Assembly: GCA_025355505.1 (NCBI GenBank)
Contig: JANXZM010000047.1
Location: forward strand, 1 to 41,711
Length of the DNA: 41,711 nucleotides
Origin: Acidobacteriaceae bacterium
GTDB taxonomy: Bacteria; Acidobacteriota; Terriglobia; Terriglobales; Acidobacteriaceae
Direction of reading: 5' to 3'
The notes beneath the pieces were generated by a model, which saw nothing but the letters and a program-made list of their open reading frames with translations, made no database searches and was not told where the DNA came from. This document shows, piece by piece, positions 1 through 41,711 of the stretch (position 1 is its first letter; each line of letters opens with the position of its first letter). The position numbers and the translations under genes are program-made.

Positions 1-25
1 CTCCTCGACATCCATCGTGATCCAC

Positions 26-141
26 GGCATTTGCCCTCTGCCAAGCTGGGGCTGCCTTTACCTTCTTGCCCTTGCTTCGCTCGGGCCGAGTGTAAAGCAT
101 GTCCTGATAACGTTGTGTAAAGGATGTCATGAGACTGAACA
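26..141. repeat. Left-end dispersed repeat, inverted copy of the right end
   Basis: This 116-bp block is the exact reverse complement of 41596-41711. On the minus strand an open frame starts at the ATG at 128-130 and runs off the window edge (first residues MTSFTQRYQDMLYTRPERSK); the same frame opens on the plus strand at the other end. It may be the start of a truncated mobile-element gene, but I do not recognise the protein. Most likely this is a multicopy repeat at which assembly stopped. Confidence 0.8.
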
Positions 142-306
142 GTTTAGCTAAAGCCACGCCGTTAGAACCCGCCACACAACCGGCTTTAGCCGCCAACGGT
201 CGCCCCTTCCCAGCATCCAGTCTTGCCCACCTGACTGCATCGGATAATCCCTGGCAGCCCGTGGTGCAAGTATGTTTTGTATCAGGTGTATGCCTTCAGG
301 CATACC

Positions 307-373
307 GTAAGTGCCGTGTTATGAGGGCGCCTTTAGGCGCTGGTTTTGGGCGCTGGAGTTTCACCACAGGCTG
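307..373. repeat. Second block of the left-end repeat
   Basis: These 67 bases match the reverse complement of 41522-41588 with one visible mismatch. The block contains the palindrome GCGCCTTTAGGCGC. At this end it is separated from the 26-141 block by 165 nt, against 7 nt at the right end, so the left copy has gained about 158 bp or the right copy has lost it. The extra DNA contains a 9-bp inverted repeat (GCTAAAGCC at 147-155 with GGCTTTAGC at 182-190). No gene is supported in 142-373. Confidence 0.75.
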
Positions 374-772
374 CTAGCCCATCACGGTTGTGTGCTCAGG
401 CCGGATTTTATAAATCACCCGAACCTCTCCCGGCTCCGAGTAGGGATACTTGTCGACTCCCATGTACTTCTTCGCCATCTTGTCGATGTGCTCGGCGGCG
501 CCATCTTCGGTTATCTCAACCACGGTGCCCCGGATTTCCATATAGCGATAGGGATTGTCAGGATCGATTATGGCCAGCGCCACCCGCGCATCGCGGCGGA
601 CGTTGCGATCCTTCTGCCGTCCTCTCGCCGAGTTGAAGATCACATGCTCGCCGTCAAAGTCGCACCACACTGGAGTGACCTGCGCCCGGCCGTCGGGCAT
701 AAGTGTCCCCAGACTGGCGAAAGCGCGCTTCTGAAATAGGTCAACGTATTTTTCGGGAATCACGTTAGACAT
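374..772 (-). CDS. PPOX-class F420-dependent / pyridoxamine-5'-phosphate-oxidase-fold protein
   Basis: A 132-residue protein with the split-barrel flavin/F420-binding pattern of the PPOX-class F420-dependent family. The N-terminal stretch 'FASLGTLMPDGRAQVTPVW' is followed by 'VIFNSARGRQKDRNVRRDARVAL', the usual cofactor-contacting strand with basic residues, and 'YMEIRGTVVEI'. Length is typical of single-domain members (about 130-150 aa). It is probably a cytoplasmic oxidoreductase binding F420 or FMN; the substrate cannot be read from sequence. An AGGAGA-like ribosome site lies about 11 nt before the ATG. It is divergent from the SAM-hydrolase gene and its 3' end abuts the left-end repeat block. 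Confidence 0.85.
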   Translation of the reverse strand: MSNVIPEKYVDLFQKRAFASLGTLMPDGRAQVTPVWCDFDGEHVIFNSARGRQKDRNVRRDARVALAIIDPDNPYRYMEIRGTVVEITEDGAAEHIDKMAKKYMGVDKYPYSEPGEVRVIYKIRPEHTTVMG

Positions 773-983
773 CGCTAACTCTCTCCTGGCTTAATGGATT
801 GCCGCTTCGATTATAGATGCCGGAAGCGAGCTTTGGATTCCGGCTCTCGAACCAGTACAATCATAAGCTTCACCCAACAAGCGACACCAGCCCAGTGGCT
901 CGTAACGGGACGCGCGCGCGGCCCACTGGCTGCGTTTTTTTATCCCTGGTACGCTGGTAATCTTTTCGGAGAGTTCAAACCTT

Positions 984-1919
984 ATGCGGATGACATTAAC
1001 CCCGGCGGGAAAATCGGCCCGGATCTTTTGTTTGTGGTTCGTCGCAGCGACCGCCTTCTTGCTTCTGGTCGCGAGTCCTCTCCTGGCCCAGCAATCTGCC
1101 GTGCAACCTCCGCCAACCGTCGTATTCATGACCGATTTCGGCGTTGTGGACGACTCGGTGGCTCTCTGCAAGGGTGTCATGTACAGCATCGCACCCAACC
1201 TCCGCATCGTCGATCTCACCCATCAGGTCAACGCTTTTTCGATCCGAGACGGCGCTCGCTTCCTGTTCGGCGCCACCCCCTATTTCCCAACCGGGACGGT
1301 GTTTGTGGTGGTGGTCGATCCCGGCGTGGGCAGTTCGCGCAAGCCGGTGGTGGTGAAATCCAAGCGCGGCGAATTCTTCGTGCTGCCCGACAACGGCCTG
1401 ATGACCATGGTCGAGGACCGCGACGGCATCGAAGCGATTCGCGAGATCACCAACCCCGATTGGATGGTCGGCGCCAGGATTTCCTCCACGTTCCATGGCC
1501 GGGATATTTTTTCTCCTGTCGGCGCTCACATCGCGCGGGGCGACGATTGGACCCAGGTCGGACCCGCAGTCAAGGAACTTGTCCGGCTCGATCTAAAACC
1601 CGCAACCGTGGACGACAAAGGCCTCACCGGCGAAGTGATCGCCCTCGATGGTCCCTACGGCAACCTGATCACGAACATCAACACCGGCGATTTTATCAAG
1701 CTCGGATATCAGCGCGGCGACAAGTTGAAGGTCACGATCGCGGGACGCGAAGTTGAAATGCCGTTTGTCAGGACCTTCAGCGATGTGCCGCTCAAACAGC
1801 CATTACTGTTCATCGATTCGCGCGGACGAGCCAGCTTCGCCGTCAACCAGGGAAGCTTCGCGGCAGTGTATGGCATTGATCCGCCGCAGCCGGTGTTCAT
1901 ACCACGCAAGAAGAACTGA
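984..1919 (+). CDS. Secreted SAM hydrolase / SAM hydroxide adenosyltransferase (DUF62)
   Basis: A 311-residue member of the SAM-dependent chlorinase/fluorinase (DUF62) family, whose ordinary members hydrolyse S-adenosylmethionine to adenosine and methionine. Visible signatures are 'FMTDFGVVDDSVALCKGVM' near the start of the mature domain, 'VVVVDPGVGSSRKPVVV', 'VLPDNGLM' and 'TFHGRDIFSPVGAHIA', which carry the conserved Asp and the Arg/His of the active site. Unusually for an enzyme of a cytosolic substrate, the N-terminus looks like a signal peptide (basic start, then FCLWFVAATAFLLLVASPLLAQQ), which would place it in the periplasm. The TonB-receptor gene starts 46 nt downstream on the same strand, so the two may be co-transcribed. 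A second in-frame ATG lies two codons in. Confidence 0.88.
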   Translation: MRMTLTPAGKSARIFCLWFVAATAFLLLVASPLLAQQSAVQPPPTVVFMTDFGVVDDSVALCKGVMYSIAPNLRIVDLTHQVNAFSIRDGARFLFGATPYFPTGTVFVVVVDPGVGSSRKPVVVKSKRGEFFVLPDNGLMTMVEDRDGIEAIREITNPDWMVGARISSTFHGRDIFSPVGAHIARGDDWTQVGPAVKELVRLDLKPATVDDKGLTGEVIALDGPYGNLITNINTGDFIKLGYQRGDKLKVTIAGREVEMPFVRTFSDVPLKQPLLFIDSRGRASFAVNQGSFAAVYGIDPPQPVFIPRKKN

Positions 1920-1965
1920 GTGCGAAACACGGTTTCAAACAAGACTTCACCCTGAGGAAGACATC

Positions 1966-4900
1966 ATGCATGGAAGCAACAGTAGTCAACGGACATTGGC
2001 AATCTTAATCTTGAACATCGGCGTAGCAGCACTTTTGCTGCTCACCACTCCCGCCTGGGCGCAGAGCTTCCGCGGATCCATCCGCGGCACGGTAACCGAC
2101 CCAAGCGGCAGCGTAATCGTCGGAGCAAAGGTCACCGCCAAAAATATCGACACCGGACTGCTACGGGAAGCCGCGACCGGCCCGGATGGAGGCTACGTCC
2201 TCGCCGAACTGCCCGCCGGAAAATATACGGTCAGGGCAGAATCAACGGGACTCTCTCCGACTGCACAGAATGTGCAGGTCAGCGTCGGGCTCGACACCTC
2301 CGCCAATTTCGATCTGACCAAGGTGCAGCAGCGTCTGGAGCAGTTGACGGTGACCGAAGATGCGCCGTTGGTGGAAGCGAGTCGCGACGTGCTGGGTGAA
2401 GTCGTGGACCACACGCTGGTTGCCGATTTACCGCTCAACGGTCGGGATTTTGGCAAACTCGTCGCCCTCGTTCCTGGCGCCACGGTCGAGCCGTCGGGTG
2501 TCGCCGCCATTCAGAGCGGATTCGGGCAATTCGCAATTAATGGCAACCGTGACCGCTCCAACAATTACACATTGGATGGTACCGACAATAACGACCCCTT
2601 TTTCAATAATTCGGCACTGAACCAGACGGGCATTGGCGGTGCGCCGGCGTCTCTGCTCCCAATTGACGCCATTCAGGAATTTAACCTGCAGTCCCAATTC
2701 CCCGCTGAATACGGACGCAATAGTGGGTCCGTGGTGAACATCATTACGAGGTCGGGGACCAACCAGATCCACGGTTCGGTGTTCGAGTTCCTGCGCAACG
2801 ACGCGATGGACGCCCGCAACTATTTCAATCGCACTCCCGCTACGAAGAGCCCGTTCCGCAATAATAACTTTGGAGTCTCACTCGGCGGCCCAATCATCAA
2901 GGACCGGACTTTCTTTTTCGGCGCCTATGAAGGCCAGCGCGAGCGTGTTGGCTCGGACTTCGCTCTCCAGGTACCCGGAAACAACCCTTTGCTTCCTGCC
3001 AGCGGCAATGCGCTTCCCAACCAGATCACTGCCGCTCAGACCCTGGTGCAAGGAAACGGAATAACCCCAAGCCCCGCGCTCACTAACATTCTCACCACAA
3101 TTTTCCCAACGGCGACCGGTTTCAACCAAACGGCCGGAACCCTTTCCGGCACTGTCCGTGATAAGAACGATGTCGACAGCCTCATCGCCAAGATCGATCA
3201 TCAGATCACTCCCAGCGAATCCCTTACTGGCCGCTACGCCTTCGCCCGCAGTCAGCAAGTCTTTCCTCTCGGAGGATTGGGATTCGGCGCGGGTTCCCGG
3301 CTAGCTCAGTTTGCCCAGTCCTCGCCAACACGCGTGCAACTCGTCTCGGCCAGCCTGCTCTCCACGTTGAGCCCGGCGAAGATCAACGAAGTGCGCTTCG
3401 GCTATAGCCGCTACCGCACCTCATTCACTTCACTGGACAACGTCGCCCCGGCCAGCTTTGGCACCGCGGGTGTACCCTTCAACATCGGGACGGGAAAACT
3501 CGGCCTTCCTGAAATCGATTTCGGTGGCCTCTTCGACAACCTCGGTTCCAGCGCCTTCAGCATCCCGCGCGGACGCACCAGCCAGAGTTTCCAGATCCTC
3601 GACAACTTCATCTGGCTTAAGGGACGCCACACCATCAAGTTCGGCGGCGAATACCGCCGCGCCTCTATTTCCAGCTTCAACGACAACCTGGAGCGCGGCC
3701 TGTACTCGTTCGGCTCCGATAGCAGCGGTTTCATCATTTGCCCCGCAGCCCTTGAGTGCAACGACCACGGTGCCGTCACGCTAGCCAACTTCTATCTCGG
3801 CAACACCTTCCCACTCGTCAATGCTGGCAACACCCAGCGCAACACCTTCAACAATGGCCTTAGCTTCTTTGCGCAGGATGATTTCCGCGTCTCTTCGACC
3901 TTTACGCTGAACATAGGCATGCGGTGGGAATATTTCGGCCCGCTCGGAGAAAAGCACAACCTGCTCTCAAACCTCGGCCAGGATGGCAATCTCGCCTTGG
4001 TTGGCACCGACGGTTTGAAAGGTGCCTACAATCGCGACTTGAACAACTTCGGCCCGCGAGTTGGCTTCGCCTGGAATCCTTTGCCAAAGACGGTTGTCCG
4101 CGGCGCCTACGGCATCTACCACGACTACATCCCGCAAGACTTGCTGATCGCCAATTTCACCAACTCTGCCGGCCTCGCGACCAACCCGATTGGCCCGCAG
4201 CCTGTGCTCTCGCTCAGCAACTCCTACGATTCCACCGCATGGGACGGCGAGAATCCAACTGGACAGGTTGTCAGCCCCATTCCTCCCCCCTATCCGCCGT
4301 CAGGCGCCGACATCTTCTTCACTCCTCGCAATCTGGTCACGCCTTACGCGCAGAATTGGAATCTGAACGTCGAGCAGCAATTGAGCCAGGCTCTCGCCTT
4401 GCAGATAGGCTATGTGGGCAGTAAGGGAACAAAACTCGTCCGGTTGCGCGATGCCAATCAGCCAGACGTCAACGGCAATCGCCCGAACACGAATTACGGA
4501 TTCATGGATGAATTCGCCACCATCAGCGCATCTACCTATCATGCATTCCAGGCCACGCTGCGGTCACGAAATTGGCGCGGGCTCTCCGGATTCGCCGGTT
4601 ACACGTTCTCCAAATCGCTCGATGACGCTTCCGACGGTATCGACTTCAATTTTGCCACCGTCGCTATCCCGCAGGATTCCAATAACCTCGCCGCCGAGCA
4701 CGGCCCCTCCAACTTCGACACTCGCCACCGTTTCACCGCCGCTTTTTCGTACCAGCTGCCGCGATTCGGCGGATCCAAGCGCCTGGCTGAGGGCTGGGAA
4801 CTTAACACCATTGTGACTGCGCAAAGCGGTCGCCCGGTGCCGATCGTGAACGCCAACGACACCAGCGGCGCGAGCTTCGACCAGTTTCCGAGTCCGTCCA

Positions 4901-5307
4901 ATTTCCACCAGCGTCCGAACCTCGTCCCCGGCCAACGCATCGTCAATTCGAACTGGCAGTCGGATCCCGGTTCGATTGGTTATCTCAACGGCAACGCCTT
5001 CACCGATCCACCGTCCGGAACTTTCGGCACTCTCGGCCGCAACGCCATCTACGGCCCTCATTTCTGGAACGTGGATTTCGCCGTCTTAAAAAACACTTCC
5101 CTCACCGAAAAACTGAAGCTGCAATTGCGGGCGGAAATGTTCAACATCTTTAACCACCCCAACTTCGCCCTGCCGAACTTCTTCGTGAGCCCAGGATCTT
5201 CGCAGCAAGGCCTGATCACTCAGACCCCAGACCAGGCTCAAACTAACCCCGGCCTCGGCGGCGGCGGCCCACGCGTGATTCAGCTAGGTTTGAAGTTGCT
5301 TTTCTAG
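1966..5307 (+). CDS. TonB-dependent receptor, Oar-like, with carboxypeptidase-regulatory domain
   Basis: A 1113-residue outer-membrane receptor of the Oar-like type abundant in Acidobacteria. From the N-terminus it has a signal peptide ending ...LLTTPAWAQ, a carboxypeptidase-regulatory-like beta-sandwich ('GSIRGTVTDPSGSVIVGAKV' to about residue 100), a plug domain ('LPLNGRDFGKLVALVPG', 'LDGTDNNDPFFNN', 'EFNLQSQFPAEYGRNSGSVV'), and a long beta-barrel with repeated 'GYVGSKG' and 'GYTFSKSLDDASDG'-like strands, ending in the aromatic '...IQLGLKLLF'. The frame is open further upstream to 1753, but that part overlaps the preceding gene; the ATG at 1966 is the one followed by a signal peptide. Ligand is unknown. 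The end faces the punA end across a hairpin. Confidence 0.93.
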   Translation: MHGSNSSQRTLAILILNIGVAALLLLTTPAWAQSFRGSIRGTVTDPSGSVIVGAKVTAKNIDTGLLREAATGPDGGYVLAELPAGKYTVRAESTGLSPTAQNVQVSVGLDTSANFDLTKVQQRLEQLTVTEDAPLVEASRDVLGEVVDHTLVADLPLNGRDFGKLVALVPGATVEPSGVAAIQSGFGQFAINGNRDRSNNYTLDGTDNNDPFFNNSALNQTGIGGAPASLLPIDAIQEFNLQSQFPAEYGRNSGSVVNIITRSGTNQIHGSVFEFLRNDAMDARNYFNRTPATKSPFRNNNFGVSLGGPIIKDRTFFFGAYEGQRERVGSDFALQVPGNNPLLPASGNALPNQITAAQTLVQGNGITPSPALTNILTTIFPTATGFNQTAGTLSGTVRDKNDVDSLIAKIDHQITPSESLTGRYAFARSQQVFPLGGLGFGAGSRLAQFAQSSPTRVQLVSASLLSTLSPAKINEVRFGYSRYRTSFTSLDNVAPASFGTAGVPFNIGTGKLGLPEIDFGGLFDNLGSSAFSIPRGRTSQSFQILDNFIWLKGRHTIKFGGEYRRASISSFNDNLERGLYSFGSDSSGFIICPAALECNDHGAVTLANFYLGNTFPLVNAGNTQRNTFNNGLSFFAQDDFRVSSTFTLNIGMRWEYFGPLGEKHNLLSNLGQDGNLALVGTDGLKGAYNRDLNNFGPRVGFAWNPLPKTVVRGAYGIYHDYIPQDLLIANFTNSAGLATNPIGPQPVLSLSNSYDSTAWDGENPTGQVVSPIPPPYPPSGADIFFTPRNLVTPYAQNWNLNVEQQLSQALALQIGYVGSKGTKLVRLRDANQPDVNGNRPNTNYGFMDEFATISASTYHAFQATLRSRNWRGLSGFAGYTFSKSLDDASDGIDFNFATVAIPQDSNNLAAEHGPSNFDTRHRFTAAFSYQLPRFGGSKRLAEGWELNTIVTAQSGRPVPIVNANDTSGASFDQFPSPSNFHQRPNLVPGQRIVNSNWQSDPGSIGYLNGNAFTDPPSGTFGTLGRNAIYGPHFWNVDFAVLKNTSLTEKLKLQLRAEMFNIFNHPNFALPNFFVSPGSSQQGLITQTPDQAQTNPGLGGGGPRVIQLGLKLLF

Positions 5308-5329
5308 AGGCTTACGAAGAACGACCTGT

Positions 5330-5357
5330 AGAGACGCGGCTTGCCGCGTCTCTTTTT
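5330..5357. terminator. Bidirectional hairpin terminator of the GAGACGCGGC repeat family
   Basis: An 11-bp perfect stem, AGAGACGCGGC / GCCGCGTCTCT with a TT loop, is followed by a T run on the plus strand. It lies between the convergent receptor and nucleoside-phosphorylase genes, so it can serve as a rho-independent terminator. The same sequence family recurs at 25593 and 33408, so this is a dispersed repeat used as a terminator. Confidence 0.75.
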
Positions 5358-5371
5358 CATGCGGGGCAACT

Positions 5372-6220
5372 CTAGCTCGTCTTCAACAACTCTCCCGCGA
5401 TCCGCGGCAGCACCGCCCGCAGCAGCGCGATAAACTGCCCCATCACGCGCCGCCCCACTTCCAGCACTTCCTCATGGACCAGCGCCTGATCGAGAATTCC
5501 CGCCGCCATGTTCGTCACGCACGAGATTGCCAAAACGTTCATCCCCATATGCCGTGCGACGATTGCCTCCGGGACGGTTGACATGCCCACCAGATCGGCG
5601 CCGATGGTGCGCAGATAGCGAATCTCCGCCGGAGTCTCATAACTCGGCCCGGCCAGCGCCGCGTACACACCCTCGCGCGGCGGAATCGAAAGCTTCTTCG
5701 CTTCCTCCAGCGCGATCTCGCGATAGCGCCTGGCGTATGTGTAACTCATGTCGGGGAAGCGCGCGCCAAAGCGCTCGTCATTCGCGCCCGTCAGCGGGTT
5801 CTGTCCTTGAAGATTGATGTGATCGCGAAGAATAACCAGCGCGCCCTGTCCGTACTCGAGGTTAATGCCACCGGCCGCGTTAGTGAGAATCAGGGCGCGG
5901 ATGCCGGCTCGCCCGAGCACCCGCGTCGGAAAGGCCGCCTCGCCCGCCGCATAGCCTTCATACAGATGCACCCGTCCCTGCATCACGGCAACCGGAACAT
6001 CCCCGGACTTGCCCACCACGAGTTGTCCGGCATGACCAACCGCCGTCGAACGCGGAAATGTCGGGATGTCGGCGTAAGGAATGCGGACGGCTTCAGTGAG
6101 GCCGTCGGCAAACGATCCTAGGCCTGAACCGAGGACAAGTCCGATCTGCGGACGCAGGGCAGTCTGCGAAAGCACAAATGCAGCTGCGGATTCGGCGCGC
6201 GCGAACAGGTCTGGGTTCAT
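5372..6220 (-). CDS. punA: Purine nucleoside phosphorylase (trimeric type)
   Basis: A 282-residue enzyme that phosphorolyses inosine or guanosine to free base and ribose-1-phosphate. It matches the trimeric PNP family along its length: 'GLVLGSGLGSFAD' (phosphate loop), 'GHAGQLVVG', 'QGRVHLYEGY', 'LILTNAAGGI', 'GPSYETPAEIRYL', 'VGMSTVPEAIVARHMGM' and 'SCVTNMAAGI'. Size is normal for this family. It follows the secreted adenosine deaminase gene on the same strand after 109 nt of repeat-containing spacer. Together they make a short path adenosine to inosine to hypoxanthine. Confidence 0.95.
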   Translation of the reverse strand: MNPDLFARAESAAAFVLSQTALRPQIGLVLGSGLGSFADGLTEAVRIPYADIPTFPRSTAVGHAGQLVVGKSGDVPVAVMQGRVHLYEGYAAGEAAFPTRVLGRAGIRALILTNAAGGINLEYGQGALVILRDHINLQGQNPLTGANDERFGARFPDMSYTYARRYREIALEEAKKLSIPPREGVYAALAGPSYETPAEIRYLRTIGADLVGMSTVPEAIVARHMGMNVLAISCVTNMAAGILDQALVHEEVLEVGRRVMGQFIALLRAVLPRIAGELLKTS

Positions 6221-6230
6221 AAATACACTA

Positions 6231-6257
6231 TGTCATCCTGAGCGAAGCGAAGGACCT
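6231..6257. repeat. 27-bp dispersed repeat, copy 1 (TCATCCTGAGCGAAGCGAAG family)
   Basis: The 27 bases here are repeated exactly, in reverse orientation, at 30716-30742. The rest of the 109-nt spacer between the two purine genes holds a 7-bp inverted repeat (ATGCATT at 6258-6264, AATGCAT at 6281-6287) and a further tgtttcgcttcgctcaac segment related to the same family. Confidence 0.85.
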
Positions 6258-6329
6258 ATGCATTTGCTGAGCAGCGAAAGAATGCATTAAGTGTTTCGCT
6301 TCGCTCAACATGCGCTGCGGGATACCACG

Positions 6330-7865
6330 CTAAAAGTGTTTCTCAAACTCCGCAAACGCCCGCTCCAATTGCCACTGCACGCGAGCGCGCTCACTCACCC
6401 CAATCGATTTCTCGCATTTTTCCGAGATGCTATCGCTGGACACTTTCTCATCCGCGCAAACCGCCGCGCGACGCCATGCGCGTCCATCGCTCCACAGACT
6501 ATCACCCGGAATAAAACTGTGTTCCAGGCTCGCGCGCGCCATGCGCTTCAGTTCGCCATACGACAAGCCATACGTCTCCACCGCCCGCAGATATTCGTGC
6601 GTCATATCGCTGCGCGAGACGCCCTGATCGTCGGTCGCCAGCGCCACCGGCACTCCGTATTTCATGTACACCCGCAGAGGATGCCGGTCGCCGCTCACGC
6701 CCAGGATCACATCATTCGAAGTCAGGCAAATCTCGACCAGTACATTCTTCTTGGCCATTTCCCGCAGCAACCCGATCGGGTCGTCTTCACTCATCACGGC
6801 CACGCCGTGCCCAATCCGTTCCGCGCCGCCGCGCTCTATCGATTCGCGAATGTGGAATCGCAAGCCCTCGGGTGGAACCAGCCCCATTGCCAGTTCGTCG
6901 GCGTGCAACGACACGTGCGTCGCCGGATAGAACTTGTGCAACGCCTCAATGATCCGCATGTGCAGATCGAAGTCGTGCATGGGCACGTAATAATCTTCGG
7001 GCATCACCAGGTTGAAGCCGACAAAACGCGAATCGGCCTTGGTCAACTCGAAGCCGAGCAGTATCTGCGCGAAAACCTGCTCCCGCGGCAAGCCCCGCAG
7101 CACCTGATAGAGATAATGCAGAGTCACCTCGCATCCCAAACCAGCCTGCGGAGTCCCGCAATGCAGCACTTCTTTTTTGCGCGCTTCATCGGAATCGAGT
7201 TGGTTGCGGACCGACGCCACCACATCGGCCATTCCGCCTGTAAGCAGTTTGTCGCGGAGTTTGCTGAAGTCGTCGTCCCATCCTATTTTGCCGCCAAGAC
7301 TAGCTGCCCCCGTTCCATCGGCGGTGTGCATCACCTCCACATATTGCAGATGATCGGCCGCCGCTCGCGACGCCACCTCGGCCAATGCATCGCCGATGTG
7401 CTTCTCCATCGCCGGACCGAACTTCTCGAACGTAGCAAAAAAATGGTCGTGGCCCGATTCCTCCTCGCCATGCCAGTTCCGCATCGACCACGCGTCCACC
7501 AGTTGGTTGTAGAGAACGTGGTCCTGATAAGCACAACGCACCGACGGCTTGTTCTTATAGCCCTCGCACGAATCGCAAGCCGCGTGCATCAGCTTCGACG
7601 TGCTGCGGTCCACGCAGAGCGCGTTCTCCGAAGCCCAGTCTATGAAGCTCTCCGCATAGACCGCACCACTAAGATGCACATGCAGGTCGCCGCCCTTGGG
7701 CATCTGCCGCAGAAATGCCAGCAGCAGCCCCGGCTGATGCCGCACCGATTCCAAATACTTCGCCGTCGTCTCCTCAGCGCTTTGCGCCCGGGAAATTTGC
7801 GCACTGGAGATCACTGTCAGTAAACAAATGATTGCTGCCAAACGCACGCTTCGCTTCACAAACAA
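6330..7865 (-). CDS. Secreted adenosine deaminase-like enzyme
   Basis: A 511-residue member of the metal-dependent adenosine/AMP deaminase family, longer than cytosolic Add because of an N-terminal signal peptide (VRLAAIICLLTVISSAQISRAQ) and an inserted region with several Cys. The metal and catalytic motifs are present: 'GGDLHVHLSGAVY' (HxH), 'HVSLHADEL' (His and Glu), 'ERIGHGVAV', and 'VALATDDQGVSR' (the Asp pair). It resembles ADGF-type extracellular deaminases, so it probably converts adenosine to inosine outside the cytoplasm. It precedes punA on the same strand. A second, cytosolic-type deaminase is encoded at 16204-17214. Confidence 0.9.
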   Translation of the reverse strand: MFVKRSVRLAAIICLLTVISSAQISRAQSAEETTAKYLESVRHQPGLLLAFLRQMPKGGDLHVHLSGAVYAESFIDWASENALCVDRSTSKLMHAACDSCEGYKNKPSVRCAYQDHVLYNQLVDAWSMRNWHGEEESGHDHFFATFEKFGPAMEKHIGDALAEVASRAAADHLQYVEVMHTADGTGAASLGGKIGWDDDFSKLRDKLLTGGMADVVASVRNQLDSDEARKKEVLHCGTPQAGLGCEVTLHYLYQVLRGLPREQVFAQILLGFELTKADSRFVGFNLVMPEDYYVPMHDFDLHMRIIEALHKFYPATHVSLHADELAMGLVPPEGLRFHIRESIERGGAERIGHGVAVMSEDDPIGLLREMAKKNVLVEICLTSNDVILGVSGDRHPLRVYMKYGVPVALATDDQGVSRSDMTHEYLRAVETYGLSYGELKRMARASLEHSFIPGDSLWSDGRAWRRAAVCADEKVSSDSISEKCEKSIGVSERARVQWQLERAFAEFEKHF

Positions 7866-7923
7866 AATCCTCCAACCACCAGAGCCGCATTCTAAAAGAT
7901 GTGTCGTCGGAATCGCTGGTTGG

Positions 7924-8808
7924 CTACTGTCCCAGGATCAGCGGCAGCCCGTTCTTGCCGCCGCCGATCACCACTATTTTGGCATTCGGACTCTTGGCCA
8001 GGCTTTCCGTGGCTTCAATGCCTTTCCATTCCAGCAACTGCGCGTTGATGCCCTGCGCCACAATTTGTTGAAAGTCGCGGATGCCTGCGGCTTCAATCCG
8101 TTTGCGCTCGGCTTCCTGCTTTTCTTTTTGCAGCCGGAAACTCATCGCCAGCGATTCCTGCTCCGCTTGCTGCTTGGATTCGATCGAAGCTTTGAGCGTG
8201 GCCGGCAGCTGGATATCCCGGAGCAGGACGCTTTCCACGATGAAGCCGCGCTGCCCCAGAAGATTGAAGAGTTCGTCAAAGATCTGCTTGGCGACCACCT
8301 CGCGCTCGCCGGTGTAGAGGGCGTTTGCCGTGTGCGAAGCGGTCGCTTCACGAATGGCAGCGCGCACGTTGGGCTCGACCAGCACTTCCGCGTAATTGGG
8401 CCCGATTTTTTGGAAAACATCGGCAGCCTTCTCGGGATTGAGGTGGAAAATCAGCGAGGTGTCAAGATTCATCACCAGCCCCTCGCTCGAGGGAACGCTC
8501 GCCGTTTCCTTGATTTCCTGGGTGCGGATGGAGAGTTCGTGATTGGTCTTGAAAGGGTTGATGAGGTGAATGCCTTCGGGCAGAGCCTCGCCCGTGACTC
8601 GTCCGAAAAGCGTCAATACACCAACCGCGCCTGAGTCCACGCGGGCAATGGCGGAAAACAGGAAGACCACAATCAGGAAGCCGATGAAAACCACCCCCAA
8701 AAGACGGGGTAGGGAGCCGCCCTGCATATTGAGGATTCGACCGCCGGGGGGAGGATCGTAGATGGTCATGGCACACTCCTTTTCAAATTGGAATTGTACG
8801 GAAAGCAA
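7924..8808 (-). CDS. SPFH / prohibitin-like (band 7) membrane protein
   Basis: A 294-residue protein with one N-terminal transmembrane helix ('LLGVVFIGFLIVVFLFSAIARV') and an SPFH/Band-7 domain ('GAVGVLTLFGRVTGEALPEG', 'SIRTQEIKETASVPSSEGLVMNLD', 'FDELFNLLGQRGFIVESVLLRDIQLP'). A charged coiled-coil follows (about residues 205-250, KQQAEQESLAMSFRLQKEKQEAERKR), matching bacterial prohibitin homologues. Such proteins oligomerise on the membrane and often modulate FtsH-type proteolysis; no protease gene lies next to it. The ATG at 8808 lies close to an inner ATG (8769) that could be the true start, since it has a possible AGGAG just upstream. Confidence 0.9.
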   Translation of the reverse strand: MLSVQFQFEKECAMTIYDPPPGGRILNMQGGSLPRLLGVVFIGFLIVVFLFSAIARVDSGAVGVLTLFGRVTGEALPEGIHLINPFKTNHELSIRTQEIKETASVPSSEGLVMNLDTSLIFHLNPEKAADVFQKIGPNYAEVLVEPNVRAAIREATASHTANALYTGEREVVAKQIFDELFNLLGQRGFIVESVLLRDIQLPATLKASIESKQQAEQESLAMSFRLQKEKQEAERKRIEAAGIRDFQQIVAQGINAQLLEWKGIEATESLAKSPNAKIVVIGGGKNGLPLILGQ

Positions 8809-9136
8809 TTTGTCGACGTAAGTATCTGGGGGAGGACGGGAGATGGGCTGCGGAAAAAGCAGGATTCATGCGGAGGAAGCGTCGATTTGCACAGTCACAG
8901 TCTGATGTGAGGATGGGACCAAAGCCGAAGATTTCCGCTGAGAATCCGCGACCAACCCCATGGATGCTGTGGATTTCGAAATCGGCTGCCGGCCATTGCA
9001 CAATTTCCGTGTCACCCGCCTGTGCATGAGCTGCACTCGATTGACGAATAAGAAGTTAGAGATGCATGAATTTCGTTGACATAAAAAATGAAAGTGCTAA
9101 AACCATAATCGTTCTTTGACACGTTCTGAAGTTTTT
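8809..9136. other. Intergenic stretch without a supported gene
   Basis: No credible protein gene was found. Reading frames here are short, lack family motifs and are not preceded by convincing ribosome sites. The AT-rich part at about 9040-9120 sits just upstream of the folded RNA element and could hold its promoter, but no clear -35/-10 pair was found. Confidence 0.5.
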
Positions 9137-9434
9137 CCGGTTGGTGCAGCGTCCGGGGCTCGAGCGAAGTCACTCAGACAACCGCGAGGTGAGTTTGGGA
9201 GGGCAAGCAAGGGTCTATAGCTAAGCGCTGGTCGAGGAGAACAAGAGCCTCTGTTGAAGGCAGGATAGAGTCCCGAGGCGTTGAACTGATTTATCCGGTT
9301 GGCGGTGAGCCCGGAGCCCGAGCAAGATCGGCTTACAATGCACCCGCAAGGGAGTTGTAGGAATAAGGTCAGCAAGGGTCTAACGCGAGCTACTGGCCGA
9401 GACGAATGAGTTCAACATCACCTCGGGACTCTCT
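9137..9434 (+). ncRNA. Internally duplicated structured RNA candidate
   Basis: Two diverged copies of a roughly 110-120 nt module lie in tandem: 9137-9246 and 9295-9410. Both begin CCGGTTGG and both contain AGCAAGGGTCTA, then a CTGGYCGAG segment and a purine-rich end. Each has a hairpin with a GNRA loop: ACC-GCGA-GGT in copy 1 and CCC-GCAA-GGG in copy 2, a paired change that keeps the stem. The second copy is enclosed by a long stem: 9267-9278 pairs with 9421-9432 over 12 bp, and 9280-9287 with 9409-9416 over 8 bp. Alternative pairing of 9252-9258 with 9411-9417 is also possible. The strand is inferred from the loop sequences. It might be an orphan relative of HEARO/omega-RNA, but no IscB-like gene is adjacent and I could not confirm the family. 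Confidence 0.5.
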
Positions 9435-9654
9435 ATTTGTACGAGATTGTGGAGCGACGGGCGTCCCCGCCCGTCCAGATTTGTACGAAATTGTGGAGCG
9501 ACGGACGTCCCCGCCCGTCCAGATTTGTACGAGATTGTGGAGCGACGGGCGTCCCCGCCCGTCCAGATTTGTACGAAATTGTGGAGCGACGGGCGTCCCC
9601 GCCCGTCCAGATTTGTACGAGATTGTGGAGCGACGGGCGTCCCCGCCCGTCCAG
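9435..9654. repeat. Five 44-bp tandem repeats with internal hairpin
   Basis: Five contiguous units lie at 9435, 9479, 9523, 9567 and 9611, nearly identical. Each contains the hairpin GACGGGCG-TCCC-CGCCCGTC. Units 1, 3 and 5 have GAGATT and units 2 and 4 GAAATT, so the array looks like an 88-bp unit that was copied. There are no spacers, so it is not a CRISPR array. A 30-bp piece of the unit recurs inside uvrD (19566-19595) with one mismatch, and a related hairpin lies after lexA. The array starts directly where the folded RNA element ends. Confidence 0.95.
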
Positions 9655-9670
9655 CCGAGCAAAGCTCGGC
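9654..9670. repeat. Palindrome GCCGAGC-AAA-GCTCGGC
   Basis: A 7-bp perfect stem with a 3-nt loop directly after the tandem array. The same stem with loop GCT occurs inside the uvrD coding region at 20312-20328, so it is a dispersed element rather than part of the array. Confidence 0.75.
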
Positions 9671-9750
9671 AGCCCGCCGCAAAGTCAGCCTCACCCGCTG
9701 CGGAAATCTCACGGCGGAAACTTCCCGAATGCAACCATCACCGTGGAAGA

Positions 9751-9768
9751 GCGGCCCTTCAGGGCCGC
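9751..9768. repeat. Palindrome GCGGCCC-TTCA-GGGCCGC overlapping the DUF5131 stop
   Basis: A 7-bp perfect stem with a TTCA loop. It overlaps the stop codon of the DUF5131 gene (9759-9761) and is followed by a GGGCTTTAGCCC-type palindrome at about 9788-9799. Together they look like a dispersed composite repeat that now supplies the last residues of the protein. It may also act as the transcript-end hairpin of the cluster. Confidence 0.7.
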
Positions 9769-10649
9769 GTAAGTCCCGAATGAACGCGGGCTTTAGCCCC
9801 AGTGGTCTCGCTTCCACCATAGATTGCCTTTCCCCGCAGCCCGTCAGCCAAACTCCCTTGAAAGCTCTTCCCAAACTCCTCAGCCCAAGCAATACACTCT
9901 GCTCTCTCCGGGATCGGACGAGTAACGCGCTCCGGATACTCATCATATGTCCGCCCATCAAGCACCCGACCGTTCTTAGCCTTCCGCACCCCGCCCCATT
10001 GCTTAAAAAAGAAAGGCACCCCCTGCTCCCGGCATTGCCGACGAATCGACACCACCCATTCCCGCTTCATAGGACGAGCCCCAGGCCCACTCTCCCCACC
10101 CACAATCACCCAAGTGATGCCAGACAGATCGATTTCGCCAAGGTCTTCCAGCAAAGGCTCAATCGACAGGAAGCGAACCTTAGCAGGAGCCTGTCGAAGA
10201 TCATCGATTCGGGGCAATCCATACTTCCGATCCTCAACGCTAACTCCCCACCAGATATTTTCTTGTTTCGCGCCAAATTGTAGTTTCCCACTCAGCAGCT
10301 CCCGCAGTCTCTCCGAGCGCTTGGTCAGAACCTGATACGTGTGCCAGTCAGCCATAGCCATCACCCGCGATACGGCTTCCACATACCCGTCAGGAACCCC
10401 CGGCTGAAACAGATCGCTCATCGAATTGACAAACACCAGCTTAGGAGACCGCCAAGAGAAAGGCTCCGTAAGCTTCTCCAGCACCAGCCGCAAATCAAAC
10501 CCCTGCTCATAAGGATGCCCCTTAACCCCCCGAAACCGCTCCGCAAACGTCTCGGCATAGCAATGCTTGCACCCAGGACTAATCTTGACGCACCCGCGGA
10601 CAGGATTCCAGGTTGCGTCAGTCCATTCGATATGGGAGTTGAGTGACAC
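9759..10649 (-). CDS. Phage Gp37/Gp68 (DUF5131) three-Cys-motif protein
   Basis: A 296-residue protein of the Gp37/Gp68 family. The hallmark is at the N-terminus: 'IEWTDATWNPVRGCVKISPG' then CKHCYAE, giving three Cys in a Cx6-7Cx2C arrangement that recalls, but is not, the radical-SAM CxxxCxxC. Further family blocks are 'FVNSMSDLFQPGVPDGYV', 'YQVLTKRSERL', 'NIWWGVSVEDRKY', 'RFLSIEPLLEDLG', 'WVIVGGESGPGARPM' and 'VPFFFKQWGG'. The molecular function is unknown. The TcmP partner gene ends 4 nt upstream, an arrangement known for this family. The last ~15 residues are encoded by a dispersed palindromic repeat, so the natural C-terminus was probably shorter. A hand-counted line is about 60% G+C, unlike the rest of the cluster. 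Confidence 0.92.
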   Translation of the reverse strand: MSLNSHIEWTDATWNPVRGCVKISPGCKHCYAETFAERFRGVKGHPYEQGFDLRLVLEKLTEPFSWRSPKLVFVNSMSDLFQPGVPDGYVEAVSRVMAMADWHTYQVLTKRSERLRELLSGKLQFGAKQENIWWGVSVEDRKYGLPRIDDLRQAPAKVRFLSIEPLLEDLGEIDLSGITWVIVGGESGPGARPMKREWVVSIRRQCREQGVPFFFKQWGGVRKAKNGRVLDGRTYDEYPERVTRPIPERAECIAWAEEFGKSFQGSLADGLRGKAIYGGSETTGAKARVHSGLTRP

Positions 10650-10653
10650 GTAT

Positions 10654-11550
10654 TTAATCCCAGTGGAATGCAGTTTGATCTGTCCCGTACTTCAATGCGT
10701 CGTCCCACAAATCGAGCGCGAGCTTATTTCGCGAAAACAGAGCGATGTAGTACAGGGGAAGATTCTTTTCGTCCGAACTCACTCGCTTCATCTTATGAAT
10801 CGGTGTTGGCAAGTATCCCAACGTTTCCATACTGGCAGCAAACTCCGATGCTAAGAACTTGGGGAACAATATTGCGTCCGCCTCAGCAATTCTCCATCGA
10901 TCCCTCCACGTGCTTGACCCAAGGAACTGGTCGACCTTGACGGCATCTTCCATCACATACCGCCTGTAAGCCCGGTTCGCATCTGAATAGACGGCCAATA
11001 ACACGATGAAGTCTACCAAGCGAGAGGACAATGTCTTGATCGTGCCGAACTTAAGGCCGATGTCAAACGGATCAGCGAAGCACAGCGTCAGAACAGTGTT
11101 GTCTTTCGATCCTGGAGGGATTTCACCGAGGATATCAGAAGCTCGGAGATCGCAATCTCCTTCGACATACGCGACATTCGCCGTAGGGAAGTAACGCGTC
11201 ACGCGGATTTTCAGGGCTTCAAGATTCTCTGAGATTGCTTCGCAGAAAATGTACTTGTCGAACGGAGGCTCTACGGCAAGGGCCTGAAGCGGGGAACCTA
11301 GTATCATTTTTTGCGTGCCCCGGATTCGGCTATAGCCCGCGCCAGCATAAAGCTCTACATATACACGCTTGTCCCACTTGGCCTTCATTCCCTTCGAAAA
11401 CATGGTTGCGTATAGCGCTACGACCCTGTGCTTGTCCTCAGTCCAGCTGCCGGCCTCTGGACAGATCATGTTGTCGTCGCTCGGTTGTGCGATCTCGTTT
11501 GTCATTGAAGCGGTTTTTGTGTTCGCCTTGTGTTCGCCAACGCGATGCAT
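10654..11550 (-). CDS. tcmP: Three-Cys-motif partner protein TcmP
   Basis: About 298 residues from the chosen ATG, which has GAGAG 7 nt upstream; other possible starts are the TTG at 11583 and the ATG at 11505. Family marks are 'GSWTEDKHRVVALYATMFSKG', 'VYVELYAGAGYSRI' (a Rossmann-like glycine motif as in SAM-dependent methylases), 'ILGSPLQAL', 'IFCEAISENLEAL', 'YVEGDCD', and 'LCFADPFDIGLKF' in the place of a motif-IV-like segment. TcmP proteins regularly sit beside Gp37/Gp68 proteins, as here, but their activity is not established; a nucleotide- or SAM-binding enzyme is a reasonable inference. G+C is lower than in flanking genes (one line counted at 47%), a sign of transfer. Confidence 0.9.
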   Translation of the reverse strand: MHRVGEHKANTKTASMTNEIAQPSDDNMICPEAGSWTEDKHRVVALYATMFSKGMKAKWDKRVYVELYAGAGYSRIRGTQKMILGSPLQALAVEPPFDKYIFCEAISENLEALKIRVTRYFPTANVAYVEGDCDLRASDILGEIPPGSKDNTVLTLCFADPFDIGLKFGTIKTLSSRLVDFIVLLAVYSDANRAYRRYVMEDAVKVDQFLGSSTWRDRWRIAEADAILFPKFLASEFAASMETLGYLPTPIHKMKRVSSDEKNLPLYYIALFSRNKLALDLWDDALKYGTDQTAFHWD

Positions 11551-11667
11551 CTTGATTCTCTCAGACTCTCGGCTCCAACTCAATAGCTCTCAAGGGTACA
11601 GCGGCAATCTTCCCATACAGAATCTCCGAGTAGTGGGCTAGTTCGCAAAAGTTCGCGGGCAAGAAAT

Positions 11668-12405
11668 TCAATCCGCGGCAACTTGCACAGGGACATTAAG
11701 CAAGTCTCTCACAACCCGAATCTCCCGCTCGATGCGTTTAAGCACGACGTCGTTCAGCGGTTCGTCAGGCGCAGCTACCCTGCTCTCTAGTATTACGGGA
11801 ACGTCTTTCGGGATAAGTTGCGCCACCACCTCAAAAGATCTTTCGGCTTCCAGCGAAATTAGGTCGTGCTTGCTTTCTGAATTCACCTCGCTGATGTGCA
11901 ACTCGCAAAGCTTTACGCTGAACTCCTCTAAAATTAGAAACGCTTCGCCCATGGTCGGGTCCACTTGATGGGCATGGCCGACGTCGAAACAAAAGGTCGC
12001 ATCGGGTAGTTTGTCAAAAATCCTCAGAAGGTCTTGGCGGCTCTGGCCGATTGGCTTTCTCTTGTCCATATTCTCAATACAAATCCGCCGACCTAGTCTC
12101 CTCCACAAGTCCCATCTTTGAATCACGTCTGGATGCGTAACAAGCAACCATTCAGATGGGAAGTGCCCGACGAGATTTACAATCTCCTCCTCCGAGCCCG
12201 GGTCAAACGAGCTAGGCAAATGAACGGAAACGTTGGAATATTGACTCAGATCAAGACCGGGAGCAGCCTCGGCTAGGGGCTTCAACTCGGAAAACCGTAG
12301 AGCTGACAATTCAACAGCCGTGGTATCAGTTCGCGCGAGCAGATCCAGAGCCGCCCGGAAATGGCTATAGGCTACTGCTCCCGTTGAAAATCCGATCGGA
12401 CGCAT
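11668..12405 (-). CDS. Xylose-isomerase-like TIM-barrel metalloenzyme (EndoIV/AP-endonuclease-2 fold)
   Basis: About 245 residues with the AP_endonuc_2 / sugar-phosphate isomerase TIM-barrel pattern. Candidate metal ligands are all present: Glu in 'RICIENMDKR', Asp and His in 'TFCFDVGHAHQVD', His in 'CELHISEVNSESKHD', and the last Glu in 'VPVILESRV'. It could be an isomerase, epimerase or nuclease; sequence alone does not decide. The ATG at 12405 is preferred because GGAG lies 9 nt upstream; the ATG at 12420 would overlap the nucleotidyltransferase gene by 14 nt. With 12405 it starts one base after that gene's stop, implying translational coupling. About 48% G+C in a counted line. Confidence 0.85.
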   Translation of the reverse strand: MRPIGFSTGAVAYSHFRAALDLLARTDTTAVELSALRFSELKPLAEAAPGLDLSQYSNVSVHLPSSFDPGSEEEIVNLVGHFPSEWLLVTHPDVIQRWDLWRRLGRRICIENMDKRKPIGQSRQDLLRIFDKLPDATFCFDVGHAHQVDPTMGEAFLILEEFSVKLCELHISEVNSESKHDLISLEAERSFEVVAQLIPKDVPVILESRVAAPDEPLNDVVLKRIEREIRVVRDLLNVPVQVAAD

Positions 12406-12406
12406 A

Positions 12407-13543
12407 TCAAAAGACTCCATATTTCTGTGTTAGCACACTCAACTTTGGATGCTCAAAGAAAATTAGCCTGAGAGCTTCCGAAAACCGCTCGCTACAGTCT
12501 CGCACTTGCCCAAACACTTTATCGTCCCGAGAAACCTCTGCCCTCAATTTCTTCAGATGCTCTCGCTTTTCGGGATCGGCCACCAATCCTAAGAAGTCGT
12601 CATATGCTGAAAATAAGTTTCTGGCAATCGACGTCTCTATACCGTGTTCCCCGACTGCAAGAGCAACGATGTCGAGAGGCGTCTTGCCGACACGCTGCAA
12701 GATATGTTCTTGGAGATGTGACAAATTCCGGGCGCGTGTCGCTTTTATGTCACGCTCGTCCGTGGAAATCTTGGCTTGCAGCTTCTCGTCGAGGTTGCAA
12801 CTGAAGCACGTGACCAGACCTGAAACGAATATCAGTTTTCGGGACATGCTCAGCTTTGCGTTTCTGAGGCCCCAACCCTCGCCGCCTCGATGACGCTGTT
12901 TGCTGGCGAAATCCACTGCCATGGTGCGCCAAAACCTCACGATGTCATTCAGCAGAAATCTCGGCACCTTGAACTGAGCGCCGTTCTTCGTGATTAAGTG
13001 GCGCTCCTCTTCAAGGTATCGCTGGATGATTGCTTTTAACACGCGCTGGTGGGCATTTGTCTCACTTATCGGTAGCGACTCAAGCACCAAAAGAATTCGT
13101 TGAGTGGTGTTCTTGTTGGTGTCGTCCTGACCCCCGATGAGATGGATCAGTTGATGGCTGAAACCCATGTTGCCGAATGTTCCCGTGGCCCCGGGCTCGG
13201 CAAAACGGTATTCCTTCGCGTCCTTACCTTGCCTGCACTCCTTCCTAAGCGCTTCTCGAATATCCTGAGCGATCTGGAAATGACGTGGCTTGCATTGTCC
13301 ATCCACTAGGAAGGTCCAGTCGAGGTCGCTTAGCCAGTCGATCCATTCACTTCGCCCCAAAGATCCGAAGACAACCAGGTTGGCATCTTCTGATGCGAAC
13401 TTCTCACCAACATCCCGCTGTAGAAGGGTGAGAAGGTCTTTTTTTGCCTGCTCGGTCTCTTCGTGCGCTCTCTCGATGTTTTTCCAATTGCAGCCGAGCG
13501 ACGCCGATAACTGAAAAACGGGACGTGATTCCTTATCAACCAT
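12407..13543 (-). CDS. Polymerase-beta-fold nucleotidyltransferase-like protein
   Basis: A 378-residue protein, first gene of the four-gene cluster. Near residue 58 it has 'VVFGSLGRSEWIDWLSDLDW', a GSxGRxE...SDxD nucleotidyltransferase signature of the GlnD/DUF294 type. CD-NTases of CBASS share the general GS...DxD pattern but usually have other spacing. The C-terminal half is helical with 'HLQEHILQRVGKTPLDIVAL' and no family I recognise. It could transfer a nucleotide to a protein or make a small nucleotide signal; no sensor or effector typical of CBASS is adjacent. G+C is about 45% in a counted line, well below flanking genes. GGAA lies 5 nt before the ATG. Confidence 0.72.
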   Translation of the reverse strand: MVDKESRPVFQLSASLGCNWKNIERAHEETEQAKKDLLTLLQRDVGEKFASEDANLVVFGSLGRSEWIDWLSDLDWTFLVDGQCKPRHFQIAQDIREALRKECRQGKDAKEYRFAEPGATGTFGNMGFSHQLIHLIGGQDDTNKNTTQRILLVLESLPISETNAHQRVLKAIIQRYLEEERHLITKNGAQFKVPRFLLNDIVRFWRTMAVDFASKQRHRGGEGWGLRNAKLSMSRKLIFVSGLVTCFSCNLDEKLQAKISTDERDIKATRARNLSHLQEHILQRVGKTPLDIVALAVGEHGIETSIARNLFSAYDDFLGLVADPEKREHLKKLRAEVSRDDKVFGQVRDCSERFSEALRLIFFEHPKLSVLTQKYGVF

Positions 13544-13572
13544 TCGCGTTCCAGAGTATCAGTTTTAGCCCT

Positions 13573-13671
13573 TCACAGCGGTGCATTCCCATGTTTCTTA
13601 GGCAGGTTCGTAGTCTGAAGCATCTCCAGCGCCTGGATCACTTTTTGGGCGTCGCAGCGGAGATCCCGATA
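13573..13671 (-). pseudogene. Remnant 3' end of an acyl-CoA carboxyltransferase gene
   Basis: Read on the minus strand, this stretch ends in ...KVIQALEMLQ...LPKKHGNAPL and a TGA stop (13573-13575). The intact carboxyltransferase gene at 14570 ends ...[10 protein letters not shown]...AKKHGNIPL. Similarity covers about 26 residues and then fades, so this is the relic tail of a second copy or the scar of a recombination. DNA identity is only moderate, so the event is old or the source was a paralogue. Confidence 0.7.
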
Positions 13672-13672
13672 G

Positions 13673-13717
13673 GTACCATTTATGATACCATGTTGATTGG
13701 TTCGCATCTATACCATG
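13673..13717 (+). promoter_or_regulatory. Three TACCAT repeats before the antitoxin-like gene
   Basis: TACCAT occurs at 13674-13679, 13687-13692 (as TACCATG) and 13712-13717, the last running into the start codon at 13715. Repeated short motifs upstream of an HTH antitoxin gene are the usual form of an autoregulatory operator. No clear -35 box was found. Confidence 0.45.
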
Positions 13718-14038
13718 CCTCTAACCCACGATTTCAAAGAAACCATCCAATCCCGCGTACGCCGTGACGCCGCGTTCCGCAAGGAACTCTTGCGCGAAAG
13801 TGTCGAGAGCTTCCTCATGGGAGACATCGAAACCGGCAAGGCCGTCCTGCGCGATTACATCAACGCCACCATCGGTTTTGCCGAACTCGCGAAAGTCACG
13901 CACCACTCTGCCAAGAGCCTGATGCGAATGCTAAGCCCCTCCGGCAACCCGCAGGCACGCAACCTGTTCGAAATTGTCGAGTATCTTCAGCGAAAAGAAC
14001 GAGTCCGATTCAAAGTTGCCGCAGCCGCGAGGGCCTGA
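13715..14038 (+). CDS. HTH antitoxin-like protein (COG3636, HigA-like addiction-module antidote)
   Basis: A 107-residue protein matching the COG3636 addiction-module antidote family: 'RVRRDAAFRKELLRESVESFL', 'GDIETGKAVLRDYINATIGF', then a helix-turn-helix 'AELAKVTHHSAKSLMRML' and 'GNPQARNLFEIVEYLQ'. The ATG at 13715 is chosen because it begins the family's usual 'MPLTHDF'; an upstream TTG at 13697 is unlikely. Members normally pair with a RelE/HigB-type (Gp49-like) toxin encoded just upstream. Here the upstream DNA is only a gene remnant, so it appears to be an orphan, unless the next small gene is its partner. Confidence 0.82.
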   Translation: MPLTHDFKETIQSRVRRDAAFRKELLRESVESFLMGDIETGKAVLRDYINATIGFAELAKVTHHSAKSLMRMLSPSGNPQARNLFEIVEYLQRKERVRFKVAAAARA

Positions 14039-14046
14039 GGAAACAT

Positions 14047-14265
14047 ATGAAAGAGACCGACCGTCCGCCGTTGCTCACCGAGCAAGAGGTCGCCAGTCAA
14101 CTCGACGCTGTGGCCAGCATTCGCCGCGGCCTCGCCCAACGCGAAGATGCCTCATGGCACAGCCTGCGGGGCGCGTTGAAGGAAGTCTTCGCCGAAAACG
14201 GCGGCGGTGAAGCCTATCTTCGCGCCGAGCGCAGCAACTTCCACCCAACAAAAGAGCGCGAGTGA
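14047..14265 (+). CDS. Small hypothetical protein, antitoxin-like helix
   Basis: A 72-residue protein starting 8 nt after the HTH gene stop and so probably co-transcribed. I do not recognise a named family. The segment 'DAVASIRRGLAQREDASWHSLRGALKEVF' resembles the 'I..GL.....G......L..VF' C-terminal helices of small antitoxins, and the protein has no features of a RelE or PIN toxin. It may be a second antitoxin or an accessory protein. Confidence 0.6.
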   Translation: MKETDRPPLLTEQEVASQLDAVASIRRGLAQREDASWHSLRGALKEVFAENGGGEAYLRAERSNFHPTKERE

Positions 14266-14569
14266 GTTGCGCTTGACAACAAGGCCTATAATAAAACTTA
14301 GGTAGCAGCCCAGCGCGGCCGCACCGTGTTTCTACGCAAGATCTTTGAAATCTGTACTTTTTGCGCGGGCTACACCCAATTCCAACTCCCTGATTCTAAA
14401 GGACAGGACAAAAAGCCCAGCCGACAACTCCTTCGTTTTGAATACTTTGAGAGTAACTCATTTTAAATGAATACTTTAGCTAGAAATTGGGGGGGGTACC
14501 GAACCCACGTCGAGCCACGGCGTTTCTGCTCACAGCTCACAGCGTCCGACTATCGACCAGCGACAGCAA
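14266..14569. other. Non-coding stretch between convergent genes
   Basis: No protein gene seen. It holds a TTGACA (14273-14278) and a perfect TATAAT (14287-14292) only 8 nt apart, too close for a sigma-70 promoter. It also holds a repeated TGAATACTTT about 28 nt apart in an AT-rich patch near 14440-14480, and a run of eight G near 14490. The AT-rich composition differs from the flanks and is consistent with foreign DNA. Confidence 0.5.
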
Positions 14570-16120
14570 CTACAGCGGAATATTCCCATGCTTCTTAGCC
14601 GGATTCTTATCCCGCTTGTTCTCCAGCATCTCCAGCGCCTGAATCAGTTTCTTGCGAGTCTCGCGCGGCTGGATGACCGCATCCACGAATCCGCGATCCG
14701 CTGCCACATAAGGATTCGCAAAACGCTCCCGAAACTCCTCAATTTTTTCCTGGCGAGCAGACGAACGATTTTCAGCGCCGTCCAGTTCGCGCTTGTACAC
14801 GATATCCACCGCGCCTTCCGGACCCATCACCGCGATTTCGGCGCTCGGCCAGGCGTAATTCACATCGGTACGAATATGTTTTGACGCCATGACGCAATAC
14901 GCTCCGCCGTAAGCCTTGCGCGTAATCACGGTAATTTTCGGCACGGTCGCTTCCGCAAATGCATAAAGCAACTTAGCGCCATGCCGGATGATTCCGCCAT
15001 ACTCCTGCTGCGTGCCCGGCAAAAATCCAGGCACATCTTCAAAAGTAACCAGCGGAATATTGAAGCAGTCGCAAAAACGCACGAAGCGCGCCGCCTTCAC
15101 CGATGCATTGATATCGAGCGTCCCCGCTAGCATCGCGGGCTGATTGGCCACGATCCCAACCGGCTTCCCGTTGAGCCGCGCAAATCCAACGACGATGTTC
15201 TTGGCATAGTGTTCGTGAATTTCGAAAAAGTAGCCGTCATCCACCACCGTGTGAATCACGTCTTTCATGTCATAAGGCATGTTCGATTGATCGGGAATGA
15301 TCGTGTCGAGCTTCTCGTCCAGCCGATCGATCGGATCGGTGCAAGCCTTGCGCGGCGGGTCATCCAGATTGTTCGACGGAATAAAACTCAACAGCTCGCG
15401 CACCATCGACAAACACTCGGCATCGTCGCGGCACATGAAGTGCGCCACTCCAGAAATTTCGTTGTGAGTGTGCGCTCCGCCGAGTTGGTCTTTCGTGACT
15501 TCTTCATGCGTCACCGTTTTGATCACGTCAGGACCAGTAATAAACATGTAAGAAGTCTGGTCGACCATCAAAATAAAATCGGTGATGGCAGGCGAATAAA
15601 CCGCGCCGCCCGCGCATGGACCCATGATGGCCGAGATCTGCGGCACCACTCCGCTATAAAGCGTGTTGCGCAAAAAAATGTCGGCATAGCCCGCCAGCGA
15701 CATCACGCCTTCCTGAATGCGCGCCCCTCCCGAATCGTTCAGTCCAATCACAGGAGCGCCCATCTTCGCCGCCAGATCCATGATCTTGACGATTTTTGCG
15801 GCGTTCGACTCCGAGAGCGACCCGCCAAACACGGTAAAATCCTGCGCAAAAACAAATATCAGCCGCCCTTCCACGCGGCCGTAGCCGGTGATAAAGCCGT
15901 CACCGTAGTATTTCTGCTCCGCCATGCCGAAATCGTTGCAGCGATGCGTGACCAGCTTATCGGTCTCCTCAAACGTCCCCTCGTCGAGCAGGAAGTCAAC
16001 GCGCTCGCGAGCCGACATCTTGCCCTCTTTGTGCTGGCGCTCACGCCGCTGTGCGCCGCCGCCTTCCTGGGCCATCTGGTCTCGTTTTTTTAGTTCGGCA
16101 ATCTTCTGGTCGAGTTTCAT
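14570..16120 (-). CDS. Acyl-CoA (propionyl/methylmalonyl-CoA) carboxylase carboxyltransferase, beta subunit
   Basis: A 516-residue biotin-dependent carboxyltransferase of the PccB/MmdA family, which moves CO2 from carboxybiotin to an acyl-CoA such as propionyl-CoA. The two crotonase-like halves are visible. The N-half has '[17 protein letters not shown]', '[20 protein letters not shown]', '[14 protein letters not shown]' and '[14 protein letters not shown]'; the C-half has '[20 protein letters not shown]', '[19 protein letters not shown]', '[13 protein letters not shown]' and '[16 protein letters not shown]'. Length is usual. The biotin carboxylase/carrier subunit is not in the window. It may belong to propionate or branched-chain breakdown. 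A relic of the same 3' end lies at 13573. Confidence 0.95.
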
Positions 16121-16203
16121 AGGCAGACATTATAGGCGAGTGTGGCAAAGCTTCTAGTGACGTATCCGAGAGTGCAGTGTGACATGGGAATCCGCTTCGC
16201 GTC

Positions 16204-17214
16204 TTACGTCCGCAGGGCTGCGGAATCAACCAGATTCAGAAACTCGATTTTCTTTTCTGGCGGAAGGAAGGACGCCTCGAAGGAATTGCGCGCCAACTCT
16301 CGCAGGTGCTCGTCGGTGAAGCCGAACGTCTCCTGCACCAGCGCGTACTCCTCGACCAGCGAGGTACGAAACATAGCGGGATCGTCGCTGTTCAGCGTCA
16401 GCATCAGTCCCTGATCGAAGTAGCGACGCACCGGATGTTGCGCGAGTTCGGCGCAGCAGCCCGTCCGCAGATTGCTGGTCACGCAGATTTCAATCGGAAC
16501 CTGACTCTCGGCCAGCTCTTCAATCAATTCCGTATCCTGCGCGGCGGTAAGGCCGTGGCCGATGCGTTCCGCTTTGAGGTTCAGCGCGCCCCAGATGGAT
16601 TCCGGCCCGGCGCTTTCTCCGGCGTGGGCCGTGAGATGAAGACCGTGCTCCGCGGCACGCGCGTAAACCCCTGTAAACCACTCCGGTGGACCGGCACGCT
16701 CGTCGCCGCCCATGCCGAAGGCAACTACGTTGCGATCGCGAAATTGAATCGCTAGATCGAGCACGCTCTGCGCTTTCTCGGCGCCAAACTGTCGCACCGC
16801 ATCGAAGATCCACAACAGCGACATGCCGAAGTCTTTCTCCCCGCGCTGGCGGCCACGTTCCAGTCCCTCGAAAATCGCGGCAAAATCCTGCTTCCGCCAC
16901 AGGCAGACGCCGACCGAAACAAAAACCTCCGCATGCGGAATGTTCTGCGCTTTCAGCCGCTCCATCAGCCGGTAAGTAATCAACTCGTAGTCTTCCGGAG
17001 TGCGCAGGTGTCCCGTCACATCCTTGAACGCCCTGAGGAAACCCGCGAAGTCCTTGTAGTTGTAGAGCTGCTCGACGGCAGCGAGCGACGCCCCCTCCAT
17101 CCCGTGACGCTGACGCAGTTCCAGCAGCGTGGACGGCTCGATCGAGCCTTCGAGGTGCAGATGGAGTTCGGCCTTCGGGAGCGAGAGGATGAAGCTGGAA
17201 GGCTCCAAAGGCAT
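16204..17214 (-). CDS. add: Adenosine deaminase (cytosolic type)
   Basis: A 336-residue adenosine deaminase without a signal peptide. Metal and active-site motifs are in the family order: 'KAELHLHLEGSI' (HxH, residues ~14-22), 'HLTAHAGESAGP' (His, Glu), 'ERIGHGL', 'EICVTSNLRTGC' and 'LTLNSDDPAMF' (Asp pair). It deaminates adenosine (and possibly deoxyadenosine or adenine) to the inosine form for purine salvage. The start ATG at 17214 gives the usual length. It lies between the carboxyltransferase and the permease, all on the minus strand, but the gaps are 80-90 nt, so separate transcription is possible. Confidence 0.93.
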   Translation of the reverse strand: MPLEPSSFILSLPKAELHLHLEGSIEPSTLLELRQRHGMEGASLAAVEQLYNYKDFAGFLRAFKDVTGHLRTPEDYELITYRLMERLKAQNIPHAEVFVSVGVCLWRKQDFAAIFEGLERGRQRGEKDFGMSLLWIFDAVRQFGAEKAQSVLDLAIQFRDRNVVAFGMGGDERAGPPEWFTGVYARAAEHGLHLTAHAGESAGPESIWGALNLKAERIGHGLTAAQDTELIEELAESQVPIEICVTSNLRTGCCAELAQHPVRRYFDQGLMLTLNSDDPAMFRTSLVEEYALVQETFGFTDEHLRELARNSFEASFLPPEKKIEFLNLVDSAALRT

Positions 17215-17246
17215 ACAGCGATTCTAAAGGATCGTGGGATGTGAAG

Positions 17247-17308
17247 ATCGGGTGATCCAGAACACAATCACTCGATGGTCAGATGGCCCGATAATCCGAT
17301 CACCCGAT
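17247..17308. repeat. Inverted repeat ATCGGGTGAT / ATCACCCGAT
   Basis: Perfect 10-bp arms (17247-17256 and 17299-17308) flank a 42-nt loop. The right arm includes the stop codon of the permease gene and encodes its last residues (KIG), so it may terminate that transcript. Internal segments (CTCGATGG, GGCCCGATAATCCGAT) look like further copies of the same short theme. Confidence 0.6.
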
Positions 17309-18880
17309 TTTCTTGTCCTTGCAGAACTCGCTATGGTGCCGGCTGTAGAAAATATAAATGAGCAACCCCAGCGCCAGCCAGATCACGAAGCGCAGCCAGG
17401 TAATAAGAGTCAGCCCGAACATCAGCCCTCCGCACAGCAGCACCGACATCATTGGGAACCACGGCACAAAGGGCACGCGGAACGCGCGCTTGCGGTCAGG
17501 CTGCTTGCGTCGAAGAAAGATGACTCCCAGCGAAACCAACACAAAGGCAAATAGCGTTCCAATGTTGGCAAGGTCAGCGGCATCCCCAATATCCACAAGC
17601 CCCGCGGGAATTCCCACGGCAAAACAGGCGATCCAGGTAGACCAGTGCGGCGTCTTATATTTCGGATGCACCTTGGAGAATAGCTTTGGCAACAAGCCGT
17701 CGCGCGACATCGCGTACCAGATACGCGCCTGCCCGTACTGAAACACCAGCAACGAAGAGATCATCCCAGTCAGCGCGCCAATCACGATCACCGACCGGAA
17801 GAACGGATGCACTCCCAGATACTTCATGGCGTAGGCGACGGGCGCTTCGGCGGCTTCTCCGGAAACGAAGGTCGTGTACTTCATCATGCCGAGCAGCACC
17901 ACGGCGACGCCTACATACAGCAGCGTGCAGACAATCAGCGACATGATGATGCCAAAGGGCAAGTCTTTTTGTGGATTGCGCGATTCCTCCGCCGCCGTCG
18001 ACACCGAATCGAATCCGATGTAGGTAAAGAAAACGATCGCGCCCCCGGTAACGATTCCGGCAAAGCCGGATGGCGCAAACGGCGTCCAGTTCGCCGGCTT
18101 CACCAGCATTCCACCCACGACCAGAAAAGTCAGGATGGCGCCGATCTTAACCGCAACCATGATGTTGTTGGTCTTCGCCGATTCTTTCACTCCGCGCACC
18201 AGCAGCAGCGTGAGAATGAATACGATCAGGAAGCCCGGAAGATTAAAGTAAGCTCCCGTCCACTGTCCCGAGGCCCAGACGGGACTCGCCCATTTATCCG
18301 GCAAGATGACACCGAACGCCGCCAGTTGCGCTTTCGTATAACCCGCGAAGCCAACCGCCACCGCCACGTTGCTGACCACGTATTCGAGAATCAGGTCCCA
18401 GCCGATGATCCAGGCAAAGATTTCGCCAAGCGTCGCATACGAATAGGTGTAGGCGCTGCCGGCAATGGGGATCATCGAGGCCAGTTCGGCGTAGCAAAGT
18501 CCGGCAAAGCTGCAGGCAACCGCGACCAGTAAAAACGAAATGGCAATGGATGGTCCCGCCGGCGGCCGGCCGTGCATCAGCGCTCCGACTGTGCTGCCGG
18601 TACGCAGGAAATTCACAATCAGATCGAGCGCCTGCGCATGCAGGATGGAAGGCGCCTGGAAATATTCTCCAGCCGCCGCCGTTCCCGTAAGCACAAAGAT
18701 CCCCGAACCGATGATGGCGCCGATGCCGAGAGCCGTCAGCGACCACGGCCCCAGCGTTTTACTGAGCCGGGTTTCCGGGTTCTCCGACTCCGAGATCAGT
18801 TTGTCGATGGACTTGCAACAGAGAAGCTGGCTGCTAGAAGTACGGACGACGACGGCGGCTGGCTCAGATGATTGCGACAA
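17300..18880 (-). CDS. APC-family amino acid permease (cationic-type)
   Basis: A 526-residue inner-membrane transporter with about 12-14 hydrophobic segments. APC signatures are 'LGIGAIIGSGIFVLTGTAA' (helix 1), 'AISFLLVAVACSFAGLCYAELAS', 'GSAYTYSYATLGEIFAWIIGW', 'FFTYIGFDSVSTAAEESRNPQKDLPFGI' (helix 6 region), and a late 'GTLFAFVLVSLGVIFLRRKQPD'. These fit the CAT-like YfnA group that imports amino acids by proton symport; the exact substrate is unknown. The C-terminus is short and charged (HHSEFCKDKKIG), ending inside a repeat arm. A long plus-strand shadow frame over it has no protein-like content. Confidence 0.92.
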   Translation of the reverse strand: MSQSSEPAAVVVRTSSSQLLCCKSIDKLISESENPETRLSKTLGPWSLTALGIGAIIGSGIFVLTGTAAAGEYFQAPSILHAQALDLIVNFLRTGSTVGALMHGRPPAGPSIAISFLLVAVACSFAGLCYAELASMIPIAGSAYTYSYATLGEIFAWIIGWDLILEYVVSNVAVAVGFAGYTKAQLAAFGVILPDKWASPVWASGQWTGAYFNLPGFLIVFILTLLLVRGVKESAKTNNIMVAVKIGAILTFLVVGGMLVKPANWTPFAPSGFAGIVTGGAIVFFTYIGFDSVSTAAEESRNPQKDLPFGIIMSLIVCTLLYVGVAVVLLGMMKYTTFVSGEAAEAPVAYAMKYLGVHPFFRSVIVIGALTGMISSLLVFQYGQARIWYAMSRDGLLPKLFSKVHPKYKTPHWSTWIACFAVGIPAGLVDIGDAADLANIGTLFAFVLVSLGVIFLRRKQPDRKRAFRVPFVPWFPMMSVLLCGGLMFGLTLITWLRFVIWLALGLLIYIFYSRHHSEFCKDKKIG

Positions 18881-18909
18881 GAGTTCGTTGTCTCCTCACA
18901 GCGGGAGTC

Positions 18910-18935
18910 GGGCATGGGCGCTGTGGCCCATGCCC
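18910..18935. repeat. Palindrome GGGCATGGGC-GCTGTG-GCCCATGCCC
   Basis: A perfect 10-bp stem with a 6-nt loop, between the permease start and the stop of the small basic protein gene, both on the minus strand. It may end the uvrD/small-protein transcript. It looks like another dispersed REP-like family member. Confidence 0.75.
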
Positions 18936-18963
18936 GGCACTGCTCACGGCTCCGGCTTAAGAC

Positions 18964-19125
18964 TTACCGCTTTGCCTGACCGCGTGCCAGTTTTTTCACC
19001 TTGGGCTTCTTCGATCCGCGCGCGTAGTCACGGGGCTTCTTCGGCTTTTCCGCTTTGGTCTTCTTGCGGGAGGCTCGTTTGGTTTTCTTACGTTCGTCTT
19101 TGGTTAGCTTTTTTGTGTTTGCCAT
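18964..19125 (-). CDS. Very basic 53-residue protein
   Basis: A small open frame directly downstream of uvrD on the same strand (69-nt gap), too short for common gene calling. It reads MANTKKLTKDERKKTKRASR through to KKLARGQAKR. I count 18 Lys and 7 Arg in 53 residues, against 4 acidic ones, with several KK pairs and KPKKP stretches like histone-H1-type tails. There is no recognised domain. It may be a nucleic-acid-binding or nucleoid-associated peptide. The purposeful start, basic composition and clean ATG-to-TAA frame support a real gene, but repetitive AAG-rich DNA could also give such a frame by chance. Confidence 0.6.
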   Translation of the reverse strand: MANTKKLTKDERKKTKRASRKKTKAEKPKKPRDYARGSKKPKVKKLARGQAKR

Positions 19126-19194
19126 CAGTGCGTTTTAAATCCTCTCTGAAATTCACAGTTCGTATCTCAAGCTCGCATCTCGAAGCTTGCGGCT

Positions 19195-21846
19195 CTACGC
19201 TTTCTCCAGCTGGGCGTACCGCTCCACCAGCTTCTTCAAACCGAAGCGAGGAAATTGTACCGTAATCTTGGCGTCTTCCCCATCCCCTTCGCGCTGATAC
19301 ACCGTCCCTTCCCCATATTTCGGGTGCTTGACCTTCTGCCCGGGACGGAATCCCCGCCGGCTTTTCGGCTCCTCTGACGGCATTTTCGGAGCGTTGAACT
19401 TCTTGCCGCGTGAGGCAAAGAACTCGGCAATGTTGTCGATGGAGTTGTAGTTGGCGAGCGGAGTCGCCATCTTTGGCTTGACCCGCGCCGGGTTCCAGGT
19501 GGCGCTCTGGTCTTCGTCTTCGTAGGAATAGTGGGTAGTCTCGGCAGATGCGGAGCTTCGCGGCGCTGGACGGGCGAGGACGCCCGTCGCTCCACGATCG
19601 CGCGAGCGACTTGCTCGCGAGCCGCCCATTTCCTCCACCAACCGCGGCGGAACTTCTTCCAGAAATCGCGATGGCACACTCGCCTCCGGCATGTCCGTCC
19701 CGTAGCGGCGGCGATACACCGCGCGCGACAACACCAGTGTATCCATGGCGCGCGTCATGCCGACGTAGCATAGCCGCCGTTCTTCTTCGATCGCATCCGG
19801 ATCGAGCATGGTTCGCGAATGCGGAAACAGACCTTCTTCCATTCCGGCAAGCACCACCAGCGGAAACTCCAGCCCTTTGGCCGCGTGCAGCGTCATCAGC
19901 GTGATTTGCGCATGCTCGTCGTACTGGTCGGCATCGCTAACCAGCGCCGCGTGATCGAGAAACTGATCGAGCGTCTCCCCACGATCGCGCGAGTCCATGG
20001 CCGCATTCACCAGTTCGCGCAGGTTCTCGATGCGCGAGTAGGACTCCGGCGTGTCTTCCTCTTCCAGCAATTTGATGTATCCCGTGCGGTCGATCAGAAA
20101 TTTGAGAAGCTCGCCAGTATTCGCCGCCGCGCCGGGAGCCCGGAAAACCTCGACCGCCGCATCGACCGCCTCGTCGGTAGAGGGACGGTCGTCCTCGCCC
20201 GTCGCATCGGCGGCGCCGAAATCAAAGCTGAAGTTGCCAGGATCGAAATCGGTTTCGTCCCCGGGTTGTGTGGAAACAGGTTGTGTGGGGACGAAGCTCT
20301 GTCCCGTCCCCGCCGAGCGCTGCTCGGCAGCGCCCTCGCCGGGCGCCACACCCGCCGCCTCCACCACCCGCTCCACAAACGTCCCCGCCAACATCGCGCG
20401 CCCGTCCTCGATCAACTCGCGGAAACTCTTCAATGCCGCCAACGCCCGCGCCGGCAGCAACTGCCGCGTAATCGCTTCGCCAACCGCGCCCCACATTGAC
20501 AATCCCGTCTCAAGCGCGAGCCGCTCAATCATCTCGATGGTCGTCTTGCCAATCCCGCGCACTGGCGTATTGATCACGCGCAGCAGCGAGACCGAATCAT
20601 CCGGGTTCTGGATCGCCTTTAAGTACGAGACCAAGTCCTTGATCTCCGCCCGCTCGTAGAAAGAGAAACCGCCCACCACGTGATACTTCAACTGATAGCG
20701 GCGCATCGCCTCTTCGAACAGTCGCGATTGCGAGTTTGTCCGGTAAAGCACTGCCGCTCGCGCCGTCTCGCCGTTTTCACCCGCCTGCCGCACGTAGCGG
20801 TTGATGGTATCGGCCGCAAACAACGCCTCATTCTCGCCGTCCGGAGCCTCGTAGTAGCCGATCTTTGCCCCGCCCTGCCGTGCCGTCCACAGGTTCTTGC
20901 CTTTGCGCCGGACGTTGTTCGCCACCACCGTCGACGCCGCCTCCAGAATGTTTTGCGTCGAGCGGTAGTTCTGTTCCAGCCGCACGATCTTCGCTTCCGG
21001 AAAGTCGCGCTCGAACTCCAGAATGTTGCGAATGTCGGCCCCGCGCCAGGAGTAGATCGACTGATCTTCGTCGCCCACCGCGCACACGTTGTGCCCCGCG
21101 CCCGCCAGCAGCCGCATCAGTTCGTACTGCGGACGGTTTGTGTCCTGGTATTCATCCACCAAAAGGTATTGGAATCGCCGGTTGTAATACTCGCGCACCG
21201 CCGCCACCGACTTGAGCAGGCGCATGGCCTCGAGCAATAGATCGTCGAAGTCCATGGCATTCGCCTTGCGCAACTCCTTGCGGTACTCCTCGAAAATGTG
21301 TGCGATCTTTTCCGTCTTCGGGTCCGCCGATTGCAGGTAGATATCCTGCGGCTCGAGCATGTGATTCTTGGCCGAGGAAATCCGCGAAAGCACGTTGCGC
21401 GGCGTCAGTTGCTTATCCTCCAGCCCCATCCGTCGCATGATGCCCTTGACAACTTGCTGCTGATCGCTCTCGTCGTAGATGACAAAATTTTTCGTGAGCC
21501 CGATCGGCGGCTGTCCCGGCACGGTCGAGGGAATCCGCAAAGCCTCAACGTCCCGCCGCAGCACCCGCACACAAAACGAATGGAACGTAGAAATCACCGG
21601 CTTGGCAACGCTAAGCCCGCCGACCAGCTTTTCCACCCGCTCCGCCATCTCCGACGACGCTTTGTTGGTGAACGTCACGGCGAGGATCGATTCCGGCATC
21701 ACGCCCATCTTCTCGATCAGATAAGCAATGCGGAACGTGATGACGCGAGTCTTCCCGCTACCGGCTCCGGCCAGGATCAGCACAGGACCATCGGTAGTCT
21801 CGACCGCTTCGCGTTGTTGCGGGTTTAGTTCGTCCAAAAACGACAA
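19195..21846 (-). CDS. pcrA: UvrD/PcrA-type ATP-dependent DNA helicase
   Basis: About 883 residues of a superfamily-1 3'-5' helicase for repair and replication restart. Motifs in order: Q-motif 'LNPQQREAV', Walker A 'LAGAGSGKTRVITFRIAYL', Ia 'AVTFTNKASSEM', II 'LLVDEYQDTN', III 'AVGDEDQSIYSWRGAD', IV 'RLEQNYRST', V/VI 'LMTLHAAKGLEFPLVVLAG' and 'RRLCYVGMTRAMDTLVL', and a C-terminal tudor-like 'GQKVKHPKYGEGTVYQ'. The frame is open far upstream across hslV, but a TTG at 21846 with GGGAG 10 nt before it begins the usual 'SFLDELNPQQ'. Two linkers are encoded by palindromic dispersed repeats (19566-19619 and about 20312-20328), making them Arg/Ala/Ser-rich and likely unstructured. Confidence 0.95.
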   Translation of the reverse strand: MSFLDELNPQQREAVETTDGPVLILAGAGSGKTRVITFRIAYLIEKMGVMPESILAVTFTNKASSEMAERVEKLVGGLSVAKPVISTFHSFCVRVLRRDVEALRIPSTVPGQPPIGLTKNFVIYDESDQQQVVKGIMRRMGLEDKQLTPRNVLSRISSAKNHMLEPQDIYLQSADPKTEKIAHIFEEYRKELRKANAMDFDDLLLEAMRLLKSVAAVREYYNRRFQYLLVDEYQDTNRPQYELMRLLAGAGHNVCAVGDEDQSIYSWRGADIRNILEFERDFPEAKIVRLEQNYRSTQNILEAASTVVANNVRRKGKNLWTARQGGAKIGYYEAPDGENEALFAADTINRYVRQAGENGETARAAVLYRTNSQSRLFEEAMRRYQLKYHVVGGFSFYERAEIKDLVSYLKAIQNPDDSVSLLRVINTPVRGIGKTTIEMIERLALETGLSMWGAVGEAITRQLLPARALAALKSFRELIEDGRAMLAGTFVERVVEAAGVAPGEGAAEQRSAGTGQSFVPTQPVSTQPGDETDFDPGNFSFDFGAADATGEDDRPSTDEAVDAAVEVFRAPGAAANTGELLKFLIDRTGYIKLLEEEDTPESYSRIENLRELVNAAMDSRDRGETLDQFLDHAALVSDADQYDEHAQITLMTLHAAKGLEFPLVVLAGMEEGLFPHSRTMLDPDAIEEERRLCYVGMTRAMDTLVLSRAVYRRRYGTDMPEASVPSRFLEEVPPRLVEEMGGSRASRSRDRGATGVLARPAPRSSASAETTHYSYEDEDQSATWNPARVKPKMATPLANYNSIDNIAEFFASRGKKFNAPKMPSEEPKSRRGFRPGQKVKHPKYGEGTVYQREGDGEDAKITVQFPRFGLKKLVERYAQLEKA
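19566..19619. repeat. Dispersed palindromic repeats inside the uvrD coding region
   Basis: 19566-19595 matches the reverse complement of the core of the 44-bp tandem-repeat unit (9435-9654) at 29 of 30 positions. It is followed by a second palindrome, CGCGAGC-GACTT-GCTCGCG, at 19601-19619. Both keep the helicase frame open and add a low-complexity linker near residues 742-761. Confidence 0.85.
20312..20328. repeat. Palindrome GCCGAGC-GCT-GCTCGGC inside uvrD
   Basis: Same 7-bp stem as 9654-9670 with a different loop. It lies in a second low-complexity linker of the helicase ('PGEGAAEQRSAGTGQSFVPT' region), in a position where related helicases differ in length. Confidence 0.65.
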
Positions 21847-21892
21847 AAGAGAATGGCTCCCACTGAATCGGTAATTAAATTCTACACGGTTG

Positions 21893-21898
21893 TATAAT
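21893..21898 (+). promoter_or_regulatory. Perfect -10 box upstream of hslV
   Basis: TATAAT lies 14 nt before the hslV ATG in the 66-nt gap shared with the divergent uvrD gene. The -35 region is weak. The short distance means a transcript from it would have an untranslated leader of only several bases. Confidence 0.45.
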
Positions 21899-21912
21899 CG
21901 AAGATTGCGCTC

Positions 21913-22503
21913 ATGAAGAAGAACAGACAAGCAGCCACGGCCAACGAAAGTGCCACCGAAGCCCCAGCTCCCCGCCTCATCCGCTCCACCACCGTTCTCT
22001 GCGTCCGCGGCGACGACAAGGTTGTCATGGCGGGCGACGGACAGGTCACGCTCGGTGAATCCGTCATCAAGCACGGGGCGAAGAAGATTCGCCGCCTTTA
22101 TCAGGACAAGATTCTTGCCGGATTTGCCGGCTCGACTGCCGACGCTTTCACTTTGTTCAGCCGGTTCGAGGCCAAGCTGGAGCAGTATCACGGCAACCTC
22201 GGACGCTCGGCTGTCGAACTCGCGAAAGACTGGCGCACCGATAAATTTCTGCGGCATCTGGAAGCCCTGCTGCTGGTTTCCGATAAGGAAACCACCTTTC
22301 TGCTGAGCGGCCAGGGAGATGTGATCGAGCCCGATACCGGCATTGCGGCGATCGGCTCCGGCGGCCCGTTTGCCCAGGCCGCAGCGCAGGCCCTGGCCGA
22401 TCACACCAAACTCTCGCCGCGCGAAATCGCCGAAGAAGCTATGAAGATTGCCGGCCGCATGTGCATCTATACCAATGACAGGATTACGATTGAGGAACTG
22501 TAG
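21913..22503 (+). CDS. hslV: HslV proteasome-like peptidase subunit of HslUV
   Basis: A 196-residue peptidase that forms the double hexamer core of the HslUV (ClpQY) protease. Family blocks are '[24 protein letters not shown]', '[33 protein letters not shown]', '[21 protein letters not shown]', '[14 protein letters not shown]' and '[13 protein letters not shown]'. The catalytic Thr is normally residue 1 after Met removal. Here it is Thr26 by alignment, after a 25-residue Ala/Glu/Pro-rich leader that must be cut off, because no ATG, GTG or TTG codon lies closer. hslU follows after 94 nt. The gene is divergent from uvrD. Confidence 0.95.
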
Positions 22504-22597
22504 GCAGTTCTCAGTTTCCGGTTCTCAGTTCTCAGTGAGAATCGGCTGGTTCTTAGCTTTTACTGAGAACTGACAACTGAGAACTGAGAATTTTTTT
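22504..22597. repeat. Palindromic GTTCTCAGTTCTCAGT repeat between hslV and hslU
   Basis: The spacer contains GTTCTCAGTTCTCAGT-like tandem pieces and their reverse complement (ACTGAGAACTGACAACTGAGAACTGAG split over 22560-22589), so it can fold into a long imperfect hairpin. A T run follows just before the hslU ATG. It could attenuate hslU relative to hslV or protect the hslV message. Confidence 0.75.
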
Positions 22598-24025
<1,428 letters not shown>

Positions 24026-24172
24026 AAATTCTCAACCACAGAGGTACACAGAGGAAGTCGAAGAAGCCCCCTGCGTGACACTGAGTCCCCCGTGTTTATC
24101 TTTTGCTCTTTTCGCGCCCTGCCGCTTTCTGCTAAGCTCACGCCTTCCTGGTAGCCTTCTATTTCGACACTC
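24026..24172. other. Spacer with an ACCACAGAGG repeat
   Basis: The segment at about 24036-24055 (CAACCACAGAGGTACACAGA) looks like a dispersed motif seen in many bacterial genomes. No gene or clear promoter is seen. Confidence 0.4.
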
Positions 24173-25528
24173 ATGCCTACTCTCGACCGCACCCGCCTAA
24201 AGTCCCTCACCGAGCGCGAACAAAAGCGCTTCGTCGACGAACGCCCAAAATCAAAGGCTATCTACGAGCGCGGCAAGAAGTCGCTGCTCTCTGGCGTCCC
24301 CATGAACTGGATGGTGAAGTGGGCCGGAGCGTTTCCGCCCGTTGTCCGTGAAGCCCAGGGCGCGCATTTCTACGACGTCGACGGCCATCGCTACGTGGAC
24401 TTCTGCCTCGGCGACACCGGCGCCATGACCGGCCATTCTCCCTTCGCCACCGTGAAAGCCATCGAGGAGCAGGTCAAACGCGGCATCACACTGATGCTGC
24501 CGTCCGAAGATGCCGTCTTTGTCGCCGAAGAATTGCAGCAGCGCTTCGGCTTGACCTACTGGCAGTTTGCGCTCACTGCCACCGACGCCAACCGCTTTTC
24601 GATTCGTCTCGCCCGACAGATTACCGGCCGCGCAAAAATCCTCGTCTTTAATTGGTGTTACCACGGCACGGTGGATGAAACTTTCATCACGCTTCATCCC
24701 GATGGCACTTCCGGAGCGCGACGCGGCAACATCGGCCCGCCCGTCGACCCTTCCGTGACCACGCGGGTCGTGGAATTCAACGACGCCGCAGCTCTGGAAC
24801 AAGCGCTCGCTCACGGCGACGTAGCGTGCGTGCTGGCGGAGCCTGCCTTGACCAACGTCGGCATCGTGCATCCGATTCCCGGCTACCACCAGGCGCTGCG
24901 CGAGCTCACGCGCAAGTACGGCACGTTGCTCATCATCGACGAGACACACACCATCTGTGCCGGCCCCGGCGGCTACACTCGCGCCGAAAATCTCGACCCC
25001 GACTTCCTCGTCTTCGGCAAGCCCATCGCTGGCGGCGTCCCAGGAGCGGCATACGGCTTCACCCAAAAAGTTGCGGACATGATCCTCGATCGCCACAGCC
25101 TGGAAGACTGCGATACCGGCGGGATCGGTGGCACCCTCGCCGGCAATGCCCTTTCCCTGGCTGCGATGCGCGCCACGCTCGCAAAAGTTCTGACCAAAGA
25201 AGCTTTCGAACGGATGATCCCCATGGCCGAGCGCTGGACCGCCGGCGTACAAAAAGTGATCCAGGATTTCGGTCTCCCGTGGCACGTCACGCGCCTCGGG
25301 TGCCGCGCCGAATACCTTTTCAGCCCCAACCAGCCGAAGAATGGGACAGAAGCTCACGATGCCATGGACTTCGAACTCGAGCGCTTCATGCATCTGTACG
25401 CCATGAATCGCGGCATCCTGCTCACGCCCTTTCACAACATGGCGTTGATGTCGCCCGCAACCACGCCCGATGACGTCGACTACCACAGCAAGGTCTTTCG
25501 CCAAGCCGTGCGCGAACTGGCGGGATGA
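24173..25528 (+). CDS. Class-III PLP aminotransferase (glutamate-1-semialdehyde-mutase-like)
   Basis: A 451-residue PLP enzyme of aminotransferase class III. It shows 'VDGHRYVDFCLGDTGAMTGHSPFATVKAI' (substrate-binding start), 'ALTATDANRFSIRLARQITGRAKI', 'FNWCYHGTVDETF', 'LLIIDETHTICAGPGGY' (Asp that pairs with the pyridine nitrogen), and 'DFLVFGKPIAGGVPGAAYG' with the Schiff-base Lys. It is closest in feel to the GSA-aminomutase/aspartate aminotransferase-like group, but it lacks a heme-gene neighbourhood, so a role in heme synthesis is not implied. A long minus-strand frame through this gene is a shadow. Confidence 0.9.
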   Translation: MPTLDRTRLKSLTEREQKRFVDERPKSKAIYERGKKSLLSGVPMNWMVKWAGAFPPVVREAQGAHFYDVDGHRYVDFCLGDTGAMTGHSPFATVKAIEEQVKRGITLMLPSEDAVFVAEELQQRFGLTYWQFALTATDANRFSIRLARQITGRAKILVFNWCYHGTVDETFITLHPDGTSGARRGNIGPPVDPSVTTRVVEFNDAAALEQALAHGDVACVLAEPALTNVGIVHPIPGYHQALRELTRKYGTLLIIDETHTICAGPGGYTRAENLDPDFLVFGKPIAGGVPGAAYGFTQKVADMILDRHSLEDCDTGGIGGTLAGNALSLAAMRATLAKVLTKEAFERMIPMAERWTAGVQKVIQDFGLPWHVTRLGCRAEYLFSPNQPKNGTEAHDAMDFELERFMHLYAMNRGILLTPFHNMALMSPATTPDDVDYHSKVFRQAVRELAG

Positions 25529-25592
25529 GAGCCCGTATGGCGCGGTCACTTCTGTCCGCGCGTGGGCGCGGCGCCTGGCGTTTATTCCGGAT

Positions 25593-25620
25593 GTAGAGAC
25601 GGGGCTTGCCGCTTCTCTAC
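25593..25620. repeat. GTAGAGACGGGGC palindrome
   Basis: GTAGAGACGGGGC-TT-GCCGCTTCTCTAC, an imperfect 13-bp stem, is the second copy of the family at 5330. It lies in the 156-nt gap between the class-III aminotransferase and the fibronectin lipoprotein and may act as a terminator, although it lacks a T run. Confidence 0.75.
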
Positions 25621-25684
25621 GAAAAATCAGATGCCGTTTTCGAGCCTTTCCGCTCTCTGCCTCTGATACTCTTTTCTTTCCCGC

Positions 25685-26779
25685 ATGAAAGTACATTTTG
25701 TAAAGTCGATCGCGCTGACGGCGTATTGCCTGCTGCTGGCCAGTTGCGCCCAGACCGGGCCTCCGCTGCCACCGTCGCTCGAACTCCCGAAGCCGCCGAC
25801 GGATCTGCGCGCCAGTCGCAAGGGCAATCGCGTCACGCTGAATTGGAGCGAGCCCACGCTCACCACCGACCGCCAGAGCGTGCGCTATCTCGGTCCGACT
25901 CTCATCTGCTCCAGCCTCGATATTGAAATCACCGCGTGCGGAAATCCCGTCGCGATGCTGTCCGCGCCATCTGCCCCGCCGGAGAAGCCCGCGCATAACC
26001 CCGCCTCGCAGACCTACACCGCCACTCTGCCCGCGGCCGTGCAACCAGAAGACCCCGCCGCCGAACTCACCTACGCCGTCGAGGTCTTGAACCGCAACGC
26101 CCGCGGGGCTGGATTGTCGAATCGCGTGCGCGTGCCCGCCGTCTTGACCCTGCCTCCGCCGGGTGGGCTGTCCGCCGAACTTACCGGCGATGGCGTAGTG
26201 CTCACCTGGACAAGCGCTGGCGAACTACGCAACCCTGGCTTTGAACTTCGTTATCGAATCTATCGGCGCGACGAAAGCTCGGGCAAAGACGTGATTGCCG
26301 GCGAAGTCCCGTTAGCCGAGCCTGGCCTTGCGCATTTCACGGACTCAAGCTTCGAATGGGAAAAGACCTACCTCTACCGCCTCGACGTTGTAAGCATCGT
26401 CAAACGGCCCGACAGCGAGGTGCAGGTTGAGGGAGACGACACGCCGCCGGTGCGCGTCATCGCCCATGACATCTTCCCGCCCTCCGCACCCGCTGGGTTG
26501 CAGGCGGCGTACTCCGGCGAGGGACAAAAAACATTTATCGACCTGATCTGGGCGCCGGTGACGAACGCCGATCTCGCGGGCTACAACGTCTATCGCTCCG
26601 AAACGAATGGGGCCGAAGCCAAGGCGATGGTTAAGCTGAATTCCGAACTGGTAAAATTCCCGTCGTACCGCGACCTCGCCGTCGTTTCCGGCAAAACCTA
26701 TACCTACTCAGTTTCTGCAGTGGACGTGCGTGGAAACGAAAGCCGGCGGTCTGAGCAAACCAGCGAACCCGTCCCGTAG
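25685..26779 (+). CDS. Fibronectin type III domain lipoprotein
   Basis: A 364-residue protein with a lipoprotein signal peptide: 'IALTAYCLLLASCAQTG', lipobox LASC with the Cys at about residue 20. Two or three fibronectin-III-like beta sandwiches follow: 'PKPPTDLRASRKGNRVTLNW', 'PGGLSAELTGDGVVLTWTS...RYRIYRRDES', and 'PAGLQAAYSGEGQKTFIDLIW...GYNVYRSET' with the closing 'TYTYSVSAVDVRGNESRRSE'. It is probably anchored to the outer membrane facing the periplasm or surface and may bind a protein or polysaccharide. The following aminotransferase gene on the same strand starts 87 nt later; no functional link is visible. Confidence 0.88.
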   Translation: MKVHFVKSIALTAYCLLLASCAQTGPPLPPSLELPKPPTDLRASRKGNRVTLNWSEPTLTTDRQSVRYLGPTLICSSLDIEITACGNPVAMLSAPSAPPEKPAHNPASQTYTATLPAAVQPEDPAAELTYAVEVLNRNARGAGLSNRVRVPAVLTLPPPGGLSAELTGDGVVLTWTSAGELRNPGFELRYRIYRRDESSGKDVIAGEVPLAEPGLAHFTDSSFEWEKTYLYRLDVVSIVKRPDSEVQVEGDDTPPVRVIAHDIFPPSAPAGLQAAYSGEGQKTFIDLIWAPVTNADLAGYNVYRSETNGAEAKAMVKLNSELVKFPSYRDLAVVSGKTYTYSVSAVDVRGNESRRSEQTSEPVP

Positions 26780-26866
26780 GCGAACTCCAGTTAAGTTGTT
26801 TCCCGGCTGGCTAAGCGAAGAGCGGCAGACGGAAAGCTGAGAGCGAAAATCTGTCCCCGGATTACA

Positions 26867-28039
26867 ATGACCTTCATGCCCGACGAACTCCTGCGCTACC
26901 GCTCCGAGTTCCCCATTCTCGAGCGCACCAACTACATGATCTCCAACTCGCTCGGAGCCATGCCGCGCGCCGTTTACGACGCGCTCCATGCCTACGCCGA
27001 CGTCTGGGCAACACGCGGCGTTCGCGCCTGGGAAGAACGTTGGTGGATGCTCGCCCTGGAAGTCGGCAACGAACTCGGCGCCCTGATGAATGCGCCTAGA
27101 GATTCCGTCTCTCTGCACCAGAACGTCACCACCTGCCAGGCGGTAGTCGCTTCCTGTTTCGACTTTACCGGCAAGCGCAACAAAGTCGTTTACAGCGACA
27201 TGAACTTTCCCTCCGTCATGTATTTCTGGGAAGCGCAGCGCCAGTACGGCGCGCAGGTTCACATGGTGAAGACTGACGACGGAATTACCGTCCCCACCAA
27301 TCGCCTGCTCGACGCCATCGACGAGCAAACTCTGATCGTCCCCATCTCTCACGTTATTTTTCGCAGCTCCTACATCAACGACGCCAATGCCATCATTGAC
27401 AAGGCGCACAAAGTTGGAGCTCACGTCGTTCTCGACACTTTCCAGTCTCTCGGCACCGTCCCGGTTGACATCCAGGCTCTGAACGCCGACTTCGCCTGCG
27501 GAGGCGTTCTCAAGTGGCTCTGCGGCGGCCCCGGCGTTGCGTATCTCTATGTCCGCCCCGACCTCGGCAAGAAATTGGAGCCGAAGCTCACCGGATGGTT
27601 TGCGCACGAAAATTCTTTTGCCTTCGCAACCGGCGCCATCCGCTACGCCGATCCTCCGTTCCGATTCATGAACGGAACTACCCATATTCCCGCGATCGAA
27701 GCGGCGCGTCCCGGCATCAAAATCATTCAGGAAGTTGGCGTAGAGAAAATCCGCGAGAAATCCAAACACCAGACCGCCCGCCTCATCGAGCTCGCCGATC
27801 AGCGCGGATGGCGGGTCAACACTCCCCGTGATCCCGAGCGACGGGGCGGCACCGTCTCGATCGACATGCCCGATTCCCAACAGGTGAGCCGCGAGTTACT
27901 GGCTCGCGACATCCTCGTAGACTGGCGTCCCAAAGCCGGAGTTCGCTTCTCTCCGCACTTCTACAACACCGACGCCGAAATAGATGCGGCCATGGCAGCC
28001 GTAGCCGACATTTTGAAAGCTCGCGCGGTGAAATCATAG
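26867..28039 (+). CDS. Aminotransferase class V-fold PLP enzyme (kynureninase-like)
   Basis: A 390-residue class-V PLP protein. Visible are 'YMISNSLGAMPRAVYDALHAYADVW', 'VSLHQNVTTCQAVVASCF', 'VVYSDMNFPSVMYFWEAQ', 'LIVPISHVIFRSSYINDANAI', 'HVVLDTFQSLGTVPVDIQAL' (Asp and Gln that hold the cofactor) and 'FACGGVLKWLCGGPGVAYLYV' with the Schiff-base Lys. This order matches kynureninase and related cysteine-desulfurase-fold enzymes. No other kynurenine-pathway gene is adjacent, so the substrate is open. An ATG three codons later (MPDELL) is an equally good start. Confidence 0.88.
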   Translation: MTFMPDELLRYRSEFPILERTNYMISNSLGAMPRAVYDALHAYADVWATRGVRAWEERWWMLALEVGNELGALMNAPRDSVSLHQNVTTCQAVVASCFDFTGKRNKVVYSDMNFPSVMYFWEAQRQYGAQVHMVKTDDGITVPTNRLLDAIDEQTLIVPISHVIFRSSYINDANAIIDKAHKVGAHVVLDTFQSLGTVPVDIQALNADFACGGVLKWLCGGPGVAYLYVRPDLGKKLEPKLTGWFAHENSFAFATGAIRYADPPFRFMNGTTHIPAIEAARPGIKIIQEVGVEKIREKSKHQTARLIELADQRGWRVNTPRDPERRGGTVSIDMPDSQQVSRELLARDILVDWRPKAGVRFSPHFYNTDAEIDAAMAAVADILKARAVKS

Positions 28040-28065
28040 CGCGCCAAAGATGAAGCTTAGTAGAA

Positions 28066-28081
28066 ACGAGGCTTGCCTCGT
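28066..28081. repeat. Short palindrome ACGAGGC-TT-GCCTCGT
   Basis: A 7-bp perfect stem with a TT loop, 27 nt after the class-V gene, related in layout to the GAGACGCGGC-TT-GCCGCGTCTC family. It is a possible terminator without a strong T run. Confidence 0.6.
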
Positions 28082-28232
28082 CCCTGCCTGCAATCGCGGT
28101 TAGTAACAGTTACTTCCGTAAGCCCAATCCGCCCCTTTCTCCATGTCGTTTTTAAATTTCTTCCTTATCCTGATATCAGATCATCAGGGGCATTTCAGGA
28201 ACTTAATTGTGGCCGTCCGCCTTCTCCTCTTC

Positions 28233-29294
28233 ATGCCGATCAACCACTTCACGATTCTTTCGTCGGTCGCGATTGTTGGCGGTTTGTGCTTTTTTTTTGT
28301 CGGATTCCATCTGCTCGCCCGCAAGCGCTTGTTGCTTACCACACCAACGTCCAGGCTTCGCAGCGCGGCCCTGGGACCGATCGAGGTCAACGGCATGGCT
28401 GCCGGTCCCTACACCATGCCGACGCCTATCACAGGCAAGCCTTGCTTTCTCTATCACACCACCGCATGGCAGCAGCGCGAGGGGAAGAAAGAGGAATGGG
28501 AGAAAGTTGCGGACGAAACTCTGCACTTGCCATTCTTTATCGACGATTCGACGGGTCAGTTGCTGATCGAACCACTTGGAGCCGATCTCGACCTGCACCG
28601 TGCCTTTCGCGAAGAATACGACGCGTCGTCTTTCTCCTGGGACCAGGCTGGCGTTCCGCCGCGCGTCAGTGTTTTTCTTTCGCGCCACGGCGTCGTTCCG
28701 GCTCGCCGTCTTCGCGTCGAAGAACGGGCGATCAAGCCCGAAGACGCGCTGTTCGTCGCCGGAACTCTGACGGAAAACCCGGGCGTGCAAGTGCGCCCGT
28801 TTTCGCCGCGCAGCTACGTGCGCAACTCTGCGCTCAACAATTTTTCGCGGCAGATCCCCTCCCCGCAGATCATTAACCTTTCCAGTGGCGCGGCTCCTTC
28901 CACCAGTCAAGAAATGAGCCAGCAGGCGAAAATCGCGTCCGCGCTCGCTCGGGCCGGCATTACCAAACCAGAGGCGTGGTCTGCCGCCGGAGTGCCGTAC
29001 CAAAGCGTAGCCGTCGAGGAGAACGCGCCGCCCGCGACCGTCTCCGAACACGACGAAGATCGTCTGCACGAAGAGCGCCTGTCTGAAAATCGGGCCAAGC
29101 CATCCAACTTCAATCTCACTCCGCCCGTTGTATTGATGAAAGGCGCTGACAATCCTACATTCGCGATCTCCTTCCGCAGCCAAAAGGGATTTGTCAGTGC
29201 GCTGGCATGGAAATCCGCTGCCCTGGTCTGGGGAGGCGCTGCCATTATGCTGCTCGGCCTCTACACGCTGCTGGCGCAGATGGGTTTGCTGTAG
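28233..29294 (+). CDS. GIDE-domain (MUL1/E3-ligase-like) membrane protein
   Basis: About 353 residues from the chosen ATG; the frame is open from 28143 and no start has a good ribosome site. An N-terminal membrane helix (TILSSVAIVGGLCFFFVGFHLLA) is followed by a GIDE-type domain: 'TSRLRSAALGPIEVNGMA', 'PITGKPCFLYHTTAWQQ', 'LPFFIDDSTGQLLIEPLGA', and later 'LRVEERAIKPEDALFVAGTL'. A second hydrophobic helix lies near the C-terminus (AALVWGGAAIMLLGLYTLLA). In eukaryotes GIDE-like regions sit in mitochondrial ubiquitin ligases; this protein has no RING finger, so ligase activity is not implied. Its function is unknown. Confidence 0.75.
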   Translation: MPINHFTILSSVAIVGGLCFFFVGFHLLARKRLLLTTPTSRLRSAALGPIEVNGMAAGPYTMPTPITGKPCFLYHTTAWQQREGKKEEWEKVADETLHLPFFIDDSTGQLLIEPLGADLDLHRAFREEYDASSFSWDQAGVPPRVSVFLSRHGVVPARRLRVEERAIKPEDALFVAGTLTENPGVQVRPFSPRSYVRNSALNNFSRQIPSPQIINLSSGAAPSTSQEMSQQAKIASALARAGITKPEAWSAAGVPYQSVAVEENAPPATVSEHDEDRLHEERLSENRAKPSNFNLTPPVVLMKGADNPTFAISFRSQKGFVSALAWKSAALVWGGAAIMLLGLYTLLAQMGLL

Positions 29295-29430
29295 CCGACG
29301 AGGCTTTTCGCTTTTGGCTCGTAGCCCGCAGATCGTAGCGCGGCGTGGTTCGACCGTTTCTTCGAACGCGGCGAAGGCGGTAGCTAAATGCTCAATGGCA
29401 AGTGCGAACCGCTAATTTAGAATATCTCTC

Positions 29431-30201
29431 GTGACCGAATCCGTCCGGGTCGGGATTCTCGGCGACTTCAATCCCGAATTCCGCTCCCATCAAGCGACCA
29501 ACGATTCGCTCCAGCACGCGGCGCGGAAGCTCCAACTCAAAGTAGAATCGGCGTGGCTTCCGACGCCTTCGCTGCTTGAGCCGGGCGCCGCCGCCACACT
29601 CGATTCCTTCGATGGATTGTGGGCTTCGGCTGGCAGCCCCTACAAAAGTTTCGACGGCATGCTCAAAGGCATCGAGTTCGCCCGCGTCCACGACCGGCCA
29701 TTTCTCGGCACCTGCGGGGGCTTCCAGTACACGCTCATCGAGTGCGCCCGCAACGTGCTCGGCGTCCACGACGCCACCACCGCCGAAGAAGACCCGCACG
29801 CCAAGAACATCGTCATCTATCCCGTCGCCTGCGCCGTTCCCAACCGCGATCCGAAGGCACCCAAGCTTTCGGGAAAGGTCAGTGAGATTCGCCTCCGTCC
29901 CGGCTCCTACCTGGCGGCGTTTTATGGAAAAGAAACGATCGAGGAAGAATTCTTCTGCAACTACGAGATGAATCCCGAGTTTGAATGGATGGCGATGGAA
30001 GCGGGCTTTCCAGTCGTGGCCCGCGGCTCGAAGGAAGAATGCCGGGCCATCGAATCTCCCGCGCATTTGTTTTACATCGCGACGTTGTTCCAACCACAAC
30101 TTTCGTCACGCGAAGACGACCCGCATCCGCTGATCATGACGTTCGTGCAGCACGTTGCCGACTTCCGGCGGAAACGGCTTGACGACTCGATCCTTAGCTG
30201 A
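29431..30201 (+). CDS. CTP-synthase C-terminal-region-related (seleno)protein family, Cys form
   Basis: A 256-residue class-I glutamine-amidotransferase-like protein starting at GTG. The nucleophile region 'PFLGTCGGFQYTLIECARNVLG' has Cys95 where some relatives carry selenocysteine; the codon here is TGC. The normal catalytic His and Glu of the triad, in the CTP synthase 'QFHPEF' region, are replaced by Gln: 'ATLFQPQLSSRED'. It therefore probably does not work as an ordinary glutaminase. The amidoligase domain of CTP synthase is absent. Its chemistry is unknown; a redox or persulfide function of Cys95 is one possibility. Confidence 0.85.
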   Translation: MTESVRVGILGDFNPEFRSHQATNDSLQHAARKLQLKVESAWLPTPSLLEPGAAATLDSFDGLWASAGSPYKSFDGMLKGIEFARVHDRPFLGTCGGFQYTLIECARNVLGVHDATTAEEDPHAKNIVIYPVACAVPNRDPKAPKLSGKVSEIRLRPGSYLAAFYGKETIEEEFFCNYEMNPEFEWMAMEAGFPVVARGSKEECRAIESPAHLFYIATLFQPQLSSREDDPHPLIMTFVQHVADFRRKRLDDSILS

Positions 30202-30302
30202 GGTGCGCGCACCCGCCCAAGCGCAGCTTGGACGGGGCACCCCGCCGTGAACGGAAATAGGGGGCAGGTCATTCCGTCGCCCAGTGCCTGCATTCAATGT
30301 AC

Positions 30303-30334
30303 GTACAAAGTGTTTCACGGGAAACATTTTGTAC
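30303..30334. promoter_or_regulatory. 32-bp palindrome containing a near-parS sequence
   Basis: The arms GTACAAAGTGTTTCAC / GGGAAACATTTTGTAC match at 14 of 16 positions. The central TGTTTCACGGGAAACA (30311-30326) differs from the parS consensus TGTTTCACGTGAAACA at one base. The right half, GGGAAACA, mixes the parS outer base with the inner base of the Noc site. The palindrome lies 44 nt before the BrnA-like gene, so it may be that gene's operator. Further GTACGTA motifs flank it (about 30299 and 30346). Confidence 0.6.
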
Positions 30335-30377
30335 TGGTGAAAGTGTACGTATAGAAATATAGATATATTGGGCGCTC

Positions 30378-30632
30378 ATGAAGCAACGGAAACGAGTCAC
30401 GAAGCGACGAAAGATAGCCCGGCTGCTGGCATCCGCCGACGGGGAGAAAATTCCGCTGGGGCTGATGCAGGAATGGCGGGAATACTACAGGCCGATCAAG
30501 AAGCCGGTCACGTTGCGTGTGGACGCCGACGTTCTGGCCTGGTTCAAAAAACAGGGGCGGGGCTACCAGACGAGGATCAATCGAGCGTTGCGGAAGGTGA
30601 TGGCGGAGGAGATGGAGAAGTCGGTGGAATGA
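30378..30632 (+). CDS. BrnA-like antitoxin (no BrnT seen)
   Basis: An 84-residue protein with the BrnA_antitoxin pattern in its C-terminal half: 'KPVTLRVDADVLAWFKKQGR', then 'GYQTRINRALRKVM', the DNA-binding ribbon-helix-helix-like part. The N-terminus is very basic (KQRKRVTKRRK). BrnA normally follows the RNase toxin BrnT in an operon; upstream here is only the palindrome and repeats, and downstream is a convergent gene, so it is an orphan antitoxin or a stand-alone regulator. The large palindrome upstream would suit autoregulation. Confidence 0.82.
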   Translation: MKQRKRVTKRRKIARLLASADGEKIPLGLMQEWREYYRPIKKPVTLRVDADVLAWFKKQGRGYQTRINRALRKVMAEEMEKSVE

Positions 30633-30649
30633 GTTCGGGGCGAGGTTCC

Positions 30650-30684
30650 CATCCTAACGTCGCAAAAGACGCAACGTTAGGATG
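30650..30684. repeat. Hairpin CATCCTAACGT / ACGTTAGGATG
   Basis: Perfect 11-bp arms with a 13-nt loop directly after the BrnA-like gene. It could terminate that transcript. It is followed by the second copy of the 27-bp dispersed repeat. Confidence 0.75.
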
Positions 30685-30715
30685 TGGCTCCCGGCAATGC
30701 AGCGTTCAAATCCAA

Positions 30716-30742
30716 AGGTCCTTCGCTTCGCTCAGGATGACA
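30716..30742. repeat. 27-bp dispersed repeat, copy 2 (reverse orientation)
   Basis: Exact reverse complement of 6231-6257. It lies between the BrnA-like gene and the convergent DUF1634 gene. Confidence 0.85.
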
Positions 30743-30763
30743 GTGCGGGATTATGCAGCGGGG

Positions 30764-31192
30764 TTACACGCCGATGCCAGAGCCGAGGAGGCTGTAGAGG
30801 AGGATGGCGAGCACGATCAGGGTGAAGACCACGTACAGGCGATCGCGTTCGATGGCGAATCCGGCGACGGAGAAGGCTACGCGGGCGATGGGGGTGGCGA
30901 TGAGGAGGAGCAATCCGAGCTGAATTAAACCTCGGCCGCGGCCGTTGATGACGCTTTGGATGACTCCTGGGATGGTGCGAAATTCGGAGGGCTCGCCGCG
31001 AAAGACGCGGTAATCGGCGGGTTCGTGCGCGTGGCGAAAGAGGTAGATACACGCTCCGCAGAGGACGACAGCCGCCGAGAACAGGACTCCGGCGCGGAGC
31101 AGGTTGCCGAGAATGATTTCGATGCGGCGATCTCGCCACGGTTGGGGTTGGAACGGCCGGGATTGGCGCGCTGGCGGGTGGGCGGCAGACAT
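30764..31192 (-). CDS. DUF1634 membrane protein
   Basis: A 142-residue protein with three hydrophobic helices: 'NLLRAGVLFSAAVVLCGACIYLF', 'LIQLGLLLLIATPIARVAFSVAGFAI' and 'YVVFTLIVLAILLYSLL'. This matches the DUF1634 family, including 'RDRLYVVFTLIVL'. Its start codon overlaps the TauE/SafE stop by one base (TGATG), so the two are translationally coupled. DUF1634 genes commonly accompany TauE/SafE genes, which suggests an accessory role in the same transport process. The molecular role is unknown. Confidence 0.88.
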   Translation of the reverse strand: MSAAHPPARQSRPFQPQPWRDRRIEIILGNLLRAGVLFSAAVVLCGACIYLFRHAHEPADYRVFRGEPSEFRTIPGVIQSVINGRGRGLIQLGLLLLIATPIARVAFSVAGFAIERDRLYVVFTLIVLAILLYSLLGSGIGV

Positions 31193-32028
31193 CAGATTTT
31201 CCCCCAGATACCTTGGTAGAGCATTTGCAGGCCTAGAACGAGAATCACCACACTGAAAACGAGGCGGAGCGATTTGGTCTCGGCTTTGACCAGGATACGG
31301 CTGCCGATTAAGGAGCCGGCCAGAACACCCAGCATGACGGGCATGGCGAGGCCGGGATCGACGTATCCGCGGCTGAGATAGACACCGGCGCTGGCAGCGG
31401 CGGTTACACCGATCATGAAGTTGCTGGTGGTGGTGGAAACTTTGAAGGGGATCTGCATGGCCTGATCCATGGCTAGAACTTTGACAGCTCCGGAGCCGAT
31501 GCCGAGCAATCCCGAAAGCGCGCCGGCGCCAAACATGAGGCTGAAGCCGGTGGGGACGTTTTGGACGTTATAACTGCGCGGACCTTCGAGGTCGGGGAAA
31601 CTGCCGTTCATCCGGAGACGGGTGGCGAGCGGATCGGGTGGCAGGCTGCGGTGGGCCTGTGGGCGCGGCTTGCGGGAAAGATACGCTGAGTAAAGCAAGA
31701 CGGCGCCGAAGATGATCGCGAGGGCGCTGGTCGGTATCCAGGTGGCCAGGAAGGCTCCGAGCAACGCGCCGGAGGTGGTTGCGATTTCTAAAAACATGCC
31801 GATGCGGATATTGGAGAATCCTTCTTTCACATAGGAGGCAGCGGCGCCGGAGGAGGTTGCAATCACGGAGACGAGCGAGGCTCCGATGGCGTAACGGATA
31901 TCCACGTGGAAGAAGATGGTGAGCAGAGGCACGAGAACGACACCGCCACCGAGGCCGGTGAGCGATCCGAGGAGTCCGGCGGCGCAGGAGACGATCGCGA
32001 CGACGGCGGTGAATTCCAGGACAGTCAT
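31192..32028 (-). CDS. TauE/SafE-family sulfite/anion exporter
   Basis: A 278-residue inner-membrane protein with about eight helices in two repeated halves. 'GLLGSLTGLGGGVVLVPLLTIFFHVD' and 'GALSGLLGIGSGAVKVLAMDQAM' are the paired glycine-rich motifs typical of TauE/SafE. 'AIGASLVSVIATSSGAAASYV' and 'STTSNFMIGVTAAASAGVYLSRG' are the matching second helices. Members move sulfite, sulfoacetate or other organic anions; the substrate here cannot be told. It is co-transcribed with the DUF1634 gene. Confidence 0.92.
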   Translation of the reverse strand: MTVLEFTAVVAIVSCAAGLLGSLTGLGGGVVLVPLLTIFFHVDIRYAIGASLVSVIATSSGAAASYVKEGFSNIRIGMFLEIATTSGALLGAFLATWIPTSALAIIFGAVLLYSAYLSRKPRPQAHRSLPPDPLATRLRMNGSFPDLEGPRSYNVQNVPTGFSLMFGAGALSGLLGIGSGAVKVLAMDQAMQIPFKVSTTTSNFMIGVTAAASAGVYLSRGYVDPGLAMPVMLGVLAGSLIGSRILVKAETKSLRLVFSVVILVLGLQMLYQGIWGKI

Positions 32029-32138
32029 TGCAGGATGGTCATTGAATGTTGGCCATTGAATTTCTCATAGGGTAACATTTAACTCCACTTTTTTTTAAGA
32101 GGATCGGAGTGCAATCGGTGGTGAGAGGCGGGATTTGT

Positions 32139-33392
32139 ATGGGGAGAACGAAGCGGATGGTGCTGGCAACAATCATCGTGATGGGTGTGGCGGCGGGAAT
32201 GGCGGGCACGACTTGGGCTCAGGGCGCGGAGCAACCGACGCCGAAATCAGCGACCGCGCAAGAAACGACGGCAGCAGGAAGGCAGGCTGTGCCGGCAACG
32301 ACCGCGACGCCAATGGAGGCAAGCAAAGCTTCCGCGACCAAAGGGACGTACACGATGGAAGTAAGCGGGTCGAAGCAGTGGATGGATACGAACATCGACC
32401 TACGCAGCGGCGAGAAGTTGCAGATCACGGGGGAGGGGACGATCACTTATGCCGACGCCAAGAAAAACCATTTCGGCCCCGCGGGAATCACGCGGAGCTT
32501 AGCGGATGTAATTCATCAATACGCCGTGCCAAACGGGGGACACGGAGAGCTGATTGGGCGGCTGGGATCGGGCGATGCAGCCGAGGCGTTTGAGGTGGGA
32601 ACGAGCACCGCGTATACGGCTCCGGTGGCGGGTCGGCTGTTTCTGGGGATCAACCAGAGCTTGCGCGATGCGGCGGGGGCAACGGGAAGTTTCCAGGTGA
32701 AGATCCAGGTATTGAACGAGGGGTTGGGCACGGCCGATGCGACGGTGGTGGGCGGCCCAGCGGAAACGGCAATGCCCGCGATGACACAGAAGCTACTGGA
32801 TTCGATTCCGCGGCGGATTACGGATCAGAGCCACAGTCCGGGCGATATGGTGAATATCCTGATCGTCGGGACGGAAGAAGAAATGGTAAAGGCGTTCACG
32901 ACCGCGGAGTGGGTGAAGGTCGATAAATCAGTGGGGAGCACGGTGCTGGCGGGGCTGCTGGATACGTTCGAGAAAAAAGACTACCTGACCATGCCGATGA
33001 GCACACTGTATTTGTTCGATCGTCCGCAGGATTATGGGTTTGCGCATGGGGAGCCGGTGAAGGTGATGATGTCGCGAAATCATTTGCGGGTGTGGAAGTC
33101 GGCGCACCAGGTGAATGGAAGGCCGCTGTGGTGCGTGGCGGCGACGCACGATATCGGGTTCGAGCACGATCAGAGGAATAACGGGGTGACGCACAAGATC
33201 GATCCGGCGATTGATGGCGAGCGGGAGTATGTGAACCAGACGCTCTCCGGGACGGGACTGGTGTCGGCGCGGGGACATGTTGTTCCGACGAATGCCCTCA
33301 CTGAGGCGAAGACGGCGACGGGCAGGGGATTCCACTCCGACGGACGGATTCTGGTGCTGGTGCTGAAGAATGGTGGAGTAGAGAATCAGTAA
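32139..33392 (+). CDS. Secreted protein with PA-IL-like sandwich and LssY C-terminal domain
   Basis: About 417 residues. The ATG at 32139 is chosen because it directly precedes a signal peptide (MVLATIIVMGVAAGMAGTTWAQ) and has GGCGGGA upstream; the frame is open from 32109. After a Thr/Ala-rich linker, residues ~75-195 resemble the PA-IL-like lectin sandwich ('SKQWMDTNIDLRSGEKLQIT', 'GELIGRLG', 'GRLFLGINQSLRDA'). The second half fits the LssY_C domain ('MVNILIVGTEEEMVKAFTTA', 'FDRPQDYGFAHGEP', 'RVWKSAHQVNGRPLWCVAAT', 'KIDPAIDGEREYV'). It is probably periplasmic or outer-membrane associated; the role is unknown. Confidence 0.8.
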   Translation: MGRTKRMVLATIIVMGVAAGMAGTTWAQGAEQPTPKSATAQETTAAGRQAVPATTATPMEASKASATKGTYTMEVSGSKQWMDTNIDLRSGEKLQITGEGTITYADAKKNHFGPAGITRSLADVIHQYAVPNGGHGELIGRLGSGDAAEAFEVGTSTAYTAPVAGRLFLGINQSLRDAAGATGSFQVKIQVLNEGLGTADATVVGGPAETAMPAMTQKLLDSIPRRITDQSHSPGDMVNILIVGTEEEMVKAFTTAEWVKVDKSVGSTVLAGLLDTFEKKDYLTMPMSTLYLFDRPQDYGFAHGEPVKVMMSRNHLRVWKSAHQVNGRPLWCVAATHDIGFEHDQRNNGVTHKIDPAIDGEREYVNQTLSGTGLVSARGHVVPTNALTEAKTATGRGFHSDGRILVLVLKNGGVENQ

Positions 33393-33407
33393 GACATCTA
33401 GTTTCCC

Positions 33408-33458
33408 GTAGAGACGCGGCAAGACGCGTCTCCGGAGACGGGCAAGCCCAATCTCTAC
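33408..33458. repeat. Composite GTAGAGACGCGGC repeat
   Basis: GTAGAGACGCGGC...GCGTCTC is followed by GGAGACGGGCAAGCCCAATCTCTAC, so two interlocked palindromes of the family at 5330 and 25593 lie just after the LssY-type gene. It may form a strong terminator hairpin. Confidence 0.75.
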
Positions 33459-33548
33459 AGGAGGAAAGACTGCCTATTCGATTGCGGCTTCTGCGCACAT
33501 CCAACAATCCACGGCGCAGTGCAGCGGACAAGAGTATCCGCGCTGACG

Positions 33549-33866
33549 CTACTGGTTGACCCAGACAACGCGAGCTTTTTTTAACTGGGCGTGCTGTTCC
33601 CGTAATTCGCGGGCAAAGGTGCCGAGAGAAACAGCCTCTGCCTGTGGGAAGTCCGAAGCCGGCCTTTCTCCCTGGGCGGAGGCGTAACTGGTGGCGGCGA
33701 GGACGTTCTGTTCCTGAGACATGGGTGAATAAGCTGCGTGTGCGGGATGACTTGGCGACTGGTAGATCTGCGGTTGGTTGCTGATAGAGGAGGCGCCACT
33801 AGAATAATACTGAGCAAATGCCGCGGTGGTGGAAAGAAGGCAGAGCACGAAGAGGGTTTTTTTCAT
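33549..33866 (-). CDS. Small secreted hypothetical protein
   Basis: A 105-residue protein with a clear signal peptide (MKKTLFVLCLLSTTAAFAQ). The mature part is Ser/Gln/Ala-rich ('YSSGASSISNQPQIYQSPSH') and ends with a more charged helix ('LGTFARELREQHAQLKKARVVWVNQ'). I recognise no named domain; the C-terminal helix pattern suggests a conserved small acidobacterial protein. It faces the LssY-type gene tail-to-tail across a repeat. The signal peptide and length argue for a real gene. Confidence 0.75.
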   Translation of the reverse strand: MKKTLFVLCLLSTTAAFAQYYSSGASSISNQPQIYQSPSHPAHAAYSPMSQEQNVLAATSYASAQGERPASDFPQAEAVSLGTFARELREQHAQLKKARVVWVNQ

Positions 33867-34353
33867 CGCAGGGTCTCCCGATTGCGGAGAAAGCGGTGGA
33901 TCATCCGCGGACCAAGCGAGCGGATGAGGGCTCCTCCAGGATGAGTAAGAGCAAGCCCGGTGCCAAACTTCGTTGGAGTGAAATGGAGGCTAACGGGCGT
34001 TGACGGAGGGCAGGGGCAATTGTTTGCACAATTGTGGAGCGCGCATGGAATCGGGGGCAAAGCAGGAATCCAGCTACCGGGTTGTTGACGACACAGAAAG
34101 GCGCGCAGCAGGACGCTCGATGCCAAGACGCATTCACTTTTCACGGCGGCGGCGAACGTGGGGCCGCAGCCGGAGAGGAAAGTGGAGCCGGGTTCGTTCG
34201 TGGTTTTGGTGCTGGAGCGAGAGCGGGCTAGTTTAAGGCGGGGAGATTGGACTCGACGGGAACGAGCGTCACAAGCATTGAAACTGCCGGGGACACGGCC
34301 AATGGAACATCCCTTTAGTAACCTCCTTGTTCATGACCGTTTAACAGTTCTGC
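33867..34353. other. 487-nt non-coding stretch
   Basis: No gene is supported; overlapping frames on both strands lack family motifs. It holds an inverted repeat CAATTGT-TTGC-ACAATTG at 34017-34034 and a GC-rich purine-biased segment (34100-34250), and it ends in the palindrome described next. Confidence 0.5.
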
Positions 34354-34372
34354 GTCTACAATAGTTGTAGAC
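34354..34372. promoter_or_regulatory. BlaI/MecI-type operator-like palindrome
   Basis: GTCTACAATAGTTGTAGAC is a perfect 8-bp inverted repeat with a 3-nt centre. The TACA...TGTA core is the pattern bound by BlaI/MecI/CopY-family repressors. It lies directly before the DUF2934 gene, but no BlaI gene is in the window. Confidence 0.5.
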
Positions 34373-34396
34373 AAATTGAATGGTGGGGTGACAAAA

Positions 34397-34615
34397 GTGG
34401 ACAGCGTGACGAGGAGCCGCGAACGGCGGAAGCTGATGATGGAATTGCTGGAGAGAAAAGTGCGTCTGCGGGCGCGCCAGCTTTACGATGAACGCGGGCA
34501 GGTGGAAGGACTAGAGCTGGACGACTGGGTGAGAGCCGAGTCGGAAGTTTTGAAATCGAGTATTCTCGCGCCGCTGTGGAATAAGCGCCAGGAGCGGGAA
34601 CTGGTGGAAGTATAG
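34397..34615 (+). CDS. DUF2934 family small protein
   Basis: About 72 residues. The pattern 'VRLRARQLYDERGQVEGLELDDWVRAESEVL' is the DUF2934 signature (IRxRAYELYxxRGxxxGxxxDDWxxAExEL). The GTG at 34397 has GGGGTG about 6 nt upstream; TTG at 34376 and ATG at 34436 are alternatives. DUF2934 proteins are common in Acidobacteria and other soil bacteria and have no assigned role. A TACA...TGTA palindrome directly upstream suggests repression. Confidence 0.8.
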   Translation: MDSVTRSRERRKLMMELLERKVRLRARQLYDERGQVEGLELDDWVRAESEVLKSSILAPLWNKRQERELVEV

Positions 34616-34824
34616 AGTAACCGCGCTCCGAGCCGTTCGCGATTCCTGGACGGCGAAGCCAAACAAACTTGACGCTGGTTGGGAATCCGCAGCAACAATA
34701 ACGCGGACGACAGGCCGGGCTACGCCAGCTCGGCGCTGGCAATTTGGTTTTTCGAAATGAATCTGCTAGCTTTCAACCTCAGCGCGTGGCGGAAATTTTT
34801 CGGAAATCTTTGTGGAGGATGGAC

Positions 34825-36261
34825 GTGGGATCTCAAAAACGGTGGCTGGGTCTGTTTTTTTCTCTGGTGGTTACGGCTGCAATGCAGGCGCAACAATTAT
34901 CGCCGGCAGGCGAAGTTACGCGGCGGTTGGCGGTCGATATTTTCAAACAGCTGATCGAAATCAATACGACGGACTCTGTGGGCAGCGTGACGGCGGCCGC
35001 GGAAGCGATGGCGCAGCGCTTTCGCGATGCCGGATTTCCGGAGAGCGATATTCAGGTGCTGGGTCCGAATGACCGGAAGAAGAACGTAGTGGTGCGGCTG
35101 CATGGATCGGGCAAGCACAAGCCGGTGCTACTGATCGGGCATCTGGACGTGGTGGAAGCGCGGCGCGAGGACTGGACGACGGATCCGTTTCAGTTCATCG
35201 AGAAGGACGGGTATTACTACGGGCGCGGCGCCAGCGATATGAAGGATGGCGATGCGATCATGTCGGCCACGCTGATCCGTATGAAGAAAGAAGGATACGT
35301 ACCGAGCCGGGACATTATTCTCGCGATGACGGCGGATGAGGAAGGCGGCACCTCGAACGGAGTTGACTGGCTGATCAAGAATCATCGCGAACTGATTGAT
35401 GCCGAGTTCGTGCTGAACCACGATGGCGGCGGCGTGCTCGCGGATCACGGCAAGCCGGCGATGATGGAAGTGAACGCCACCGAAAAGCTCTACGGCGATT
35501 TTGTGCTAACGGCGACCAATCCCGGCGGACACAGCTCGCTGCCCCGGCCGGAGAACGCGATCTACGAACTGGGGGATGCGCTGACGAAAATCGCGCACTA
35601 CCAGTTTCCGTTCGAGCTGAACAACATCACGCGCGCGTATTACGAGCGGCAGGTCCCGATGGCGATGGGGCAACGCGCGGCCGACCTGAAAGCGATGCTG
35701 AAGAATCCTCCGGAGAAGGAGGCGGTGGCGCGGCTGTCGAAGGATCCGCTGGACAACTCGACCATGCACACAACGTGCGTGGCGACGCGGTTGAGCGGAG
35801 GCCATGCCAACAACGCGCTGCCGCAAATGGCGCAGGCGAACGTCAACTGCCGCATCGAGCCCGGGCACACGCTGGAGGAAATCCGGGTGACGCTGGAGAA
35901 AGTGGTCAACGACCCGAAGATTAAGGTGCAGTTTCGCGAGAACAGTAATGTGCTGATGGATCACGGATCGGACCGCCACAGTTATGTGCCGCCAGCGCCA
36001 CGGAAGGAAGTGTTCGAACCGCTGGAGAAGGTCGTGGCAAGGATGTGGCCGGGGATTCCGGTGCTTCCGAACATGAGCACGGGGGCGTCGGATGGCGTGT
36101 ATACGAATGCCGCTGGAATGCCGACCTACGCGGTGTCAGGCGAGCAGTATGACCGCGACGATATCCGGGCGCATGGAAAAGATGAGCGGACGGGGGTCGG
36201 GGCGTTTGCCCGGGGCGTGGATTTTTATTACGTGTTCTTGAAGGAAGTTACGGCAGAATAG
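34825..36261 (+). CDS. Secreted M20-family metallopeptidase
   Basis: About 478 residues. The GTG at 34825 is preferred because GGAGG ends 6 nt before it, whereas the ATG at 34819 abuts that site; both give the same signal peptide (WLGLFFSLVVTAAMQAQ). Zinc-site motifs of M20 hydrolases are 'PVLLIGHLDVVEARREDW' (His, Asp), 'GRGASDMKDGD' (bridging Asp), 'AMTADEEGGTSNGVDWL' (Glu pair) and 'VLNHDGGG'. A dimerisation domain lies between about 210 and 330, and 'IRAHGKDERTGV' supplies the late His. It likely removes a residue from peptides or acylated amino acids in the periplasm. Confidence 0.92.
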   Translation: MGSQKRWLGLFFSLVVTAAMQAQQLSPAGEVTRRLAVDIFKQLIEINTTDSVGSVTAAAEAMAQRFRDAGFPESDIQVLGPNDRKKNVVVRLHGSGKHKPVLLIGHLDVVEARREDWTTDPFQFIEKDGYYYGRGASDMKDGDAIMSATLIRMKKEGYVPSRDIILAMTADEEGGTSNGVDWLIKNHRELIDAEFVLNHDGGGVLADHGKPAMMEVNATEKLYGDFVLTATNPGGHSSLPRPENAIYELGDALTKIAHYQFPFELNNITRAYYERQVPMAMGQRAADLKAMLKNPPEKEAVARLSKDPLDNSTMHTTCVATRLSGGHANNALPQMAQANVNCRIEPGHTLEEIRVTLEKVVNDPKIKVQFRENSNVLMDHGSDRHSYVPPAPRKEVFEPLEKVVARMWPGIPVLPNMSTGASDGVYTNAAGMPTYAVSGEQYDRDDIRAHGKDERTGVGAFARGVDFYYVFLKEVTAE

Positions 36262-36381
36262 GAGGGCAGCACTCAGCGCATTCATCTCTAGATGGCGATT
36301 CCAGCCGGCACCTCAGCCGCGCAATCGTTTCTATTCGCGCTCGGTCGGCAACAAAAACAGGGCGCGTCTTCACTTCCGGAC

Positions 36382-37131
36382 TTATTTCAAGCCCAGCTCG
36401 CCATTGTACTGTTGGGTAATCCCGTAGCACTCGCAGGCGGAGTCTTCAAGTTTCTTGCGGTTCACGATCTTCACTGCGCCACGGGTGTACTCGATGAGCT
36501 GCTCTCTCTGCAAAATACCAGCTGCCAAACTCACGCTAGGTCTATCTGTCCCTAGCATCGTTGCTAGAAAATCATGGGTGATGGGCAGCGACTCTGAATC
36601 CACTCGGTCCTGAGTCATTAGCAACCACCGCGCTAGGCGCTGCTTAATATCGTGCAGCCGATTACAGGCGGCTGTTTGTGCAACCTGCATTCCCTGAACT
36701 ACTGCATAGCGGCTCAACATCAATTGCAGGTGTGGAGTAGATTCCAAAGTGTTTTGCAAAGCTCCGACTTCTACCCGAAACCCATCCCCCGTGATTTGTA
36801 CCACCGATTGAAGCGGACTCCTGCTCAGGCCAACTGCCGCCGGTGTTCCTGTAAAGCCCTCATTGCCAACTATGCCGGCTTCGACGCTCTTTCCATCTTT
36901 CATTGCGACTATAAGAGAAATCAAACCTCGGTTCGGGAAATACGCAAATTCCAGCTTTCCACCCCCCTCGTGAAGAACTAGATGGCTTGGCAAGCTGACG
37001 TATTCGAGATGAGGACGAAGTGAGCTGTAGTCGCTATCGGAGATCGATAAAAGTAGTATGTTGCTGACGGGCTTCCCTGCGGTATTCGTGCGCTCGCCAG
37101 ACTGCACGAATTGGAGGCCTTTACTTTCCAC
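36382..37131 (-). CDS. Crp/Fnr-family transcriptional regulator
   Basis: A 249-residue regulator. The N-terminal half is a cyclic-nucleotide-binding-like beta roll ('HLVLHEGGGKLEFAYFPNRG', 'VEAGIVGNEGFTGTPAAVG') without the conserved Arg-Ala phosphate-binding pair, so cAMP binding is doubtful. The C-terminal winged helix reads 'ITHDFLATMLGTDRPSVSLA', then 'LQREQLIEYTRGAVKIVNRKKLEDSACECYG', as in the acidobacterial 'Crp/Fnr family' group. Its targets are unknown. A palindrome AAACAGG-N3-CCTGTTT lies 50 nt upstream of its start (37181-37197) and could be its own operator. Confidence 0.88.
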   Translation of the reverse strand: MESKGLQFVQSGERTNTAGKPVSNILLLSISDSDYSSLRPHLEYVSLPSHLVLHEGGGKLEFAYFPNRGLISLIVAMKDGKSVEAGIVGNEGFTGTPAAVGLSRSPLQSVVQITGDGFRVEVGALQNTLESTPHLQLMLSRYAVVQGMQVAQTAACNRLHDIKQRLARWLLMTQDRVDSESLPITHDFLATMLGTDRPSVSLAAGILQREQLIEYTRGAVKIVNRKKLEDSACECYGITQQYNGELGLK

Positions 37132-37180
37132 AAACGATCCTTGAGAACTAGGATCACACCCGAAAACTTCCCGTATCCAG

Positions 37181-37197
37181 GAAACAGGAACCCTGTT
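37181..37197. promoter_or_regulatory. Palindrome AAACAGG-N3-CCTGTTT upstream of the Crp/Fnr gene
   Basis: Perfect 7-bp arms about 50 nt before the regulator's start codon on its upstream side. On the minus strand a TATAAT box lies just upstream of it (37225-37230). The position fits an autoregulatory site; the rest of 37132-37441 shows no gene. Confidence 0.4.
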
Positions 37198-37528
37198 TTG
37201 GGGTACTCAAAAAAAATTATACAGTGTTCTGTCAGACATAACGCTTCCGTGGGCTTATCCTACGTTGACTTTACCGCTTGCTGCGCACAAGCATCGCAAC
37301 GCACGAAACGTGAACCAACACGTAAGCGATTCCGCTACTTCAAACGATATCCCAAAATCAGGCGTGCGCACGAACAAAAATCTTCGATGTATGTAGGATG
37401 CCCGACAGACCATCCAAATTGGCAGATGTAAATTTCGCCCTATGGGAAACCACGTTTCGTCCCTCGACGGCAAGCGGGTACCAGGCATGGGGTCGGACGC
37501 CGAATGGGGCGCAGCGACACAGGCGGCC

Positions 37529-37723
37529 ATGAGCCGGGAGCTGGTATGGATTGAGCAAGAGCGTTTTCGGGGTTTTGGTTGCTCTGAATGTGGGTGGCGG
37601 TTCAAACCTTCTCGTACGGCCACCGGCGCATCTTTCGATGAAATGATGCGCAACTTCGAGGTGCAGCGCGACAAAGAGTTTACATCCCATGTTTGCGTCG
37701 ATCACTCCAAAGGGGTTAGGTAG
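37529..37723 (+). CDS. Small CxxC/HxC hypothetical protein
   Basis: About 64 residues from the ATG at 37529; the frame is open from 37442. The core 'RGFGCSECGWRFKPS' and the ending 'FEVQRDKEFTSHVCVDH' give a C-x2-C ... H-x-C arrangement that could bind zinc. Short proteins with a 'CxxCxWxF' start and a 'F..HxC' end are frequent in Acidobacteria, but I know of no assigned function. It is a plausible small metal-binding protein; the start is uncertain. Confidence 0.6.
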   Translation: MSRELVWIEQERFRGFGCSECGWRFKPSRTATGASFDEMMRNFEVQRDKEFTSHVCVDHSKGVR

Positions 37724-37852
37724 TATCCGTCCAAGCGCCTATTGCGCCGGGAGCCTCTCGGGATTGCGCCTGTATCACGCGCTACTCTGAAACTGACCCA
37801 CTACCAAATCTTGGCGTTGTGGAGCCGGCGGGGCCTCGCTCCTACGTGGATA

Positions 37853-37881
37853 TTGACATTCGCCAACCATTCGCCTATGCT
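37853..37881 (+). promoter_or_regulatory. lexA promoter with ATTC-N7-ATTC direct repeat
   Basis: TTGACA (37853-37858), a 17-nt spacer and TATGCT (37876-37881) form a near-consensus sigma-70 promoter. Its expected start point coincides with the lexA ATG at 37888. In the spacer ATTCGCC occurs twice (37858-37864, 37869-37875) with an 11-bp period, in the layout of GTTC-N7-GTTC LexA boxes of Alphaproteobacteria. It is a likely autorepression site. Confidence 0.65.
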
Positions 37882-37887
37882 CCCCGC

Positions 37888-38508
37888 ATGGCGATCACTC
37901 GGCGTCAACGCGAGTTGTATGACTTCATCTCGCGCTTTGTGGCGGAGAAGCAATACTCTCCTTCGTTTGAAGAGATCAAGGAAGGCATGGGGCTGAGTTC
38001 TTTGGCCACGGTGCACAAGCACGTAACTAATCTGGAGAAAAAAGGGCTGCTGACGCGGGACTACAACCGGAGCCGCTCGATTGATCTGCTGCCGCCGAAG
38101 GGAAAGTTGAAGCAGTCGATGGCGGTGAACACGGCGATGGTACTGCCGCTGGTGGGAAGGATTGCGGCGGGGCGTCCGATTGAGGCGGTGGAGCACAACG
38201 AGACCATCTCGCTGGCGGATTTTGTGCGCTCGAAGGAAGTGTTCGTGCTCGAAGTGCGCGGCGAATCCATGCAGGACGAAGCGATTCTCGATGGCGACTA
38301 CGTGCTGGTTGAGAAGACAAAAACGGCGCACAATGGGGATATTGTGGTGGCGCTGCTCGAGTCGACGGACGCTACGCTGAAGCGGTTCTTTCGTGAGGGA
38401 GAGAACATTCGGCTGCAGCCTTCGAACGCGGCGATGCCGCCGATCATTGTGCCGGCGTCGTCGGTGCAAATTCAGGGACGGGTTATAGGGGTTCTGCGGA
38501 AGTATTGA
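37888..38508 (+). CDS. lexA: LexA SOS repressor
   Basis: A 206-residue SOS repressor and self-cleaving protease. Winged-helix N-terminus: 'MAITRRQRELYDFISRFVAE', 'SFEEIKEGMGLSSLATVHKHVTNLEKKGLL'. The cleavage site is Ala94-Gly95 in 'VGRIAAGRPIE'. The catalytic Ser127 lies in 'EVRGESMQDEAI' and Lys165 in 'DATLKRFFRE'. The frame is open upstream, but the ATG at 37888 starts the usual LexA N-terminus and lies where the promoter predicts transcription to begin, so the message may be leaderless. It is convergent with trxA across a GGACGGGC hairpin. Confidence 0.95.
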   Translation: MAITRRQRELYDFISRFVAEKQYSPSFEEIKEGMGLSSLATVHKHVTNLEKKGLLTRDYNRSRSIDLLPPKGKLKQSMAVNTAMVLPLVGRIAAGRPIEAVEHNETISLADFVRSKEVFVLEVRGESMQDEAILDGDYVLVEKTKTAHNGDIVVALLESTDATLKRFFREGENIRLQPSNAAMPPIIVPASSVQIQGRVIGVLRKY

Positions 38509-38519
38509 AGGCGCAGAAA

Positions 38520-38541
38520 GGACGGGCTAGGACGCCCGTCC
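38520..38541. terminator. GGACGGGC-N6-GCCCGTCC hairpin between lexA and trxA
   Basis: A perfect 8-bp stem followed by CTCCAC, a relative of the tandem-repeat unit at 9435. It lies between two convergent genes and is a probable shared terminator, though T runs are short. Confidence 0.65.
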
Positions 38542-38559
38542 CTCCACTAAATTATTGGC

Positions 38560-38892
38560 TTAGCCTAAGTGGCGATCCAGGGCTTTCTGAATATCGTCCT
38601 TGGAGCGGTAGCCGACGAGTTGTTCGACGACCTGTCCGTTCTTGAAGACGAGCAGGGTGGGAATGCCGGTGACTTTGTAGCGCATGGGAGTGGCGGCATT
38701 GCGGTCGACGTCCATTTTGCCAAACGTGACTTTACCCTGATATTCGCCGGCTAGTTCTTCGACGATGGGAGCGATCGCGCGGCAGGGGCCACACCAGGCG
38801 GCCCAGAAATCGATGAGTACGGGCTTATCGGACTTCAATACATCGGAATCGAAATTAGCGTCGGTGACTTCGACGGTGGCGGTGCTTGCCAT
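38560..38892 (-). CDS. trxA: Thioredoxin
   Basis: A 110-residue cytosolic thioredoxin. Redox motif 'FWAAWCGPCRAI' (Cys34, Cys37), preceded by 'VLIDFWAA'; later 'VDRNAATPMRYKVTGIPTLLVFKNGQVVEQLVGYRSKDDIQKAL' has the cis-Pro loop and the C-terminal helix. It reduces protein disulfides using thioredoxin reductase; that enzyme is not in the window. Length is standard. Confidence 0.97.
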   Translation of the reverse strand: MASTATVEVTDANFDSDVLKSDKPVLIDFWAAWCGPCRAIAPIVEELAGEYQGKVTFGKMDVDRNAATPMRYKVTGIPTLLVFKNGQVVEQLVGYRSKDDIQKALDRHLG

Positions 38893-39098
38893 TCATCCTC
38901 CAGATTTCTCGGTTAACTGCCAGTTCCGCCTTAAGGTAGACCGTTTGGTCGCTATGGGGCGGGACATCTATCCTAGCACTGTTGATTGGATGCTCCGCAA
39001 GGGCGGAAGTCGCAGGAGATGTTGGGAGTTGGGGGTTGGGGGCGGAGCGCCGTAGAATAGTGGTTTTGGAACGACGGTTTTGGAATTTTGGTTTACGA

Positions 39099-39854
39099 AT
39101 GACGACTGGCGATCTCGATAATCTCCGGGTGGTGCTCGTGGCAGCGCGGAATCCGCTGAACATTGGAGCGGCCGCACGGGCCATGAGTAATTTTGGAGTC
39201 CAGCGATTGCGGGTGGTGAATCCCTATGAGGTAGCGTTTCGGGAGGCGCGGTCGGCGGTGGGCGCGGCGGGGTTATTGGCGAAGGCGGAACAGTACGAGA
39301 CGGTGGCTGAGGCAGTTGCGGAGTGCAGGCTGGTGGTGGGGACGACCGTGGCCGGGGCCCGGCGTGACTTACAGCATCGGTTGCAGCGGCTGGATGAGGG
39401 CGGGCGGGCAATCAAGCGGCGACTGAAGACGGGACCTGTGGCATTGTTGTTCGGCTCGGAAAGATTCGGGCTATCGAATGATGAACTGAGCCACTGCCAA
39501 TGGGTGATGCGGATTCCGACGCGAGAAGAGCACGGTTCGATGAATCTGGGGCAGGCGGTGGCGGTCTGCCTGTACGAGTTGGTGCGCGGACAGAAAACAG
39601 CGACGGCCAAGGCTGCGCCCGTGAAAAAAGAAAAAACTTCCGCCACGTCAGGAGATGTGGAGCGGCTGACGCAGGCGCTGTTCAAGGTTCTGGGCGGCAG
39701 CGGATACGTGAAGCCGCGAGCAGCAGCGGCGACAGAGGAGAATTTGCGGCGGATGATCCGGCGCATGGAGTTGAACGCAAACGATACGGATATGTGGTTG
39801 GGAATGCTGCGGCAGATTGATTGGAAACTGGGCGCAAATGAAAAGGACAAATAG
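39099..39854 (+). CDS. TrmJ-like tRNA/rRNA methyltransferase (SPOUT)
   Basis: A 251-residue SPOUT methylase of the TrmH/TrmJ group, which 2'-O-methylates RNA. The ATG at 39099 begins the usual 'LDNLRVVLVAARNPLNIGAAARAMSNFGVQRLRVV'. Other motifs are 'LVVGTTVAGARR', 'PVALLFGSERFGLSNDELSHCQWVMRIP' and 'EHGSMNLGQAVAVCLYEL', which form the knotted SAM site. A C-terminal helical extension (about residues 170-251) matches TrmJ-like members. The frame is open upstream to 38982, but that part is not family-like. The exact RNA target, such as position 32 of tRNA, is not certain. Confidence 0.9.
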   Translation: MTTGDLDNLRVVLVAARNPLNIGAAARAMSNFGVQRLRVVNPYEVAFREARSAVGAAGLLAKAEQYETVAEAVAECRLVVGTTVAGARRDLQHRLQRLDEGGRAIKRRLKTGPVALLFGSERFGLSNDELSHCQWVMRIPTREEHGSMNLGQAVAVCLYELVRGQKTATAKAAPVKKEKTSATSGDVERLTQALFKVLGGSGYVKPRAAAATEENLRRMIRRMELNANDTDMWLGMLRQIDWKLGANEKDK

Positions 39855-39898
39855 GAAGCGGTGCGCCTGGCGCGATGCCGTTGTATTGAACAACCCGA

Positions 39899-40312
39899 TC
39901 AGGCCGTCCTTTGCGATCCAGTCACCAAGTTCACGATCACTGTGCCCAGCGCCAACAAGCTGACCAGAGAAATCACTCCCAGCGATATGACGCAGTAGAT
40001 GCACCATACGCCGAGCACCGTGGACTCGATGTGGGCGAGATAGAGCGCAAAGCCCAGACCCCCAAGCGCGGCCACCAACATCACCCGGTAAGCTTTCCTG
40101 AAGGCGAGCACGCCGAGCAGCAGATATCCGGCGATGCCAATCACGGCCACGGGAACTCCGAAGAGCATGGCGTACGGACTGTGGTTCACGATGCCGCAAT
40201 CCCAGCGCTCGTTGATGCTGCACGGCGAAGCGTCGGTGCGGAAATGCTCACGCAAGGCGAGCGAAGAAGCGGCGACACCGACGACGGCAAGCACAATCAG
40301 CACCCATCTCAT
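39899..40312 (-). CDS. Vitamin K epoxide reductase (VKOR) family protein
   Basis: A 137-residue four-helix membrane protein. The start ATG at 40312 has GAGGGAG 6 nt upstream; the ATG at 40342 is less good. Cys31 and Cys39 lie in 'SPCSINERWDCGIVNHSPYAM' split by the loop, and the active-site pair Cys104-Cys107 lies in 'VLGVWCIYCVISLG'. Ser/Pro-rich 'FGVPVAVIGIAGYLLLG' is the usual second helix. Bacterial VKOR re-oxidises a DsbA-like partner using quinone, so it should help form disulfides in the periplasm. It has no fused thioredoxin domain. It lies tail-to-tail with the RNA methyltransferase gene. Confidence 0.93.
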   Translation of the reverse strand: MRWVLIVLAVVGVAASSLALREHFRTDASPCSINERWDCGIVNHSPYAMLFGVPVAVIGIAGYLLLGVLAFRKAYRVMLVAALGGLGFALYLAHIESTVLGVWCIYCVISLGVISLVSLLALGTVIVNLVTGSQRTA

Positions 40313-40391
40313 GCAGGACTCCCTCACCAATTTAAATTGCATTTCCTGAAAGAGATATTATCCACGATTCTCGCCAATCAATCTTGCCCTA

Positions 40392-41348
40392 TCAATCGTG
40401 ATAACGCCGCTCGCCGGCCGGTATCGGGACGCTAAGGCGATTCTGCGGCGGAGGCAGCGGGCATGTCGCATAGGCGGTGAATGCACAGGGCGGGTTCACC
40501 AGCCGATTGAAATCGAGCCAGACTTTGCCGGGCTGGGTTACGCCATGGTCGGGAAGTTCGGTATACAAAAAGCGTCCCGCGCCGTAGGTCATAGTTTTGC
40601 TGGTGGCGTCACGAAGAATAAAGAAAAACTCGGTTGATTCCGGACCTTCGAGCACTGGCTCCAGCCGAACAACTTGTCCATCGAGCGTGAATTGGGCGGC
40701 GCCGGGTGCGGGGAGATGGGTAGTGGTCCCGAGAACGGTCGGGATGTCGAGCACTTTAGGAGGGTTATATGGAATCCAGTGCGCGTGAACGCGGTAGTTG
40801 GCATTCGGCGGGTACCAACGCAATCCGTGGAAACCAAAGCGGGTTGGGGCTTGCAGATCCTTGATGCGCAAGGCGAACTGATCGTCGCGATGGATCACGA
40901 TGATGGTGAGCGTGCCGATCGCGAGCTTCGATGGTTTGTCGGCATCGTCGGCAAACAGGACCTGCTCTTTCGCGGGTTGACCATCGACCAGCAGGTCCTT
41001 CGGAAAACCGCCGGCTGGAGGCAGCAAGCGCAGCGCACCTTTCTCCAGGCGCACGACCGCGATGTGCGCTGGCGCTTTGCCTGTGATGGGAACGCGGCAG
41101 TCTTCAGCGGAACCGAAACTGTTGTCCCCTTCTTTCAGCCATCCGAGGGCGATCAAAGACAGCCAGCCTTCCGGAGCCTGGAGGCTGGTCGCCCGCAGCG
41201 CGCGCTATGCCAGCAGATCGCGCTGCCATGAAGTCTGATCGTCTGCACCCTTATCGTTAGAACTTGCATTGGCCGAACCGGCTACCAGCGACTGGGACAG
41301 CATCGCCACCAGAGCGAAAGCTGCGGCCGCCTGGAATTTTCTTTTCAT
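40392..41348 (-). pseudogene. DUF1684 gene interrupted by an in-frame amber codon
   Basis: Read through one TAG at 41205-41207, this frame gives a complete DUF1684 protein of about 318 residues. It has a signal peptide (MKRKFQAAAAFALVAMLSQS), 'SWQRDLLA', the stop, then 'RALRATSLQAPEGWLSLIAL' and 'WLKEGDNSFGSAED', with the later family blocks 'RFGFHGLRWYPPNANYRV', 'EFFFILRDATSKTMTYGAGRFLYT' and 'VWLDFNRLVNPPCAFT'. The stop sits where family members usually have Trp (TGG to TAG by one change). Without readthrough, only a signal-peptide stub and an N-truncated protein could be made. The cause may be recent inactivation, strain variation or a sequencing error. Confidence 0.8.
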
Positions 41349-41400
41349 TGCACAAGTTCCCCGCTTTTCAGGTTCAAGACTGCCCGCCATCATTGCTTGT

Positions 41401-41428
41401 GTGGCGCGGACAGGAGTGTCCGCTCCAC
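41401..41428. repeat. GCGGACA-GGAG-TGTCCGC palindrome with GTGG/CCAC flanks
   Basis: 7-bp perfect arms (41406-41412, 41417-41423) inside GTGG...CCAC, a diverged relative of the tandem-repeat unit and the uvrD-internal element. Confidence 0.65.
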
Positions 41429-41521
41429 GCGATTGTAAAAAACATTTCTATCTACCCAATAGAGTTTACCAATCATGCCGACTGCAACTTGAGTGACCGT
41501 CGCGAACCTGCCCGTCCCTAA

Positions 41522-41588
41522 CAGCCTGTGGTGAAACTCCAGCGCCCAAAACCAGCGCCTAAAGGCGCCTTCATAACACGGCACTTAC
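41522..41588. repeat. Right-end copy of the second end-repeat block
   Basis: Reverse complement of 307-373 with one visible mismatch. It carries the GCGCCTAAAGGCGC palindrome and is 7 nt from the first block. Confidence 0.75.
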
Positions 41589-41595
41589 CTGAAGG

Positions 41596-41711
41596 TGTTC
41601 AGTCTCATGACATCCTTTACACAACGTTATCAGGACATGCTTTACACTCGGCCCGAGCGAAGCAAGGGCAAGAAGGTAAAGGCAGCCCCAGCTTGGCAGA
41701 GGGCAAATGCC
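41596..41711. repeat. Right-end dispersed repeat, inverted copy of the left end
   Basis: Exact reverse complement of 26-141. On the plus strand an ATG at 41608 opens a frame to the window edge, the same partial peptide as at the left end on the minus strand. Confidence 0.8.

What the first reader, a model, noticed from the sequence alone, without database searches (positions are those of the whole stretch)
9759..13543. Four-gene transferred cluster: nucleotidyltransferase, TIM-barrel metalloenzyme, TcmP and Gp37/Gp68
The four minus-strand genes are tightly packed (1 nt between the first two, 4 nt between the last two). Seen: a GSxGRxE...SDxD nucleotidyltransferase; a TIM barrel keeping all candidate metal ligands; a TcmP with a Rossmann-like glycine motif; and a Gp37/Gp68 protein with its three-Cys motif. 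Known: only the TcmP-Gp37/Gp68 pairing is a described association, and its function is not established. Hand-counted lines in the upper three genes give 45-48% G+C, against about 60-65% in flanking genes. The addition of a nucleotidyltransferase and a possible EndoIV-fold enzyme suggests a nucleic-acid-modifying, nucleotide-signalling or defence function (inference).
Basis: partly seen in the sequence, partly recalled or inferred. Interest (0 to 1): 0.82.

Follow-up and report, generated by a model that had tools for sequence, protein, structure and literature searches.

The report
Two defence-candidate modules in one hotspot
Four neighbouring bacterial genes are not one system but two separate two-gene modules, both probably of the anti-virus or toxin-antidote kind, lying side by side at a chromosomal site that related bacteria fill with other genes or leave empty.

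Summary
The four genes are real but form two couplets, not one system. NTase + TIM barrel match PADLOC candidate PDC-M70; TcmP + DUF5131 match PDC-M41. NTase sequence lies beside the TIM barrel in 75 of 80 loci, TcmP/DUF5131 in 1 of 80. A congener has couplet 1 without couplet 2. The site, beside an accD-like gene, is a hotspot: in congeners it holds RosmerTA, an HNH, PIN or ParE gene, other genes, or nothing.
Couplet 1: a GlnE/DrrA-like nucleotidyltransferase plus an epimerase/EndoIV-fold enzyme with eight invariant putative metal ligands. In 8 of 37 scored genomes the NTase is broken or lost while the TIM is intact; the reverse occurs in none. Distant NTases sit beside unrelated phosphoesterases. 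Inference: a harmful nucleotide writer with an eraser antidote.
Couplet 2: DUF5131 stays while TcmP is exchanged in place; TcmP type is independent of DUF5131 lineage. Inference: TcmP is an exchangeable specificity part.
No function was tested.

The parts
12407..13543 (-). Nucleotidyltransferase, 378 aa, PDC-M70A; GlnE/DrrA-like fold; proposed nucleotide writer (harmful if unopposed)
   Evidence: PDLC04778 424.5 bits; AlphaFold2 pLDDT 92.1; Foldseek 1v4a GlnE E 3.7e-4, 6yx5 DrrA E 2.2e-3; G60 S61 R64 E66 S72 D73 D75 in 43 of 43
11668..12420 (-). TIM-barrel enzyme, 250 aa (likely start 12405), PDC-M70B; proposed metal phosphodiesterase, the eraser/antidote
   Evidence: PDLC04779 286.7 bits; PF01261 28.4 bits, under its cut-off; AlphaFold2 pLDDT 95.0; Foldseek UlaE 4e-9, EndoIV 8.1e-7; H67 H96 E116 D146 H149 H175 H185 E212 in 63 of 63
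10654..11583 (-). TcmP, type A, Rossmann-like; alternative start 11550; proposed exchangeable specificity partner of DUF5131
   Evidence: TIGR04474 100.8 bits, cut-off 53; PDC-M41A 68.3 bits; replaced in place by another TcmP in L033
9759..10649 (-). DUF5131 (Gp37/Gp68), 296 aa, three-Cys motif, radical-SAM-like; the constant enzyme of the pair
   Evidence: PF07505 329.5 bits; PDC-M41B 345.9 bits; TIGR04471 85.7 bits, under its cut-off of 355; CX6CX2C in 18 of 18
9441..11669 (.). Stretch with TcmP, DUF5131 and downstream repeats that is absent from the congener contig L032 (G377)
   Evidence: window 9008-9440 matches L032 4294-4727 directly after the L032 TIM stop at 4282; L032 is the G377 contig
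8997..14570 (.). Hotspot: interval between the conserved intergenic block (8997-9443) and the accD-like 3' end (14570), with different cargo in congeners
13572..13653 (-). Degenerate second copy of the accD-like 3' end, just upstream of the NTase
   Evidence: 64 of 89 positions identical to the accD 3' end; similar copies in L033 6623-6708 and L032 2311-2382

Best explanation
The finding is two independent two-gene modules that sit together as cargo of a chromosomal defence/toxin-antitoxin hotspot beside an accD-like gene. Module 1 (NTase + TIM barrel, PDC-M70) most likely works as a writer-eraser pair: the GlnE/DrrA-like NTase transfers a nucleotide onto a cellular target and is harmful when unopposed; the TIM barrel, a metal-dependent phosphodiesterase, removes it; infection would tip the balance. 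Module 2 (TcmP + DUF5131, PDC-M41) most likely has a constant radical-SAM-like enzyme, DUF5131, and an exchangeable partner, TcmP, that sets the target. SHOWN by computation: module boundaries, separate conservation, variable cargo at the site, asymmetric decay of the NTase, exchange of TcmP in place, confident fold predictions for NTase and TIM. INFERRED: the reaction of every protein, toxicity, the nucleotide and target, the trigger, and anti-phage action. Confidence: two modules at a hotspot about 0.85; writer-eraser antidote logic about 0.45; TcmP as specificity part about 0.4. The figure given is for the whole statement.
For: Module 1 alone: NTase sequence beside the TIM in 75 of 80 loci, 26 of 55 full-length pairs overlapping by 1 nt, 2 fused. 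Not joined to module 2: 1 of 80; L032 lacks it. Hotspot: RmrA 1.5e-70 and RmrT 1.6e-18 in G425, HNH in G441, PIN in G407, ParE in G454, empty in G477 and G561; RosmerTA is anti-phage (PMC10440598, passages). Asymmetric decay: both intact 26, NTase broken or absent with TIM intact 8, both decayed 3, NTase intact without intact TIM 0, of 37 scored; binomial p 0.008, or 0.017 one-sided if breakage follows gene length. Unrelated phosphoesterases beside distant NTases: 2H in L009 and weakly in L007, HD in the E. coli plasmid, histidine phosphatase in L031. TIM superfamily includes a nucleotide-loop phosphodiesterase, CbiR (PMC7733943, passages). Module 2: TcmP types need 13 changes on the DUF5131 tree, shuffled mean 12.8; same type in 23 of 71 pairs at 80% or more DUF5131 identity, 13 of 48 without the short L033 fragment, against 0.36 and 0.35 by chance; in-place exchange in five hand-picked pairs.
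Against: No activity of any of the four proteins is known. The asymmetry rests on 8 loci, largely from draft assemblies in which frameshifts can be errors. Foldseek to GlnE and DrrA is weak in detail (TM 0.47 and 0.44, rmsd 8.0 and 9.7), and I could not place a third catalytic carboxylate in the NTase. The best TIM matches are sugar epimerases; the EndoIV sequence match is only E 0.25 and the profile comparison with an EndoIV from a relative was insignificant in probability (1.2%). Four of ten distant NTase loci (L235-L238) show no clear partner. Defence matches among 137 neighbour ORFs at other loci are few and there was no control. Among the five congeners not picked for carrying these genes, two sites are empty and one holds non-defence genes. 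Nothing shows that exchange of TcmP changes a target.
Confidence: 0.45

Rival explanations
1. One four-gene defence system: all four proteins act in one pathway.
For: All four are adjacent on one strand in the window and, with another TcmP, in L033.
Against: Absent as a foursome from 79 of 80 TIM loci, 63 of 80 having at least 2.3 kb downstream; second couplet missing in a congener at the same site; DUF5131 is far commoner than the NTase in the family (67 of 200 against 18 of 250).
Confidence: 0.05
2. Module 1 acts on nucleic acid ends or makes and degrades a nucleotide signal: the NTase adds nucleotides to tRNA/RNA ends or makes an oligonucleotide, and the TIM barrel trims it.
For: Weak profile similarity to Cid1 poly(U) polymerase (E 0.006) and to PADLOC oligonucleotide cyclases (E 0.0016); 2H and DnaQ-like partners beside distant NTases can act on RNA or oligonucleotides (2H chemistry in PMC5512222, passages).
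Against: By fold, GlnE and DrrA rank above Cid1 (0.064) and CD-NTases (about 0.2 and above). It shares the writer-eraser logic and differs in the target only.
Confidence: 0.3
3. The TIM barrel is a sugar-phosphate isomerase/epimerase and the couplet is metabolic.
For: Best Foldseek hits are UlaE and other epimerases; one relative is annotated as sugar phosphate isomerase/epimerase; one distant NTase sits in a glycosyltransferase/MFS cluster.
Against: H67, H96 and H185 are invariant in 63 of 63; H185 aligns with an EndoIV His, the other two by order only. Patchy distribution, asymmetric decay and the hotspot site do not suit metabolism.
Confidence: 0.12
4. TcmP is not a specificity part: types are exchanged merely because the locus recombines often, or because TcmP is a selfish or toxic gene that DUF5131 tolerates.
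For: The site is a hotspot where other genes are exchanged too, also beside DUF5131 without TcmP in G425 and G441.
Against: Exchange stops at the TcmP borders while DUF5131 and the upstream flank stay in five pairs, and a TcmP of some type lies beside 41 of 51 DUF5131 loci in any orientation.
Confidence: 0.35

Closest known systems
PDC-M70 (PADLOC-DB 2.0.0 phage defence candidate)
   Same: Both parts match, 424.5 and 286.7 bits, in the same order.
   Different: Nothing structural; PDC entries are candidates from guilt-by-embedding, not tested systems (PMC10855318, passages).
PDC-M41 / PDC-M30 (TcmP + Gp37/Gp68 candidates)
   Same: DUF5131 matches M41B and M30B at about 345 bits; TcmP matches M41A. 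Type B is M41A, type C is nearer M30A.
   Different: The window TcmP is a divergent M41A (68.3 bits); exchange of TcmP under one DUF5131 lineage is described here.
DarTG (toxin writer with eraser antitoxin; recalled)
   Same: Proposed logic: a modifying toxin and an enzyme that reverses it.
   Different: DarT is an ADP-ribosyltransferase and DarG a macrodomain; none of the Pfam matches here is of those folds.
GlnE / DrrA adenylyltransferases
   Same: Closest solved folds to the NTase; GSxxRxE...SDxD type active site.
   Different: TM 0.47/0.44 only; partner TIM barrel is unlike the known de-AMPylating partners (recalled).
CbiR and endonuclease IV (AP endonuclease 2 superfamily)
   Same: Fold, and conserved His/Asp/Glu positions; CbiR hydrolyses cobamides to Cbi-P and alpha-ribazole (PMC7733943, passages).
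   Different: 26.9 bits against the CbiR cut-off of 105; AP_endonuc_2 28.4 bits against 31.1.
RosmerTA
   Same: Occupies the same chromosomal site in congener G425; toxin-antitoxin with varying toxins on one antitoxin type (PMC10440598, passages).
   Different: Unrelated proteins: RmrA has an IrrE-type peptidase and HTH domain.

Membership tests
PDC-M70 | NTase matching PDC-M70A and TIM barrel matching PDC-M70B, adjacent | tested here: met
   424.5 and 286.7 bits, adjacent
PDC-M70 | Anti-phage activity | not testable with these tools
   no experiment; candidate status only
PDC-M41 | TcmP (M41A) next to DUF5131 (M41B) | tested here: met
   68.3 and 345.9 bits, 4 nt apart; TIGR04474 over its cut-off
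Single four-gene system | The four genes recur together | tested here: not met
   1 of 80 loci (L033) besides the window
CD-NTase / CBASS | CD-NTase fold match and a CBASS effector | tested here: not met
   CD-NTases at E about 0.2 and above by Foldseek; PADLOC cyclase model 15.9 bits; no effector among the neighbours scanned
GlnE/DrrA-type adenylyltransferase | Fold and active-site motif | tested here: inconclusive
   E 3.7e-4 and 2.2e-3 but TM 0.47/0.44; motif invariant
GlnE/DrrA-type adenylyltransferase | Adenylyl transfer to protein | not testable with these tools
   needs an assay
Toxin-antitoxin system | Antidote retained when the toxin decays; toxin not found without antidote | tested here: met
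   8 against 0 of 37 scored genomes; small numbers, draft genomes
Toxin-antitoxin system | Toxicity relieved by the partner | not testable with these tools
   needs an experiment
Endonuclease IV (nfo) | Match to the family and its metal ligands | tested here: inconclusive
   no nfo match reported for the window protein; six ligand positions align (E 0.25), two by order; ligand identities recalled
CbiR | Score over the NCBIfam cut-off | tested here: not met
   26.9 against 105 bits
Radical SAM superfamily (DUF5131) | Three-Cys cluster motif and family match | tested here: inconclusive
   CX6CX2C invariant in 18 of 18; TIGR04471 85.7 bits under its cut-off of 355; no solved relative by sequence

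The most novel reading that the evidence does not exclude
PDC-M70 is a toxin-antidote/defence class in which the toxin is a GlnE-type nucleotide writer and the antidote is whichever phosphodiesterase reverses it: an EndoIV-like TIM barrel here, 2H, HD or other phosphoesterases beside distant relatives, so that unrelated folds have filled the eraser slot several times. Beside it, TcmP-DUF5131 is a defence pair whose target-setting subunit is exchanged in place like a specificity cassette while the radical-SAM-like enzyme stays constant.
Probability: 0.3. Interest if true: 0.8.

Novelty: new member of a known kind. Interest (0 to 1): 0.57.

Why it matters
Both couplets belong to listed candidates for which my searches of the open-licence library found no functional work. 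The results turn them into testable models: a writer-eraser toxin-antidote pair, suggested by which gene decays first and by unrelated phosphoesterases beside the same NTase family; and a constant enzyme with an exchangeable partner, as expected if TcmP meets a changing target. The accD hotspot gives natural alleles and two empty sites for comparison.

Tried and rejected
Four-gene system: rejected. CD-NTase: not favoured. Viral carriage of module 1: scans of IMG/VR with NTase and TIM alignments found pattern matches but no relative by tblastn; the distant E. coli plasmid NTase has no match among phage records; the window NTase itself was not run against phages. Plasmid carriage: 4 records match the NTase, 3 the TIM. 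Defence-island test: of 349 ORFs within 4 kb of the pair in 76 of the 80 loci (four Sorangium near-duplicates left out), 137 were sampled and scanned with PADLOC at 1e-15; no family matched more than 2, and those shown are mostly type I specificity subunits; 25 of 106 families are shown. A far set of 135 ORFs was listed but not scanned, so there is no control. TIM tree: 10 phylum changes, minimum 4, shuffled mean 13.5: not used as proof of transfer. G+C as proof of transfer: NTase, TIM and TcmP are only some 4-9 points under the flanking genes measured, and DUF5131 is within their range. Wider search for NTase partners: a second phylum search mostly returned known loci. Literature: no paper found on the function of PDC-M70, PDC-M41 or DUF5131; the library has open-licence papers only, listings were capped, and one RNA-repair review I looked for was not held (one search opened an unrelated paper by a wrongly recalled DOI).

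Rows dropped before counts. Decay count: G721, G610 and G760 (NTase cut by the contig end) and G647 (NTase start cut) were not scored; G320, G604, G634, G649, G688, G776 and G796 have only distant-type NTases and no TIM match; G286 (both genes broken) is outside the two samples. Of the 26 'both intact' genomes five were re-scored; the others rest on the tables. DUF5131 tree: 6 of 51 loci left out (L033 short; L119, L128 too near a contig end; L123, L154, L159 divergent); of the 45, 16 have no TcmP upstream and carry no label. One search includes L033, whose DUF5131 is only 69 aa; one search repeats the count without it. One search compared ten hand-picked pairs: five show exchange with a conserved upstream flank; two are same-type pairs, one has no TcmP on one side, and two (with L115) match in DUF5131 only. 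Hotspot: G569 not scored (contig ends in accD); G407 is placed by 81 bp of the accD end on a separate contig; G377 has proS, not accD, beyond the accD fragment.
Full report
1. What is there. The window is a whole 41.7-kb contig of a 4.16-Mb assembly; its nearest named relatives are Acidobacteriota MAGs. Profiles name them: NTase = PDC-M70A, TIM barrel = PDC-M70B, TcmP = TIGR04474 and a divergent PDC-M41A, DUF5131 = PF07505 and PDC-M41B. PDC entries are phage defence candidates from guilt-by-embedding (PMC10855318, passages). G+C is lower than around, but less so than claimed: 51-52% for three genes, 56% for DUF5131, 55-60% for the flanking genes measured.

2. Two couplets, not four genes. A scan of one genome per species with a TIM alignment found 133 relatives, of which the best 80 loci were kept. 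NTase sequence lies immediately upstream in 75 of 80: 55 full-length, 2 fused to the TIM, 10 split into two ORFs, 8 partial (some at contig ends); 5 have none. The commonest spacing is a 1-nt overlap, 26 of 55. TcmP or DUF5131 appears in 1 of 80, L033; 63 of 80 have at least 2.3 kb downstream. L033 has the closest TIM (94%). L032 (78%), which is the contig of congener G377, has NTase-TIM and then directly the sequence that in the window follows DUF5131. DUF5131 is common: 67 of 200 genomes of the family, against 18 of 250 for the NTase. Six plasmid DUF5131 loci that I picked from a listing of 406 matching records (Leptospira, Pseudomonas, Methylobacter, Hymenobacter, Streptomyces, Nocardioides) all have TcmP beside it, in three arrangements.

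3. A hotspot. Ten sites were read between the accD-like 3' end and a conserved intergenic block, nine in the window's genus by handle and L033 by about 85% DNA identity: window, NTase-TIM-TcmP-DUF5131; L033, the same with another TcmP; G377, NTase-TIM only (with proS beyond an accD fragment); G425, RosmerTA plus DUF5131; G441, an HNH gene plus DUF5131; G454, a ParE toxin and an HTH protein; G407, a PIN-domain protein; G320, DUF2961 and a protein of Pfam family PF00144; G477 and G561, no gene-sized ORF apart from a 115-aa ORF across the accD end in G561. The first five were found through these genes themselves. The last five come from six congeners I chose without knowing the site; G569 could not be read. 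Of those five, two hold toxin- or nuclease-type genes, one other genes, two nothing. RosmerTA is an established anti-phage system (PMC10440598, passages). Module 1 lies at another site in congener G467, and on rhizobial plasmids beside an AbiEii-type gene or near SIR2 and ATP-binding genes. At other loci the defence signal is weak: in 137 sampled neighbour ORFs no PADLOC family matched more than 2, without a control.

4. Module 1, folds. AlphaFold2 models are confident (pLDDT 92.1 and 95.0). The NTase is closest to the GlnE N-terminal domain (E 3.7e-4, TM 0.47) and DrrA (E 2.2e-3, TM 0.44); the defence NTase HalB comes at 0.13 and CD-NTases at about 0.2 and above. The TIM barrel matches the epimerase UlaE (4e-9) and endonuclease IV (8.1e-7). 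H67, H96, E116, D146, H149, H175, H185 and E212 are identical in 63 of 63; six of them align with EndoIV residues in a weak match (E 0.25) that I recall as metal ligands, two are placed by order. CbiR, of the same superfamily, is a metal-dependent cobamide hydrolase whose products are Cbi-P and alpha-ribazole (PMC7733943, passages).

5. Which gene goes first. To avoid the bias of a TIM-first scan I searched the same genomes with each profile: 250 of the family and 314 of the class (some genomes are in both). Of 37 scored genomes: both intact 26; NTase broken, TIM intact 6 (G409, G467, G301, G733, G740, G744); NTase absent, TIM intact 2 (G412, G802); both decayed 3 (G329, G549, G434), the NTase reduced to a remnant; NTase intact with TIM broken or absent 0. 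Two-sided binomial p 0.008 for equal odds, one-sided 0.017 if breakage follows gene length. This is what a harmful gene with its antidote should show; small numbers and draft assemblies limit it.

6. Partner replacement. Ten loci with distant NTases of this family (PDLC04778 E 1e-18 to 1e-27) were read for neighbours. L009 is followed by a 2H phosphoesterase (PF13563 1.7e-9, over cut-off) and L007 by a weaker match (0.005, under cut-off); L189 by a protein with a weak 2H-type match (0.08) and an Eco57I methylase domain; L008 and L234 follow a DnaQ-like exonuclease; L235-L238 show no clear partner; L191 is a fragment. On plasmids, the E. coli NTase follows an HD-domain gene and the Rhizobium one precedes a histidine phosphatase within a glycosyltransferase cluster. 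So unrelated phosphoesterases or nucleases often, not always, take the neighbouring place.

7. Module 2. In 51 DUF5131 loci, 49 from the family search plus L033 and the window, a TcmP lies upstream in 30 (types A 11, B 14, C 5) and in another orientation or downstream in 11 more, some by weak matches. Types A, B and C are distant homologues (hhalign 97-99%, 16-26% identity). On a tree of 45 DUF5131 the types of the 29 labelled rows need 13 changes, as many as shuffled labels (mean 12.8, as low in 133 of 200). Of pairs with at least 80% DUF5131 identity 23 of 71 share the type (0.32, chance 0.36); without the short L033 fragment 13 of 48 (0.27, chance 0.35). DNA comparison shows exchange in place: window/L033, L112/L113, L158/L138, L158/L161 and L125/L151 keep an upstream flank and DUF5131 while no DNA match is found across TcmP. 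A constant enzyme with a freely exchanged partner fits a specificity part and argues against a tightly co-adapted toxin-antidote pair; both are inference.

8. Verdict. The four-gene claim fails. The defence suspicion is strengthened by the site. The couplets are members of listed, uncharacterised candidates. Writer-eraser and exchangeable specificity are the models I would test first, each at somewhat under even odds.

Noticed in passing
window 9387-9700: Head-to-tail G+C-rich repeats (unit with GGGCGGGGACGCCCGTCGCTCCACAAT) directly downstream of DUF5131, whose last residues run into a repetitive-looking stretch; parts recur in congeners.
   Followed up: no
window 13572-13653 and 14566-14655: Degenerate second copy of the accD-like 3' end just upstream of the NTase, also in L033 and, beside proS, in L032; possibly a trace of integration at the gene end.
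   Followed up: partly
window 13697-14038 (+): Small gene with weak addiction-module-antidote and phage-repressor matches between accD and the NTase; 89% identical stretch at the same site in G425.
   Followed up: partly
window 7924-8808 (-): Band_7/SPFH gene next to the hotspot is absent from the corresponding place in G441 and G477.
   Followed up: no
L189 2453-3928: In congener G320 a distant NTase is followed by one ORF with a weak 2H phosphoesterase match and an Eco57I-type DNA methylase domain.
   Followed up: partly
L064 8915-10714 and L087 8756-10729: NTase and TIM barrel form a single ORF, a natural fusion of module 1.
   Followed up: no
L165 (E. coli plasmid pISHS7_5, 4,499 bases): A tiny plasmid whose annotated cargo is an HD-domain gene and a distant NTase; 1 of 5,426 E. 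coli genomes covers most of it.
   Followed up: partly
L052, L066, L076, L084, L106: TIM barrel without any NTase sequence found nearby; solitary erasers or remnants.
   Followed up: partly
window 36501-37500: A second dip in G+C (50.8%), as low as the finding.
   Followed up: no
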